A stretch of DNA of 64,000 nucleotides, from positions 1 through 64,000 of the forward strand of contig JAAXXK010000002.1 in NCBI GenBank assembly GCA_013334525.1. The letters are read 5' to 3'. Shown here piece after piece: positions 1 through 64,000 of this stretch. The notes under the pieces are model-generated. The model ran no database searches and was not told where the DNA came from. It worked only from the letters and a program-made list of their open reading frames with translations. Origin of the DNA: Chlorobiaceae bacterium. GTDB taxonomy: Bacteria > Bacteroidota > Chlorobiia > Chlorobiales > Chlorobiaceae. A program made the translations under genes and the position numbers. Positions within the stretch are counted from its first letter, which is position 1. Each line of letters begins with the position of its first letter.

Positions 1-1008
1 TTGCACGTAGCCAAGACCAGCATAGGCTTTCTGCAGGTGCAGCGGAATACGGTAGTAGATCACTGAGGGAATACCCGCACGTTTCAAGGCCTCCATTATC
101 TGCTCGCGTTCGGCAGTCGATGAGGCGAGCACCGAGTACTGGGCCCAGCATGATGTGTAGCCTTCAGGCACTTCTGGAACCTGGACGCGCCCTTTGAGGC
201 GGCTGGAATAGGCATCGGCCACGCGCTGGCGCTCGACAAGCTCATCGTCGAAAATGGTCAGTTTCTCGATCAGCACGGCTGCCTGGATCGAGTCGAGGCG
301 GCCGTTGATGCCTATGCGCACGTTCTGGTACTTGTCGTCCCCGTCTCCCTGTCCATGGACCCTGACCGAACGGAGCACCCTGTCGAGCTCGTCGTCGTCG
401 GTAAACACAGCCCCGCCGTCGCCGTAGCATCCGAGCGGCTTGGCCGGGAAGAACGAGGTCGCCCCCACAAGGCCGAAACTGCCGGTGCGCTTGCCGTGGA
501 TGGTGCCGCCGAATCCCTGGGCGGCATCCTCGAGTATCCAGAGCCCATGCAAAGCCGCAACGCTTTCGAGGCGTTCGTAGTCGGCAGGAAGGCCGAAAAG
601 GTCAACGGGAATGATGGCTTTCGGGTTCAACCCTTTGCTGCGGGCCTCCTCGACGGCCGGACCGACAAGGTCGGGGTCGATGTTGAAGGTGCCGGGAAGG
701 ACATCAACGAAAACCGGTGTAGCACCTGCGAGGCTGATCACCTCGGCCGTGGCCACAAAGGTGAACGGAGTGGTAAGCACGGCGTCGCCAGGGCCGATCC
801 CCTTTGCCATGAGCGGCATCAGCAGCGCATCGGTCCCGGAAGAACACGAAACGCAGTGCTTCGTTCCGACATAGGCCGCAAGCTGCTTTTCGAGTTCGAG
901 GACTTCGGGCCCCATGATGTACTGGCCGTGGTCGACGATGGCCTCAATCCGCTGCATGAGGCTCGTGCGGATGCGGTTCTTCTGGGTGATCAGGTCGATG
1001 AACTGCAT
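1..1008 (-). CDS. DegT/DnrJ/EryC1/StrS-family sugar aminotransferase, 3' end outside the window
   Basis: PLP-dependent aminotransferase that would aminate a nucleotide keto-sugar for surface polysaccharide. The frame opens with MQFIDLITQKNRIR and DHGQYIMGPEV, the usual start of WbpE/WlbC-like enzymes that amidate UDP-3-keto-N-acetylglucosaminuronate. The PLP lysine lies in SFFPAKPLGCYGDGG (about residue 190) and the family aspartate in ILEDAAQGFG. The frame stays open to base 1, so the C-terminus is missing. The start is the ATG at 1006-1008, because the next ATG upstream runs straight into a stop. The family is sure; the exact sugar is inference. Confidence 0.85.
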   Translation of the reverse strand, partial: MQFIDLITQKNRIRTSLMQRIEAIVDHGQYIMGPEVLELEKQLAAYVGTKHCVSCSSGTDALLMPLMAKGIGPGDAVLTTPFTFVATAEVISLAGATPVFVDVLPGTFNIDPDLVGPAVEEARSKGLNPKAIIPVDLFGLPADYERLESVAALHGLWILEDAAQGFGGTIHGKRTGSFGLVGATSFFPAKPLGCYGDGGAVFTDDDELDRVLRSVRVHGQGDGDDKYQNVRIGINGRLDSIQAAVLIEKLTIFDDELVERQRVADAYSSRLKGRVQVPEVPEGYTSCWAQYSVLASSTAEREQIMEALKRAGIPSVIYYRIPLHLQKAYAGLGYVQ

Positions 1009-1224
1009 AGGATCTACATGAATGGTGGTTGAAATATGTTGAGCGGTAAAATAAGGATTCCAACGCTCATTACCGCACTGCGCACAGTGCCGGAAATCTG
1101 TATACGCCCCCCGGCTCGCTCCGGGCCATTTTGCCCTGCTGCCGATTTTGCGTACTATTAACTGGCATATAGTAATAAAGGCGCGATGTTCTGCGCAACC
1201 ATCTACAATTGGAAACGGCTTTCA

Positions 1225-2655
1225 ATGAGTTCCATTTACTTCATAGGCATCGGCGGCACGGCCATGGCTTCGGTCGCCGTGGCTCTTTCCCATATGGGCC
1301 ACGCAATCACCGGTTCGGACACGCAGCTCTACCCCCCGATGAGTACCTATCTCGAGAACCACAACATCAGGTACTTCAACGGCTTCTCGGAAAAAAACCT
1401 GGAAGGCACCACCCCGGACCTTGTCGTCGTGGGCAACGCGATCAGCCGGGGAAACCCGGACCTCGAGTATGCGCTCGACAACCGGATGAAGCTCATCTCG
1501 ATGCCTGACCTCGTCAGCCGGGAACTGATCGGCAGCCACACATCGATCGTGGTTGCAGGCACACACGGCAAGACCACAACCACCTCGATCGCGGCATGGC
1601 TGCTCCAGTCAGGCGGCCTTGAGCCGGGATTCCTGATCGGCGGCATCCCTGAAAATTTCGGTGACGGCTGCAGGCCTTCCGGGCTCAGCGAGCCGGGATT
1701 CTTCGTTAGCGAGGGCGATGAATACGACTCGGCTTTTTTCGACAAACGAAGCAAGTTCCTGCTCTACCGCCCCGACATCGCCATAATCAACAACGTCGAG
1801 TTCGATCATGCCGACATCTTCAACTCGCTTGACGAAATAAAGCGAAGCTTCCGGTTGCTGGTCAACCTCGTGCCGCGAAACGGCCTTCTGCTGGTCAACG
1901 GGGACGATCCCGACTCGCTTGACGTAGCATCAAAGGCGCATTGCAAGATTGAACGCTTCGCCCTGAACAGCGATGCAGAGTGGAGTGCGACGGATATTAC
2001 CTCCAGCTCATCGGGCACCTCGTTCACGATCGTCAGGGGCGGACAACCCGAAGGCCGTGTTTCCGTGCCCCTTTTCGGAAACTACAACGTCATGAACGTA
2101 CTGGCCGCCACAGCAGCGGCGATGCATGCCGGTGTCAATTTCGAATCGATAGTGCGGGGCCTTGAGTCGTTCAGGCGCCCGAAACGCAGGATGGAACTTG
2201 TCGGCGAAATGCCGGACGGCATAACACTCATGGAGGATTTCGCGCACCATCCGACCGCGATCCGCCTGACCCTCGGCGCCATCGCGGAGCTTTATCCCGG
2301 CAGGCGCATCGTAGCCTGTTTCGAACCCCGGTCGAACACCACCAGCCGGAATATTTTCCAGCACGAACTCTCCGAATGTTTCAACGATGCATCGGTCGTC
2401 GTGTTCGGCAAGGTCAACCGCCCGGAAAGATACGCGCCTGAAGAACGACTCGATACCGCTCTGCTGTCGGGGCAGCTCGAATCGAAAGGAAAAACCGTCT
2501 TTACCGGCGGAACCGAAGGCCGTGAGTATCCACTGGACATCATTGATTTCCTGGGCGGCTCGATTCTGCCCGGAGACGTAGTCGTACTCCTGAGCAATGG
2601 AAGCTTCAGCAACCTGAAGGAGTTGCTCATAGAATTTTTTATAAAAAATTCATGA
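1225..2655 (+). CDS. mpl: UDP-N-acetylmuramate:L-alanyl-gamma-D-glutamyl-meso-diaminopimelate ligase
   Basis: Cytoplasmic ATP-dependent Mur-ligase-fold enzyme that reattaches recycled tripeptide to UDP-MurNAc. A 476-residue protein, close to the usual length of about 460. It opens with the dinucleotide-like loop FIGIGGTAMA and carries the ATP loop GTHGKTTT at residues 112-119, then GDEYDSAFFD and a Mur C-terminal domain with FAHHPTAI and FEPRSNT. Mpl is favoured over MurC by the opening and by the short spacing from the N-terminal loop to the ATP loop. An upstream in-frame ATG at 1186 adds 13 residues unlike the family, so the start is placed at 1225. It stands alone, with gapA 101 bp downstream. 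Confidence 0.85.
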   Translation: MSSIYFIGIGGTAMASVAVALSHMGHAITGSDTQLYPPMSTYLENHNIRYFNGFSEKNLEGTTPDLVVVGNAISRGNPDLEYALDNRMKLISMPDLVSRELIGSHTSIVVAGTHGKTTTTSIAAWLLQSGGLEPGFLIGGIPENFGDGCRPSGLSEPGFFVSEGDEYDSAFFDKRSKFLLYRPDIAIINNVEFDHADIFNSLDEIKRSFRLLVNLVPRNGLLLVNGDDPDSLDVASKAHCKIERFALNSDAEWSATDITSSSSGTSFTIVRGGQPEGRVSVPLFGNYNVMNVLAATAAAMHAGVNFESIVRGLESFRRPKRRMELVGEMPDGITLMEDFAHHPTAIRLTLGAIAELYPGRRIVACFEPRSNTTSRNIFQHELSECFNDASVVVFGKVNRPERYAPEERLDTALLSGQLESKGKTVFTGGTEGREYPLDIIDFLGGSILPGDVVVLLSNGSFSNLKELLIEFFIKNS

Positions 2656-2735
2656 TAATTTCATCAGCGATGTTCTATCTTGTCAAATTAATTCAGCTGT
2701 ATTTGAATCGTGGAGACACGATTCGGCATTCATAA

Positions 2736-3761
<1,026 letters not shown>

Positions 3762-3788
3762 TTTTTCCCTTCGGAATAATTCCGGAAA

Positions 3789-3818
3789 AAGGGTGCCCCG
3801 AAAAGGCACCCTTTTTTT
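3789..3818 (+). terminator. Intrinsic terminator of gapA
   Basis: A 7-bp perfect stem (GGGTGCC/GGCACCC, extended by A-T pairs), a 7-nt loop and a run of seven T residues, 30 bp after the gapA stop codon. Confidence 0.9.
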
Positions 3819-3927
3819 GTTTCGGGCACGCCGACCCATCAGCATGATATTGGGATTTTGCCGTGAACGTCTTATGTCTTATAATTGAAAGACACTGCCC
3901 TTCCGAAGCAACCAGATTATCCAGCTT

Positions 3928-4401
3928 ATGACCAGTAATATCAACCTGCCCAAGAAGGCCATTATCCTTTATGACAGCCAGAGCGTCGGTGGATCGACCG
4001 ACAGGCTGATCGACTCGATCGGCAGAAAGCTCGCTGAAAAAGGGGCGTATGTGGAAAAAGCCAGATGCAAGGCGTCCGCCGATTACAGTTTCGTCAAGGA
4101 GTTTGACCTCGTCGTACTCGGCGCCCCGATCTACTACCTGCTCGTCGCGTCACAACTCAGCGGAGCACTCTCACGGAGCAACCTGAAACAGGCCCTGAAG
4201 GGCAAAAAAGTGGCCCTGTTCGTCACATGCGGCAGCCCTGAACCCATGGCCCAGTTCCTTTACCTCCCGCAGATCAAAATGCATCTGGAAAATCCTGTGA
4301 TCCTTGTTGAAAAAGTGTTCTCGCCGGACCAGGTGTCCGATCCGTCAGCTGCCGCTGATTTTGTCGGAGACATCACTGAAGCTTTCAGCAAATCCTGTTG
4401 A
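3928..4401 (+). CDS. Flavodoxin-fold protein, first of a tandem pair
   Basis: A 157-residue protein with a flavodoxin-like fold. It opens with a hydrophobic strand and a phosphate-loop-like turn (AIILYDSQSVGGSTDRLID), followed by DLVVLGAPIYYL and VALFVTCGSPEP, the three segments that hold FMN in flavodoxins. The first loop is SVGGSTD rather than the classical T/SxTGNT, so flavin binding is likely but unproven. It is a close paralogue of the next gene, 33 bp downstream on the same strand, but lacks that protein's C-terminal extension. The partner and exact reaction are unknown; an electron-transfer or reductase role is inferred from the fold. Confidence 0.7.
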   Translation: MTSNINLPKKAIILYDSQSVGGSTDRLIDSIGRKLAEKGAYVEKARCKASADYSFVKEFDLVVLGAPIYYLLVASQLSGALSRSNLKQALKGKKVALFVTCGSPEPMAQFLYLPQIKMHLENPVILVEKVFSPDQVSDPSAAADFVGDITEAFSKSC

Positions 4402-4434
4402 TTCAACGAGACTTAAACCCATAAAGTATTACCT

Positions 4435-5088
4435 ATGACCCGCGACAACGACAGGCAGATGAGAGTGATTATCCTCTACGACAGCCGGACGAGTGGCGGC
4501 TCCACCGACAAGCTGATCGACATGATCGGTGAGCAGCTGGCTGAAGCTGGTGCCTACGTCGAAAAAGCCAAGTGCAAGGCAACCGCCGACTACAGTTTCG
4601 TCAGGGATTTCGATGTCATTATCATGGGGGCTCCTGTATACTATCTGGTCGTATCGTCCCAGCTCATCGGCGCCCTGGTCCAGAGCAACCTGAAAAAGTG
4701 CCTGAAAAACAAGAACGTCGCCCTTTTCGTAGCTTGCGGCAGCCCGGAAGCCCTGGCGCTCGGTCTCTATCTTCCTCAATTGAAAATCCACCTGATCAGG
4801 AACAAAATCCTTTCCGAGAAGATTTTTGCACCCCATCAGATGACTGACCCCGACTCTGTCGGCGACTTTGTTGAAGAAATCGAAGAGGGATACAAGAAAA
4901 CCTTAAGGCCACGATTCGGCGGCGACCTTGAATGGAGCGATGAAGCTGCAGAAATGCTCAACCAGATGCCCTCGATGTTCAGCAACAAGATCAGGTCTGC
5001 ATTGACGACCTATGCAAAGCAGAACGGAATCAAGGTCATCACCCTCGAAGTGCTCGATCAGGCCAGATCCAGCCCAATGGGGTTCTGA
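4435..5088 (+). CDS. Flavodoxin-fold protein fused to a protochlorophyllide-reductase (PCP_red-type) C-terminal domain
   Basis: A 217-residue protein. Residues 1-150 repeat the flavodoxin fold of the preceding gene (RVIILYDSRTSGGSTDK, DVIIMGAPVYYLV, VALFVACGSPEA). Residues about 160-215 are an extra domain starting LEWSDEAAEMLNQMPSMF and running through IRSALTTYAKQNG to ITLEVLDQAR. That pattern is the short C-terminal domain of BchB/ChlB, the 57-kDa subunit of light-independent protochlorophyllide reductase. The ATG at 4459 would still leave an intact flavodoxin strand. A link to tetrapyrrole or redox chemistry is inferred from the domain alone; no other bch gene lies beside it. Confidence 0.7.
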   Translation: MTRDNDRQMRVIILYDSRTSGGSTDKLIDMIGEQLAEAGAYVEKAKCKATADYSFVRDFDVIIMGAPVYYLVVSSQLIGALVQSNLKKCLKNKNVALFVACGSPEALALGLYLPQLKIHLIRNKILSEKIFAPHQMTDPDSVGDFVEEIEEGYKKTLRPRFGGDLEWSDEAAEMLNQMPSMFSNKIRSALTTYAKQNGIKVITLEVLDQARSSPMGF

Positions 5089-5151
5089 ACAGAGAAATTC
5101 CATGGAGATCCATACGAGGCTGTCTCAAACGGACAATAATGACTGAAAAAT

Positions 5152-5178
5152 GGCTACCTGAAAAGGTGGCCTCTTTTC
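5152..5178 (+). terminator. Probable intrinsic terminator after the flavodoxin pair
   Basis: A 7-bp stem (GGCTACC/GGTGGCC, one G-T pair) with a T-rich tail CTCTTTT, 64 bp after the stop of the 4435-5088 gene. Confidence 0.65.
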
Positions 5179-5385
5179 ATTTACATGCTCATTCTACATT
5201 AAAATAAGCTTTGTATTCGTGCCTCCCTTGAGGGCAGGGTCGCTTTCTGTGCTCCGTCCACCTTACGATTAAGGTCGGTTCGCGAACCGCCCCTGCACAA
5301 AAATAAACAGAGTTGCTTTTAAGTGTTGTGCTTATGATTGGCAGATTATGAATCGAGCAGTTGCCCGGCGCCCCCTGCAAACGAC
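5179..5385. other. Intergenic stretch with no convincing gene
   Basis: This lies between convergent transcription units. It holds a perfect 14-bp palindrome CGGTTCGCGAACCG at 5276-5289. The only frame, 62 codons on the minus strand, has no recognisable protein features. Just before it, at 5117-5130, is GAGGCTGTCTCAAA, a string common at insertion-sequence ends, but no matching far end or transposase was found. Confidence 0.4.
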
Positions 5386-5427
5386 AAAAGGCTGCCTCAT
5401 TTCGACTTATGAGGCAGCCCCTTTTCT
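5386..5427. terminator. Bidirectional intrinsic terminator between the flavodoxin pair and dnaJ
   Basis: A 12-bp perfect stem (GGCTGCCTCAT... paired with ...ATGAGGCAGCC) around a short loop, with A residues on the left and T residues on the right. It can stop transcripts from both sides and sits 50 bp past the dnaJ stop. Confidence 0.85.
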
Positions 5428-5476
5428 TTGAAACGCTCTTTTCAAAAGGCAGAATAACACAACAAGATCAGTTTGA

Positions 5477-6679
5477 TCAACTGAAGATGTCCTTGGCCTT
5501 CTCAAAAATACTTTTCTCGTGCTCGCTATCGCTGGTGACCGGACAAATTCCTGACGATTTCTTCAACTCCTTGAGCAACTCCCTGTCTTTGCCGGAAACA
5601 TCCTTCGGCACAAATACATTAACCCTGACATACTGATCTCCGAAGCCGCCGCCTTTCAGGTGGCCGATCCCCTTGCCCGAGATGCGAAGCATCGTGTTCG
5701 GCTGGGTGGCCGGCGGAATGGTCAGCTTGATATGGCCTTCAAGGGTCGGTACGTCAATCTTGGTGCCCATGACCAGATCAGGGAAGCCGACAGAGAGGTC
5801 ATAGATGATGTCGTCACCGCTGCGATTGAACAGTTCATGCGGGATCTCCTCCAGCACCACGATCAGGTCTCCGCTGACCCCACCCCTCGGACCGGCATTG
5901 CCCTGTCCCCTGAGGGTCAGGTAGTTACCGTCCTGCACACCTGCGGGGACATTGATCTTGACGGTCACTTCACCCTGCTTGATCCCTTCGCCGTAACATG
6001 AGGTGCAGCGGTCCTTGACCACCTGGCCTTCGCCGCCGCAGGTCGGGCATGCCGCAATGTTGACGAACTGGCCGAACATGGTTTTGGACGCCTGGCGAAC
6101 CTCACCGGTTCCATGGCAGGTCTGGCAGGTCTCGGCCTTGCCTGATTTCGAGCCGCTGCCGCCGCACTCCTGGCAAGCGATCTGTTTCTTGATCTTGAGT
6201 GTCTTCTCGACGCCTTTGGCAATCTCTTCGAGAGTAAGCTTGAGACGGATTTTAAGATCGGTGCCATGGATGCCTGCCGAAGCGCGACTCCTGCGGCCGC
6301 CTCCGGAAAATCCTCCGCCGAACATATCCTCAAATGGTGATCCACCACCCCTTCGACCGCCACCACCACCACCGAACATGTCGTTGAAAGCGCTGAATAT
6401 GTCGTTGATATCGCCGTACCCTGCACCAGGCTGTCCTCCTGAAGAGGCCGCAGACGATCCAACGCCCGCATGACCGAACTGGTCGTAACGGCGTCGCTTG
6501 TCGTCGTTGCTCAAAACCTCGTATGCTTCGTTGACCTCCTTGAAATGCTCCTCCGCATCCTTGTTGTCGGGATTCTTGTCCGGATGGTATTTGAGGGCCA
6601 GTTTCCTGTAGGCCTTCTTTATTTCGTCCTTGTCGGCAGAACGTCCGACGCCAAGAACTTCGTAGTAATCTCTCTTCAT
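5477..6679 (-). CDS. dnaJ: Chaperone DnaJ (Hsp40)
   Basis: Co-chaperone that delivers unfolded proteins to DnaK and stimulates its ATPase. At 400 residues all domains are present: an N-terminal J domain with the HPD tripeptide in KYHPDKNP, a Gly/Phe-rich linker, four zinc motifs ([32 protein letters not shown]) and the C-terminal substrate-binding region. It is the last gene of a leftward hrcA-grpE-dnaJ operon, 39 bp after grpE, and is followed by a strong terminator. dnaK is not in the window. Confidence 0.97.
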
Positions 6680-6718
6680 CGTGTTTCTCTGAATCTATAG
6701 ACGTTAATTCGTTACTGC

Positions 6719-7309
6719 TTACCTGGCGACGATGACTTTGGCATGCCTGATCACCCTGTCGCCAATCGTATATCCTGTCTGGTAATCCTCGATGATGGTA
6801 TCGGGTTCGACTCCCGGTGCATCGATCTGGGTAATGGCCTCATGGAAATTGACGTCAAGGATCTTGCCTTTCGACTCGATCTCCCTGACCCCTTTGCCTT
6901 CAAGCCAGGTGCTGAAGTTTTTCCTGATAAGCTCCACCCCTTCGGTAAACGGCCTGGCTTCCGCCATGGCCTGCAGTTCAGCAGGGATGTGGTGCATAAG
7001 GCGCTTCAGGTCGTCGAGTATAGGCAAAAGATCCCGCACATTGTTTTCCAGCGTACGCGAGGAAGCAAGCGCGGCTTCCCTCTCCTTCTGTTTCCTGAAA
7101 TTCTCGAACTCTGCCGCACGGCGGAGCAACTCCCCGCGCAGCTTGGCTACCTGCTCGTTGAGCGTTACTATTTCTGCTTCCATATCTGCCGACGTCGGGG
7201 AGGCAAGACCCGCATGTTCCCCTGAAACCTGCCCTTCATATGTTCCTTCAGCCTCTGTAGCCATCTTTTCCTGTATCTCTTCCTGGCGATGCGTTTCTTT
7301 TTTTGTCAT
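6719..7309 (-). CDS. grpE: Nucleotide exchange factor GrpE
   Basis: Releases ADP from DnaK to reset the chaperone cycle. The 196-residue protein has an acidic, low-complexity N-terminus, a long helix ([19 protein letters not shown] then [15 protein letters not shown]) and the beta-domain ending in [20 protein letters not shown], which matches the GrpE signature. It lies 22 bp after hrcA and 39 bp before dnaJ, clearly in one heat-shock operon. Confidence 0.95.
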
Positions 7310-7331
7310 GGTTTAAGGCAATCGTTGATAT

Positions 7332-8402
7332 TTAGTTATTGTCCGACAGGGCCGCCGACAGGCAACCGGCCATGTAGTTCACCACACGTACAGCGTGTTC
7401 ATAATCCATCCGCTTGGGTCCGAGAATCCCGATTTTTCCAACCATCTTCCCTGCATAGTATGGAGAGGAAACGATCGTCAGATCGGCCGCCGTTTCGGCC
7501 CTGTTTTCCGTTCCTATGCTGATGACGACCTCGCGGTCACGCCTCGAAAGGATCGGGAAATTACCGACATCGTCGACGAGCTTGGCCATGCCGAACTTGT
7601 CTTCGATCATGGTGATGATATCGCGGACTTTCTGCGGTTGCTTGAACTCAGGCTGGTCGACGATATACTCGGTACCCGATATATAGAGATGCTCCAGAAT
7701 CGACGATTCATCGAAAAGCGTATCAGCCGCCCCAACGATGCTGTTCATGAGGCCCCGTTCACCCTTGCAATCAGAGAGGCGCCGTGCGATGGTATTGCGT
7801 ATTTCGTCGAGCGTAAGGCCTGAAAGGCGTTCATTCAGGATATCGACCACGGCATCGATCTTCTGCCGGGAAATTTCAGCAGTCAGCTCCATGACAATGG
7901 TTTTGACAAACAGCGACTGGATGGCTATGACCACCATGATCCTTGTCGAGCTCAGCAGCACCATGTCAAGCCGCTCGAACACTGCATTGGAAAGCCTTGG
8001 GGGAAGCACTACGCCGAGCTGCCTCGAAATGCTCCCAAGCACCCTTGCGGCCGTACCTAGTACATCGGCAGATGTGCCTTTCAGTTCGCTTCCACGCTGT
8101 CCGAAATTGTCGTCGATCATCTTCTTGTCGCCCTCGTCGATCCTGCTGACATTCATGATCAGGTCGACGTAATACCGGTATCCCTTGTCGGTCGGCACTC
8201 TTCCCGCAGAGGTATGGGGCTGGCTGATGAAGCCGTCAGCCTCAAGATCGGCCATCACATTGCGAATGGTGGCATCCGACAGGCCAAGGTTGTAGTTGCG
8301 TGCTATGGTGCGTGAGCCTACCGGCGTCGCAGAGACGACATAAGATTGTATGATGATGCCGAGAACCTGCCGCTCGCGCAGGGACAAATCACGATAAATC
8401 AT
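7332..8402 (-). CDS. hrcA: Heat-inducible transcription repressor HrcA
   Basis: Repressor of class I heat-shock genes. The N-terminal winged helix holds [43 protein letters not shown] and [19 protein letters not shown], all hallmark HrcA segments; a GAF-like domain follows. A longer frame up to 8498 exists, but its extra 32 residues are unlike HrcA, so the start is placed at the ATG at 8400-8402, giving 356 residues. No classical CIRCE operator (TTAGCACTC-N9-GAGTGCTAA) is seen upstream; a different inverted repeat is present at 8446-8467. Confidence 0.93.
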
Positions 8403-8445
8403 CGGGTAAATAACCTGTACTTGAACTGAAACCGCCTGTCCGAAA

Positions 8446-8467
8446 AACCGTTGGAAAATCAACGGTT
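8446..8467. promoter_or_regulatory. Inverted repeat upstream of hrcA
   Basis: Perfect 7-bp arms AACCGTT/AACGGTT around 8 bp, centred about 55 bp before the hrcA start. The position suits an operator for the hrcA-grpE-dnaJ operon, but the sequence is not a CIRCE element. Function is inferred from position only. Confidence 0.35.
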
Positions 8468-8642
8468 CAAAATCCCGCCCGCCCCTGCCGTTGCTCATGT
8501 CTCAACAACGCAGAAAGCCCGATAGTTGCCAAGGCAAGGCACCGCCATCAATCCCTCGGGGGAAGGATCTGGCCGCACATCATACCGGCGGCAGATAATA
8601 TACATAAAAGTGAATGAACCGCAGAAATCCGCTTCCGCATCG

Positions 8643-9524
8643 TTAACCGACGATGCAGGACAACGCCCGGTCAAGTCCTCCGTAATCCTGAACAACCCGA
8701 ATCTGCCCAAAGCCTGACAGCAGCAGGTTTCTGACCCCCTCGGCACCATCGGCATGCAGTTCGAAACAAAGCACGCCCCCCTTCCGGACAAGTTTCGATG
8801 CCATGGAGGCAATGCTCCGGTAGTACTCGAACCCCTCGGGCGCGACAAGCGCAAGGCGCGGTTCGTAAAGCCTGACCTCATCCTGGAGTGTCGCCCATTC
8901 AGGCTCCGGAATATAGGGCGGATTGGATATGACCATGTCGAAAGGGACGCCAACCGCTTCGACGAAAGAGGGATCGAGTGCGTCGGCCTGGACAAATCGA
9001 ATGCGATCGGCCACCCCATGGGCTTGTGCATTGCGCTGGGCGACGCCCAGTGCATCAGTCGAAATGTCGACAGCCGTGAGGTGCGACCCCGGAATCCGGA
9101 GGGCGAGGGTCACGGCGATGCAGCCGCTGCCGGTGCCGATGTCCAGGATACTGGGCCCCTGTCCGACAGGAAGCGTGATTGCTGAAAGACGCTCCATGCC
9201 GTCTTCAAGTACCAGTTCGGTTTCCGGCCGTGGAATCAGCACCCGCCCGTCGACTTCAAACCGGTAACCGTAAAAAAAAGACTCACCTACGATATACTGA
9301 ACCGGGCGCCCCTGAAGCCTTTGGCGGGTGCTCTCACGAAACCTTTCCAACTCTTTTGGCGAAACCGGGCGATCATGGTTGAGGTAGAGTTGCAGACGTT
9401 CCAGGCCGAGCACATTGCCCAGCAGCAGCTCAGCCGACAGGCGCGGCTCATCGACTTTCCGCTCCGTAAAAAACGCTATCGTGGTCTTCAGGAGATCAAC
9501 GACATTCCACTCTTTTTCAGCCAT
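8643..9524 (-). CDS. prmC: Peptide chain release factor N5-glutamine methyltransferase
   Basis: Methylates the glutamine of the GGQ motif in release factors 1 and 2, using S-adenosylmethionine. The 293-residue protein has the small N-terminal helical domain, the SAM loop ILDIGTGSGCIAV and the catalytic NPPY in DMVISNPPYIPEPE, preceded by IPRPETELV, all diagnostic of PrmC/HemK. It is upstream of hrcA on the same strand but separated by 240 bp, so a shared transcript is uncertain. Confidence 0.95.
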   Translation of the reverse strand: MAEKEWNVVDLLKTTIAFFTERKVDEPRLSAELLLGNVLGLERLQLYLNHDRPVSPKELERFRESTRQRLQGRPVQYIVGESFFYGYRFEVDGRVLIPRPETELVLEDGMERLSAITLPVGQGPSILDIGTGSGCIAVTLALRIPGSHLTAVDISTDALGVAQRNAQAHGVADRIRFVQADALDPSFVEAVGVPFDMVISNPPYIPEPEWATLQDEVRLYEPRLALVAPEGFEYYRSIASMASKLVRKGGVLCFELHADGAEGVRNLLLSGFGQIRVVQDYGGLDRALSCIVG

Positions 9525-9708
9525 AGGTACACATTTCGTTCGTTATCCTTTATCCCGTCATTTAAGGTACGACCTTTTCCTCCATCGCCTCGCCTGCCCA
9601 GAGAGGAAAAAAGGTCACATTCGGGCAGATTCTTTTTCGATATTTCCTTAGTTTGAAAAGAGGGTTCGCCATGAACCCGGCATAATCGACAAAACTCGAC
9701 TGAAACCC

Positions 9709-10449
9709 ATGAAAAACCTGTACCTCTTTACGATAGCCCTGCTGCTCATGATGCTGACAACTGCCCAAAACGCTCCGGCAGCGTTCACGGGGCAGATGGA
9801 CATGAGGCTTACCATGCCAAACGGAACGGCCGATATCACCTACCTGTTCGGTCAAAGGAACCAGCGCATGGATATGACCATGAAGCTCGACAAGATTCCT
9901 GAACCGCTCAAAACGACCGTCATCACCAGGAGCGCCAAACCCGACGAAGCCACCATCGTCAACCACCGTAACCGGACATGGAGCATCGTGAACCTGAGGA
10001 CGGCCGCCGAAGCCGCCACGCTGATCGATTTCGACAACAACTATCGCTTCAGCCGGGTCGGGACCGAAACCATCAAGGGATACCAGTGCGAACATGTCCA
10101 GCTCTTCAGCAGCACCGAAAAACTTGACCTCTGGATATCCAGGGGCCTTGCCGACTTTTCGACGTTCAGGCTCCTGCAGTCCCAGAACCCGAGGCTCTCA
10201 AACACTGCCCTGTCCAGGACACTTGAAAAAAACGGAATCGAAGGATTCCCTGTCCGCATAATCCAGAAAAACGACAACGGGCTTTATGTCATGGAGCTCA
10301 CCGGCATTTCGACGAAGTCGGTTCCCGAATTCAAGTTCGTCGTACCGGCACGCTATACCAAAACCCAACCGGAGCAGCCTGCCGTCGACGGCAACCAGAA
10401 AAAACACCTCCGGTCACTCATGGAAAAAATGAAGGATTTTGAGAAGTGA
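9709..10449 (+). CDS. Exported DUF4412-type protein
   Basis: A 246-residue protein with an N-terminal signal peptide (LYLFTIALLLMMLTTA, likely cut near AAFTG) and a mature part rich in beta strands. The segments QMDMRLTMPNGTADITYLF, DYNNxYRFSRVGTETIKGYQCEHVQLF-like strands and a C-terminal FKFVVPARY resemble DUF4412 proteins, a periplasmic lipoprotein-carrier-like fold of unknown function. It lies 53 bp upstream of proS on the same strand. No catalytic residues are recognised. Confidence 0.65.
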   Translation: MKNLYLFTIALLLMMLTTAQNAPAAFTGQMDMRLTMPNGTADITYLFGQRNQRMDMTMKLDKIPEPLKTTVITRSAKPDEATIVNHRNRTWSIVNLRTAAEAATLIDFDNNYRFSRVGTETIKGYQCEHVQLFSSTEKLDLWISRGLADFSTFRLLQSQNPRLSNTALSRTLEKNGIEGFPVRIIQKNDNGLYVMELTGISTKSVPEFKFVVPARYTKTQPEQPAVDGNQKKHLRSLMEKMKDFEK

Positions 10450-10502
10450 GTCACTATATTTTCCGGACTTTTCCCATCAATATTTAACTCAAGAGCGTAA
10501 CC

Positions 10503-11948
10503 GTGGCTGATAAAATCACTTCGAGGCAGGAAGACTATTCACAATGGTATATCGATCTGGTCAGGTCGGCAAAACTGGCCGATTATTCGGATGTCAGGGG
10601 CTGCATGGTCATCCGCCCCAACGGCTATGCCATCTGGGAAAAAATGCAGGCCGCGCTCGACGGCATGTTCAAAGCCACCGGACACGTCAACGCCTATTTC
10701 CCCCTCTTCATTCCTGAAAGCTTCATAGCCAAAGAGGCTGAACACATCGAAGGCTTTGCCCCCGAATGCGCCGTGGTCACCCATGGCGGCGGAGAGGAGC
10801 TGGCCGAAAAGCTCTATGTCAGGCCGACTTCAGAGACCATCATCTGGTCTTCATACAAAAAATGGATACAGTCCTACCGCGACCTTCCCATCCTGATCAA
10901 CCAGTGGGCCAACGTCGTCCGCTGGGAGATGCGCACCAGGCTTTTCCTGCGCACCACCGAGTTCCTCTGGCAGGAAGGGCACACCGCACACGCCACTCCC
11001 GAGGAGAGCCAGGAGGAGGTGATCCGGATGATCAACGTCTACCGTACCTTCGCTGAAGAGTACATGGCCATGCCGGTGATCGTCGGCAGGAAAACCGACA
11101 GCGAGAAATTTGCCGGAGCGGAAGCCACCTACTGCATCGAAGCGATGATGCAGGACGGCAAGGCCCTGCAGGCCGGCACTTCGCACAACCTCGGCCAGAA
11201 CTTCGCAAAAGCCTTCGATTGCCAGTTCCAGAGCAAAGAGGGGGTGCTTGAATACGTCTGGGCGACCAGTTGGGGTGTTTCGACCCGCCTGATCGGCGCA
11301 CTGATCATGGCGCACTCAGACGACAAGGGGCTTGTGCTTCCCCCAAAACTTGCCACACGACAGGTGGTCATCATCCCGATCCTCAGGGGTGACAAGGCAA
11401 ACGTCATCGCGCACGCAAACTTCATCTCCAGGGCCCTGAACAAACACGGCATCCCGACCTTCGTCGACGACAGCGAGCAGAACTCCCCCGGCTGGAAGTT
11501 CGCCGAGTACGAACTTCAGGGCATTCCGATCAGGATTGAGCTTGGGCCTCGTGACATCGAGAACGGCAAATGCATCACCGCACGCCGCGACACGCTCGAA
11601 AAAACCGAACTTTCGCTCGACGAAACGCTGCCGGTCAGGATTGCGGAGATCCTGAACAGCATTCAGCAGAACCTTTATGACCGCGCACTTCGATTAAGGC
11701 AGGAAAACACCGTCGAAGCAACGACCTGGGATGAGTTCAGGGAGTTCGTTGAGAAAGGGTTCGTGATCGCACACTGGGACGGCACGGCAGAAACGGAAGC
11801 CACCATCAAGGAAGAGACAAAAGCCACCATCAGGGTGCTGCCGATCGATGCCGACTATCGTGAGCGCTACAACATGGACGAACCAGGCAGCTGCATCCGT
11901 TCAGGCAAGCCGTCGACACAGAAGGTAGTGTTCGCAAAAGCGTATTGA
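10503..11948 (+). CDS. proS: Prolyl-tRNA synthetase, archaeal/eukaryotic-type short form
   Basis: Charges tRNA-Pro with proline. At 481 residues it is the short form without the editing insertion of the standard bacterial enzyme. Class II motifs are visible: [17 protein letters not shown] (motif 1 region), RPTSETIIW and [21 protein letters not shown] (motif 2 with the TxE loop), and the C-terminal anticodon-binding and zinc-like domain ending KVVFAKAY. The initiation codon is GTG, which matches the family N-terminus. Confidence 0.95.
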
Positions 11949-11950
11949 AA

Positions 11951-12389
11951 AGCGTGACTCGGGACGGCGTGACGCGGGACTCGGGACGCGTGACGCGTGA
12001 CCCGTAACTCGCTAAAAGAGGTGAATCAGGTATTCGTTCCTTCTTGGTCCATGACGTCCATGCCGTCTATAACGTCCATTTCGTCCATGATTTTCGTCAC
12101 GCGTCACGCGTCACGCGTTACGAGTTACGAGTTACGAGTTACGAGTTACGAGTTACCTCCCCACAAAAAAAAGCTTCCCCGCGATACAACCTTGCAGGGA
12201 AGCTCTTAATGTTTCAACTATTCAGAATACGTGACACGTGACTCGTAACGGCGTGACTCGTGATATCGCGAAACGCCAACAGGGGTGTTTCTGCTATTCT
12301 TTCCGCCATTCCATCCATGATTTTCCTAACGCGTTACGTGTTACGTGTCACGGGTTACGAGTTTCGCGTCACGCGTCACGTGTTACGTC
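11951..12389. repeat. Heptamer-repeat patch arranged as two inverted pairs
   Basis: This 439-bp convergent intergenic stretch between proS and the peroxiredoxin gene holds degenerate 7-bp units of type YCGTRAC. Units at 11951-12011 read CGTGACG-like and those at 12094-12156 are the complement (GTCACGC, then five consecutive GTTACGA units at about 12117-12156). A second inverted pair lies at 12230-12264 and 12325-12389. The arms can fold into two long imperfect hairpins. Short frames through it are spurious. Confidence 0.85.
12164..12204 (-). terminator. Intrinsic terminator for the peroxiredoxin transcript
   Basis: Read leftward: a perfect 8-bp stem AGCTTCCC/GGGAAGCT followed by eight T residues. 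It lies about 190 bp past the peroxiredoxin stop, inside the heptamer-repeat patch, so part of that patch would be transcribed. Confidence 0.75.
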
Positions 12390-12977
12390 TCAATCCTTGA
12401 AATACTCTTTCAGGCCTTCACCGGTCGGCTTCATGGACTTGTCACCCTTGTTCCAGTTGGCCGGGCATACCTCGCCGAACTCCTCGGTGAACTGGAGGGC
12501 ATCGACCATCCTCAGCACCTCGTCAATGTTCCTGCCAAGTCCGAGGTCGTTGACAACCTGATACTTCACGACGCCTTCACGATCGATCAGGAACAAACCA
12601 CGGTAGGCAATGCCGGCATTTTCCACCTCAACGTCGTATGCCCTGGTTACTTCCTTGTTGATATCGGACAGCAGCGTGTAGGTAACGCCTTCGATTCCGC
12701 CCCTGTTGCGGGGTGTCTGAAGCCATGCAAGATGGGAGAACTTGGAGTCAACCGAACAACCGATCACCTCGACGTTCCTTTTTTTGAACTCTTCGAGCTT
12801 CTCCTGGAAGGCGTGCAACTCGGTCGGGCAGACGAAAGTGAAATCGAGAGGATAGAAAAACAGGACGACATACTTGCCGCGATAAAAGGAAAGCGAACAG
12901 GAATCGACGAAGGTCGTTCCATTGACGACTGCTGCTACGTCGAATTCAGGTGCTTTACGGCCTACGAGTACGCTCAT
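12390..12977 (-). CDS. 2-Cys peroxiredoxin (AhpC/Prx1 type)
   Basis: Thiol peroxidase that reduces hydrogen peroxide and organic peroxides, a likely part of oxygen defence in this anaerobe. The 195-residue protein has the peroxidatic cysteine C50 in DFTFVCPTEL and the resolving cysteine near residue 171 in GEVCPANW, plus the conserved arginine region. The reductant partner is not adjacent. A dyad lies 37-51 bp upstream of its start and may be an operator. Confidence 0.95.
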   Translation of the reverse strand: MSVLVGRKAPEFDVAAVVNGTTFVDSCSLSFYRGKYVVLFFYPLDFTFVCPTELHAFQEKLEEFKKRNVEVIGCSVDSKFSHLAWLQTPRNRGGIEGVTYTLLSDINKEVTRAYDVEVENAGIAYRGLFLIDREGVVKYQVVNDLGLGRNIDEVLRMVDALQFTEEFGEVCPANWNKGDKSMKPTGEGLKEYFKD

Positions 12978-13013
12978 TGATTATCTCCGGTTGTTTTTTT
13001 TGGACAATTAATA

Positions 13014-13028
13014 GGACTAATTAAGTCC
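13014..13028. promoter_or_regulatory. Dyad upstream of the peroxiredoxin gene
   Basis: GGACT-N5-AGTCC in an AT-rich context, preceded by a half-site-like GGACAATTAATA. It sits between the divergent peroxiredoxin and higBA genes, 37-51 bp before the peroxiredoxin ATG. The form is compatible with an Rrf2-type or other redox repressor site; no assignment is possible from sequence alone. Confidence 0.35.
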
Positions 13029-13074
13029 AATATAAGCATCAACCAAATCATTAACAAGAAAAAAATAGTACCCC

Positions 13075-13103
13075 TTGACATCATCGGTACAGAACCAATT
13101 AAT
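13075..13103 (+). promoter_or_regulatory. Candidate sigma-70 promoter for higBA
   Basis: TTGACA at 13075-13080, a 17-bp spacer, then ATTAAT at 13098-13103 (four of six consensus bases), about 80 bp before the higB start. Confidence 0.45.
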
Positions 13104-13181
13104 TGTCAATACGCCTTGTTCCCAATTCGGGATCTCGCTATATTAACAAGGTTGATAACGCAACAATGACCGAATGACGCT

Positions 13182-13475
13182 TTGAGAGTGATTTCAAGAA
13201 AACCGCTTGTGGAGTTCTGGACGAAACACGAAGATGCCGGAGAGCCCCTGAGAGCATGGTTCCGTGAGGCACAACAAGCCGACTGGAATAGTCCCGATGA
13301 TTTGAAAAAGCGATACCCAAGCGCCAGCATCATAAGCCGCAACAGGGTTGTATTCAATATCAAGGGCAACAAGTACCGTTTGATCGTCATGATCAACTAT
13401 GACTACAAACAGCTATTCATAAGGTTTATCGGAAACCATGCCGAGTATGACAGGATCGATGCTACGATAATTTAG
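13182..13475 (+). CDS. higB: HigB-family mRNA interferase toxin
   Basis: RelE-fold ribosome-dependent RNase toxin. The 97-residue protein begins MRVISRKPLVEFWTKH and contains SIISRNRVVFNIKGNKYRLIV and a C-terminal FIRFIGNHAEYDRI, all typical of the HigB_toxin family. The family's MRVI start is reproduced only if TTG at 13182 is the initiation codon; GTG at 13188 is the alternative. The antitoxin gene follows 9 bp downstream. The pair is more AT-rich than its neighbours, which fits lateral acquisition. Confidence 0.9.
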   Translation: MRVISRKPLVEFWTKHEDAGEPLRAWFREAQQADWNSPDDLKKRYPSASIISRNRVVFNIKGNKYRLIVMINYDYKQLFIRFIGNHAEYDRIDATII

Positions 13476-13484
13476 GAGAACACA

Positions 13485-13844
13485 ATGGAGATCAAGCCAT
13501 TAAAAACCGAGCAACACTACCACGAAGCATTGCTACGTCTGGAACAGATTTTTGACGCTGCTCCCGGGACCGATCTGGGCGATGAACTCGAAATTCTCGG
13601 TATTCTGATAGAACAGTACGAAGAGAAGTACTTCCCGATCGATTTACCGGATCCCGTCGAAGCGATCAAGTTCCGTATGGATCAGATGGGACTCGATCAA
13701 AAGGATTTGACTAAAATGATCGGATCAAAAAGTCGAACGAGCGATATTTTGAACCGTAAACGTCCATTATCGATAGGGCAGATTCGTATTTTACATAATC
13801 AATTGAACATACCTGCTGATGTTCTTTTGAAACAGCCCATTTGA
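13485..13844 (+). CDS. higA: HigA-type antitoxin with helix-turn-helix
   Basis: The 119-residue partner of HigB. Residues about 60-105 form an Xre-like helix-turn-helix (AIKFRMDQMGLDQKDLTKMI then SKSRTSDILNRKRPLSI); the N-terminal part (HYHEALLRLEQIFDA, EYE-like helices) is the usual HigA toxin-binding region. It should neutralise HigB and repress the operon. A GGAG-like ribosome site precedes the ATG. Confidence 0.9.
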   Translation: MEIKPLKTEQHYHEALLRLEQIFDAAPGTDLGDELEILGILIEQYEEKYFPIDLPDPVEAIKFRMDQMGLDQKDLTKMIGSKSRTSDILNRKRPLSIGQIRILHNQLNIPADVLLKQPI

Positions 13845-13930
13845 CCGGCTCCTGGTTTGAGCGTTTATTCCGGCAAGGCAATCTGTATCGAGAAAACATT
13901 CAGGCAGATTTCTGTCATCCCTTTTCGCCC

Positions 13931-15232
13931 ATGCGAACCTACTTCGAATTCGAGAGGCTCAAAACAAACTACCGCCAGGAGTTCATCGCGGGTTTGACCA
14001 CGTTTTTCACCCTGTCCTACATCATTGTGGTCAATCCGGCCATCCTCGAAGCCGCCGGCATGCCGCGGGGTGCCTCGATGACCGCCACGATCATGACCTC
14101 AATCTTCGGCACCCTTCTGATGGGCGTATACGCAAAACGCCCGTTCGCCGTGGCACCATACATGGGTGAGAACGCGTTCATCGCGTACACCGTCGTCAAA
14201 ACGCTCGGGTACTCCTGGCAAACGGCCCTCGGGGCGATTCTGGTCAGCGGCGTACTGTTCACCCTGATAACGGTCACCGGACTTCGCAAATGGCTGGCCG
14301 AAGCCATTCCACTGAACCTCAAGTACAGCTTCTCGGCGGGCATAGGCCTCTTTCTTGCGTTCCTCGGCCTGATCGATATGGGCATGATCGCGCTCGGCGT
14401 GCCGGAGGCGCCTGTAAAGCTGGCCAACCTGACTTCTGTTCCGGTGCTCTGCGCGATGATCGGTCTCGTGCTGACCTGCGTGCTGCTCGTCCGCAGGATC
14501 GCGGGAGCCCTGTTCATCGGCATGGTTTCGACCACAGCCCTCATGTTCACGCTCGGCCTGGTCAAAGTGCCTGCGGCCATCTTCAGCCTGCCTCCTTCGA
14601 TCGGACCGCTATTCATGCACGTCGACATCACTGGAGCCATGACCTGGGGGTTCGTCGGCGTCATCACCAGCGTGCTGATCATGGATTTCGTCGATACGAT
14701 GGGAACCCTTATCGGACTTTCGGCCCGCGCCGGCCTGCTCGACAAAGAGGGACACCTGCCTGAAATCGAGAAGCCGATGCTGGTCGATGCCCTTTCGACA
14801 TGCGCTGCGGCACTGTTGGGCACGACCACCGCAGGAGTGTTCATCGAATCGGCGGCAGGTATGGAGCAGGGCGGCAAGAGCGGGTTTACGGCGATCGTGG
14901 TGGCCGGATTTTTCGCGCTCGCCCTTTTCTTCTCACCCATCCTGACCATCGTACCGCCGCAGGCCTATGGCCCGGTGCTCGTGCTGGTCGGCATGTTCAT
15001 GCTTGAGTCGGCGGGAAGGCTCGATTTTTCCGATTACACAGAACTCATGCCGGCTTTCCTGACCATCGTCATGATGCTCTTCACCTTCAATATCGGCGTG
15101 GGCATCACCATAGGCTTCATCAGCTGGACGCTTATCAAGACGCTCACCGGCCGGGCTCGTGAGGTCACTTCCGGAATGTTCGCACTGACGGCGCTCTCTG
15201 TGACCTTTTATCTCTTTTATCCATACCATTAA
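13931..15232 (+). CDS. NCS2/AzgA-type guanine/hypoxanthine permease
   Basis: Multi-pass inner-membrane nucleobase importer. It opens FEFERLKTNYRQEFIAGLTTFF, then LSYIIVVNPAILEAAGMPRG, and shows the family blocks PYMGENAFIAYTV, NLKYSFSAGIGLFLAFLGL, DFVDTMGTLIGLSARAG and GTTTAGVFIESAAGMEQGG. About 12 hydrophobic segments are visible. A longer frame from 13841 overlaps higA and adds 30 unlike residues, so ATG 13931 is chosen (433 residues). A nitrilase-fold gene follows 6 bp later. Confidence 0.9.
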   Translation: MRTYFEFERLKTNYRQEFIAGLTTFFTLSYIIVVNPAILEAAGMPRGASMTATIMTSIFGTLLMGVYAKRPFAVAPYMGENAFIAYTVVKTLGYSWQTALGAILVSGVLFTLITVTGLRKWLAEAIPLNLKYSFSAGIGLFLAFLGLIDMGMIALGVPEAPVKLANLTSVPVLCAMIGLVLTCVLLVRRIAGALFIGMVSTTALMFTLGLVKVPAAIFSLPPSIGPLFMHVDITGAMTWGFVGVITSVLIMDFVDTMGTLIGLSARAGLLDKEGHLPEIEKPMLVDALSTCAAALLGTTTAGVFIESAAGMEQGGKSGFTAIVVAGFFALALFFSPILTIVPPQAYGPVLVLVGMFMLESAGRLDFSDYTELMPAFLTIVMMLFTFNIGVGITIGFISWTLIKTLTGRAREVTSGMFALTALSVTFYLFYPYH

Positions 15233-15238
15233 GAACCG

Positions 15239-16099
15239 ATGCTGAAGTCAAAAATCAGAATAGTACAGTCCGACTGCACCCTTGCGAACTTCGATGAGAA
15301 TCTCGCCAGGCATGTTTCGGCAATCGAGCTGGCCATCAGGGACGGGATGGAAGCTATAGCCTTTCCGGAGCTTTCGCTGACCGGATACAATGTGCAGGAC
15401 GCCGCGCAGGACATGGCCATGCATATCGACGACAGAAGGCTCGAGCCACTCCGGGAGCTGAGCCGTAATATCTGCATCATCTGTGGAGGAATCGAACTGA
15501 GTGACGATTACGGCGTCTACAACTCTGCGTTCATGTTCGAAGACGGTACCGGCAGGAGCGTACACCGGAAAATCTACCTGCCGACCTACGGCATGTTTGA
15601 GGAGCTGCGCTACTTTACTGCCGGTCGAAAAATAGAACCGGTTACCTCCCGACGGCTTGGCAGGATCGGTGTGGCTATCTGCGAGGATTTCTGGCACGTG
15701 TCGGTACCTTACCTGCTGGCCCATCAGGGGGCGAAACTCCTGCTGGTGCTGATGTCAAGCCCGCTGAGGCTTTCGCCCGGCCAGGGCACGCCAGCCATCG
15801 TGTCTCAGTGGCAGACCATCGCGGGTACCTATGCGTTCCTGTTCAGCTGCTATGTCGCCTGCATCAACCGCGTCGGCAACGAAGACAGCTTCACCTACTG
15901 GGGAAATTCATCGGTCACCGGTCCTGATGGATCGGTGGTGGCAAGCGCACCCATGTTCAGCGAGCACAGCCTTGATGCCACGATCGATTTTTCGACGGTC
16001 AAGAGGGTAAGGCTCCAGTCCTCCCATTTTCTCGACGAAGACCTCAAGCTTTTCTCAGCCGAGCTCGACGCAGTGCTGGGGACGAAACGAAAGGGATGA
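15239..16099 (+). CDS. Carbon-nitrogen hydrolase (nitrilase superfamily)
   Basis: The 286-residue single-domain protein has the Glu-Lys-Cys triad: E in AFPELSLTGYN, K in VHRKIYLPTYG and C in GVAICEDFWH. The segment around the glutamate resembles the glutaminase domain of NAD synthetase, but the synthetase half is absent. It starts 6 bp after the purine permease, so the two are probably co-transcribed. An amidase or glutaminase acting on a nucleobase- or NAD-related amide is possible, but the substrate cannot be read from the sequence. Confidence 0.8.
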   Translation: MLKSKIRIVQSDCTLANFDENLARHVSAIELAIRDGMEAIAFPELSLTGYNVQDAAQDMAMHIDDRRLEPLRELSRNICIICGGIELSDDYGVYNSAFMFEDGTGRSVHRKIYLPTYGMFEELRYFTAGRKIEPVTSRRLGRIGVAICEDFWHVSVPYLLAHQGAKLLLVLMSSPLRLSPGQGTPAIVSQWQTIAGTYAFLFSCYVACINRVGNEDSFTYWGNSSVTGPDGSVVASAPMFSEHSLDATIDFSTVKRVRLQSSHFLDEDLKLFSAELDAVLGTKRKG

Positions 16100-16104
16100 G
16101 CCTG

Positions 16105-16965
16105 TCACTCCATCCGGAATCCTGACGGGGTTACGTTGACCCGGAACCGGTCGCGCATCGTATCTGCTGCACAGGCGGCAACTTTGGCGTCGTCGAACAG
16201 CGCGTAAACTGCCGAACCGCTCCCTGAAAGCGAAGAGAACAGTGCACCTGCGTCGAGCAGGCCGTCGCGAACCGTTCGCACTACCGGATAATGATCGAAT
16301 ACCACCGGTGCAAAATCGTTGTCGAAAACATCGAGCACGCTTGTATCGCCTTCGATGCAAAGGCGCGTCGTGAGCGTTTTCAGGTCAGGGACAGGCCGGT
16401 CGAAGCGGGCATAGAAATTCCTGTATGCCCATGCTGTCGGAACCTGCACTTCCGGGAAAACGGTCACCACATGGTACGGCAGGCTCAATGACAGATCTTC
16501 GAGCTCCTCACCGATGCCTGCCGCGTAGGCGAGGCCCTTCATTTCGAGGAAATAGGGTACGTCCGCCCCCAGCCTGACGGCAAGGCGATGCAGGTCGGCC
16601 GAAGGGAGATCAAGCTTCCAGAGCCGATTGAGCGCATTGAGGGTAGCGGCCGCATCGCTGCTGCCACCGCCCAGGCCTGCACCGAAAGGAACCTGCTTGA
16701 CCAGCCTCATCGAAACCCCAGCACTGGAGCCGGAATACTCCTTCAAAGCCCTGGCTGCGCGGATACAAAGGTTGGTGTCGTCTACCGGAAGATCCAGGTT
16801 GGTACACTCCATGCCGATCTGCTCCGAAATGGTGAAATCGAGCGTATCGAACCAGTCGATAGGTGCGAAGACCGTTTCAAGCGTGTGGTATCCGTCAGGA
16901 CGGCGACCGGTGATCAGCAGGCCGAGATTGATTTTGGCGCAGGCTTTGAGCGACAGGTGCTGCAT
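16105..16965 (-). CDS. ispE: 4-diphosphocytidyl-2-C-methyl-D-erythritol kinase
   Basis: GHMP kinase of the MEP isoprenoid pathway, which feeds carotenoid, quinone and chlorophyll-tail synthesis. The protein opens with LSLKACAKINLGLLITGRRPDGYH, has the ATP motif VPFGAGLGGGSSDAAATL and the C-terminal [18 protein letters not shown] at 16974 would add three residues; ATG 16965 fits the family better (286 residues). It converges on the nitrilase gene with only 5 bp between the stops. Confidence 0.95.
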   Translation of the reverse strand: MQHLSLKACAKINLGLLITGRRPDGYHTLETVFAPIDWFDTLDFTISEQIGMECTNLDLPVDDTNLCIRAARALKEYSGSSAGVSMRLVKQVPFGAGLGGGSSDAAATLNALNRLWKLDLPSADLHRLAVRLGADVPYFLEMKGLAYAAGIGEELEDLSLSLPYHVVTVFPEVQVPTAWAYRNFYARFDRPVPDLKTLTTRLCIEGDTSVLDVFDNDFAPVVFDHYPVVRTVRDGLLDAGALFSSLSGSGSAVYALFDDAKVAACAADTMRDRFRVNVTPSGFRME

Positions 16966-17073
16966 AGAAAGCAATTGATTTTATCGTAAAATATTTCCCA
17001 TATTCACTTAAAGGCCGATCAGCAGAACTCCCTCACCGGGCTGCACTTATAAAACTATTGCCACACAGAAAAC

Positions 17074-17910
17074 ATGCAACAGGCGCGCCGTACTCTGCTC
17101 ATCATCACATTGCTCATAACAGGCCTGTTCTATTCCGCCCAACGGCTTACGGCAGCAGCAGCCGAACCTTCGCACGCATCTGAAATTCTGCAGTACGTGA
17201 GGGAAGATAAGGTTTATTTACTGGAAAAAATCCGACGCCAGATAACAAAACCGTCCGAAAAAATGGTTGTGGACGGGCTTTTGTCGGAAGATGGCCCCAG
17301 GGCAGCAAGCCTTTACAGGAAACAGCTGACCGAATATCCTGATCCGCTGATGGACCCGATAAGCCGCTCCAGGCTGGCCGCTTACGTGAAAGCCGTATCG
17401 ACACCGGCCGCCCCCCCTGCCATACCTGCGAAGTATTCCACGGCTGCCAGGCAGGCTCCTGTGGCCGCACCTGCGATCACTGCCCCGGTCGCCAGCAGGC
17501 CCGACTCTTCAGCCCGGAAGCTGACCACGCCACCGGCGGCAAAACCAGCAACCGTCACAAAAACCGTGGCACCTACGGGTAAAGCTGAGCCCACAACTCG
17601 CACGACGGCCCAGGCTGCTGCCAAAGCACAGCCGTCAGAAAAGCCGACAACCACGCCAAAGACTGAATCACCGGCTCCCGCCAAAGCTGCGCTCACTTCA
17701 GGTTTTACCCTGCAGTTCGGAAGTTTCGACAGCGTCGCAAATGCCAACCATCTTGCCGCTCAGCTCTCAGCGAGCGCACCTGCATCGGTACAGAAGATAA
17801 ACGGCATCTACAAGGTCAGGCTGAAGAACATCTTCGCCACCAGGGAAGAGGCGGTTGCCTTCGGACGAACGTTGCCGATTGAGTCGTTTGTGGTAACGAT
17901 CCAGCCATGA
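17074..17910 (+). CDS. Exported SPOR-domain protein
   Basis: A 278-residue protein with an N-terminal signal or anchor (TLLIITLLITGLFYSAQRLTA), a short helical region up to about residue 105, a long Pro/Ala/Thr-rich linker (about 110-208) and a C-terminal SPOR domain (FTLQFGSFDSVANANHLAAQL ... IYKVRLKNIFATREEA). SPOR domains bind denuded glycan strands at division sites, so a periplasmic envelope or division role is inferred. It lies 34 bp upstream of a sigma-54 activator gene on the same strand. Confidence 0.8.
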   Translation: MQQARRTLLIITLLITGLFYSAQRLTAAAAEPSHASEILQYVREDKVYLLEKIRRQITKPSEKMVVDGLLSEDGPRAASLYRKQLTEYPDPLMDPISRSRLAAYVKAVSTPAAPPAIPAKYSTAARQAPVAAPAITAPVASRPDSSARKLTTPPAAKPATVTKTVAPTGKAEPTTRTTAQAAAKAQPSEKPTTTPKTESPAPAKAALTSGFTLQFGSFDSVANANHLAAQLSASAPASVQKINGIYKVRLKNIFATREEAVAFGRTLPIESFVVTIQP

Positions 17911-17944
17911 CCAGAACGTCCGATCCCTTCGAGACCATCGACAC

Positions 17945-19066
17945 ATGAACCGAAGCATCGACATCCTCGGCCACTCGGCCGCAATCCTTCAGCTCAGGGA
18001 ACTTGCGCAAAAGGTCGCCGTAACCGATGTGACGGTGCTTATCACCGGCGAAACCGGTTCAGGCAAGGAGGTGCTTGCCCGCTTTATCCACGAGCACAGC
18101 CGCAGGGCAGGCAAAAGCTTCATTCCGGTCAACTGCGGAGCCATCCCCTCCGGCATCATCGAGTCCGAGCTGTTCGGCCATGAGAAGGGCTCCTTCACCG
18201 GTGCCGTCCAGGCCAGGAAAGGCTATTTCGAAAGCGCTGAAAAGGGGTCGATATTCCTTGACGAAATCGGGGAGATGCCCCTCGAAACCCAGGTCAAGTT
18301 CCTGCGGGTCATCGAAACCGGCCAGTTCCAGCGGGTCGGAGCTTCGGAAACGATCTCCACCGACGTCAGGATCATCGCGGCGACGAACAGAAACCTGCAT
18401 CAGGCGGTCGCTGAAAAGAACTTCCGCGAAGACCTTTACTACCGGCTCAGAAGCGTCGAACTTCAGATTCCGCCACTCAGGGAGCGCGGAGGTGACATCC
18501 TGATCCTGGCGGAACATTTCGTCCACGAATTCGAACGGAAACACACCATAGCTTTTGAAGGATTCAGCCCGGAATCCGGAGAGTTCATGCTTCGTTATCC
18601 CTGGCCTGGAAACGTACGTGAACTGAGAAACCTTATCGAGTCGCTGCTGATCCTGGAGCGGGGCAAGAAAATCACCCCCGACATCCTTGAAAGGCACCTC
18701 TTGCAGAGAAACAGGCACAAAAGCCTGGTACACGACCCGACAAGAACTGAAAAAAACGAATTGAACCTCATATACAGCAGCCTTATCCAGCTCCGGCAGG
18801 AGATCGGCGAAATCCGCCAGATGCTGCAGCAGGTGCTCCCTGCTTGCCAGGCCTCCTCGCCGCTGCTCCTTCCACCCTACCCGGCCGAAGCCTCCGTTTC
18901 GGAAACCGCCCCATCCGAAGAGCCCACGGTTCCGCTTGAAGAGACGGAAAAGAGAAGCATTGCCGCCGCTCTCAGGAAATTCGGAGGCAACAAACGCAAA
19001 ACCGCCCAGATGCTTGGCATCAACGAGCGGACGCTCTACCGCAAGATCAAGGATTACAATCTCTGA
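17945..19066 (+). CDS. Sigma-54-dependent transcriptional activator without a receiver domain
   Basis: A 373-residue enhancer-binding protein made of an AAA+ domain (about 6-240) and a Fis-type helix-turn-helix at the C-terminus (KRKTAQMLGINERTLYRKIKDY). Walker A is GETGSGKE at 35-42. The sigma-54 contact loop reads GSFTGA at 82-87 instead of the usual GAFTGA. A variable Pro/Glu-rich stretch separates the two domains. Having no N-terminal sensory domain, it resembles PspF in layout and may be controlled by a partner protein. Its target genes are unknown. Confidence 0.9.
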   Translation: MNRSIDILGHSAAILQLRELAQKVAVTDVTVLITGETGSGKEVLARFIHEHSRRAGKSFIPVNCGAIPSGIIESELFGHEKGSFTGAVQARKGYFESAEKGSIFLDEIGEMPLETQVKFLRVIETGQFQRVGASETISTDVRIIAATNRNLHQAVAEKNFREDLYYRLRSVELQIPPLRERGGDILILAEHFVHEFERKHTIAFEGFSPESGEFMLRYPWPGNVRELRNLIESLLILERGKKITPDILERHLLQRNRHKSLVHDPTRTEKNELNLIYSSLIQLRQEIGEIRQMLQQVLPACQASSPLLLPPYPAEASVSETAPSEEPTVPLEETEKRSIAAALRKFGGNKRKTAQMLGINERTLYRKIKDYNL

Positions 19067-19120
19067 GGTAACTCGATCAATTGGCTGGTGGCCCGGCAAT
19101 GGGCTTTTAGAGAATAAAAA

Positions 19121-19174
19121 GGACAAAAGGGACTTAAAGGACCAGAAGGACTTAAGGGTTCAGAAGGAAAGGAT
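19121..19174. repeat. Nonamer minisatellite, single arm
   Basis: Six 9-bp units of type GGACNNRAR (GGACAAAAG, GGACTTAAA, GGACCAGAA, GGACTTAAG, then two decayed units) in the convergent gap between the activator gene and lnt. The same family occurs at 22211-22328 and 24597-24738. Confidence 0.8.
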
Positions 19175-19202
19175 ACTGAGGGATGCTGCCGCCTCGGACG
19201 CA

Positions 19203-20801
19203 TCAATCCCCTTTTTTCCCTAGAACAGCAACCAACGCCAGCAGGCCGGCGATGCCCAGGCAGATTTTCGGCAGGAGGTCAGGATGTGCTGTATAAAAGG
19301 TCAGACGATCTTCCAGCGGGACTGCCGCAGTTAAAACCGATATTTGCCACCACGGTATTTCCGCATAGCTCCGTCCGCAGGAGTCGTAAAACAGAGTCAC
19401 CCCCGTGTTGGCGCAGCGAGCCATCGCCCTGCGGTTCTCGATGCACCGAAGCCTGCCTATTGCCGCATGTTGCCAGGGGCCGTAAGAGGTACCGTACCAT
19501 CCGTCGTTGGTCACCAGCGTCAGGAACTGCGCCCCTCCCCTGACAAACTCAGATACCAGACCCGGAAAAATCGATTCATAGCAGATGATATTGGCCATCC
19601 TTATTGAACTCCCTTTCGAATTCCTGAAGGTCATGACGGTCGCCTCGCGCCCCTTCTGCCAACTGGTTATCCCGGATAGGGAAAAGTTGAGCCGTTCCAG
19701 CAAAGGAAAATATTCGGTGTAGGGAACCCTCTCACCGAAAGGAACCAGCCGCATCTTCCGGTATATCTGGAGCGGAACCTCGCCCGGCTGGAGCAGCATC
19801 GAGGCGTTATAAGCCGCGTAGGGACGTCCCTGGGAGCCATCATTGCCCGCCTGCCCCGCAGAGAGCGGCTCCGCATCCGGGAATCCGGTCAACAGAGGGG
19901 TATTCCACCGTGCGACCATACGCCTGACTGATTCCAGATAGGGCTTATAGCCGGGATCGCGGATATAGAACGGAATGGCGGTCTCCGGCCAGATTACCAG
20001 CTCGGAACGATCGTTTGCAAGCGCCTGCCCGGTAAGGCTGTAGAGAAGGGATATCGTTCGTTCGGGGCCGATCCCGCCCCATTTTTCATGAGGATCTATA
20101 TCGGGCTGTACGACCGATACCCTGATAGTTGGAGGGGCGCTGCGCAGGCGTGCCTCATCGAATACCTGACGCGCATACAAAAGAGGTGCGACCGTCATGA
20201 CGGCCATCAGCGTCATGACGGCAATCCGCCCCTGCGGACTCTCCTTCCCCCTGACCAGCAGCAGCACGAGCACATTGAAGACGAGCAGCCAGAAACTTAC
20301 ACCCCATACTCCGGTTATATCGGCATACTGAACCATCCAGAGAAGGTTTGACTGGGAGTTGCCAAGGGTCAGCCAGCCGAGCGAAAGGTCCTGCTGCATG
20401 TATGCCCACTCCCAGCCAGTCCAGATGAATGGCAGCGAGAAGAGCGCAAAACGGTATCCGGCCCGTTTCCGTAAATGGTAGAACACAATCAGGGGCACCG
20501 TCGAAAAGAGGGACTGGACGAAAATGGTGAGAACGCCGCCGACGAAGGTCGCAAGGCAGACCCACCAGAGGCTTATCAGGCAGAACAGAAGCATTGAGAT
20601 CCAGCTCTTCCTGAAAAAATGTCCGAACCGCTCTTCATGTTCCAGGGAGAGCAGAAGCGGCACAATTGCGACCCATGCCAGAGGCTCAAGATGAAGCGAC
20701 GGCCATGTAGGAAAGGAGATTCCGAGAAGAATACCGCTCAGCAACGGCAAAAAAAAACGTTTGAAAAAATTGGGCTCGGCAGCCTTAAGTGTTCTATTCA
20801 T
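19203..20801 (-). CDS. lnt: Apolipoprotein N-acyltransferase
   Basis: Inner-membrane enzyme that adds the third acyl chain to lipoproteins. The 532-residue protein has several N-terminal membrane spans (LPLLSGILLGISFPTWPSLH, LLFCLISLWWVCLATF), then a periplasmic nitrilase-fold domain with E in VIWPETAIPF, K in YRKMRLVPFGE and C in NIICYESIFPG, and a last span at the C-terminus. All catalytic residues are present. It is divergent from fmoA, with 239 bp between the starts. Confidence 0.95.
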   Translation of the reverse strand: MNRTLKAAEPNFFKRFFLPLLSGILLGISFPTWPSLHLEPLAWVAIVPLLLSLEHEERFGHFFRKSWISMLLFCLISLWWVCLATFVGGVLTIFVQSLFSTVPLIVFYHLRKRAGYRFALFSLPFIWTGWEWAYMQQDLSLGWLTLGNSQSNLLWMVQYADITGVWGVSFWLLVFNVLVLLLVRGKESPQGRIAVMTLMAVMTVAPLLYARQVFDEARLRSAPPTIRVSVVQPDIDPHEKWGGIGPERTISLLYSLTGQALANDRSELVIWPETAIPFYIRDPGYKPYLESVRRMVARWNTPLLTGFPDAEPLSAGQAGNDGSQGRPYAAYNASMLLQPGEVPLQIYRKMRLVPFGERVPYTEYFPLLERLNFSLSGITSWQKGREATVMTFRNSKGSSIRMANIICYESIFPGLVSEFVRGGAQFLTLVTNDGWYGTSYGPWQHAAIGRLRCIENRRAMARCANTGVTLFYDSCGRSYAEIPWWQISVLTAAVPLEDRLTFYTAHPDLLPKICLGIAGLLALVAVLGKKGD

Positions 20802-21040
20802 GATGCAAATGATCGTCCGGATGACTGGAAACGTTTGCGGGCTGGTATTCCAGGACTTTTTCGGCCTGCCATGCGACCAAAAGGCAATGAATAGTGACTC
20901 AGGACTGCAAGAGGCATATTTTCCTTTATTTATTAATATTTATTCTTTAATTTTCTTTCAAGCTGTTATTTAACAGGAGTAACCGTGTGTTTTTCCTGAA
21001 AATACCATTTTAAACGCCACAAGAAAAAAGGAGAATAATT
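20802..21040 (+). promoter_or_regulatory. fmoA leader and promoter region
   Basis: The divergent gap between lnt and fmoA. It contains a very AT-rich block at about 20915-20975, and a strong ribosome binding site AAAAAAGGAG ends 7-8 bp before the fmoA ATG. No clear -35/-10 pair can be chosen by eye; the AT-rich block may act as an upstream element for a strongly expressed gene. Confidence 0.4.
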
Positions 21041-22141
21041 ATGGCTCTTTTCGGCTCAACTGACACGACAACCGCCCATTCCGATTACGAAATCGTTCTC
21101 GAAGGCGGATCCAGCTCCTGGGGAAAGGTAAAAGCCCGGGCTAAGGTTAATGTCCCACCTGCCAGCCCATTGCTTCCTGCCGACTGCAATGTCAAGCTCA
21201 CTGTAAAACCTCTCGACCCGGCAAAAGGTTTCGTCAGAATTTCAGCCGTGATCGAGTCGATCGTCGACAGCACCAAGAACAAACTGACCATCGAAGCCGA
21301 CATCGCCAACGAGACCAAGGAAAGAAGGATCTCCGTTGGTGAAGGCACCGTTTCCGTAGGCGATTTCAGCCATTCATTCTCCTTTGAAGGCTCTGTCGTC
21401 AACATGTTCTACTACCGCTCTGACGCTGTTCGCCGCAATGTTCCAAACCCGATCTACATGCAGGGTCGTCAGTTCCATGACATCCTCATGAAAGTACCAC
21501 TCGACAACAACGACCTCATCGACACCTGGGAAGGCACCGTGAAAGCTGCACAGAGCACCGGCGCATTCAACGACTGGATCCGTGACTTCTGGTTCATCGG
21601 CCCCGCTTTCACCGCGCTGAACGAAGGTGGACAGAGGATTTCGAGGATCGAGGTCAACAGCATCGGCACCCAGAGCGGCGAAAAAGGCCCGGTTGGTGTT
21701 TCAAGATGGCGTTTCTCCCACGGCGGTTCGGGTATGGTTGATTCCATCTCCCGCTGGGCAGAACTGTTCCCGGCAGACAAGCTTACCAGACCGGCATCGG
21801 TCGAAGCTGGCTTCCGTTCAGACTCACAGGGTATCGAAGTCAAGGTTGACGGTGAATTCCCTGGCGTTTCTGTCGATGCAGGCGGCGGTCTCCGCAGAAT
21901 CCTCAACCACCCGCTCATTCCGCTGGTTCACCACGGCATGGTCGGCAAGTTCAACGATTTCCGTGTTGACGCACAGCTCAAGGTCGTGCTTCCCAAAGGC
22001 TACAAGGTTCGTTATGCAGCTCCCCAGTTCCGTTCGCAGAACCTGGAAGAGTACCGCTGGAGCGGTGGCGCCTACTCCCGTTGGGTCGAGCACGTCTGCA
22101 AAGGCGGCGTTGGACAGTTCGAGATTCTGTACGCACAGTAA
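21041..22141 (+). CDS. fmoA: Fenna-Matthews-Olson bacteriochlorophyll a protein
   Basis: Water-soluble trimeric antenna protein that links the chlorosome baseplate to the reaction centre; each subunit binds seven to eight bacteriochlorophyll a molecules. The 366-residue protein starts MALFGS, contains SDYEIVLEGGSSSWGKVK, SDAVRRNVPNPIYMQGRQFH, FNDWIRDFWFIGPAF and HPLIPLVHHGMVGKF, and ends GGVGQFEILYAQ, the same features as known FmoA proteins from green sulfur bacteria. It has its own terminator. It defines the lineage of the window. Confidence 0.99.
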   Translation: MALFGSTDTTTAHSDYEIVLEGGSSSWGKVKARAKVNVPPASPLLPADCNVKLTVKPLDPAKGFVRISAVIESIVDSTKNKLTIEADIANETKERRISVGEGTVSVGDFSHSFSFEGSVVNMFYYRSDAVRRNVPNPIYMQGRQFHDILMKVPLDNNDLIDTWEGTVKAAQSTGAFNDWIRDFWFIGPAFTALNEGGQRISRIEVNSIGTQSGEKGPVGVSRWRFSHGGSGMVDSISRWAELFPADKLTRPASVEAGFRSDSQGIEVKVDGEFPGVSVDAGGGLRRILNHPLIPLVHHGMVGKFNDFRVDAQLKVVLPKGYKVRYAAPQFRSQNLEEYRWSGGAYSRWVEHVCKGGVGQFEILYAQ

Positions 22142-22157
22142 TCGATTTCGTAGTAAC

Positions 22158-22190
22158 AAAAAGACCGGCCCAGCGCCGGTCTTTTTGTTT
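22158..22190 (+). terminator. Intrinsic terminator of fmoA
   Basis: Stem AAGACCGGC/GCCGGTCTT with flanking A and T runs and a 5-nt loop, 17 bp after the fmoA stop. Confidence 0.9.
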
Positions 22191-22210
22191 TAGTGAAGAA
22201 GCAAGAAAAA

Positions 22211-22328
22211 GGACCAAAAGGACTCAAGGGACTTAAAGGACATAAGGGGAAAAAGAGGAGGTGCCACTGGTACAAAACTCTTAAACATTTATGTCCCTTT
22301 GGTCCTTTAAGTCCTTTTGGTCCCTTTC
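22211..22328. repeat. Nonamer minisatellite forming a long palindrome
   Basis: Left arm 22211-22255 is five tandem 9-bp units (GGACCAAAA, GGACTCAAG, GGACTTAAA, GGACATAAG, GGGAAAAAG). Right arm about 22290-22328 carries the complementary units (ATGTCCCTT, TGGTCCTTT, AAGTCCTTT, TGGTCCCTT). The intervening ~34 bp forms the loop. It lies between the fmoA terminator and the stop of the convergent MerR-type gene. Confidence 0.85.
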
Positions 22329-22357
22329 CGTGTTTTATTGGTCCCTTTCTTTTTTTC

Positions 22358-22762
22358 CTACCCTATCAGCTGCAGGATATCCTCGATCTCGTCCTTGATC
22401 TCGCGCAGAAGCATTCTCCTTCGTTCGTCGGTAATTTCGTACTCCTTCTGCTCCCTGCCTATCTGCTTCTGCAACTTGAGAATCTCGCTGGTTTTATGGT
22501 CAGCCTCATCGTCTTTGGCTGCGCCACTCTTGACCATCTGGCTCGCCTTGTTGAGCTTGTAGCCCTTTTCGTAGACCAGCTCCTTGATGTTGAGCACCAT
22601 GGCGATATCGCGGTTCGTGTAGCGCCGGTTGCTCCTGGTATCCCTTGCCGGGGAAAGTTCACTGAAGAACTCCTCCCAGTAACGGAGCAGATAGGCGGGA
22701 ATCCCGGAAATCCGGCTGACCTCACCGATCGAATAGTAACTTTTGGTTGACTCGAAAGCCAT
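22358..22762 (-). CDS. MerR-family transcriptional regulator
   Basis: A 134-residue protein with the MerR winged helix at residues 9-75: YYSIGEVSRISGIPAYLLRYW, NRRYTNRDIAMVLNIKELVYEKGYKLNKA. A C-terminal coiled-coil helix (KTSEILKLQKQIGREQKEYEI onward) would dimerise it. No cysteine or other obvious ligand-binding motif is present. It is divergent from the ABC exporter gene (67 bp), which it may control. Confidence 0.9.
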   Translation of the reverse strand: MAFESTKSYYSIGEVSRISGIPAYLLRYWEEFFSELSPARDTRSNRRYTNRDIAMVLNIKELVYEKGYKLNKASQMVKSGAAKDDEADHKTSEILKLQKQIGREQKEYEITDERRRMLLREIKDEIEDILQLIG

Positions 22763-22829
22763 CGTAGTTGTTCGTTTTGTTTTCTCTCTACTTATTATAC
22801 ATTAAGAACGTCACTTCAAAAAAGGACGG

Positions 22830-24584
22830 ATGAAAAATCTGCTTGCCTTACGGCCATATCTTCTCCGCTACAGGAAATCCCTTGCCGCAGGAATCGTCTG
22901 CGTCATAGCCACCAATTTCTTTGGCGTGGCCGCGCCGCGTTTTCTCGGGGAGGCCATCGACCTGATGGGAAGGCATTTCGAAATCAAGGATGTAATCGTC
23001 AAAGTCGCCCTTTACATCCTGCTTGCGGCAGTAAGCGGTGTAACGCTCTACCTCGTCCGCCAGCTTATCATCGTCACATCGAGGCATATCGAATTTGACC
23101 TCAAAAACGATTATTACGCGCATCTCCAGACACTCTCCTCCTCCTTTTACGACAGTACCGGTTCGGGCGAGCTGATTTCAAGGGGCACCAACGACCTGAA
23201 CGCCGTCCGTGATTTTCTCGGCCCCGGCATCATGTATTCGATCAACACGCTTTTCAGGCTGATTTTCGCCATTGGGGCCATGGTCGCCATATCGCCGACG
23301 CTGACCCTACTGGCCCTGCTCCCCGCACCGCTGCTCAGCTATTCGGTCTACAGGACCGGTGTCTCGATCCAGAAGCGTTCCAGGCAGATCCAGGAGAACT
23401 ATGCGGCCATCACCAATCTCGTCCAGGAAAACATATCGGGCATCAGGGTGGTAAGGAACTACAACCGGGAAGCCTACGAAACCGGGCGGTTCGAAAAGCT
23501 GAACAACGCTTATTACGACAAAAACCTGCGGCTCGGAAAAATCCAGGCCTGGTTCATGGCACTCCTGACCGGCCTGACAGCGCTCTCGCTCATCCCGGTG
23601 ATATGGGTCGGTGGACTGAACGTCATGAAAGGCACCATGAGCATAGGCGGCATCGCCCAGTTCGTCATCTACGTATCGATGCTGAGCTGGCCCATGATTT
23701 CGATCGGCTGGGTGACCAACATCGTCCAGAAAGCAGCCGCGGCACAGACCCGTTTGCGTGAAATCTTTGACACCAAGCCTGATATCACCGATTCGGGCAC
23801 CGACAGGAAAAGTCATGGTTCCGATCCGCTTAACGGGAGCCTGACCTTCGAGCATGTCTGGTTCTACTACCCGTCTCAACCCGAAAAGGCCGTGCTCAGG
23901 GACATTTCGTTCACTGTTGAGCCCGGAACGAAAGTGGCTATCGTAGGAGCGACCGGTTCAGGAAAATCGACCGTGGTCAACCTCATTCCCCGCATGTATG
24001 ATCCGGCAAGGGGACGCATCATGATCGACGGCAGGGATATCAGAAGCCTTCCTCTCTCCGTCATCAGGCGCACGATTGGATTTGTTCCCCAGTCGAACTT
24101 CCTTTTTTCGGACACGATCCGCCACAACATCGACTTCGGCAGCAGCAACAACGGACTCGACGTCATCGAAGCAAGCCGGATCGCCATGCTGTATGACGAC
24201 GTGGTCGATTTTCCGGACGGCTTCGACACGATGCTGGGCGAAAAAGGGATCAACCTGTCAGGCGGCCAGAAACAGCGTGCGTGCATTGCCAGGGCGCTCA
24301 GCTGGAACCCGTCGATACTCGTGCTCGACGATGCCCTTTCGGCGGTCGATACGGCAACCGAAGCCAGTATTTTCGATGGCCTGCTCGAAAAGCTCCCCGA
24401 AACCACCATTGTGCTCATCAGCCACCGCATCTCAACGGTCAGGAACTGCGACCGCATCATCGTACTGCATGAGGGAACAATCGCCGAAAGCGGAACCCAC
24501 GAAGAGTTGCTGGCAAACGGCCAGTACTACGCCGACCTCTACACAAGGCAGCTGCTCGAAGAGGAGATCAGCTCGCTGAGCTGA
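22830..24584 (+). CDS. ABC exporter, fused permease and ATPase (MsbA-like)
   Basis: A 584-residue half-transporter that would work as a homodimer in the inner membrane. Residues 1-320 hold six membrane spans of the type I exporter fold; residues about 340-575 are the ATPase with Walker A GATGSGKST (373-381), Q-loop FVPQSNFLFSDTI, signature LSGGQKQR (476-483), Walker B ILVLDDALSAVD and the H-loop LISHRIST. The substrate (lipid, drug or peptide) cannot be told. Confidence 0.9.
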   Translation: MKNLLALRPYLLRYRKSLAAGIVCVIATNFFGVAAPRFLGEAIDLMGRHFEIKDVIVKVALYILLAAVSGVTLYLVRQLIIVTSRHIEFDLKNDYYAHLQTLSSSFYDSTGSGELISRGTNDLNAVRDFLGPGIMYSINTLFRLIFAIGAMVAISPTLTLLALLPAPLLSYSVYRTGVSIQKRSRQIQENYAAITNLVQENISGIRVVRNYNREAYETGRFEKLNNAYYDKNLRLGKIQAWFMALLTGLTALSLIPVIWVGGLNVMKGTMSIGGIAQFVIYVSMLSWPMISIGWVTNIVQKAAAAQTRLREIFDTKPDITDSGTDRKSHGSDPLNGSLTFEHVWFYYPSQPEKAVLRDISFTVEPGTKVAIVGATGSGKSTVVNLIPRMYDPARGRIMIDGRDIRSLPLSVIRRTIGFVPQSNFLFSDTIRHNIDFGSSNNGLDVIEASRIAMLYDDVVDFPDGFDTMLGEKGINLSGGQKQRACIARALSWNPSILVLDDALSAVDTATEASIFDGLLEKLPETTIVLISHRISTVRNCDRIIVLHEGTIAESGTHEELLANGQYYADLYTRQLLEEEISSLS

Positions 24585-24596
24585 GGAAGAGGAAGA

Positions 24597-24738
24597 AAAA
24601 GGACGAATTGAAGAAAGGGACCAAAGGGACTTAAAGGACATAAAGGACGAACAGTAAGAATGTTTTTTCGGAGAATCGATCTTTAGTCCCTTTGGTCATT
24701 TTGGTCCTTTAAGTCCTTTTCTTCAATTCGTCCTTTTC
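24597..24738. repeat. Nonamer minisatellite palindrome overlapping the end of the radical SAM gene
   Basis: Left arm 24597-24654 and right arm 24684-24738 are inverted copies. The outermost ~20 bp (AAAAGGACGAATTGAAGAAA and its complement) pair perfectly, and inner units follow the GGACNNAAR nonamer pattern. The right arm runs into the coding region of the leftward radical SAM gene and supplies its last residues and stop codon at 24709. Confidence 0.85.
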
Positions 24739-26166
24739 CCCCACTCTCCCCATCCCCCCCAGCTGTTTCCGCAGATCCTTTCTCGACAGGCCGTACATGT
24801 GCACATAGAGCATGTTGAACATCAGTACTGCGGAAGGAAGCGTGGGGGCGCGCATCGCCCGTTCGATGGCGTGGCGCAGGGTGAAGACCCTTGAGGTCAG
24901 CGCGGTATAGCTTGGGATGAACTCTTCGAGCGACATCTGCTTGGGCAGGTAGAGCATCTCCTGGCCCCATGAAAACCTGAACGCATCATGGTCATCGCTG
25001 CTGTGCAGGAGGCGTCCTTCCGTGGCCAGGCGGCTGAAAACGCTGGTTCCCGGAATCGGGCGGAGAAGGTTGATGCCCGGCACGTCGATGCCGGTCTCTT
25101 CGATGAAGGCTTCGATGATCTCCGGCATGGCAAGCGTGTCGCCGTCGAGCCCGAATATGAAGCTGCCGTAGACGCAGATTCCGGCCTCCCTGATGGCCTT
25201 GATGCAGCGTGACTGGCGGCTGGCCGGATTGTGGAATTTGTGGTGCAACTGGTTGCTCTCGTCGGCAAGGCTCTCGATCCCGACCAACAGGGCGCCGCAA
25301 CCCGAACGTGCCAGTATTTCAAGCAGCCGCGGGTTTTCACCCAGCAAGGTCGTCGCCTGTCCGACCCATCTGATCTTGAAGGGAACCAGCCGCGAAAAGA
25401 GTTCTGCGGCGTAGGCTTCATCGGCATTTACCGTGTCGTCGAGAAAAAAGAAGATACGGCGATCCTCTTCCTGAAAGCGCTCAACCTCCCTGACCACCTC
25501 ATCCACGGGACGATGCCGGAGCTTGTGTCCGTTCATGATGTGGACATTGCAGAAATCGCAACTGTAGGGACAACCCCTGGTTGTCTGCACGACGTTGGTG
25601 GTAAAGTACCTTCCGATATCGAGGGCCGATTTATCGACAGGCCTGCAGGTTGAGAGATCGGGAAACACCCCCTGCCGGTACTCCGGCTTCAGGCTCCCGG
25701 CCTTCAGGTCTTCGAGCACCTCTTTCCAGAGATCGTCAGCCTCGCCGATGACCAGCACGTCGGCCTGATCCCGGCACCGCTCAGGAAAGATCGAGACATA
25801 GGGGCCGCCGAGCACCACGGGAGTACCTTTCGAACGGAAGAGCGACGCTATTTCGAACGCCGGGCGAACCGCGCCGGTCTGGACGCTGATACCGACCAGG
25901 TCCCAATGCCTTTCAAGGGGCAGGCGGTCGAACCTGAGGTCGCAGATCTCCTGGCTGACACCCTCCACCTTAACCGAACTGAGGATCATCAGCGACAACG
26001 GTGGAATGGCGAACTGTGCCCGTTTGATGACGCTGCTCATGGCACGGTCCTTGAGAAGTGACAGGAGTCCCTTGCCGGCTCCGTCGAGCAGGGCCGCACC
26101 GTCCACTCCACTGGAAGCCTGTACGAAAATGAGCAGTACCGAACGGGGTTTTAACGAGTCTGTCAT
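24709..26166 (-). CDS. Cobalamin-binding-type radical SAM protein
   Basis: A 485-residue protein with an N-terminal B12-binding-like Rossmann domain (WDLVGISVQTGAVRPAFEIA, GTPVVLGGPYVSIFPE, DVLVIGEADD), then the radical SAM cluster motif CPYSCDFC at residues 199-206, the SAM region FFFLDDTVNAD, and a C-terminal helical part. No DxHxxG cobalamin motif is obvious in the first domain, so B12 binding is uncertain. The family includes BchE and the methyltransferases BchQ and BchR that modify chlorosome chlorophylls. A role in pigment or lipid modification is inferred from family and lineage, not proven. The start is ATG 26166; it lies only 4 bp past the mutS stop. Confidence 0.75.
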   Translation of the reverse strand: MTDSLKPRSVLLIFVQASSGVDGAALLDGAGKGLLSLLKDRAMSSVIKRAQFAIPPLSLMILSSVKVEGVSQEICDLRFDRLPLERHWDLVGISVQTGAVRPAFEIASLFRSKGTPVVLGGPYVSIFPERCRDQADVLVIGEADDLWKEVLEDLKAGSLKPEYRQGVFPDLSTCRPVDKSALDIGRYFTTNVVQTTRGCPYSCDFCNVHIMNGHKLRHRPVDEVVREVERFQEEDRRIFFFLDDTVNADEAYAAELFSRLVPFKIRWVGQATTLLGENPRLLEILARSGCGALLVGIESLADESNQLHHKFHNPASRQSRCIKAIREAGICVYGSFIFGLDGDTLAMPEIIEAFIEETGIDVPGINLLRPIPGTSVFSRLATEGRLLHSSDDHDAFRFSWGQEMLYLPKQMSLEEFIPSYTALTSRVFTLRHAIERAMRAPTLPSAVLMFNMLYVHMYGLSRKDLRKQLGGMGRVGEKDELKKRT

Positions 26167-26170
26167 GGGC

Positions 26171-28795
26171 TTAGCGTACCGACTTTCCGAGCGCAATGTC
26201 CTGCAGGCGCTTCAGCTCCACAAGCGCATCGAGCGGCGTGAGGCTGTTGATGTCGATTCCGGAGAGATCCTTGCGCAGCAGGCTCTCCTGTTCCTCGAAC
26301 AGTGAAATCTGCCTGGTCTGGAGAAGGGACGGGGCAGAACGTTGCAAGGGTATTTCGATCTCACGCTTTTCCATGCCGGCCAGGAGCTCCCTGGCCCGGA
26401 CGATAACCTCCGAAGGCATGCCGGCCATCTTGGCGACCTCGATACCGTAACTGTTGTCCGAAGCTCCCCGCACGATCTTGCGCAGGAAGATCACCGTGTC
26501 GGCGGTTTCGACCACGGTGGCGTTGAAGTTGACCACTCTTTCGAGGCGCGTTTCCAGCTCGGCAAGTTCATGATAATGGGTGGCAAAAAGGGTCCGGGCC
26601 TGGAGCCTGTCATGGATGTACTCGCTCATCGACCAGGCGATCGACATGCCGTCGAAGGTGCTGGTGCCCCGGCCAATCTCGTCGAGAAGCAGCAGGCTCC
26701 TTGATGTTGCGTTGTTCAGGATGCTGGCCGCTTCGTTCATCTCCACAAGGAAGGTGCTCTCGCCTGATGTGATGTTGTCCGAAGCGCCGACCCTCGTGAA
26801 AATCCTGTCAACCAGGCCGATTTCGGCTTCGTCGGCAGGCACGAAGCTCCCGACCTGCGCAAGCAGTACGATGAGCCCTGCCTGCCTGAGGAAGGAGCTT
26901 TTACCGGCCATGTTCGGGCCGGTGATGATCAGCAGCTGCTGGCGCAGCCCGATCCTGCAGTCGTTGGCCACAAAAGGCTCATCCGCACCCAGGATGCGTT
27001 CGAGCACGGGATGTCGCCCACCGGTGACCGAAAGCTCAGTGCTCTCGTTCATCACCGGCCGGCAGTAACGGTACTCGTTTGCACACCATGCGAAAGAGGC
27101 CAGGCAATCGAGTTCCGCAAGCGCCGCGGAGCTACCCTGGATCGATGCGGCGCTGTCCGCCGCCATGGCGCATAGCTCGTGGAACAGACGGTGTTCGAGC
27201 AGCAGGCTCTTCTCCTCAGCCGTCAGGATCTTCTCCTCGTACTCCTTGAGGGCTGGAATCGTGTAGCGTTCGGCGTTGACCAGCGTCTGCTTCTTCTCAT
27301 AATAGTCCGGAACCTTGTCGCTGTTGGCCCTGCTGACCTCGATATAGTAGCCGAACACCTTGTTGTACTGAACCTTCAGGGTCGAGATCGAGGTCTTGCG
27401 GCGCTCCTCCTGCTGGATGTCGAGCAGGCGGTCACGTGCGCCTGACGAGATCGCCCTCAATTCGTCGAGCTCCTGATGGTAGCCCGCCCTGATGTAGCCT
27501 CCATCGCGCACCGCGCCTGTGGCTTCCGGATCCAGCGCCAGCTCGATCGCGCCGGCAAGCTCCGGCAGCTCTTCGAGCCCGTCGGCGAGCCTGCGAAGCC
27601 TTGGTGAACTGCTCTCGACAAGAAGAGCCCTGATCTGCGGGATGATCGCCAGTGAGGTGCCGAGCATACGGACCTCCCTCGGCATGGCCCTGAAGGTCGC
27701 AATGCGCGACAGGGCTCGTTCAAGGTCGATGACGCCACCGATCAACCGGCGAATCTCTTCCCTGTTCTGCGGACTTTCGAGCAGCTCTTCGACGGCGTCG
27801 TGCCGAAGGGTGACAGGTTCGAGTTTAGTGAGCGGATGAAGCAGCCAGCGCCGCAGCAGGCGCGCACCCATGGGATTCCTGGTCTTGTCGATCACTTCAA
27901 GCAGGCTGCCGTTCAGGGTGCCGTCCTGCATCGACGAGATGATTTCGAGGTTCCTGCGCGTCTGGATATCGAGGCTCATGCTGTCGCCGCTTTCGACCAT
28001 GCTGATGCGCGCCAGATACTTCAGGCTTCCCTGCCGGGCCTCTTCGAGGTACTGGAGGATCACCCCCGCCGCGATCCGCCCGGCTTCGGCACCGTCGATG
28101 CCGAAACCTTTCAGCGAATGGGTTTTGAAATGGCTGGTCAGCACCCTTGTCGCCTGCTCCTCACTGAACATCCACTCTTCGAGTTCGGAAAACAGTGCTT
28201 CGGCATGAAGGCTTTTCTTGAGGGACTCCCTGAGCTCCTTTTCCCGCGAAGAGATCAAAATTTCAGCCGGATGCAGGGACTGCAGAAAATCCTTCAACTC
28301 GTGCTGCACCATCTCGGTCATCCTGAACTCGCCGGTGGTGACATCGACATAGGCAACGCCTGCGACATATTGCCTTCCACGCCTGAGCATGGCAACCGCG
28401 CAGAGGTAGTTATTGTGGCGATCATCAAGGATCTTGTCGCTGTAAGTGATCCCGGGGGTGACGATATCGGTGATCTCGCGGCGCACGATCCCCTTGGCTT
28501 CAGCAGGATCCTCCACCTGGTCGCAGACGGCAACCTTGAACCCTTTCCTGACAAGCTTTGCAATGTACCCCTCGCTCGCGTGGTGCGGAAAACCGGCCAT
28601 CGGCACTTCGCTTGAGCGTTTGGTAAGCACGATGTTCAGGGCGGTGGAGACCGAAATGGCGTCGTCGTAGAAGGTTTCGTAGAAGTCGCCGACGCGGAAC
28701 AGCAGAAGGTAATCGGGATAGCGATCCTTGACCTCAAGATACTGGCGCATCATTGGTGTCGCCTCTTGTTTGCGAGCTTCGGCGTCAGTGGCCAT
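26171..28795 (-). CDS. mutS: DNA mismatch repair protein MutS
   Basis: Recognises mispaired bases and recruits MutL. At 874 residues it is full length. The mismatch-binding Phe-x-Glu lies in [17 protein letters not shown] (residues 35-50), the ATPase Walker A in [15 protein letters not shown], followed by [19 protein letters not shown] and [14 protein letters not shown]. The radical SAM gene follows 4 bp after its stop, so the two are probably co-transcribed. Confidence 0.97.
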
Positions 28796-28984
28796 ATCTT
28801 GCTGGTCGGGTTACGGTTACGGCGATATCGATTTCAAGCTGAACAGTCAAGCTATATCAGCAGGCATAAAAAAACAAGCATTGTGGAAAGCTATGGGTCA
28901 GGACTTGACAACCGGCCGTCCAGAGGATATCTTGTCTCCTTCAATCTGCCTGCTGCCGACCGTTTCAACCAACGCTCCACACCC

Positions 28985-29422
28985 ATGGAATTTCACGCGA
29001 TACTGCGACTTGTGCACATCACCGGCTTCGCCGCGTGGTTCGGTACCATATTCGCCTCTTTTTTCCTGCTCAAGACCCTTGAACCCGGCCTGACCGGTGA
29101 CGGATCGCAGGCCCAGGAGTACCGGGTGCTGCTGATGCGCTTCATCAAGCTCGAAACGAAGGTTGCCGACGTGGCCGTCATCTCGGTCATCCTCTCCGGG
29201 CTTCTCCTCGCCCACTTCTACCAGGGATGGAGCCCGTGGGTCTTCACGAAAATAGTCCTGCTCGTCCTGCAGATCGCCCTGACCATGGGCTATATCGTCA
29301 AGGTGATACAACGGATCACCTACCCTTGCGACGCATTGCAGTACCGATCCTGGTACCGGCTGTTCACCATCTCCTTCAGCATGTTCGCCGTTGTGCTCGC
29401 CGTAACCTTTTTCCTGCGGTAA
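28985..29422 (+). CDS. Small four-helix integral membrane protein
   Basis: A 145-residue protein with four hydrophobic spans: ILRLVHITGFAAWFGTIFASFF, VAVISVILSGLLLAHFY, IVLLVLQIALTMGYIV and FTISFSMFAVVLAVTFFL. A histidine in the first span (RLVHITGFAAWFG) and the pattern RFIKLETKV resemble DUF2269/CopD-like and, distantly, HemJ-like proteins. A heme or redox role is speculation. The longer frame from 28766 starts inside mutS on the other strand, so ATG 28985 is chosen. Confidence 0.6.
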   Translation: MEFHAILRLVHITGFAAWFGTIFASFFLLKTLEPGLTGDGSQAQEYRVLLMRFIKLETKVADVAVISVILSGLLLAHFYQGWSPWVFTKIVLLVLQIALTMGYIVKVIQRITYPCDALQYRSWYRLFTISFSMFAVVLAVTFFLR

Positions 29423-29521
29423 CTTGCCGGCAGCATCTTTTTCAAAGTAAAAAGGTAAGGGTTTGAAAATCAGAGAATATCAATTATATTCAAGCTCTTT
29501 ATCACTAAAATATTGACTATG

Positions 29522-29812
29522 ATGCAGGCGCTGATCGAGATATCCGACAAACAGTTTCTGGTAAAGCAGGGCGACAAATTATTCGTACCCAGGCAGGATG
29601 CCGCGGCAGGCGAAGTTATCGAGCTGAAGCCGCTCATGAGTGTCGATGGAGCACAGTCCTCCATGCAGCCGACCGGAACCGTCAAGGTGAAGGTGCTTGA
29701 GCACGTAAGGGACGAGACGATCGTCGTGTTCAGGAAAAAACGCCGCAAACGTTTCCAGAGAAGGAACGGGCACCGTCAGCACATGACCCAGGTCGAAGTG
29801 CTGTCTATCTAA
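29522..29812 (+). CDS. rplU: 50S ribosomal protein L21
   Basis: A 96-residue ribosomal protein that contacts 23S rRNA. It opens MQALIEISDKQFLVKQGDKL and ends in the basic segment FRKKRRKRFQRRNGHRQHMT, both typical of L21. Two ATGs are adjacent (29519 and 29522); the second gives the common family start. rpmA follows 34 bp later in the usual order. Confidence 0.95.
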   Translation: MQALIEISDKQFLVKQGDKLFVPRQDAAAGEVIELKPLMSVDGAQSSMQPTGTVKVKVLEHVRDETIVVFRKKRRKRFQRRNGHRQHMTQVEVLSI

Positions 29813-29846
29813 ATACAGGGATTCATAAAACAAATTCTTATTTCTT

Positions 29847-30101
29847 ATGGCTCATAAAAAAGGCGGCGGATCTACCAAAAACGGCCGCGACAGCAATCCA
29901 AAATACCTCGGCGTCAAAGCTGCCGGAGGTTCTACGGTTAATGCCGGAACCATCATCCTTCGTCAGAGGGGCACGGTCATCAAGCCGGGCGACAACGCCG
30001 GAATCGGCAGGGACCATACGATTTTTGCACTTGTTGAAGGCACCGTGAGGTTCAGGAACGGCCGGAACAACAAAAAGCAGGTCGATATCATCCCCTCCTG
30101 A
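29847..30101 (+). CDS. rpmA: 50S ribosomal protein L27
   Basis: An 84-residue protein whose N-terminal tail reaches the peptidyl-transferase centre. The segment [20 protein letters not shown], then [22 protein letters not shown], is diagnostic. It is the second gene of the rplU-rpmA operon and is followed by a terminator. Confidence 0.97.
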
Positions 30102-30133
30102 GCTTTGGCCAGAAATGCATTACGTTTATATTA

Positions 30134-30174
30134 AAGCAAGCCGACCCCGATTAAAGGACGGCTTGCTTTTTTTT
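30134..30174 (+). terminator. Intrinsic terminator of rplU-rpmA
   Basis: A perfect 9-bp stem AGCAAGCCG/CGGCTTGCT, a 15-nt loop and seven T residues. Confidence 0.9.
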
Positions 30175-30186
30175 CGCACTTTTTGA

Positions 30187-31152
<966 letters not shown>

Positions 31153-31197
31153 ACGACATAGAGAAAAAATAGCCCGGTTCACTCACCCGGCGCACAT

Positions 31198-31226
31198 AAA
31201 AAAGCGGCAGCAAATGCCGCTTTTTT
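31198..31226 (+). terminator. Intrinsic terminator of mdh
   Basis: Stem GCGGCA/TGCCGC extended by six A-T pairs, a 5-nt loop and six T residues. Confidence 0.9.
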
Positions 31227-31322
31227 ATTGGTATTCGCTCAGCATATCCGACCACGGCCCATATGGTAAGCGCGCCCCGTTCACCGGGCAACCAGCTTCT
31301 TCAATCACCAACCAGGCATCAC

Positions 31323-32351
<1,029 letters not shown>

Positions 32352-32406
32352 TCATTATGTTCTTTTTCAATTATCAGCGAAATCGTTCAGGCCCCGACAT
32401 GGCGGC

Positions 32407-33462
32407 TCAGCTCCTCAACGACTCCAGGTCGATCACAAAACGATATTTCACATCACTCTTCAGCATCCGTTCATAGGCAGCATTGATCTCCTGGATCCTG
32501 ATGACCTCGATATCTGAAACGATGCCATGCTCGCCGCAGAAATCGAGCATCTCCTGGGTTTCGGCAATTCCGCCGATTACGGAACCGGCCACCGATTTGC
32601 GACCCATGATCAATGGAGCAGAGTTCAGCATCGGCTCAAGGTCACCCAGGTACCCGACAAGTACGAGAGTCCCGTCAATTGCCAGCGTCGGAAGATAGGG
32701 ATTGAGATCATGGACATTGGGCACCGTATCGATAATAAGCTCGAACCGGCCTTTTACGGCTTTCATCTGCCTGTCGTCGGTGGAGACCACAACGTTATCG
32801 GCACCGAGACGACGCGCGTCCTGCGCCTTGCCGGGTGAACGGGTGAACAGGGTAACCTCGGCTCCCATGGCTTTGGCGAGTTTCAGCCCCATATGGCCGA
32901 GTCCGCCAAGGCCGATAACGGCGACCCTGCTTCCCTTGCCGACTCTCCAGTGACGCAACGGAGACCAGGTGGTAATCCCGGCGCACAGCAGTGGCGCAGC
33001 TCCCTTCAGGTCGAGCCCTTTCGGGATTTTCAGGACAAATTTTTCCGACACGACGATTTTTTCGCTATACCCGCCGAAGGTCGGCATATGATCGTGTCGA
33101 TCAACGGAGTTATAGGTGTATGTCGGTAGATCCTCACAATACTGCTCCAATCCGTTTTCGCAGGGGCCACAGTGCCGGCAGGAGTCGACCATGCAACCGA
33201 CGCCGACATGATCACCCTGCTTGAAACGGGTCACCTCCTGGCCGACGCTGATGACGCGACCGACGATTTCATGACCAGGCACCATCGGATAACTGCTTCC
33301 GCCCCAGTCATTGCGGACCTGGTGCAGATCGGAGTGGCATACCCCGCAGTATAGGATCTCGATAACCACATCGTCAATGCGAGGTTCGCGACGTAAAAAT
33401 CGATAAGGAGCCAAAGCGTCCTTGGAAAAGTGTGCCGCATAACCAAGTACATTCATAATCAT
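32407..33462 (-). CDS. Zinc-dependent NADP(H) alcohol dehydrogenase, YahK/cinnamyl-alcohol type
   Basis: Medium-chain dehydrogenase that reduces aldehydes to alcohols. Catalytic zinc ligands are visible in YCGVCHSDLHQVR and GHEIVGRV; the structural zinc cysteines are in CMVDSCRHCGPCENGLEQYC; the cofactor loop is VIGLGGLGHMGLKLA. The C-terminus YERMLKSDVKYRFVIDLES closely follows E. coli YahK. The start at ATG 33462 follows a GGAGA ribosome site; an upstream in-frame ATG at 33510 lies inside a large palindrome. It is divergent from the AraC-type gene. Confidence 0.93.
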   Translation of the reverse strand: MIMNVLGYAAHFSKDALAPYRFLRREPRIDDVVIEILYCGVCHSDLHQVRNDWGGSSYPMVPGHEIVGRVISVGQEVTRFKQGDHVGVGCMVDSCRHCGPCENGLEQYCEDLPTYTYNSVDRHDHMPTFGGYSEKIVVSEKFVLKIPKGLDLKGAAPLLCAGITTWSPLRHWRVGKGSRVAVIGLGGLGHMGLKLAKAMGAEVTLFTRSPGKAQDARRLGADNVVVSTDDRQMKAVKGRFELIIDTVPNVHDLNPYLPTLAIDGTLVLVGYLGDLEPMLNSAPLIMGRKSVAGSVIGGIAETQEMLDFCGEHGIVSDIEVIRIQEINAAYERMLKSDVKYRFVIDLESLRS

Positions 33463-33495
33463 CTGCTTTCTCCACAAGTTCTTGTTGTTTGTTCG

Positions 33496-33539
33496 CGGTA
33501 ACATAAACATCAGGAGACCGCCTGAAGTTTATGTTACCG
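33496..33539. promoter_or_regulatory. 44-bp palindrome between the dehydrogenase and AraC-type genes
   Basis: Two 19-bp arms (CGGTAACATAAACATCAGG and its complement with one mismatch) around a 6-bp centre. It sits 34 bp before the dehydrogenase start, a position for an operator or a leader hairpin. There is no T tract, so it is not a terminator. Confidence 0.75.
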
Positions 33540-33542
33540 TAC

Positions 33543-33559
33543 AACTGGTTACAATGAAT
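33543..33559 (+). promoter_or_regulatory. Candidate AraC-type binding motif, copy 1
   Basis: AACTGGTTACAATGAAT in the divergent dehydrogenase/AraC region. Fourteen of 17 bases recur at 34693-34709, upstream of the FMN-binding-protein gene. Confidence 0.45.
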
Positions 33560-33717
33560 ATATCCGGCTGAAGACCGTTCCCGGTATACTATTCCTGCCT
33601 GATTCTTGCCTGATCGTCCAGATTTATCGACATTTATTTTTTAACAAGGCCCGGCAAAGGTATGTTTAAAGAAGAAAAGACAGGAATAAAGTAAATGCAT
33701 GAATGGAGATAGATGAG

Positions 33718-34629
33718 ATGCAGAAAAACATTCGAACAGGCATTATCCACCATGCATTGGCAAATAAGATTGCCCGTTGGACAGAACAGGACAATCAATC
33801 ATCCTCCGCAATCCCGACACTTTCACTATTCAGGAGGGATGCCCCTTCCGAGCCCATAAGCTATATTCACGAACCGAGCATTTGCCTGATCGCCCAGGGT
33901 GCAAAGCGGGTTCTCCTCGGGGAAGAGGTCTACGTTTATGACGCTAACCATTTCCTGGTAACCTCCGTTGGCCTGCCGGTCGTGGCTCAGGTTATCGAAG
34001 CCAGCACAGAACGGCCATACCTTGGCCTGAAGTTGAGCCTCAACCACCAGGCTATTGCAGAACTGATGATGGATGACAGCCTTCCTTCACCCGGGAGCAG
34101 GCAAGCTCACCGGGGAATGGCGGTCGGAGAGGTTTCAGCGCCGTTGCTCAACGCTTTCCTGCGGTTGATGGATCTTCTTGACGAGCCCGATGACATCCCG
34201 ATCCTTGCACCACTCATCGAGAGGGAAATCTTTTACCGCCTGCTCGTAGGCGATCAGGGATTACGTCTGAGACAGATCGTGGAAGCGGGCAGCCAAAGCC
34301 ACCAGATTGCACGGGCAATAGAGTGGCTGAAGAACAATTTCACCCAACCTCTGCGGGTTAATGACCTTGCGTCATACGCCAGCATGAGCACCTCAAGCCT
34401 GCATCACCACTTTCGTTCGTTGACTGCCATGAGTCCACTGCAGTTCCAGAAGTGGCTGCGCCTGCAGGAAGCAAGAAGGTTGATGCTCACCGAGCACGAA
34501 GATGCAGCCACAGCCGCGCTTCGTGTAGGCTACGAAAGCCCGTCACAATTCAGCCGTGAATACAGCCGCCAGTTCGGTGCCCCGCCGTTGAGAGACATCA
34601 GGAGTTTGCATAAAATCGCATCCGTTTGA
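33718..34629 (+). CDS. AraC-family transcriptional regulator (AraC_N type)
   Basis: A 303-residue regulator with an N-terminal cupin-like AraC_N domain (SYIHEPSICLIAQGAKRVLLG, VYDANHFLVTSVGLPV) and a C-terminal pair of helix-turn-helices (IARAIEWLKNNFTQPLRVND, SLHHHFRSLTAMSPLQFQKW, ALRVGYESPSQFSREYSRQFG). The layout matches E. coli YqhC, which controls aldehyde reductases. A GGAG motif 9 bp ahead favours ATG 33718 over ATG 33703. It is likely to control the divergent dehydrogenase. Confidence 0.92.
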   Translation: MQKNIRTGIIHHALANKIARWTEQDNQSSSAIPTLSLFRRDAPSEPISYIHEPSICLIAQGAKRVLLGEEVYVYDANHFLVTSVGLPVVAQVIEASTERPYLGLKLSLNHQAIAELMMDDSLPSPGSRQAHRGMAVGEVSAPLLNAFLRLMDLLDEPDDIPILAPLIEREIFYRLLVGDQGLRLRQIVEAGSQSHQIARAIEWLKNNFTQPLRVNDLASYASMSTSSLHHHFRSLTAMSPLQFQKWLRLQEARRLMLTEHEDAATAALRVGYESPSQFSREYSRQFGAPPLRDIRSLHKIASV

Positions 34630-34692
34630 AGCGAATCCTGTTCAGGACGATTCAGGAAACGACATCCGCAGTCTTATCGAAAAAAAAACTTA

Positions 34693-34709
34693 AACTGGTT
34701 GCAGCGAAT
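34693..34709 (+). promoter_or_regulatory. Candidate AraC-type binding motif, copy 2
   Basis: AACTGGTTGCAGCGAAT, 42 bp before the start of the FMN-binding-protein gene; compare 33543-33559. Confidence 0.45.
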
Positions 34710-34750
34710 CAGCAGGTTTGAATCATATAAAACACAAGGGGGATAGAGAG

Positions 34751-35122
34751 ATGATTCCGGAAAAAATGAGGGAAGTATTGACGCACGACGGAGTGGTTGC
34801 CATAGCAACATTGGGGCAGGATGGACCGCACATGGTCAATACCTGGAACAGTTATGTACGAATTTCCGATGACGGACGGATACTGATTCCTGTCGGCTAT
34901 ATGCATCGGACAGAAGCGAACATCGCATTCAACAACCAGGTATTGATTACGTTGGGAAGCCGCAAAGTCACCGGAAACATGGGACCCGGCACAGGCTTCC
35001 TGATTAAAGGCACGGCCGGCATCGAAAACTCCGGTCCCGATTTTGACCTGACCAAAGCAAAATTCGCCTGGGCTCGCGCAGTAATGGCAGTAACAGCAGA
35101 TTCCATCGAACAGACATTGTAA
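34751..35122 (+). CDS. FMN-binding split-barrel protein, like Desulfovibrio FMN-bp
   Basis: A 123-residue flavoprotein of the pyridoxamine-phosphate-oxidase-like split-barrel fold. The segments GVVAIATLGQDGPHMVNTWNS, IPVGYMHRTEANIA, ITLGSRKVTGNMGPGTGFLI and the end SIEQTL follow the small FMN-binding protein of Desulfovibrio vulgaris almost block by block. A strong GGGGGATAGAGAG leader precedes ATG 34751. The role is probably one-electron transfer or flavin-dependent reduction next to the carbonyl reductases. Similarity to a sulfate-reducer protein hints at exchange between anaerobes. Confidence 0.85.
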   Translation: MIPEKMREVLTHDGVVAIATLGQDGPHMVNTWNSYVRISDDGRILIPVGYMHRTEANIAFNNQVLITLGSRKVTGNMGPGTGFLIKGTAGIENSGPDFDLTKAKFAWARAVMAVTADSIEQTL

Positions 35123-35230
35123 CTAACCCTGCCCTCAAACCGGATAATACAGCGCAGGAAAAGATCGGTCAACGATTTCTGCAATTCATTTTCTGTCGCT
35201 ATCCCTTATCCGATAGGCGTATCGTTCAAC

Positions 35231-35276
35231 GGAAACAGCCCGGCCGACTTTCATCTGCCGGGCTGTTTCCGTTTCT
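35231..35276. terminator. Bidirectional terminator between the FMN-protein and agmatine deiminase genes
   Basis: A perfect 13-bp stem GGAAACAGCCCGG/CCGGGCTGTTTCC with a 14-nt loop and a short T-rich tail, in a convergent gap. Confidence 0.75.
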
Positions 35277-35325
35277 CCAATTCCCTGAATAACTGACCCA
35301 GACAAGGCAGTACGGTTTTCAGGAT

Positions 35326-36369
35326 TCAGGGGGCCGGCTCTTCGTGGGTGACGCAGTGAATGGCGCCGAGGCCCCAGATAAGGTCACCGCAATCGATTCC
35401 GATCACCTCCCTGCCGTCAAAGCACTCCTGCAGTATGGCGATGGCCTGACTGTCGCGCGGGCATCGGTAGGTGGGCACAAGCACCACGGAATTTGCGATA
35501 TAGAAGTTGGCGTAGCTCGCCGGAAGGCGCTCTCCGTCGTAATAGACCGGTTCGGGCATGGGCAGCTTGACCACATTGAGCGGCTTGCCTTCCAGGTCGG
35601 TAAAGCCCTGGAGCAGGCGGTAGTTCTCCTGGAGCAGATGGTAGTTCTCGTCCTCCGGGTCCTCTTCGACGGTGATGACGACGGTCGTTTCGTTGACGAA
35701 GCGCGCCATATCGTCGACATGCCCGTCGGTATCGTCGCCGACGATGCCGTCGCCGAGCCAAAGCACCTTTTCGATGCCCAGGTACCGGGCGAGCTGGGCT
35801 TCGATCTCCTGCCGGCTCATGGATGGGTTCCTGTTGGGGTTGAGCAGGCACGCTTCGGTGGTCAGCAGCAGCCCCTTTCCGTTCACGTCGATCGCCCCGC
35901 CTTCGAGCACCATGCCTGTCGAGATCATCGGAAGGCCCTGTATGGCGGCGACCCTTGCCGGCACGGCATCGTCGTCGTCATAAGGCTCGTATTTGCCGCC
36001 CCATGCGTTGTAATCCCAGTCGATGATCACCTTGTCGCGACGCCCATCCTGCTCCCTATAGACATAATTCGGGCCGTGGTCACGGCACCAGGCATCGTTG
36101 GTGACGATGCGGTGGAACACGATCCGGCTTGAGAACCGGCCTTCGGGATCCTTCTGTTCCAGGAGCCTGCGCGCCTGCTGCTCCATGGCATCGTCAATCA
36201 CGTTGATGTTGACCGTCTCGGATCGGCTCAGCTGGTAAGCCAGTTCTGCGAACACTGCCGGAACGGGTTCGAATTTACCCGGCCACGATTCGAGCTTGTG
36301 CGGCCATGAAAGCCAGGTGGAGCTGTGGGGTGCCCATTCGGGCGGCATGACATATCTTGGGTCGGTCAT
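35326..36369 (-). CDS. aguA: Agmatine deiminase
   Basis: Converts agmatine to N-carbamoylputrescine in polyamine synthesis. The 347-residue protein of the Porphyromonas-type peptidylarginine deiminase family has TNDAWCRDHGPNYV, WDYNAWGGKY, VLEGGAIDVNGKGLLLTTEACL, DDTDGHVDDMARFV and, at the C-terminus, the catalytic cysteine in LGAIHCVTHEEP. The start ATG 36369 follows AAGGA. The next pathway enzyme, aguB, is two genes away on the same strand. Confidence 0.93.
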   Translation of the reverse strand: MTDPRYVMPPEWAPHSSTWLSWPHKLESWPGKFEPVPAVFAELAYQLSRSETVNINVIDDAMEQQARRLLEQKDPEGRFSSRIVFHRIVTNDAWCRDHGPNYVYREQDGRRDKVIIDWDYNAWGGKYEPYDDDDAVPARVAAIQGLPMISTGMVLEGGAIDVNGKGLLLTTEACLLNPNRNPSMSRQEIEAQLARYLGIEKVLWLGDGIVGDDTDGHVDDMARFVNETTVVITVEEDPEDENYHLLQENYRLLQGFTDLEGKPLNVVKLPMPEPVYYDGERLPASYANFYIANSVVLVPTYRCPRDSQAIAILQECFDGREVIGIDCGDLIWGLGAIHCVTHEEPAP

Positions 36370-36409
36370 CGCTAAATCCTTCCTTGGTCGGAGTCTGGGG
36401 GAAATGGGG

Positions 36410-37657
36410 TTATTTACCAGCCGCATCCTCGATCCGCCTGACGCGTTGCAGCACCGGGGGATGGGAGTAGTTAAGGAACACGTTGAAGGGGTGCGGAGTC
36501 AGGTTCGAAAGGTTCTGCCTCGAAAGCTTCTTCAATGCCGCAGAGAGCATCCTGCCGTGACTGTATGTGGTTACGGCGAACCTGTCCGCCTCGTACTCGT
36601 TCTTTCTCGATAGCATCTGCATGAGTATGGAGAGGATGAACTCCGCCGGAGTGTAAAGCAGCATGAAAAAGACCAGGCTGGCATAGACCGAGGTCTGTTG
36701 CATGTAAAACGCATCGAACAGCATCCGGTTGTTCATGAACTGCGAAAGCAGGTACAAGACCAGGCCAAGGTTCATCATGCTCAGCGCCATGGACATGAGG
36801 ATATGCTTTTTCTTGAAATGGCCGATCTCGTGGGCAAGCACCGCGACCAGTTCTTCAGTCGAGTGGTTGCGGATAAGGGTATCGAACAGCGCGATGCGCT
36901 TGTTCTTTCCAAAACCGGTAAAGAATGCGTTGGCCTTCGCCGAGCGTTTCGAGCCGTCCATGACATAGATGCCGGAAAGGGGAAACCGGACATCGGCAGC
37001 ATACTGAATAATGGCTCGCCTGAGCTGCCCATCTTCGAGGGGTACAAACTTGTTGAACAGCGGCATGATCCAGGTGGGAGCCACGTATTGCAGAATCAGG
37101 CTGAAGGAGACCATCCCACCCCATGCCCATAGCCATGCTTTCGGGCCGGTGTACTCGAAAAACCAGAACACCAGGGCCGCGACCGGACCACCTATCGCTA
37201 CAAGGAGCAGGAGTGTTTTGACAAGGTCAGCGATAAAGGTCTTTGGCGTGGTTTTATTGAATCCGAAACGCTCTTCCTGGACAAAGGTCCTGTAAATGCT
37301 GAAGGGTAGTCCGATAACCCCCTGAAGCAGCAGCAGCGCTCCGGTGAACAGCACGCCCGTGGCTACCGGGCCAAAACCCAATCCCCTGACGAACTGGTCA
37401 AGGCTGTTGAAGCTGCCTGTGAACCAGAACACAAGAAGCAGCAAAAGGTCGATCGAAGAGCTGGCCTGCGAAAAATGGGTATTGGCTTTCAGGTACTCCT
37501 GCGACTGTCGATAGGCATCAACTTCATAAACATCGCGAAAGCTCTCGGGAATGACCGGTGATGCGGCGCGAAGATTGAGGATATCTGCCACAAGGCGCAC
37601 GAGGAAAGTCGCCAGCAGGGTCAGCAGGATTACGCATCCAAACAGGTTCATGGTCAT
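36410..37657 (-). CDS. M48-family Ste24/CAAX-type membrane metalloprotease
   Basis: A 415-residue zinc protease with several membrane spans. The zinc motif is HEIGH in AVLAHEIGHFKKKHI, with the third ligand in KNEYEADRFAV. The N-terminus (VILLTLLATFLVRLVADIL) and the span region RFGFNKTTPKTFIADLVKT are typical of Ste24-like proteins. In bacteria these enzymes are linked to membrane-protein turnover; prenyl-protein processing is not implied. It lies between aguA and aguB, 21 bp after aguB. Confidence 0.9.
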   Translation of the reverse strand: MTMNLFGCVILLTLLATFLVRLVADILNLRAASPVIPESFRDVYEVDAYRQSQEYLKANTHFSQASSSIDLLLLLVFWFTGSFNSLDQFVRGLGFGPVATGVLFTGALLLLQGVIGLPFSIYRTFVQEERFGFNKTTPKTFIADLVKTLLLLVAIGGPVAALVFWFFEYTGPKAWLWAWGGMVSFSLILQYVAPTWIMPLFNKFVPLEDGQLRRAIIQYAADVRFPLSGIYVMDGSKRSAKANAFFTGFGKNKRIALFDTLIRNHSTEELVAVLAHEIGHFKKKHILMSMALSMMNLGLVLYLLSQFMNNRMLFDAFYMQQTSVYASLVFFMLLYTPAEFILSILMQMLSRKNEYEADRFAVTTYSHGRMLSAALKKLSRQNLSNLTPHPFNVFLNYSHPPVLQRVRRIEDAAGK

Positions 37658-37678
37658 TGGTTCCTCGTCGTTATATCC

Positions 37679-38554
37679 TCACCCGTCTATCCAGCGCCGG
37701 GTAATATCGCCGTATGAATCTATCCTGCGATCACGCATGAACGGCCAGTGCGACCGGTAAAACGCAATTCGCGACAGATCGCAGTCGGCATAAAGTATCT
37801 GTTCACCGGTATGGGCTGCTTCAGCGACCACCTGGCCGAAGGGATCGGAAACGAAGCTGTTGCCCCAGAACTCAAGCTCGCCTTCGGTGCCGGCACGGTT
37901 GGCCGCAGCAACATAGACCCCGTTGGCAACGGCGTGGCTGAGCTGGATCGTTTTCCATGCCTGCCTCTGGCTCGACCGAACCGTTTCTGAACCTTCGGAG
38001 GCGGCCCAGCCGATAGCCGTAGGATAGAAAAGGATGTCTGCTCCCTGCAGGGCGGTCAACCTGGCCGCTTCAGGGTACCACTGGTCCCAGCAGATGAGGA
38101 CGCCGATGGTCGCATAGCGGGTTTTGAACACCTTGTAACCGAGATCGCCCGGCGTGAAATAGAACTTTTCGTAGAAACCGGGATCGTCCGGTATATGCAT
38201 CTTGCGGTACTTGCCGAGGTAACTGCCATCCGCATCGATCACGGCCGCCGTGTTGTGGTAGAGCCCTTTTGCCCTTACCTCGAAAAGCGATGCGACAATG
38301 ACCACGCCAAGTTCAGCGGCAAGCTCCTGGAGCGTTGCCGTAGTCGGGCCGGGAATCGGTTCGGCATAACTGAACGGGCCATACTCCTCTGCCTGGCAGA
38401 AGTAGAGGGTATTGAAAAGCTCCTGAAGGCAGATGATACGCGCTCCACCAGCGGCGGCTTCCCTGATGCGCAGCATCGCCGCGTCAAGGTTTTCAGCCGG
38501 GTTCTGCCGGCAGGTCGTCTGCACAAGCGCTATACGGAGTTGTTCCGGGGTCAT
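37679..38554 (-). CDS. aguB: N-carbamoylputrescine amidase
   Basis: Nitrilase-fold enzyme that hydrolyses N-carbamoylputrescine to putrescine, CO2 and ammonia. The 291-residue protein has E in IICLQELFNTLYFC, K in YRKMHIPDDPGFYEKFYF and C in IGVLICWDQWYPEAA; the FNTLYFCQ and DPGFYEKFYFTPGD segments are specific to this subfamily. The frame extends upstream to 38725, but that part overlaps menA and is a shadow; ATG 38554 is chosen. The gene starts 6 bp past the menA stop. Confidence 0.93.
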   Translation of the reverse strand: MTPEQLRIALVQTTCRQNPAENLDAAMLRIREAAAGGARIICLQELFNTLYFCQAEEYGPFSYAEPIPGPTTATLQELAAELGVVIVASLFEVRAKGLYHNTAAVIDADGSYLGKYRKMHIPDDPGFYEKFYFTPGDLGYKVFKTRYATIGVLICWDQWYPEAARLTALQGADILFYPTAIGWAASEGSETVRSSQRQAWKTIQLSHAVANGVYVAAANRAGTEGELEFWGNSFVSDPFGQVVAEAAHTGEQILYADCDLSRIAFYRSHWPFMRDRRIDSYGDITRRWIDG

Positions 38555-38559
38555 GGAGG

Positions 38560-39468
38560 CTAAAAGATGTGTTGGATGGTAAGTCCTGCAGAAAAAAGGG
38601 CTCCGTGAACGGTGAGCACTTTTCCTGTGCCGGCAAGCACCTTGTTGAGCTCCCGGCCCTCGGATCGGTAAAGATCCTGCACCATCCCGATAGCGAGCGG
38701 AATGCTGAGCAGGCAGAGGAGGCACCAGAGGGAGTAACCGATGCCAACCATGTACAACGGCACGAGATAGGCAAGAACGGTCAGGAAAACATAGATCCTG
38801 CGGGCGGCAGGCGCGCCGATACGGGCAGGAAGCGTCATCTTGCCGACTTTCCTGTCAGTCTCGATGTCGCGGATGTTGTTGACCAGAAGGATATTGACCG
38901 ACAGGGCCCCGGGAGCTGCCGCTGCAACGAGCACCGTCAACGGAAGCGTGAGGGACTGCACGAAATAGGTGCCGCCCACGGCGACCAGGCCGAAAAAGAT
39001 GAAAACGAACACGTCACCCAGACCCGAATAGGCAATGGGAAACGGCCCGCCGGTATAGGCCCATGCGAAAAGCAGGGAGAGCATCCCGACGAGCAGGATC
39101 GGCCACCCGCCTATGGCGACCAGGAACAGGCCCAGCAGGAAAACGGAGGCCGCAAGGGAGGCCGAAACCCTGATCATGGTCTTCTCGCTGATGATGCCGG
39201 CTGCAACGGTCCTTGTCGGTCCGAGACGGTCAGAGGTATCGGCACCTTTCCGGAAGTCGTAAATCTCGTTGATGAAATTGGTGGCGATCTGGATGCCGAG
39301 CGCGCAAACCAGGGCAATCAATGCCGGCAGAGGCTTGAACACTCCGTCGGCGAATGCAAGAGCAGAAGCCAGCACGACAGGAACCGCCCCGGCAGGCAGG
39401 GTTTTGGGCCGGATGGCCAGCATCCAGGCCTGGACGGCGGATGGTTTTGGGGTGAGCGTTGAGGACAT
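38560..39468 (-). CDS. menA: 1,4-dihydroxy-2-naphthoate polyprenyltransferase
   Basis: Inner-membrane UbiA-family enzyme that attaches the isoprenoid tail in menaquinone synthesis. The 302-residue protein opens AWMLAIRPKTLPAGAVPVVL, has the prenyl-diphosphate motif in NFINEIYDFRKGADTSDR and the second Asp motif in NNIRDIETDRKVGK, with about eight spans. Green sulfur bacteria use menaquinone-7 and a modified chlorobiumquinone. It lies 6 bp after the FNR gene, so both probably share one transcript with aguB. Confidence 0.93.
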   Translation of the reverse strand: MSSTLTPKPSAVQAWMLAIRPKTLPAGAVPVVLASALAFADGVFKPLPALIALVCALGIQIATNFINEIYDFRKGADTSDRLGPTRTVAAGIISEKTMIRVSASLAASVFLLGLFLVAIGGWPILLVGMLSLLFAWAYTGGPFPIAYSGLGDVFVFIFFGLVAVGGTYFVQSLTLPLTVLVAAAAPGALSVNILLVNNIRDIETDRKVGKMTLPARIGAPAARRIYVFLTVLAYLVPLYMVGIGYSLWCLLCLLSIPLAIGMVQDLYRSEGRELNKVLAGTGKVLTVHGALFSAGLTIQHIF

Positions 39469-39474
39469 AGGTTG

Positions 39475-40566
<1,092 letters not shown>

Positions 40567-40893
40567 TCAGTTGCCGCTATCCGACTTTTTCAGGTAGATC
40601 ATGCCTTCGGGATCAACCATGCCGTAAAGAATTGCGACAAGGTGGCCGAGTTCATCAAGTTCATGAATTTCGACATGTACAGCTTCACGCTTGAACACCT
40701 GCACGCCGTCGTCGTTCTTGAAATAAAAAATCGCCTTCACGCCGCCATGCGGAGTATGGCCGGTAAAGTGATAAGTACCATCCTCAAGCTCTTCCAGGGC
40801 ACACCCTGGATTCCTGGCCTCTATGGGACAGCTGGCACACTGCGAATAGAAACCTTCTTCCGATTCCGCATAATCGCAAACAGGAAATTTCAT
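40567..40893 (-). CDS. Small cysteine-rich hypothetical protein
   Basis: A 108-residue soluble protein of unknown function. Four cysteines near the N-terminus (C6, C19, C22, C31, within YSQCASCPIEARNPGC) could bind an iron-sulfur cluster or zinc. The rest looks like a small beta-rich domain (GTYHFTGHTPHGGVKAIFYF, EAVHVEIHELDELGHLV). A good ribosome site (GGAGGATATATT) precedes the ATG. It sits 42 bp upstream of the FNR gene on the same strand, so a redox link is possible. Confidence 0.75.
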   Translation of the reverse strand: MKFPVCDYAESEEGFYSQCASCPIEARNPGCALEELEDGTYHFTGHTPHGGVKAIFYFKNDDGVQVFKREAVHVEIHELDELGHLVAILYGMVDPEGMIYLKKSDSGN

Positions 40894-40990
40894 AATATAT
40901 CCTCCATTTCTCGTAGCTGCTTTGAATGTGGCTTAATATAATAGTTTAAATATATTGATGCAGACTCTAAGTTCAGAGATCTCAAAAGAT

Positions 40991-41020
40991 CGGAACCGCT
41001 CCCTTCGATAAAGGGTTCCG
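40991..41020. promoter_or_regulatory. Inverted repeat in the hisF leader
   Basis: Arms CGGAACC/GGTTCCG end 21 bp before the hisF start. It could form a hairpin in the leader; there is no T tract. Function unknown. Confidence 0.3.
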
Positions 41021-41041
41021 TCTATCAAACACCGTAACAAG

Positions 41042-41797
41042 ATGTTAGCCAAAAGAATCATACCATGCCTTGACGTCCGCGATGGACGGGTTGTCAAAGG
41101 AATCAATTTCGAAGGCCTGAGGGATGCCGGCTCGATTCTCGAGCAGGCTAAGTTCTACAACGGTGAGATGGCTGACGAGCTCGTCTTCCTCGACATATCG
41201 GCATCAATCGAATCTCGAAGGACAACGCTTGAAGAGGTGCTGAAAGTTTCAGGCGAAGTTTTTATTCCGCTCACGGTAGGAGGCGGCATCAGTTCGGTCG
41301 AACGGGCACGGGATGCGTTCCTTCACGGCGCAGACAAGGTCTCGGTCAACACCGCAGCCGTCAGCGAGCCTGAGCTGATCTCCCGGATTGCAGAAAAATT
41401 CGGGTCACAGGCGGTCGTCGTGGCAATCGACGTGAAAAAGGTCGACGGCCAGTACATCGTCCATACCCATTCAGGAAAAAAGCCGACAGGCATCGATGCG
41501 CTTGAGTGGGCATTGCGGGTGCAGGAGCTTGGGGCCGGGGAGATCCTGTTGACCAGCATGGACCGCGACGGAACCAAAGAGGGGTACGACAACGAAATCC
41601 TCAGCACGATTTCGACTTCGGTACATATCCCGGTCATTGCGTCCGGCGGTGCCGGAAACCTCGAACACCTTTACAAAGGGTTCACCGAAGGCCATGCCGA
41701 CGCCGCCCTTGCAGCCTCGATCTTCCATTTCCGCCAACACTCCATCCGCGAGGCCAAGGAGTACCTGCGCGAACGCGGCATCGCCGTCAGGCTCTGA
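41042..41797 (+). CDS. hisF: Imidazole glycerol phosphate synthase, cyclase subunit
   Basis: Makes imidazole glycerol phosphate and AICAR in histidine synthesis, with ammonia supplied by HisH. The 251-residue TIM barrel opens [20 protein letters not shown], has the catalytic Asp11 there and Asp130 in VVVAIDVKK, and PLTVGGGIS and VIASGGAG phosphate-binding loops. It is a single his gene in this window. Confidence 0.97.
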
Positions 41798-41812
41798 AAA
41801 AGGAGCGGGATC

Positions 41813-42313
41813 TCACCCCATGGCCTTGATCCAATCGATCTGAAGGCAGAACGGCCCCTCCTGCTTCGAGGAGATCAGCACTCCGATCTGGGCCACGTTT
41901 CCGGGGTCCATCGGAGGCGCCCCGGCCACGACCAGCCCCCTGAACAGCGGGCTGAAACCTGAAAAAGGGAGTTTGATCTCCATCCACTGCCCCTCGATGG
42001 TACCGAACTCCGAACTGTAGACCAGGCCATCGAAACGCTCATCGTTCCTGACCCTTAAGCTGTATCTCCGGCCGTCGCCACAGACCCGGAGAGTGAAGCA
42101 GTTGCAATCCGCATAATCGTGATGATCAGGGACAGAGCGCACCGATGCGAACCCCCCGTTCCGCTCAAGCGAAACCACGCCGGAAAAGATTGCCCTGCCG
42201 GATTGGTCCACCCGCATATCGCTTCTGGAGAGACCGCCCATGACGATGTCGTCCACACTTCGCCAGGAGAGACAACTCTTTGTGAAATCGCATACAACAC
42301 GTTCGATACCCAT
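41813..42313 (-). CDS. CIA30-family protein
   Basis: A 166-residue jelly-roll protein. The segments WRSVDDIVMGGLSRSDM, FSGVVSLERNGGFASVRS, YSLRVRNDERFDGLVYSS and the end FCLQIDWIKAMG match bacterial CIA30 homologues, named after a mitochondrial complex I assembly factor. Its role in bacteria is unknown; no signal peptide is seen. It converges on hisF. Confidence 0.85.
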   Translation of the reverse strand: MGIERVVCDFTKSCLSWRSVDDIVMGGLSRSDMRVDQSGRAIFSGVVSLERNGGFASVRSVPDHHDYADCNCFTLRVCGDGRRYSLRVRNDERFDGLVYSSEFGTIEGQWMEIKLPFSGFSPLFRGLVVAGAPPMDPGNVAQIGVLISSKQEGPFCLQIDWIKAMG

Positions 42314-42349
42314 GATGAACCATCGTCAGATGTTAGCCGCCAACTGCGT

Positions 42350-42736
42350 TCACTCAACCCATCGTTCCCGAATCAAGGGAATTTTATGAAAAATCGGCAT
42401 AAGAAACCTGTATGCCGCAATACCAAAGCAGTCAGCAAGGAAATCCAGGAAATCGGCGCTGCGCCAGGGCAGGAAGGATTGAACAACTTCAATGAAAACC
42501 CCGAAAAGCATCAGTAAAAACAGATCGCGGGTTACATGCCCCCTGGCGGGAAAGGCGAAATCCGAGAGAAATGCAAGCGCAAAGAACGCAAGGGCATGAA
42601 GCAGTTTGTCGCCATGGTTGACCGACACCTCAACAGGATGCGTGATCGTTGCTTCGTAAATCATGAAGATGGTCGCAGCAAAGAGCAATAACCTGGCTGC
42701 AAAGGCCATGCGGGCGCGTGTTGCTTCGGTCGACAT
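42350..42736 (-). CDS. VanZ-like family membrane protein
   Basis: A 128-residue protein with about four membrane spans (MAFAARLLLFAATIFMIYEA, LLHALAFFALAFLSDFAF, LFLLMLFGVFIEVVQSFLP) and the VanZ hallmark HGDKLLHALAFF. The family is linked to glycopeptide tolerance in one case but its general function is unknown. It lies between the CorA and CIA30 genes on the same strand. Confidence 0.85.
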   Translation of the reverse strand: MSTEATRARMAFAARLLLFAATIFMIYEATITHPVEVSVNHGDKLLHALAFFALAFLSDFAFPARGHVTRDLFLLMLFGVFIEVVQSFLPWRSADFLDFLADCFGIAAYRFLMPIFHKIPLIRERWVE

Positions 42737-42782
42737 GCAATGAAATTAAAATCTGGTTGGCACAAGGGTGGGCCACAAGCTC

Positions 42783-43910
42783 TCAATACCACTTCCTCGA
42801 CCTGTAGAACAACACCATTCCGCCGAAAATAAGAAACATTACGCCAAGAACAGCATAATAACCCCATCGCCACCCAAGTTCCGGCATGTAGTGGAAATTC
42901 ATGCCGTACAATCCCGCGATGAAGGACAGAGGCATGAAGATCGTGGCTATCATGGTCAGGAATTTCATCACTTCGTTCATCCGGTTGTTGACCGACGCCA
43001 GGTAGGTCTCCTGCATTCCGGTCACAATGTCACGGAACACCTCGACCGTGTCGATGACGAGGATGATGTGGTCGTATATGTCGCGGTAGTAGGGATCAAC
43101 ACTGTCGCCAATGACCTGAATATCGTCACGGGTAACGCATCCGATAGCTTCACGGAGAGGCCAGACCGATTTGCGCAGGATAATCAGTTCACGCTTGAGT
43201 GAGTAGATTGACTCGAAGGTCTCACGGCTGTAGTTCTCAAGCAGGGCTGATTCCAGCTGGTCGATGGTGTTTTCAACCTCTTCGAGAATCGTCAGGTAGT
43301 GGTCGACAACGGCGTCGATAAGCGTATAGGCAAGGTAATCCGCCCCAAGCTTCCTGACCTTTGAGCCAGCGTTGGCGATCCGCTGCCGGACGTAGCCGAA
43401 CATGTCCCCCGGCTTTTCCTGGAAGGTCACGACATAGTCCTTGCCGATTACGATGCTTAGCTGCTCCCTCGATATACCCCCTTCAGCCTGAGAGTATTCG
43501 AGCATCTGCAGGACGATGTAGAGGTATTGCTCGAAATCCTCAACCTTCGCCCGCTGGCCGGTGTGCAGGACATCCTCGAGCGTCAGGGTGTCGATCCCGA
43601 AAACCTGACCGACCTGCTCGATGAGCAAGGGGTCGTGAAGGCCGCAGATATCGACCCAAACAACCCGGTATTTCTCCTTAAACGAGAGGTATTCATCCAG
43701 GTCGTCGAACTGCCTGGTAACCACCTGCGATTCATCGAAGGCGATCAACGTTATTTGCGTCCGCTCGATCTGCTGCCTGCCGATAGGTATCAGCGATCCG
43801 GGCGGCTGGCCTATGGTTTTGATGCGGCTGTCCAGCAGCTTTGCGGTTTTCAACCTGACCGGGCGCGCAAGTGGCTTGCCCTGCCTGCCTCTGTTACGGT
43901 TTTTTTTCAT
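42783..43910 (-). CDS. corA: CorA-family magnesium/cobalt transporter
   Basis: Homopentameric inner-membrane divalent cation channel. The 375-residue protein has a cytoplasmic alpha/beta domain, a long coupling helix (DHYLTILEEVENTIDQLESALL) and two C-terminal spans with the selectivity motif YGMNF in FIAGLYGMNFHYMPE. A frame extending to 44048 reads through heptamer repeats; its low-complexity start is not protein-like, so ATG 43910 is chosen. Confidence 0.93.
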   Translation of the reverse strand: MKKNRNRGRQGKPLARPVRLKTAKLLDSRIKTIGQPPGSLIPIGRQQIERTQITLIAFDESQVVTRQFDDLDEYLSFKEKYRVVWVDICGLHDPLLIEQVGQVFGIDTLTLEDVLHTGQRAKVEDFEQYLYIVLQMLEYSQAEGGISREQLSIVIGKDYVVTFQEKPGDMFGYVRQRIANAGSKVRKLGADYLAYTLIDAVVDHYLTILEEVENTIDQLESALLENYSRETFESIYSLKRELIILRKSVWPLREAIGCVTRDDIQVIGDSVDPYYRDIYDHIILVIDTVEVFRDIVTGMQETYLASVNNRMNEVMKFLTMIATIFMPLSFIAGLYGMNFHYMPELGWRWGYYAVLGVMFLIFGGMVLFYRSRKWY

Positions 43911-43963
43911 GAAAGAGTGTCGTGGGATACAACAAGCCGACCCGGTTGGGGGCCACCGATAAA

Positions 43964-44021
43964 TTATGAATGATGAATGCTGAATGATGAGCCGAATGAT
44001 GAATGCTGAGTGATGAATTAT
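43964..44021. repeat. TGATGAA heptamer repeat upstream of corA
   Basis: About eight 7-bp units of type TGATGAA/TGCTGAA, with one 5-bp phase break, in the gap between the 44045-44335 gene and corA. No inverted partner is seen. Confidence 0.8.
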
Positions 44022-44044
44022 GGGGGAAAAGGAGAGGCTTCCGG

Positions 44045-44335
44045 TCACTCGGCACCTTCGCCCAGCAGGACTTTGCCCGACAGCTCCTCCCCGTCATGAT
44101 CGAAATCGACCACCATGATGAAATAAAATTTAGCAAGTTCGCTCAATATGTCATTCTGTGTCCGGGCGGGAAGCGCTCCGCTCGTGCCCGATCTGTCCCG
44201 CTCGGTCTCAACTATCAGATTCTCTGCGATATCGTCGTAATAGCGCTCCAAAGCATCCTCATAGCTGTTGAACGGTTCCTGGTAGCGCCCGTTGACCACA
44301 TCGCCGACGAAATATAATTTCCCTGCGTTTTCCAT
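44045..44335 (-). CDS. Small acidic hypothetical protein
   Basis: A 96-residue soluble protein not recognised. It contains GKLYFVGDVVNGRYQEPFNSY, a helix YEDALERYYDDIAENLIVE and a C-terminal strand FYFIMVVDFDHDGEELSGKV. AAGGGA lies 9 bp before ATG 44335; GTG 44341 is an alternative start. Single gene upstream of corA. Confidence 0.6.
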   Translation of the reverse strand: MENAGKLYFVGDVVNGRYQEPFNSYEDALERYYDDIAENLIVETERDRSGTSGALPARTQNDILSELAKFYFIMVVDFDHDGEELSGKVLLGEGAE

Positions 44336-44573
44336 ATCCACGATCCCTTATGATTCTATCAAACAGAATTATTATCAACATCATACTCTTGTCCGAAACA
44401 TTTTGCACCTTATGGTTTGACGTCCTGCACAGCCGTTTTCTTGCGGAAACCTGTTGGATAAGGGAGCCCGTCCGCATGAATTTACCCTCTTTGACGTCAA
44501 AATATCACAGGAGATGAATACGGAACAGAATATTGGGCAATGGCAGCGAATCAAACTCCGGGAGACAAGAATC

Positions 44574-45167
44574 ATGCGAATCAGATCATGGCTATTTTCA
44601 ATGGTCACACTGCTGATGCTTGCAGGGTGTTCGACCTATTCGGTAGTCAGCGACTACGACAACACCATTCCTTTCGGCAGCTACAAGAGCTACCGCTGGT
44701 CGACAGAGGGTGGGGCAAAGATCAGCGACGACCTGCTGGCGAAAAACCCGTTGATCTACAAGCACATCCGGAAAGCCGTGGATCGTGAACTTGCGGCAAA
44801 AGGGTTTGTCCTGAAAGAGAACGGCCCTGTCGATTTTACCATGTCCATCCATGCCGGCATCAGGGAGAGGGTAATGGCTGCTCCTCCGACAGTCGGATTC
44901 GCCTATCATAGCGGCTATTACCGTGGAAGGCATGGCAGAGCCTACAGCGCGTTTTATTACGACCCATACGGTCCCTACCCGCGCCTGACCTATTATGAAG
45001 AGGGCACCCTGATCATCGACGTCATCGACACAAAAATTGACGACCTGGCCTGGCGCGGCGTAGGCAGGGGAATCGTCAGGGATTACAATTCAACTGCCGA
45101 CATGCACAGGGAGATCGACGAAATCGTCAACAAGATCCTCGTCCAGTTCCCGCCCCTGACCAGATGA
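44574..45167 (+). CDS. DUF4136-type lipoprotein
   Basis: A 197-residue predicted lipoprotein. The signal peptide ends in the lipobox LMLAGCS, so the mature protein starts at the cysteine near residue 19. The body follows DUF4136: SDYDNTIPFGSYKSYRW, a middle VDFTMSIHAGIRER and the C-terminal GTLIIDVIDTKIDDLAWRG. The family sits in the cell envelope with unknown function. GGAG precedes ATG 44574; upstream frame extension lacks a signal. Confidence 0.88.
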   Translation: MRIRSWLFSMVTLLMLAGCSTYSVVSDYDNTIPFGSYKSYRWSTEGGAKISDDLLAKNPLIYKHIRKAVDRELAAKGFVLKENGPVDFTMSIHAGIRERVMAAPPTVGFAYHSGYYRGRHGRAYSAFYYDPYGPYPRLTYYEEGTLIIDVIDTKIDDLAWRGVGRGIVRDYNSTADMHREIDEIVNKILVQFPPLTR

Positions 45168-45185
45168 AGCATCCTTATCTTTAGC

Positions 45186-45219
45186 CCGTAAGAGCCAGGT
45201 TGAACCCTGGCTCTTACGG
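45186..45219. terminator. Perfect 14-bp hairpin between convergent genes
   Basis: CCGTAAGAGCCAGG and its exact complement around a 6-nt loop, 18 bp past the DUF4136 stop and 10 bp before the phosphoketolase stop. No T tract follows, but the position suits a bidirectional terminator. Confidence 0.65.
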
Positions 45220-45229
45220 CATTTCACCA

Positions 45230-47620
45230 TCACTTCCCGCCAGCTGAATTCGAAGGCGTCCAGCGCCAATCGCGGATCTCCGGCATATCCTCACCATTCT
45301 GCCTGATATACTCCCGGTGTTCGATCAACCGGTCGCGCACGTACTGTTTCACGTAGGCCGCCTTGTGACGCAACCGGGGTACGCGGTTGACCACGTCGGC
45401 CACCAGGTGGAACCGGTCGAGGTCGTTCATCACCACCATGTCGAACGGTGTGGTCGTGGTGCCCTCCTCCTTGTATCCGCGAACATGGAGGTTGCCGTGG
45501 TTGGTACGCCTGTAGGTCAGGCGGTGGATCAGCCACGGATAACCGTGATAGGCGAAGATGATCGGCCTGTCGGTCGTGAACATGTCGTCGAAATCACGAT
45601 CGCTGAGGCCATGGGGATGCTCCTCCTGCGGTTGCAGGGTCATGAGATCCACCACGTTGATGACCCTGACTTTCAGGTCCGGCACCTGGGTTCGCAAAAT
45701 GTCTACGGCGGCAAGCGTTTCAAGCGTCGGCACGTCCCCTGCGCAGGCCATGACCACATCGGGGTCACCGTCCCCGGCATCGCTCGAAGCCCACTCCCAT
45801 ATGCCGATGCCGCTGGTGCAGTGCCGTACCGCGGACTCCATGTCGAGCCACTGCCACTCAGGCTGCTTGCCGGCCACGATCACGTTGACGTAGTTGCGCG
45901 ACCGCAGGCAGTGGTCCGTGACCGAGAGCAGCGTGTTGGCGTCCGGCGGCAGGTAAACGCGAATCACATCCGCCTTCTTGTTCACCACATGATCGATAAA
46001 ACCGGGGTCCTGGTGCGAAAATCCGTTGTGGTCCTGCCTCCAGACATGCGATGTCAGAAAGTAGTTCAGGGAGGCAATCGGGCGCCGCCAGGGTATTTCG
46101 CTGTCGGTCAGCTTCAACCACTTGGCGTGCTGGTTGAACATCGAATCGATGATATGGATAAATGCTTCATAGCAGGAGAAGAAGCCGTGGCGACCGGTCA
46201 GGAGGTACCCTTCAAGCCACCCCTGGCAGGTGTGTTCCGACAGGATCTCCATCACCCGGCCATCGACAGAGAGGTGGTCATCACCCGGCAAACGATCAGC
46301 CATCCATGTCCGTTCGGTCTCCTCGAAAAGCTCCCCGAGCCGGTTCGAAGCGGTCTCGTCCGGGCCGAACACCCGGAAATTGGCCGATTGTTCATTAAGC
46401 TTCATCACATCGCGAAGAAACCTGGCCATCGGCTTTGGAGCTTCTGCCTTTATCGAACCGGGCGACGGCACCTCAAGGGCATAGTCTCTAAAATCGGGCA
46501 GATGAAGCTCTTTCAGGAGCAGGCCTCCGTTTGCGTGCGGATTGTCGCCCATGCGCTTCCTGCCCTTTGGAGCCAGCGCCTGCAGTTCAGGCAGAAGGAT
46601 GCCCTCCGGGGTGAACAGCTCCTCGGCACGGTAGCTTTGCATCCATGATTCGAGCAGTTTGAGGTGCTCCGGGTTCTCCCGAACTTCGCTGAACGGAACC
46701 TGGTGGGAGCGCCAACTCCCTTCGGCCGCTTTGCCGTCCACCATCTTCGGGCCGGTCCACCCTTTGGGGGAACGCAGAATGATCATCGGCCACCGTGGCC
46801 GTTCGGTCACCCCCTCCTGCCTCGCCCGTCGCTGGATCTCTGCGATCTCGTCGAAACAGCAATCGAAGGTTGCAGCCATCGCCTGGTGCATTGTTTCCGG
46901 ATCATCGCCCTCCACGAAAAAGGGTTTATATCCATATCCGATCATGAGGCTTTCGAGCTCATTATGCGAAATACGGGCCAGAATGGCCGGGTTGGCGATC
47001 TTGTATCCGTTGAGATGCAATATCGGCAACACCGCACCGTCACGCCTCGGGTTCAGGAACTTGTTGCTGTGCCATGCCGTGGCCAGCGGTCCCGTCTCAG
47101 CCTCGCCGTCCCCGATAACGCAGGCCGTGATCAAATCCGGGTTGTCGAACACCGCTCCGAAAGCGTGAGAGATGGAGTAACCGAGTTCCCCCCCCTCGTG
47201 TATCGAGCCGGGAGTCTCGGGAGCGACGTGGCTCGGAATGCCTCCGGGAAACGAAAACTGCCGGAACAACCGCTTCATGCCTGCTTCGTCGAACGATATC
47301 TCCGGATAATATTCGCTGTAGGTTCCCTCAAGCCATACATTGGCCACGAGCGCCGGGCCGCCGTGGCCGGGTCCGGCAATGTAGACGATGTTCAGGTCGC
47401 GTGCCTTGATGATGCGGTTCAGGTGGGCATAAATGAAATTAAGGCCCGGCGTCGTGCCCCAGTGGCCGAGCAGTCGCGGCTTGACCTGCTCTTTCGACAG
47501 CGGTTGCTTCAGGAGCGGGTTGTCCATCAGGTAGATCTGGCCAACAGACAAATAATTGGCAGCCCGCCAGTATGCGTTGATCCGTTCAAGTTCGGTCGGA
47601 GATAGCGGTGTCCTGTTCAT
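45230..47620 (-). CDS. xfp: Xylulose-5-phosphate/fructose-6-phosphate phosphoketolase
   Basis: Thiamine-diphosphate enzyme that splits xylulose 5-phosphate (or fructose 6-phosphate) with phosphate into acetyl phosphate and a shorter sugar phosphate. The 796-residue protein has [84 protein letters not shown] and [13 protein letters not shown], all diagnostic. ATG 47620 follows AAGGAACC. It lies 82 bp after acetate kinase on the same strand, so acetyl phosphate can yield acetate and ATP. Confidence 0.96.
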
Positions 47621-47702
47621 CGGTTCCTTATGTTGATCTGTTTGTTTCAATCGGTTCGTATTCACACTGCCCGCAAGCAATCAAATGGCAGGATCAGTAA
47701 CA

Positions 47703-48890
47703 TCAATCCGCCTCTACAACCCTCCTTGTCTGACGTATGATCATCAACTCTTCGTTGGTTTTCATGACCCTGACGCTCACCGGGGCTGAATCAGGGGAAA
47801 TAACCTCAAGGTTTCCGCTGTTTTTCAGGGAATCGATCCTTATGCCGAGAAACTCCAGCCCCGAGCAGATGCGACTGCGTATTTCGGAGGCCTGCTCTCC
47901 GATTCCCCCAGTGAAAACCAGCATGTCGAGCCCGCCAAGCACCGCCGACAGGGCACCTATCTGCTTGCGCGCATGGTAGCAGAACAGCTCGATGGCAGCA
48001 TGGGCCGCCTCATTTCGCTTTTCGGCATCCAGCAGGTCCCGCATGTCGTCGCTCAAACCGGAAACTGCAAGCAGGCCGGACTGCCTGTTGACCATATCCC
48101 TCAACTCGCCGGGCGAAAGCTTGCCCTGCTGCAGGAGAAAAAGGATGACCCCCGGATCGAGATCTCCCGTCCGGGTGCCCATCACCAGGCCGCCTGCCGG
48201 GGAGAAGCCCATGGTTGTCTCTACACTTTTTCCGTCCCGCAGCGCAGCCATGCTCGCCCCGTGGCCGAGATGGGCAAATATGAGCCTGCCTTTCCGGGCA
48301 ACGTTTTCCCGCCGGGCGACCAGTTCACCGAGAATGTACTCATAGGAAAGACCGTGAAAACCGTAGCGCTGCACCCCGTCATTCCTGTAGGATGCGGGAA
48401 TCGGATAGATCTTTGCGACGGGCGGCATGGTGCTGTGGAAAGCCGTATCGAAGCAGGCAACCTGCAGCACGCCGGGAAACTTGACAGCCGCATGGCGGAT
48501 GGCCTTCAGGGCCTGGGGAAGATGTTCGGGGGCATAAGGGGTCAGCTCCTCTATTGAGGCAAGCAGCTCAGGGGTAACTTTTTCAGGAGAGGTGTGCCTC
48601 GGACCTCCATGTACGATCCGGTGCCCGATCGCATCAGGTATGCCGTGGCCGTGGGCCTGGACCCAGGAGAAAACATGACTGCAGGCCGCCTGATGGTCGG
48701 CTGCCTGCACCTTCTCGCAATCGATGAAGTTCCCTTCATGGTCCGTAACCGAAAACCTGCCGGTCTTCATGCCGATCCGGGTAAGCGAACCGGAAAAAAC
48801 AAGTTCTTCGGCATCTCCGCTTTCATAAAGCGAAAACTTTATGCTCGACGAGCCCGTGTTGACTGCAAGTATTGAAATTACAGGCCTCAT
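47703..48890 (-). CDS. ackA: Acetate kinase
   Basis: Transfers the phosphate of acetyl phosphate to ADP. The 395-residue protein has ILAVNTGSSSIKFSLYE at the N-terminus, GHRIVHGGPRHT, AHLGHGASMAALRDGKSVETTMGF and the C-terminal DMLVFTGGIGEQASEIR. GGAGGG lies shortly before the ATG. It is first in an ackA-xfp operon; no phosphotransacetylase is adjacent, which fits phosphoketolase as the acetyl phosphate source. Confidence 0.96.
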   Translation of the reverse strand: MRPVISILAVNTGSSSIKFSLYESGDAEELVFSGSLTRIGMKTGRFSVTDHEGNFIDCEKVQAADHQAACSHVFSWVQAHGHGIPDAIGHRIVHGGPRHTSPEKVTPELLASIEELTPYAPEHLPQALKAIRHAAVKFPGVLQVACFDTAFHSTMPPVAKIYPIPASYRNDGVQRYGFHGLSYEYILGELVARRENVARKGRLIFAHLGHGASMAALRDGKSVETTMGFSPAGGLVMGTRTGDLDPGVILFLLQQGKLSPGELRDMVNRQSGLLAVSGLSDDMRDLLDAEKRNEAAHAAIELFCYHARKQIGALSAVLGGLDMLVFTGGIGEQASEIRSRICSGLEFLGIRIDSLKNSGNLEVISPDSAPVSVRVMKTNEELMIIRQTRRVVEAD

Positions 48891-49041
48891 TGGTCACCCT
48901 CCACCCGGGAAATGCAAGGTCACATGGCATAAACAACAACCGGAGCCCTCTTGTTCAATCGAAATGTACACTACATATAACTCTAACCCTGCTTGCCTGC
49001 CGTTAGGTTCCGGAAATATCCACAATCAGCTTCATTGATGG

Positions 49042-49836
49042 CTACGCACCCGAATAGTCGATGAATCCCTTGTTCACTTCGACGATTTTGCGTTTGAGAC
49101 GGTAGACCCCTCCACCTTCGCGCGTCTTGCTGGCGTCGGTATTGCCTTCGATGGTGGTGATCAGCCCGCCTTCGACCCGCTCGACGAGCCCCGTATGCCC
49201 CTTGCCCGCGCCATGGTCCATGATGAACACCATGCCCGGCAGTACGAGGTCGGGGCTGTTCACGGCCTCTTTGCTCCCGACAAGGCCGATGCCTGCTGAC
49301 TTTGCGCGGTTCCAGTGGTCGAGGCACCCGGCGGTTTTAACCATCGGATTGCTGCGTCCGTTCGACTTTGCAGCCTCGTCGAAACACCAGTAAACGAAGG
49401 CGCAGCACCATGAGTTGCCCGGAGGAACGTCGACCCGGTGAAGGTATGCCTCGACTTCAGGGCCACGGTTTGAATTGACGGGAACCTCCCGAACCTGCTT
49501 GCGCTCCTCTTCGGAAGCGGTAGAGAGCACAGCTGCCAGATACCCGTCAGCGGTGCTGTTGCTGACGACCACCGAACCGGTGCCGAACAGCGCCGCCCAG
49601 GTGAGCGAGCCTACCTGGCCGTCCTGCTTGAGCGGCCTGCCTTCGCTGTCCACATGGCGGGCCTGGAACAATTTGATGGTAAGGGCCATCCTGTCGCCAA
49701 ATGCCGGGTTGTCGGGATCAAGCCTCAACGCTATATCTCCTGCGCTGCAGAGCATGATGTTGAGCTGGGCCTTGATCGCCCTGACCACCTGGACGTCCTG
49801 ATCTCCTTTCTTTATGATCCTGCCTGGATAGTTCAT
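49042..49836 (-). CDS. Peptidoglycan-binding and CHAP-type amidase-like protein
   Basis: A 264-residue protein. Residues about 8-85 form a PG_binding_1-like domain (GDQDVQVVRAIKAQLN ... KLFQARHVDSEG ... DGQVGSLTWAALFG). The C-terminal half looks like a CHAP or NlpC/P60 cysteine peptidase: SWCCAFVYWCFDEA (catalytic Cys), GKGHTGLVERVE (His) and TIEGNTD. No signal peptide is visible. ATG 49836 follows GGAGGC closely. It could be a cell-wall hydrolase of phage or bacteriocin origin, but no phage genes are near. Confidence 0.75.
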   Translation of the reverse strand: MNYPGRIIKKGDQDVQVVRAIKAQLNIMLCSAGDIALRLDPDNPAFGDRMALTIKLFQARHVDSEGRPLKQDGQVGSLTWAALFGTGSVVVSNSTADGYLAAVLSTASEEERKQVREVPVNSNRGPEVEAYLHRVDVPPGNSWCCAFVYWCFDEAAKSNGRSNPMVKTAGCLDHWNRAKSAGIGLVGSKEAVNSPDLVLPGMVFIMDHGAGKGHTGLVERVEGGLITTIEGNTDASKTREGGGVYRLKRKIVEVNKGFIDYSGA

Positions 49837-50013
49837 ATTTGCCTCCGGGTTCGATTGAGTGTCGATAACCACTGCATTGAAAGATAAGAATCGTACCGAT
49901 CAAGCCCATCATCGCCCCGATAACGATGCCGGAGAGCTTCCTCATGCCCTTTAAAATCGATACCTTGAGTAAACGAAACACTCACTCACGGCCTACTGAC
50001 AGGATAATGCGAT

Positions 50014-50535
50014 ATGGCAACCGGGCTACCTTCGGAATACATCTCCGCTGAACAGATTACTGCCCGCGTGAAAGAGATGGGGCAAGCTGTTTCCGACGAC
50101 CATGCCGACGCGACCGAACTGACGGTGGTCTGCGTACTGAACGGGGCGTTCATCTTCACTGCCGATCTTGTCCGGCAGATCACCGTTCCCTGCCGCCTCG
50201 AATTCATCCGTGCTTCGAGCTACGGCCTCCTTCGAAGCTCATCCGGCATGGTAACGCTCAATCACGACCTCGACCTTGAAGCACGGCGCGTGCTGCTGGT
50301 CGAAGATATTATCGACACCGGCCTTACCCTTTCCCGCATCCTCGATGAACTGCAGCGGCTGAGGCCGGCATCATTGAAAATCTGCACCCTGCTCGACAAA
50401 CCTTCGGCAAGAAAGATTCCTGTCGAAGCGGACTACACAGGGTTCACGATCCCCGACCTCTTTGTCGTCGGCTACGGCCTCGATTCTGCCGGGCTTTACC
50501 GGGAGTTGCCATTCATCGCCATTCCCGATCCATAA
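50014..50535 (+). CDS. hpt: Hypoxanthine-guanine phosphoribosyltransferase
   Basis: Salvages hypoxanthine or guanine with PRPP. The 173-residue protein has VVCVLNGAFIFTADLVRQI, the PRPP loop VLLVEDIIDTGLTLSRIL and the C-terminal base-binding FVVGYGLDSAGLYRELPFI. All family motifs are present. It is divergent from the amidase-like gene; the matching purine permease lies elsewhere at 13931. Confidence 0.95.
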   Translation: MATGLPSEYISAEQITARVKEMGQAVSDDHADATELTVVCVLNGAFIFTADLVRQITVPCRLEFIRASSYGLLRSSSGMVTLNHDLDLEARRVLLVEDIIDTGLTLSRILDELQRLRPASLKICTLLDKPSARKIPVEADYTGFTIPDLFVVGYGLDSAGLYRELPFIAIPDP

Positions 50536-50613
50536 AGCGCGCCTGCATCATCACCTGTTGCGATTTCCACCCGATAGGACACCCCTGCCCCGGCAGCTCC
50601 AGCTAAAGATATG

Positions 50614-50627
50614 CTACAATTATGTCT
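50614..50627. promoter_or_regulatory. Weak CTACA-N4-TGTAG-like site upstream of nifV
   Basis: CTACAATTATGTCT keeps CTACA and TGT at the spacing seen in the three dyads upstream of nifH, but loses the final AG. It is 109 bp before the nifV start. Confidence 0.4.
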
Positions 50628-50672
50628 AATATTTTATCATTACTACCAATTTGTCCCTAATTATTTTAGGAA

Positions 50673-50701
50673 TTGTCTTATATTTACCTTAATAATAAGA
50701 T
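50673..50701 (+). promoter_or_regulatory. Candidate sigma-70 promoter of nifV-nifA
   Basis: TTGTCT, 17-bp spacer, TAAGAT; four of six consensus bases in each box, 35 bp before the nifV start. No GG-N10-GC sigma-54 pair is seen between the weak dyad and nifV. Confidence 0.4.
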
Positions 50702-50735
50702 AGACACGACAGAGTGACCAAGATAATCAAGACGA

Positions 50736-51905
50736 ATGCCTGAAACGACCAACGCCAAACCTGAAGCGACACCCAGGCCGTGGATCATCGATACGACCCT
50801 GAGAGACGGGGAGCAGGCCCCCGGCGTGGTATTCAGCCCTTCGGAAAAAAAAAGGATCGCCCGGCTCCTGGCCGAAACGGGGGTAGATGAGATCGAGGTA
50901 GGTTATCCCGCCATCAGCATGGCGGAGCGGGAGGTTATCAGGGAAATTTCGGCTACGCGGTTGCCGGTAAGGCTCACCTCCTGGGCACGAGCCAACATGG
51001 GCGACATCGAACATGCCGCATCGTGCGGTACCGAGGCCCTGCACATCAGCTTCCCGATCTCAAGCCTCTATCTCGAACTGATGAATAAAGAGTACGCATG
51101 GGTCCAGGAGCAGCTGCATACGCTTGTTGCAAAGGCCCGGGAGATGTTCGGATTCGTCAGCGTCGGAGGCCAGGATGCTACCCGGGCAGACATGAAAATG
51201 CTGCAGCGCTTTATCGTCGACGCTACTGAAGCCGGAGCAGACAGGGTCAGGGTAGCCGATACGGTCGGCATCGCCACCCCTGGTTCTGTAATGGAGATGG
51301 CACGCCTGTTGCGCTCAAGTTCTGCCCTGCCGATCGAATTCCATGCCCACAACGACCTCGGCATGGCAACGGCCAACGCCTTTACGGCCCTCGACGCCGG
51401 GTTCGATGCTGTCAGCGTCTCGGTGACCGGCCTCGGCGAACGGGCCGGAAATGCGGCCCTTGAGGAGCTGGCCGTCGCCCTTGAACTCTCGGGCCGTTTC
51501 AGGACAGGCCTCGATATTTCTACCCTTGCGCACCTGTGCGATGTAGTAGCCAAAGCCTCAGGCCGGGCTATCCAGGAGCAGAAACCTGTTGTGGGTCTTT
51601 CGGCGTTCCAGCACGAATCCGGCATCCATTGCGCCGCACTGCTGAAAAACCCGCTCTCCTACCAGCCGTTCCTGCCTGCCCGGGTCGGCAGAAGGGAGTT
51701 CGAAATGGTCATCGGCAAGCACTCCGGCACTGCAGCCATCCGGGAACATTTCCTTAAAAGAGGAATCCCGGTTTCAAGGGAGGAGGCCTTCGAACTGCTT
51801 GAAGTCATCAGGCGGCAGGCCGACAGTGGCAAACGGGCACTTCGGGCTGAGGAGATCGACACCATTTACGAACAGCATCATAAAAATCGCTTAATCATCC
51901 ACTAG
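50736..51905 (+). CDS. nifV: Homocitrate synthase
   Basis: Condenses acetyl-CoA with 2-oxoglutarate to homocitrate, the organic ligand of the FeMo cofactor. The 389-residue protein has the family start WIIDTTLRDGEQAPGVVFS (metal-binding Asp), EVGYPAISMAE, FHAHNDLGMATANAF (metal-binding HxH region) and GLSAFQHESGIH. The gene next door, nifA, starts 4 bp after the stop, which supports NifV over isopropylmalate synthase. Confidence 0.93.
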   Translation: MPETTNAKPEATPRPWIIDTTLRDGEQAPGVVFSPSEKKRIARLLAETGVDEIEVGYPAISMAEREVIREISATRLPVRLTSWARANMGDIEHAASCGTEALHISFPISSLYLELMNKEYAWVQEQLHTLVAKAREMFGFVSVGGQDATRADMKMLQRFIVDATEAGADRVRVADTVGIATPGSVMEMARLLRSSSALPIEFHAHNDLGMATANAFTALDAGFDAVSVSVTGLGERAGNAALEELAVALELSGRFRTGLDISTLAHLCDVVAKASGRAIQEQKPVVGLSAFQHESGIHCAALLKNPLSYQPFLPARVGRREFEMVIGKHSGTAAIREHFLKRGIPVSREEAFELLEVIRRQADSGKRALRAEEIDTIYEQHHKNRLIIH

Positions 51906-51909
51906 CTTC

Positions 51910-53538
51910 ATGCTCATATCACACGAACAGGAACAGAGCAGCATCAGCCTTCTTGCAGAAGTAAGCCGGACGGTCAATAACGAAGAGGACATCAGCAAGG
52001 TCCTTCGGCTGGTGCTTTTCATCTTGTCGGAGCACATGAACATGCTCCGGGGCATGGTCACCATCCTGAACCGGGGAACCGACGAGATCGTCATCAACGA
52101 ATCGTTCGGCCTGACCGATGAGCAGAGCCAGCGTGGCCGCTACAAGGTTGGTGAAGGCATCATCGGACAGGTGGTCGAAACGGGAAAGCCTGCGGTCGTA
52201 CCCCGCATCAACGAAGAACCGCTGTTCCTCGACCGCACCAAATCGAGGTCAAGGGAGAAAAAAGAGGAGCTCTGCTTCATCTGCGTGCCCATCAAGGCCG
52301 GTTCCGAAATCATCGGCACCCTGAGCGCCGACAGGCGTATCTCGGCGCCCTCCGTCGACGGAACCGCAAAAAAGGCCAAGGCTGAAGAGGCCCGCAAGGA
52401 TATTCTCCAGTACTATGTCGACCTGCTCTCGATCATCGCGGCCATGATCTCGCAGGCTGTCCGCCTGAAGCAGCTGGACGCCGAGGAAGAGTCAGAACCT
52501 GCGCGCCAGCATCACGGTGTGTCACCGTCGAAGTCATTCCCCCACCTGGATGAGGAGTACGATGTTGAGTTCATGGAGATCGAACGACCGGCGAACATCA
52601 TAGGCAACTCAAAGCCGATGATGTCGCTTTTCAGGATGATCGACAAGATCTCCAAAACGAGCGCCACCGCCCTGATACTCGGCGAAAGCGGCGTCGGCAA
52701 GGAGCTTGTGGCCAATGCCATCCACTTCAAGAGCCTGAGGGCCGGCAAGCCGTTCATCAAGTTCAACTGCGCAGCCCTGCCGGAAAGCATCGTCGAGAGC
52801 GAACTGTTCGGCCACGAGAAAGGAGCCTTCACCGGCGCTGCCGCACTGCGTCAGGGCCGTTTCGAACTCGCCAATACGGGCACGATCTTCCTGGACGAGG
52901 TCGGCGAACTCAGCCTCTCAATACAGGCGAAGCTGCTGAGAATTATCCAGGAGAAGGAGTTCGAACGTCTTGGAGGCACAAAAACCATCAAGACCGATGT
53001 CAGAATCATTGCGGCCACGAACAGGAACCTCGAAGAGCAGATCAGGGAAGGAAGCTTCCGTGAAGATCTTTTCTACCGCCTCAACATCTTCCCGATCACC
53101 GTGCCCCCGCTTCGGGAGAGGAAAACCGACATCCTTCTGCTGGCGGACTACTTCGTCGAGAAGTTCAACCCCCTCAACCACAAGGGGATCAGGAGGATTT
53201 CGACCACCTCCATCGACATGCTGATGCGCTACCACTGGCCAGGCAACGTAAGGGAGCTGCAGAACTGCATCGAGCGGGCCGTGATTTTGAGCGAAGACAA
53301 CGTCATCCACGGTTACCACCTGCCGCCGTCGCTCCAGACGGCAGAATCGAGCGGCACGCCCTACACCGGCGACCTGCAGCAGAAGCTCGACGCGATCGAA
53401 AACGAGATGATCATCGAGGCCCTGAAAAGGACCAAGGGAAACATGTCGAAAGCCGCCGCACAGCTCGGCCTGTCCGACAGGATCATGGGGTTGAGGATGA
53501 AGAAATTCGATATCGACTACCGGAAGTTCAGGACCTGA
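51910..53538 (+). CDS. nifA: Nif-specific sigma-54 activator
   Basis: Enhancer-binding protein for nif promoters. The 542-residue protein has an N-terminal GAF domain (about 20-180; VGEGIIGQVVETGKPAVVP), an AAA+ domain with Walker A GESGVGKE (258-265), intact GAFTGA (305-310) and the arginine-finger region, and a C-terminal Fis-type helix-turn-helix (NMSKAAAQLGLSDRIMGLRMKKFD). The spaced cysteine cluster of oxygen-sensitive proteobacterial NifA proteins after the AAA+ domain is not seen. It is translationally close to nifV (4 bp). The likely target is the sigma-54 promoter at 58952. Confidence 0.92.
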   Translation: MLISHEQEQSSISLLAEVSRTVNNEEDISKVLRLVLFILSEHMNMLRGMVTILNRGTDEIVINESFGLTDEQSQRGRYKVGEGIIGQVVETGKPAVVPRINEEPLFLDRTKSRSREKKEELCFICVPIKAGSEIIGTLSADRRISAPSVDGTAKKAKAEEARKDILQYYVDLLSIIAAMISQAVRLKQLDAEEESEPARQHHGVSPSKSFPHLDEEYDVEFMEIERPANIIGNSKPMMSLFRMIDKISKTSATALILGESGVGKELVANAIHFKSLRAGKPFIKFNCAALPESIVESELFGHEKGAFTGAAALRQGRFELANTGTIFLDEVGELSLSIQAKLLRIIQEKEFERLGGTKTIKTDVRIIAATNRNLEEQIREGSFREDLFYRLNIFPITVPPLRERKTDILLLADYFVEKFNPLNHKGIRRISTTSIDMLMRYHWPGNVRELQNCIERAVILSEDNVIHGYHLPPSLQTAESSGTPYTGDLQQKLDAIENEMIIEALKRTKGNMSKAAAQLGLSDRIMGLRMKKFDIDYRKFRT

Positions 53539-53597
53539 CACTTCTGCGCGGGATGGCTTTCGCCCCCAGGCACATGCAGGAACAAATACAAATGAAA

Positions 53598-53632
53598 AGC
53601 CCGGGCTATGTATGTGATGGCCCGGGCTCTGC
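53598..53632. terminator. Terminator-like hairpin after nifA
   Basis: A 9-bp GC-rich stem AGCCCGGGC/GCCCGGGCT with A residues before it, between the convergent nifA and autotransporter genes. Confidence 0.7.
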
Positions 53633-53659
53633 TATTCATTGAAAAAGTATCCCCCTTGC

Positions 53660-55777
53660 TCAGAATCCTACCGCATAGGTCAACGCCCCGGTAAAGGCGT
53701 TGGTGGTGTTGAACGCCTGGCGGTTATAGGCCAGCGAAACGCTCAACCTTTGTGTTTTCGCAATCAGGTAATCCGCTCCGACCGATGCGAACAACCTGCT
53801 TTTGTCCGGCGATGGAGGGGAAAGCGCGAATGCTCCCAGGGTAGCAATCGATCCGCTATAGTCGTCAATGTGGTTGCTGAAGTCCTGCTCAAAGCCTGCG
53901 CTTGCCCTGATGGCGACCGTCGGCAGTACCTTGCCGTAAGTACGCACACCCGCATAGCCCGTTGTAGCGGTCTGAACCAGCTCGTTGTAGGTGATCGGGA
54001 AATCCACGTTCGTTTCGGCATAACCGCTCCGGGAGATCCTTGTTGCGCGAACACCCGCAAATGGCTGGCAACTCCAGGCTTCGTTGAGCCTGGCCCCCCA
54101 GGCACCCTCTACCTGAATACCCCGGGTCTCAAGGTGGGCTCGCCCCGAGCCGGCTTCCGTGTTGGGCAGCGTCAGGCGCGTGATTCCCGTGTTCAGGGAG
54201 TTACTGGCCGCAGAGGCCTTAAGCTCCGGCCCTACGCCATCTTCATTCTGCGACCATGCACCGAACACCCCAACCATGGGCGCGGAGTTATGCAGGTTGA
54301 AGTTGCCGGGAACAGAGTTCGCAAAGGTCTGGTCCACCAGGACTCCCGCCCTGAAATTCGGGGTGAAACGATAAGCCAGCCTGGCGAAGGCTACACCTGC
54401 CGATGCCGCAGGATCACCGATGTTCGCATATCGGCCACCGACGGCCACGCCGATGTTATTCTTGCCGAATACGAGGCAATCCTCGTTGAGGGCGGCGGTC
54501 AGCAGCGTATTCTGAAGGTTGAACAGCGAGTTGAGCTGCACACCGTTCAATCTAAGGGCGCTGTAGGTGTTATCCACATCAACCATGATGTTCCGGTACA
54601 GGAACACATGCCAGACAGCATCGCCCGCAATCATCGACTCGCCTGCGATCACCGACCCATCCGCTGACACTCCCATAGCCGCCGAATTGGAACCCCCCAG
54701 GGTGCCAAGGTCGGTCATTGTTCCTCCGGCATATTTATATGCGTGATAGTGAGCATCTCCAGCAAGATCCGAAAAACCGACGATCACTGAACCATTAGCT
54801 GATACTGCATTGGCATTCGAATTGGAACCTCCAAGGGTGCCCAGGTCGCTAATCGTGCTGCCGACATATTTAAACGCGTGATAGGCACTACCTCCATTAA
54901 GATAAGACCAGCCGACGATCACCGACCCATCATCCGAAACAGCCTTGGCAGAGGAGGTTGAACCGCCAAGGGTGCCAAGGTCGCTAATCGTGCTGCCGAC
55001 ATATTTAAACGCATGATAGTCAGTACCTCCAGGAACAAGGCCCGAATAACCGACAATGACTGACCCATTCGCTGAAACCGCATTCGCCTGCGAATTGGTA
55101 CCACCCAGGGTGCCCAGGTCGGTCATCGTGCTGCCGACATATTTAAATGCGTGAGAACCACCAGTTACACCCGAGGTACCGACAATCACCGACCCATTCG
55201 CTGAAACCGCCACAGCCTCCGAATAGGAACCACCCGCCAGGGTGCCAAGGTCGGTCATCGTGCTGCCTACATATTTAAAGGCACGAGAGCCAGCAGTTGC
55301 ATCCGAGGTACCGACAATCACCGACCCATCCGCTGAAACCGCCACAGCCTGCGAATTGGAACCACCCACAAGGGTACCAAGGTCGGTCATCGTGCCACCT
55401 ACATATTTAAAGGCATGAGAGCCACCAGTTACATCCGAGTTACCGACAATCACCGACCCATCCGCTGAAACCGCCACAGCCTGCGAACTGGAACCACCCA
55501 CAAGGGTACCAAGGTCGGTCATTATACCACCGGAATATCTAAATGCGTGATCGGCTGCATCTGCAGTAGTTTGTGCATAACCGACAATCACCATTCCATC
55601 TGCCGACAAAGCATAAAAAGAGGAACCGGTACCACCAAGGGTTCCAACGTCAATAAGGCCGCCCGAAGAAGAGCCGGAGCCGGCGAAGGAAGCATCGGGA
55701 AATCCGGCGACAGAGACCAGTCCTATCGCAATAAACGCTCGTAATGCGCGCAGTATTTGTTTGATGATGTGTTTCAT
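53660..55777 (-). CDS. HAF-repeat autotransporter-like outer-membrane protein
   Basis: A 705-residue exported protein. A signal peptide (IIKQILRALRAFIAIGLVSVAG, cut near SFA) is followed by eight HAF repeats of about 42-46 residues (about 40-395), each reading roughly TDLGTLGGSxSxAxAVSADGSVIVG ... HAFKY. From about residue 430 a C-terminal autotransporter-type beta barrel ends in LTYAVGF with the terminal aromatic residue needed for outer-membrane insertion. An extension to 55960 lacks a signal and is rejected. The passenger may be surface-exposed; binding function unknown. Confidence 0.88.
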   Translation of the reverse strand: MKHIIKQILRALRAFIAIGLVSVAGFPDASFAGSGSSSGGLIDVGTLGGTGSSFYALSADGMVIVGYAQTTADAADHAFRYSGGIMTDLGTLVGGSSSQAVAVSADGSVIVGNSDVTGGSHAFKYVGGTMTDLGTLVGGSNSQAVAVSADGSVIVGTSDATAGSRAFKYVGSTMTDLGTLAGGSYSEAVAVSANGSVIVGTSGVTGGSHAFKYVGSTMTDLGTLGGTNSQANAVSANGSVIVGYSGLVPGGTDYHAFKYVGSTISDLGTLGGSTSSAKAVSDDGSVIVGWSYLNGGSAYHAFKYVGSTISDLGTLGGSNSNANAVSANGSVIVGFSDLAGDAHYHAYKYAGGTMTDLGTLGGSNSAAMGVSADGSVIAGESMIAGDAVWHVFLYRNIMVDVDNTYSALRLNGVQLNSLFNLQNTLLTAALNEDCLVFGKNNIGVAVGGRYANIGDPAASAGVAFARLAYRFTPNFRAGVLVDQTFANSVPGNFNLHNSAPMVGVFGAWSQNEDGVGPELKASAASNSLNTGITRLTLPNTEAGSGRAHLETRGIQVEGAWGARLNEAWSCQPFAGVRATRISRSGYAETNVDFPITYNELVQTATTGYAGVRTYGKVLPTVAIRASAGFEQDFSNHIDDYSGSIATLGAFALSPPSPDKSRLFASVGADYLIAKTQRLSVSLAYNRQAFNTTNAFTGALTYAVGF
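54660..55640. repeat. Tandem coding repeats of the HAF passenger
   Basis: Eight direct repeats of about 126-138 bp inside the autotransporter gene. Several neighbours are nearly identical over long runs, so recent unit duplication or loss is likely. They are coding repeats, not a CRISPR array. Confidence 0.9.
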
Positions 55778-55916
55778 GACAAGGCATTGGGAGGGTTTAT
55801 TATCCAGCGCCAACAACGGGAAAAAGGAGATCAACGCAACATTGATACTCGGCAGTAATAAATGCCTTGCTTTAAACTTATGAATCTTTTTAATAAAAAG
55901 GAAAACCATCCTTTTT

Positions 55917-56015
55917 ATGACGCCTGAAACAGCGCAGGGAAACATATCGAAAGCCGCCAAACAGTTTAACTATTATGAAAGAATCATTTCGTTAAGAATG
56001 ATAAATTCGATATGA
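55917..56015 (+). pseudogene. Relic of a NifA-like C-terminal helix-turn-helix
   Basis: A 32-codon frame whose product GNISKAAKQFNYYERIISLR aligns with GNMSKAAAQLGLSDRIMGLR at the end of NifA, both continuing with M and a short tail. At DNA level AGGGAAACAT, TCGAAAGCCGCC and AAATTCGATAT are shared with nifA 53430-53520. No AAA+ domain precedes it. It lies upstream of the start of the autotransporter gene, 2.4 kb beyond nifA. The stretch 55778-55916 before it holds nothing else recognisable. Confidence 0.7.
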
Positions 56016-56183
56016 GTATTATTCTGATTTACGACTCCCCGGAAGTTAACCTTGATATCGTGAGCATTGCTTGATTAACATACCGCCGATGGCTGAAATA
56101 TATGATTGGAAAGATGCATCGACATGACCTTCTATTTTACAAACCCAGTGTCGACATATCATTTTTCGTCAGAAAGTTCGAAT

Positions 56184-56588
56184 ATGAACATCACACGTTT
56201 AGCCGGAATTATGTATGCGGCCATCTCAGCCGGAGTTGTTGCATTCCAGATAGCAATGGCGCTTGGTGCCCCTTGGGGATCCTATGCGATGGGCGGAGTT
56301 TTTCCCGGCCGGTTTCCGATGGAAATGCGCGTCTTGGCACTCTTACAGGTTGCGATACTTTTATTCTGGGTAGCCATCATACTTGCACGGGCAGGAATCG
56401 CTTTTCCCCGCTGGTCGCACAGTTCCCGATGGCTTGCCTGGGTGGCCGTCGCGTTCGCGGCAATCGGCCTGTTGCTTAACCTGATAACCCCGAGTGCCGG
56501 AGAACGCATTATCTGGGCGCCGGTGGCTTTAATCCTTCTCGGATGCAGCCTGCTGGTAGCCAGCTCCCCCGCCGATCAGATCAGGTAG
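56184..56588 (+). CDS. Small multi-span membrane protein, not recognised
   Basis: A 134-residue protein with about four hydrophobic segments (LAGIMYAAISAGVVAFQIAMA, VLALLQVAILLFWVAIILA, WLAWVAVAFAAIGLLLNLI, WAPVALILLGCSLLVASS). A conserved-looking GGVFPGRFPMEMR loop follows the first span. Function unknown. ATG 56184 is chosen because the upstream 26 codons are not membrane-like; there is no strong ribosome site. Confidence 0.6.
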   Translation: MNITRLAGIMYAAISAGVVAFQIAMALGAPWGSYAMGGVFPGRFPMEMRVLALLQVAILLFWVAIILARAGIAFPRWSHSSRWLAWVAVAFAAIGLLLNLITPSAGERIIWAPVALILLGCSLLVASSPADQIR

Positions 56589-56621
56589 ACACATCCAGGA
56601 GACGGTTATATGGCGATGCCA

Positions 56622-56957
56622 TTATGATGCAGGCGGTCGGTCGGCTTCGTTGAGTTTCAGAGGCTCGGCCACTTCGAGTGATCCGATTTTCAGGCTGCCG
56701 ATATCGAGTGAGTCGATCCTCGCTTTTCGGGCAAAAAGGCGGCCTATGACCAGTCGACCGACGGCAACAGCTCCGATTGCAAGCGCTCCGATGCTGAGCG
56801 CTCCGATCGCCAATGCTCCGATCGACATCGCCCGGGAAGCAGTAAGCCCACCACATTTGCATACCGGACACCCGTCAGCAACCTCAATGCCAACCTGCTC
56901 ATGCGGCTGATGCACCTGGCTGCCGATCGACGGCCGACGGTGAATAAAGGTTTTCAT
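56622..56957 (-). CDS. Pentad-repeat protein
   Basis: A 111-residue protein with a CPVCKCGG cysteine knuckle near residue 30, then about ten five-residue repeats of type IGALA (SIGALAIGALSIGALAIGAV and onward to LDIGSLKIGSLEV). The strict 5-residue hydrophobic pattern predicts a small right-handed beta-helix, as in pentapeptide-repeat proteins. Function unknown. It faces the small membrane-protein gene tail to tail. Confidence 0.65.
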   Translation of the reverse strand: MKTFIHRRPSIGSQVHQPHEQVGIEVADGCPVCKCGGLTASRAMSIGALAIGALSIGALAIGAVAVGRLVIGRLFARKARIDSLDIGSLKIGSLEVAEPLKLNEADRPPAS

Positions 56958-57096
56958 AAGTTCAACAGGTTTGTAGGTTCAATTAACCTTTTACATTTTC
57001 TTCTATTGCCACAGGCTTCAGTCTAACAAATCATCAGGCTTTAGCCAATTGTCATTACCAGAAATCAATCAACGACATAATCAGCAGAGCTTTATC

Positions 57097-57420
57097 GAAG
57101 ATATTGGACTAAAGTCCGGATCGTTTTTTTTGCCGGTTAACCCCGGGCTGAAGCCCGGGGCAACTTGATAAAGAATACGAGAGTTGATCAAACGATAACC
57201 CCGGACTTCAATCTGCAATTTTCAGGATCGACATAACCCAATAGACATTTAAACTTTTTCATTTTTTATAGTTGTCCCAGTTTTTTTACCCCCCATATTC
57301 AGGAGTCCCGACTCGTCGGGAATCCGGACATTCAGTTCTTCTCCCTCTTCAGTTGCCCCGGGCTTCAGCCCGGGGGAAAAGAATCAAAAAAAATATCCAG
57401 GACTTCAGTCCAACATCTTC
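57097..57420. repeat. 324-bp element with ~73-bp imperfect inverted ends
   Basis: Left arm 57097-57169 and right arm 57348-57420 are complements with scattered mismatches. Each arm holds two smaller hairpins: GGACTaaAGTCC-like and CCCCGGGCTGAAGCCCGGGG (57141-57160; complement at 57356-57375). The centre has no gene. The form is like a non-autonomous mobile or REP-type element. It fills most of the 507-bp gap 56958-57464; the rest of the gap shows nothing. Confidence 0.75.
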
Positions 57421-57464
57421 ATCAACTTTAATCGCGGCTGTTATTGGTGACACAATAGGCTTCT

Positions 57465-58424
57465 TCAAACCGGCATGGCCGAAACGAAAGCTTCGATTTC
57501 AGCGATCTCACCTTCATTGAGCCTTAACGCGCCGGCGCCGACGACGCCTTCGACCTGTGCCGCGCTCCTGCCGCCGATGATCGCCCCGGAAACACCCGGA
57601 TGGCGAAGAGTCCAGGCGACTGCGACCTCACCCGGAGAACGCCCGTGACGGGCACCGATGCTCCTGAGCAGTTCGACAAGCTCAAGGTTCCGCGAAAGAC
57701 GGGGCTCCTGGAACTCCTTGTTGTTGCGGCGCCAGTCGTCAGGCGGAAGGTTTTCTGCCCGCTCTTTGGTCATTGCGCCGGTCAGCATACCGGAAAGCAT
57801 CGGGGAGTAGACGATCACCCCGACCCCATGCGCAATGCACCATGGAAGCGTTTCGGCCTCTATCGCCCGGCGCAGCATCGAGTAGGGCGGCTGGAGGGTC
57901 TCGACAGGCGCAATGGCTTCCGCCCTCCCCATCTGCGCGACCGTGAAGTTCGAGACGCCGATGTGCTTTACCAATCCCTCCTCCTTCAGCCTCTTCATCT
58001 CCGTCCACCCCTCCTCGATATCCTCATCCGGGTTCGGCCAGTGTATCTGGTAGAGGTCGATCGACTCAACGCCGAGCCGCTTCAGGCTCCGGATGCACTC
58101 CTGCCTGATCGAACCGGCCTTCAGGCTGTTGCCGACCTTGCGCTGATCGTCCCAGACCAGCGAACATTTGGTAAAGATGAGCGGCTTTTCACTCATTCCG
58201 CCGATAGCCCGGCCGACCATCTCTTCGGAATGGCCGAGGCCATAGACCGCTGCCGTATCGATCCAGTTGACCCCCAGCTCAATCGCACGATGTACTGCAG
58301 CCACGGAATCACGATCGTCCTGCGCTCCCCAGGCGTATGCCCACTCCCCCCCACCGATCGCCCACGTGCCGAGGCCGATGGGTGTTATCTGCATGCCGGT
58401 CCGGCCCAATGCCCTTGTCTGCAT
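57465..58424 (-). CDS. Aldo/keto reductase, second copy type
   Basis: A 319-residue TIM-barrel oxidoreductase with GRTGMQITPIGLGTWAIGG, NWIDTAAVYGLGHSEEMVG (Asp and Tyr), FTKCSLVWDD, LYQIHWPNPDED (His) and a C-terminal SGAIIGGRSAAQVEG cofactor loop. It differs clearly from the 31323 gene. ATG 58424 follows GGGGAGAAGG. It is divergent from the nif operon with 630 bp between the starts. Confidence 0.92.
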   Translation of the reverse strand: MQTRALGRTGMQITPIGLGTWAIGGGEWAYAWGAQDDRDSVAAVHRAIELGVNWIDTAAVYGLGHSEEMVGRAIGGMSEKPLIFTKCSLVWDDQRKVGNSLKAGSIRQECIRSLKRLGVESIDLYQIHWPNPDEDIEEGWTEMKRLKEEGLVKHIGVSNFTVAQMGRAEAIAPVETLQPPYSMLRRAIEAETLPWCIAHGVGVIVYSPMLSGMLTGAMTKERAENLPPDDWRRNNKEFQEPRLSRNLELVELLRSIGARHGRSPGEVAVAWTLRHPGVSGAIIGGRSAAQVEGVVGAGALRLNEGEIAEIEAFVSAMPV

Positions 58425-58607
58425 AGCCTTCTCCCCTTTATTGGTGTATGTCAAAAAAACCTGTTCCGCAATTCGATCGTCAACGTTGCCCCCGCCTAGT
58501 CCCGGCAACCCTGAATCGCTCTCCGCAGCAATAAACAGAACCTTTACTCATTAACGCCACAACGCCGTTTCCGGTTCCTACCATAAACTACCTGGCCGGG
58601 CAGCTTC
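58425..58607. other. Left part of the nifH upstream region
   Basis: Divergent spacer before the first dyad. A lone TTCCTAC at 58575-58581 resembles the left half of the dyads further right. An 85-codon minus-strand frame over 58544-58801 covers the regulatory sites and is not protein-like. Confidence 0.4.
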
Positions 58608-58621
58608 CTACATATTTGTAG
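58608..58621. promoter_or_regulatory. Dyad A upstream of nifH
   Basis: CTACATATTTGTAG, a perfect CTACA-N4-TGTAG palindrome preceded by TTC, 344 bp before the -24 GG of the sigma-54 promoter. Confidence 0.55.
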
Positions 58622-58754
58622 ATTCACCGCCACAAATAACGAGATCATGGCTGAATCGTCGCTCCTCAAAGGTAACGAAGCCGCCTTCTCCAAAAAAGTG
58701 CTGAATCCAACCCGATGAGTACGGGCGATAATCGTCGTTTTTGTGGCGCATTTC

Positions 58755-58768
58755 CTACAAATCCGTAG
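58755..58768. promoter_or_regulatory. Dyad B upstream of nifH
   Basis: CTACAAATCCGTAG, one mismatch from CTACA-N4-TGTAG, again preceded by TTTC; 147 bp from dyad A centre to centre. Confidence 0.5.
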
Positions 58769-58782
58769 CATCAGCGCAGTTC

Positions 58783-58796
58783 CTACAGAAATGTAT
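58783..58796. promoter_or_regulatory. Dyad C upstream of nifH
   Basis: CTACAGAAATGTAT, one mismatch from CTACA-N4-TGTAG, preceded by GTTC; 28 bp from dyad B centre to centre. Confidence 0.5.
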
Positions 58797-58951
58797 CGCA
58801 CGATCGCCCTTGTTTTGACCCGGGCAGAAATAATTCATGCACTCCGCCACACACAGCATCAAAATAAATAATAAGTCAAGGTATTGATTTTAAACGCCTT
58901 ACAGTGAGATGCCCAATTAAACTCAAAATATCTTCAAACAAAACGGCACTC

Positions 58952-58967
58952 TGGCACGGCAATTGCA
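58952..58967 (+). promoter_or_regulatory. Sigma-54 promoter of the nif operon
   Basis: TGGCACGGCAATTGCA matches the -24/-12 consensus TGGCAC-N5-TTGCA exactly, with the invariant GG and GC 12 bp apart. Transcription should start near 58977, leaving a leader of about 78 bases before nifH. No strict TGT-N10-ACA NifA site was found upstream. Confidence 0.92.
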
Positions 58968-59042
58968 CCATAATCTTTAATTATTCAGGTCAATAATCGA
59001 CAAATGCCTGAATATTTTCAACACAAGAAGCGATTAACCTAA

Positions 59043-59879
<837 letters not shown>

Positions 59880-59903
59880 TTAAACCAAACGGAGAACTCA
59901 AAC

Positions 59904-60257
59904 ATGTTAATGATCAGAACAATCGTCAGGCCGGAGAAAGTCCATGAGGTCATGCAGGGCCTGCTCGACGCAGGATACCCGGCCGTCACCAAGATCTCGG
60001 TCGTCGGACGCGGTAAGCAGCGCGGCCTTCGCGTCGGTGATGTTGTGTATGACGAACTGCCGAAGGAGATGCTCTTCGTCGTGGTGCCCGATATCGACAA
60101 GGATTTCGTGGTGAGGGCGATCCTCGAGACTGCAAAATCAGGTCCCGATGGCAAGTTCGGTGACGGCAAGATCTTCATCTCGGCGGTCGAAGAGGTCTAC
60201 ACCATCAGCTCGGGAACCAAGGAAAGCGAACAGCTGCTGGCAGCGAAGGAGGCCTGA
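59904..60257 (+). CDS. nifI1: Nitrogenase PII-like regulator NifI1
   Basis: A 117-residue PII-family protein. With NifI2 it binds the MoFe protein and blocks activity when fixed nitrogen is available, relieved by 2-oxoglutarate and ATP. It opens MIRTIVRPEKVHEVMQGLLDAG, has the T-loop region VVGRGKQRGLRVGDVVYDEL and ends VEEVYTISSGTKESE. Its place between nifH and nifD is specific to methanogen-, clostridial- and Chlorobium-type operons. AACGGAGA lies before the ATG. Confidence 0.95.
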   Translation: MLMIRTIVRPEKVHEVMQGLLDAGYPAVTKISVVGRGKQRGLRVGDVVYDELPKEMLFVVVPDIDKDFVVRAILETAKSGPDGKFGDGKIFISAVEEVYTISSGTKESEQLLAAKEA

Positions 60258-60634
60258 TGAAAGAGATTATTTCAGTCATCCGGATCAACAAGGTGAACGA
60301 AACCAAGAAAGCGCTCATCGATGCAGGCATCCCGGCCTTCACGGCAACGGGAAGGGTCATGGGTCGCGGCAAGGGCCAGGTTCACTTCGACATCCTCCAT
60401 GGTGCGGAAGCAGGCCATCCCGAGGCTATCGCACAGCTCGGCAATGCCCCGAGGCTCGTAGCCAAGAGGATACTGACCGTGGTCGTTCCCGATGAGCTCT
60501 GCCAGATGGCCATCGACACGATCATCAAGACAAACCAGACGGGCAATCCAGGCGACGGCAAGATCTTTGTAACGCCGATCCTCGACACCATCAGGGTCAG
60601 GACGGGCGAAGAGGGCGACGAAGCGCTGAACTGA
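60257..60634 (+). CDS. nifI2: Nitrogenase PII-like regulator NifI2
   Basis: A 125-residue partner of NifI1. It shows VIRINKVNETKKALIDAGIPA, VMGRGKGQVHF and DGKIFVTPILDTIRVRTGEEG, the longer T-loop form typical of NifI2. The ATG overlaps the nifI1 stop by one base (TGATG), implying coupled translation. Confidence 0.95.
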   Translation: MKEIISVIRINKVNETKKALIDAGIPAFTATGRVMGRGKGQVHFDILHGAEAGHPEAIAQLGNAPRLVAKRILTVVVPDELCQMAIDTIIKTNQTGNPGDGKIFVTPILDTIRVRTGEEGDEALN

Positions 60635-60671
60635 GGACAACATTATCAAGGTGTAAACGGAGAACGTTACC

Positions 60672-62303
60672 ATGGCTGCGAACTATAATTTTCCAGATCC
60701 TTCTGTCATAAAGGAGGAGCTGATCAACAAATATCCGGCGAAGGTTGCCAAGAAGCGCAGCAAATCGATCGTGATCAATGACCCGGAGACGATCCCTGAA
60801 GTTCAGGCGAACGTTCGTACGGTGCCGGGCATTATCTCGCAGCGCGGCTGTTCCTACGCAGGATGTAAGGGTGTGGTCCTTGGACCTACCCGCGATATCG
60901 TCAATATCACACACGGCCCGATCGGCTGCAGCTTCTACAGCTGGCTGACGCGCCGTAACCAGACCAGGCCCGAAAGCCCGACCGACGAAAACTTCATCAC
61001 CTACTGCTTCTCTACGGATATGCAGGAGGAGAACATCGTGTTCGGCGGCGAGAAAAAGCTCAAGGTCGCCATCCAGGAGGCCTATGATCTCTTCCACCCG
61101 AAGGCTATCGCGATCTTCTCGACCTGCCCGGTCGGCCTGATCGGCGATGACGTCCATGCCGCTGCAAGGGAAATGAAGGAGAAGCTCGGCGATTGCAACG
61201 TATTCGGCTTCAGCTGCGAAGGCTACCGCGGCGTCAGCCAGTCGGCAGGTCACCACATCGCCAATAACGGTGTGTTCAAGCACATGGTCGGACGCAACAA
61301 CGCGCCTGTGGAAGGCAAATTCAAGCTCAACCTGCTCGGCGAGTACAACATCGGCGGCGACGCGTTCGAAATCGAGCGCATCTTCGAGAAATGCGGCATC
61401 ACGCTCGTGGCTTCATTCAGCGGCAACTCGACGGTCGGAGCGATCGAAAACGCGCATATGGCCGACCTGAACGTCATCCTGTGCCACCGCTCGATCAACT
61501 ACATGGGCGACATGATGGAAACCCGGTATGGTATCCCATGGATGAAGGTCAACTTCGTTGGCGCAGAATCGAGTGCAAAATCGCTGCGCAAGATCGCCGA
61601 ATATTTCGGCGACGCGGAACTCACTGCACGCATCGAAGCGGTGATCGCCGAGGAAACTCCGAAGGTCAAGGCCATCATCGACGAAATCCGTCCGAGAACC
61701 GAAGGCAAGACCGCCATGCTGTTCGTCGGTGGCTCAAGGGCCCACCACTACCAGGATCTCTTCAGCGAGCTTGGCATGACGACGATCGCCGCCGGTTACG
61801 AGTTCGCCCACAGGGATGACTATGAAGGTCGCCACGTGCTTCCGAGCATCAAGATCGACGCCGACAGCAAGAACATCGAGGAGCTGAAGGTGACGGCCGA
61901 TCCCGAACTGTTCAACCCCAGGAAGAGCGAAGCGGAACTTGATGCGCTCAAGGAGAAAGGGCTCGAAATCAACGGTTACGAAGGCATGATGAAGCAGATG
62001 GAGAGCAAGTCGCTGATCATCGACGATGTCAGCCACTACGAATCGGAAAGGCTGATCGAGCTCTACAAGCCCGACATCTTCTGCGCCGGCATCAAGGAGA
62101 AATATGTGGTCCAGAAGATGGGCATACCGCTCAAGCAGCTTCACAGCTATGACTACGGAGGTCCCTACACCGGTTTCGAAGGCGCGGTGAACTTCTACAA
62201 GGATATCGACAGGATGGTCAACAATCCGGTCTGGAAGCTGATCAAGGCCCCATGGGAAAAAGCCGGAACAGACTCCCTGGAAGCCACCTACGGCATATCA
62301 TAA
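60672..62303 (+). CDS. nifD: Nitrogenase molybdenum-iron protein alpha chain
   Basis: Holds the FeMo cofactor, the site of N2 reduction. At 543 residues it is longer than the proteobacterial form because of an insertion of roughly 50 residues around ELFNPRKSEAELDALKEKG, as in clostridial group III enzymes. P-cluster cysteines are in GCSYAGCKG, THGPIGCSF and FSTCPVGLIGDD; the cofactor cysteine is in VILCHRSINYMG and the cofactor histidine in KQLHSYDYGGPYTGFEG; the substrate-side histidine is in SQSAGHHIAN. AACGGAGA precedes the start. Confidence 0.97.
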   Translation: MAANYNFPDPSVIKEELINKYPAKVAKKRSKSIVINDPETIPEVQANVRTVPGIISQRGCSYAGCKGVVLGPTRDIVNITHGPIGCSFYSWLTRRNQTRPESPTDENFITYCFSTDMQEENIVFGGEKKLKVAIQEAYDLFHPKAIAIFSTCPVGLIGDDVHAAAREMKEKLGDCNVFGFSCEGYRGVSQSAGHHIANNGVFKHMVGRNNAPVEGKFKLNLLGEYNIGGDAFEIERIFEKCGITLVASFSGNSTVGAIENAHMADLNVILCHRSINYMGDMMETRYGIPWMKVNFVGAESSAKSLRKIAEYFGDAELTARIEAVIAEETPKVKAIIDEIRPRTEGKTAMLFVGGSRAHHYQDLFSELGMTTIAAGYEFAHRDDYEGRHVLPSIKIDADSKNIEELKVTADPELFNPRKSEAELDALKEKGLEINGYEGMMKQMESKSLIIDDVSHYESERLIELYKPDIFCAGIKEKYVVQKMGIPLKQLHSYDYGGPYTGFEGAVNFYKDIDRMVNNPVWKLIKAPWEKAGTDSLEATYGIS

Positions 62304-62328
62304 TCAGGAAAACGGAGATTATTGCAAC

Positions 62329-63708
62329 ATGTTATTACGACACACAACATCAGAGGTCAAGGAGCGCGAGGGGCTGACGATCAATCCGGCAAAAACCTGC
62401 CAGCCGATCGGCGCCATGTACGCAGCGCTCGGCATTCATGGCTGCCTGCCTCACAGCCATGGTTCGCAGGGATGCTGCTCTTACCACCGCAGCACCCTGA
62501 CCAGACACTACAAGGAGCCGGTCATGGCTGGAACCAGCTCGTTCACCGAAGGTGCTTCGGTGTTCGGCGGCCAGGCCAACCTGCTCCAGGCGATCGAGAC
62601 CATTTTCTCGGTCTACGATCCCGACATCATCGCCGTGCACTCGACCTGTCTTTCAGAGACGATCGGCGACGATTTACAGCAGATCACGAAGAAAGCGAAA
62701 GATGACGGCAAGATCCCTGAAGGCAAATACGTGATCTACGCCAGCACACCGAGCTTCATCGGATCGCACATCACCGGTTATGCCAATATGGTTGCCGGCA
62801 TGGCTGAGCAGTTCACCGTCTCGACCGGGGAAAAGAAAGACCAGGTCAACATCGTCGCCGGCTGGATGGAGCCCTCCGACATGCGTGAAATCAAGCGTGT
62901 GGCCAAAGAGCTGGGCGTTAAAATTGTGCTCTTCCCGGACACCTCCGATGTGCTCGACGCACCGCAGACCGGCAAGCACGAGTTCTACCCGAAAGGCGGC
63001 GTCACCATCGACGAGCTGAAGAGCACCGGCGACAGCAAAAGCACGCTCGCCCTCGGCTATGTAAGCGCTGAACCTGCGGCCATCGCACTGGACAAGAAGT
63101 GCAAGGTGCCGTTCGAAACGATCGAAATGCCGATCGGCCTGTCGGCAACTGACCGCTTCATCGTGGCACTCAGCAAGGCAGGCCAGGTTTCAGTGCCGGC
63201 AGAGATCACTGCCGAGCGCGGACGCCTTGTGGACGTGATGGCCGATATGGAGCAGTACCTCTACGGCAAGAAGGTGGCGCTGTTCGGAGATCCCGACCAC
63301 CTGGTACCGCTCACCGAGTTCCTGCTCGACCTGAACATGAAGCCGGTGCATATCATCAGCGGCACACCGGGCATGAAGTTCGAAAAGCGCATGCAGGAGA
63401 TCCTCGAAAGGGCGCCTTACGCGAATTTCAAGAACGGCCTGAACGCCGACATGTTCCTGCTCCACCAGTGGATCAAGAACGAGCCGGTCGACCTGCTCAT
63501 CGGCAACACCTACGGCAAGTACATTGCCCGCGATGAGGACATCCCGTTCGTCAGGTACGGATTCCCTATCCTCGACCGTGTCGGCCACAGCTACTTCCCG
63601 AGCGTTGGCTACACCGGCGGCCTGAGGCTGCTTGAAAAGATCCTCACCGCACTGCTGGACCGTCAGGACCGCGATGCGCTGGAGGAGAAGTTTGAACTCG
63701 TGATGTAA
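62329..63708 (+). CDS. nifK: Nitrogenase molybdenum-iron protein beta chain
   Basis: Forms the P-cluster with NifD. At 459 residues it lacks the roughly 50-residue N-terminal extension of proteobacterial NifK, again like clostridial enzymes. P-cluster ligands are in KTCQPIGAMYA, HGSQGCCSYHR and HSTCLSETIGDD. FPDTSDVLDAP and a C-terminal VGYTGGLRLLEKILTALLD are typical. AACGGAGA lies before the ATG. Confidence 0.97.
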   Translation: MLLRHTTSEVKEREGLTINPAKTCQPIGAMYAALGIHGCLPHSHGSQGCCSYHRSTLTRHYKEPVMAGTSSFTEGASVFGGQANLLQAIETIFSVYDPDIIAVHSTCLSETIGDDLQQITKKAKDDGKIPEGKYVIYASTPSFIGSHITGYANMVAGMAEQFTVSTGEKKDQVNIVAGWMEPSDMREIKRVAKELGVKIVLFPDTSDVLDAPQTGKHEFYPKGGVTIDELKSTGDSKSTLALGYVSAEPAAIALDKKCKVPFETIEMPIGLSATDRFIVALSKAGQVSVPAEITAERGRLVDVMADMEQYLYGKKVALFGDPDHLVPLTEFLLDLNMKPVHIISGTPGMKFEKRMQEILERAPYANFKNGLNADMFLLHQWIKNEPVDLLIGNTYGKYIARDEDIPFVRYGFPILDRVGHSYFPSVGYTGGLRLLEKILTALLDRQDRDALEEKFELVM

Positions 63709-63730
63709 CAGTAGTACACTATTTATCAAC

Positions 63731-63763
63731 CATTTGCCTCTGGAAACCCTCTGGAGGCAAATG
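63731..63763. other. Hairpin after nifK
   Basis: A perfect 10-bp stem CATTTGCCTC/GAGGCAAATG with a 13-nt loop, 22 bp past the nifK stop and without a T tract. It may protect the nifHDK transcript or damp read-through to nifE; this is inference. Confidence 0.65.
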
Positions 63764-63773
63764 AAAATGGGGG

Positions 63774-63905
63774 CCTCTCAAAATCGTCGTGAGCGGTTCG
63801 AGGGCAAGGCGGACGGAGCGCAGAAACCGGAATCCCGACAAGTCGGGATGAGGATTTCGAGCACCGAGAACGCAGCAATCGAATCGCGGAACAGATTTTG
63901 AGAGG
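63774..63905. repeat. 132-bp palindromic element inside the nif operon
   Basis: Perfect 11-bp terminal inverted repeats (CCTCTCAAAAT/ATTTTGAGAGG) flank a GC-rich centre with an 8-bp hairpin ATCCCGAC-AA-GTCGGGAT at 63832-63849. No frame in it looks like a protein. It separates nifK from nifE and looks like a MITE or other dispersed repeat. Confidence 0.75.
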
Positions 63906-63923
63906 TGACCAAAGGCGAAAGTT

Positions 63924-64000
63924 ATGGATACCGAACACATCAGCCTTCTCAAGGGAAGAGAGAAGCAGGTCTACGAAAAGAAGCAGGGTGGCGCCGAAAT
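63924..64000 (+). CDS. nifE: NifE, FeMo-cofactor scaffold subunit, 5' end only
   Basis: Twenty-five codons are visible (MDTEHISLLKGREKQVYEKK then QGGAE), the usual NifE N-terminus with KGREKQV. The rest is outside the window. With NifN it forms the scaffold on which the FeMo cofactor is finished. Position after nifHDK supports the call. Confidence 0.75.
   Translation, partial: MDTEHISLLKGREKQVYEKKQGGAE

Follow-up and report, generated by a model that had tools for sequence, protein, structure and literature searches.

The nifH promoter of a Chlorobiaceae bacterium raises the question of which DNA sites its NifA recognizes. The classical NifA upstream activator sequence of Proteobacteria, TGT-N10-ACA, acts as the enhancer of nif sigma-54 promoters. 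NifA sites outside the Proteobacteria are little described, and an earlier description of one in Chlorobi was not found in a search of mainly open-access literature. In the window, that is, the whole 64,000-nucleotide stretch analyzed here, nifH (59055..59879, plus strand) is the first gene of a nif operon preceded by a sigma-54 promoter with −24/−12 elements at 58952..58967 (plus strand; TGGCACGGCAATTGCA), which is also the strongest conserved block in the upstream alignment described below. Three dyads, for which no strand is assigned, lie ahead of it. Dyad A (58608..58621; CTACATATTTGTAG) matches CTACA-N4-TGTAG perfectly, while dyads B (58755..58768; CTACAAATCCGTAG) and C (58783..58796; CTACAGAAATGTAT) carry one mismatch each. 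All three are preceded by TTC and fit the core TAC-N6-GTA exactly.

An earlier note on this DNA had reported these dyads, with their mismatches and their TTC, about 155–345 bp upstream of the promoter and thus at enhancer distance, and re-reading of the sequence bears this out: measured start to start, A, B, and C precede the promoter by 344, 197, and 169 bp, respectively. The note had proposed that they serve either as this lineage's NifA enhancer or as sites of another nif regulator. With high confidence, the comparisons below favor the former reading, in which A, B, and C are putative binding sites of the lineage's own NifA and would jointly serve the nifH sigma-54 promoter as its enhancer. 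Judged from sequence, this enhancer is very probably of a non-classical NifA type with a DNA code unlike the textbook TGT-N10-ACA.

At up to two mismatches, 23 dyad matches occur in the window, as opposed to 10.6 ± 3.2 in shuffled sequences, none of which reached 23 in 100 trials. The motif is infrequent in the genome as a whole (2.55 Mb), where 40 distinct dyad sites are found at up to one mismatch and 42 for a reversed control pattern; a palindromic site, being listed twice, is counted once. Three of these 40 sites fall inside the 345 bp before the promoter, corresponding to a Poisson probability of about 2.6 × 10−8. Elsewhere in the window, two identical CTACATATTTAAAG matches (55267–55280 and 55399–55412, 132 bp apart) fall in the repetitive part of a large autotransporter-like open reading frame (53660–55960, minus strand); they are coding repeats unrelated to the enhancer. 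Comparison with RNA families gave only a chance match, which scored 21 bits where the gathering score is 50.

Conservation was assessed in a family sample of 86 genomes, with nifH found in 81 of them, a tally that takes in a few where a nifH relative alone is present. Upstream DNA was read for about 70 nifH copies; 68 regions were scanned and 66 primary nifH copies tallied. The 68 regions contain 95 dyad matches at up to one mismatch and none of the reversed pattern, and the matches cluster at two places relative to the −24 element, around −197 (B) and −169 (C). When two mismatches are allowed, the B position is occupied in 56 and the C position in 62 of the 66 family genomes. The shorter motif AC-N6-GT occurs twice before nifH, exactly 28 bp apart, in 62 of 66, and a scan of B–C spacings from 18 to 44 bp finds 28 to be the best in 66 of 68 regions (ties given to 28). 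In both sites the AC and the G of the core hardly vary or do not vary at all. The complete pair, CTAC-N6-GTAG-N14-CTAC-N6-GTAG at up to two mismatches, is present in 69 of the 86 genomes, and all but six matches lie upstream of nifH (a few locations at contig ends were checked, the others judged from sequence). The conservation upstream of nifH in relatives that the note had named as its test is therefore strongly borne out by fixed positions and a 28-bp spacing kept across the family, and B and C hold the conserved position upstream of a −24/−12 promoter that characterizes sigma-54 enhancers.

Alignment of the whole upstream regions reveals B, C, the promoter, and a repeat in the nifH leader as conserved blocks, with no further conserved enhancer-like block from 380 bp upstream to the promoter. 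The classical site TGT-N10-ACA has 13 exact matches in 68 × 900 bp before nifH, compared with about 15 expected, and keeps no fixed position, while the VnfA site GTAC-N6-GTAC has no exact match in the 68 regions. Three second nifH copies (L023, L045, and L118 in genomes G075, G069, and G059) are without site C or the whole pair; those in G075 and G059 adjoin an alternative nitrogenase cluster, and the G075 copy is preceded by a degenerate sigma-54 promoter.

Dyad A represents a distal and optional site. In 28 of the 66 family genomes, a further match with no more than one mismatch is present on the upstream side of B; such sites number 29, where 0.63 would be expected. Their distance to B is variable, mostly 127–238 bp with a cluster at 145–151 bp. 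The distances from distal site to B show a phase preference at a period of 10.5 bp (R 0.54, n = 27), with a nominal p < 0.001 that is uncorrected for kinship. The spacing of A and B in the window is 147 bp, as the note had stated, and its reading as close to 14 helical turns fits this weak general tendency. The 28 bp between B and C correspond to 2.7 helical turns, so that these two sites face different sides of the DNA, a point that speaks against the NifA reading.

The proposed binder is encoded nearby. The nifA gene (51910..53538, plus strand) forms part of nifV-nifA located 5.5 kb before nifH, and its product combines a GAF domain, a sigma-54 activator AAA+ domain, and a Fis-type helix-turn-helix (HTH), so that both domain set and nif neighborhood are those of NifA. 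The DNA-binding HTH (residues 493–533, 53386..53508, plus strand; Pfam HTH_8) contains the recognition helix ...LGLSDRIMGLRMKKF. The best model, TIGR01817, scores 524.1 bits against a cut-off of 528.85 and aligns residues 12–471 only, whereas the orthologue of the sister family reaches 538.5 bits and the NifA proteins of Serratia and Methylococcus align end to end to the NCBIfam NifA model. The DNA-binding domain is the only part of the window's NifA left unaligned by the model, which explains the score just below the cut-off; automated annotation may consequently miss NifA in this phylum. A nifA gene was found in 80 of the 86 family genomes, and the five dyad-bearing genomes with no nifA match (G022, G045, G048, G071, and G082) are all incomplete or fragmented assemblies.

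Similar dyads extend beyond the family together with a characteristic recognition helix. In the sister family (G086 and G087; L113 and L114), the 28-bp pair is kept, whereas the stretch between it and the promoter is longer or shorter by about 33 bp, so the pair spacing is more rigid than the distance to the promoter. CTACA-N4-TGTAG dyads also precede nifH in other Bacteroidota (G276, G394, G401, and G404) and in Verrucomicrobia (G402 and G403), many with the TTC tail and either single or paired 19, 30, or 31 bp apart. The helix reads SDRIMGLR in the window's NifA, TDRVMGLR in the sister family, TERVVGLR in Verrucomicrobia, and TERIMGLR, TERMFGIR, or TERMMGIR in other Bacteroidota; all these CTAC-type dyads are thus paired with a [DE]RxxG[LI]R helix. 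Against the NifA reading, dyads are weak despite such a helix in G397, G399, and G408 and GC-rich in G400. In its favor, no dyad was found upstream of nifH in G398, where the adjoining NifA has the helix type TGRMVRY. The TPRQ-type NifA (TPRQIAYR) of Serratia and NGR234 goes with TGT-N10-ACA at eight nif or fix promoters and the TTRQ-type NifA of Methylococcus with TGT-N10-ACA at two, and the CTAC dyad is present at none of these 10 promoters.

A comparable pairing of helix and site is seen at the alternative nitrogenase genes of the family. In the 11 family genomes with an alternative nitrogenase that were checked, its promoters carry GTNC-N6-GNAC pairs 30–31 bp apart (scored at up to three mismatches per pair) and no CTAC dyad. 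These pairs keep a fixed place, about 324–334 bp before anfH/vnfH-like genes (L101–L111), and most of the gene clusters are accompanied by a paralogous activator with the helix TRRxLSLKMQ. By sequence, the pairs are probable sites of this AnfA/VnfA paralogue. The same genome thus has a pair of activators that differ in helix type, along with two kinds of dyad that share one geometry. Taken together, the comparisons suggest a specificity rule in which the helix stretches DR/ER, RR, and PRQ would correspond to CTAC, GTNC, and TGT half-sites, respectively, with the agreement covering a modest number of independent lineages. Such a rule would be relevant to the transfer of nif clusters between hosts.

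Among the closest known sites are those of AnfA in Rhodobacter capsulatus, whose consensus TAC-N6-GTA was measured by mutation and gel shift and of which two dyads are required for full expression (PMC7294313). The dyads described here share this core, the arrangement of two dyads before a sigma-54 promoter, and an activator that belongs to the NifA/VnfA/AnfA group and combines GAF, AAA+, and Fis-type HTH domains. They differ in their flanking C (CTAC...GTAG), their TTTC tail, their fixed 28-bp spacing, and the frequent third site. AnfA sites are further defined as bound by AnfA at an Fe-nitrogenase promoter, whereas the dyads here precede the Mo-nitrogenase nifH operon and the proposed activator is NifA. 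In Alphaproteobacteria, AnfA-like proteins were found but no anfH within the stretches examined, and plasmid searches found NifA, with no AnfA- or VnfA-annotated record among the matches listed. The VnfA sites of Azotobacter vinelandii, GTAC-N6-GTAC with the ChIP-seq motif GT(T/A)C-N6-GTAC (PMC9542535), resemble the dyads in the half-site geometry TAC-N6-GTA; however, their outer base is G instead of C, they regulate the V-nitrogenase, and their motif is closer to the GTNC-N6-GNAC pairs of the Chlorobiaceae alternative nitrogenase genes. The classical NifA site likewise serves as an enhancer of nif sigma-54 promoters but has another half-site and spacing, is bound by TPRQ-type NifA, and does not exceed chance here. 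Searches for TGT-N10-ACA will miss sites of the type described. The dyads provide a defined candidate site through which green sulfur bacteria would control nif, and homology extends it to other Bacteroidota and Verrucomicrobia.

Could the dyads have arisen or been maintained for other reasons? Their lack of genome-wide enrichment (40 against 42 for the control) is what speaks for the idea that a short palindrome has clustered by accident in intergenic DNA rich in AT, yet the arrangement has a probability near 3 × 10−8 in this genome, and dozens of genomes, as well as other phyla, keep its position and spacing. This conservation in relatives refutes chance clustering, the probability of which is negligible. 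The dyads could instead bind a different nif regulator, such as a further sigma-54 activator or a factor that responds to nitrogen, molybdate, or oxygen, with NifA acting elsewhere or without a specific site. Unrelated regulators also use symmetric TAC/GTA dyads, many sigma-54 activators exist in such genomes, and it is through sequence comparison that NifA is assigned to the dyads. Against this, the core is identical to the tested site of AnfA, a NifA paralogue, the site type tracks the NifA recognition helix whether different phyla or paralogues within a single genome are compared, and the upstream region offers no other conserved enhancer-like block from 380 bp to the promoter. Another regulator is accordingly judged unlikely. 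The agreement between helix and site and the different sites at the alternative nitrogenase promoters favor NifA over an unrelated regulator, and these points, together with the AnfA core, the unaligned DNA-binding domain, and the dyad-free G398, make NifA the likeliest binder by far. The first of the two readings offered by the note thus gains support from the conserved geometry, the sister family, Bacteroidota, and Verrucomicrobia.

A further explanation holds that B and C are the arms of a selected nucleic acid structure, either a hairpin that an upstream transcript would form as RNA or a cruciform in the DNA. It draws on the fact that C tends to be the reverse complement of B, spacer included, above the expectation from the nifH tree. 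In 6 of 62 genomes, C is the exact reverse complement of B throughout the 14 positions, with 0.1 expected from shuffled partners, and Watson-Crick agreement at the six inner positions amounts to 189 cells as opposed to 127 ± 14, a value reached in none of 400 simulations on the tree. Their agreement as direct repeats is as expected from the same simulation (132 against 131), and, of all columns, the two that covary most strongly join B to C. Examples lie upstream of nifH in L003, L014, L040, L054, and L055. However, the effect is episodic, with six of 62 genomes perfect, the window not among them, and most near the shuffled expectation. G-T mismatches (17) are no more frequent than A-C mismatches (19), so that no RNA strand is favored, complementarity ends at the 14 bp, the B–C region of the window folds no better than shuffled sequences, and the region is located upstream of the promoter. 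A selected structure is therefore considered very improbable.

Since the inverted agreement is episodic, without G-T preference, and confined to the dyads, it is better read as template switching than as a maintained hairpin; the inverted copies at B–C would probably represent quasi-palindrome correction by this mechanism. A similar signal appears independently of B–C at the alternative nitrogenase site pairs, where Watson-Crick agreement over 14 positions is 101 compared with 77.9 ± 4.9 (anfH-type L102 with 14/14 and L107 with 13/14). Far-apart A–C pairs show no reverse-complement excess, and the excess for A–B is only marginal (z 1.7). It is tentatively proposed, at slightly below even chances, that neighboring palindromic enhancer sites evolve together as inverted copies, with template switching during replication repeatedly turning one site of a pair, along with its spacer, into the reverse complement of its partner. 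The extension of this proposal, in which the process acts independently at the B–C and alternative nitrogenase pairs while the third site, 150 bp off, takes no part, is advanced with equal reserve. If true, homogenized operator pairs need not reflect selection on the spacer sequence.

Under the preferred reading of the dyads as NifA sites, comparison of sequences predicts that NifA binds them as dimers and activates transcription. One dimer would probably occupy each dyad (half-site CTAC, core TAC-N6-GTA), with B and C, 28 bp apart, as the obligatory pair and A as an additional, optional site whose helical phase roughly matches that of B. The bound NifA would then reach the sigma-54 polymerase at 58952 via DNA looping and spend ATP to open the nifH promoter.

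A weaker fourth dyad before nifV-nifA (50614–50627), which the note had counted with the set, did not hold up. It has two mismatches and lies 122 bp before nifV, but no sigma-54 promoter was found by it and no counterpart among the available nifV upstream regions of relatives, where one unrelated two-mismatch match occurs (L134, at −178).

The conserved repeat in the nifH leader is a separate element. This inverted repeat (58980..59015, plus strand; arms 58980–58989 and 59007–59015), ATTATTCAGG-N17-CCTGAATAT, begins a few bases past the expected transcription start. Nearly every one of 67 family sequences keeps its arms, the spacer being 16 nt in almost all and 17 in the window, and a few paired changes are seen, for example in L055 and L015. 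It may be either a 5′ mRNA hairpin or an operator.
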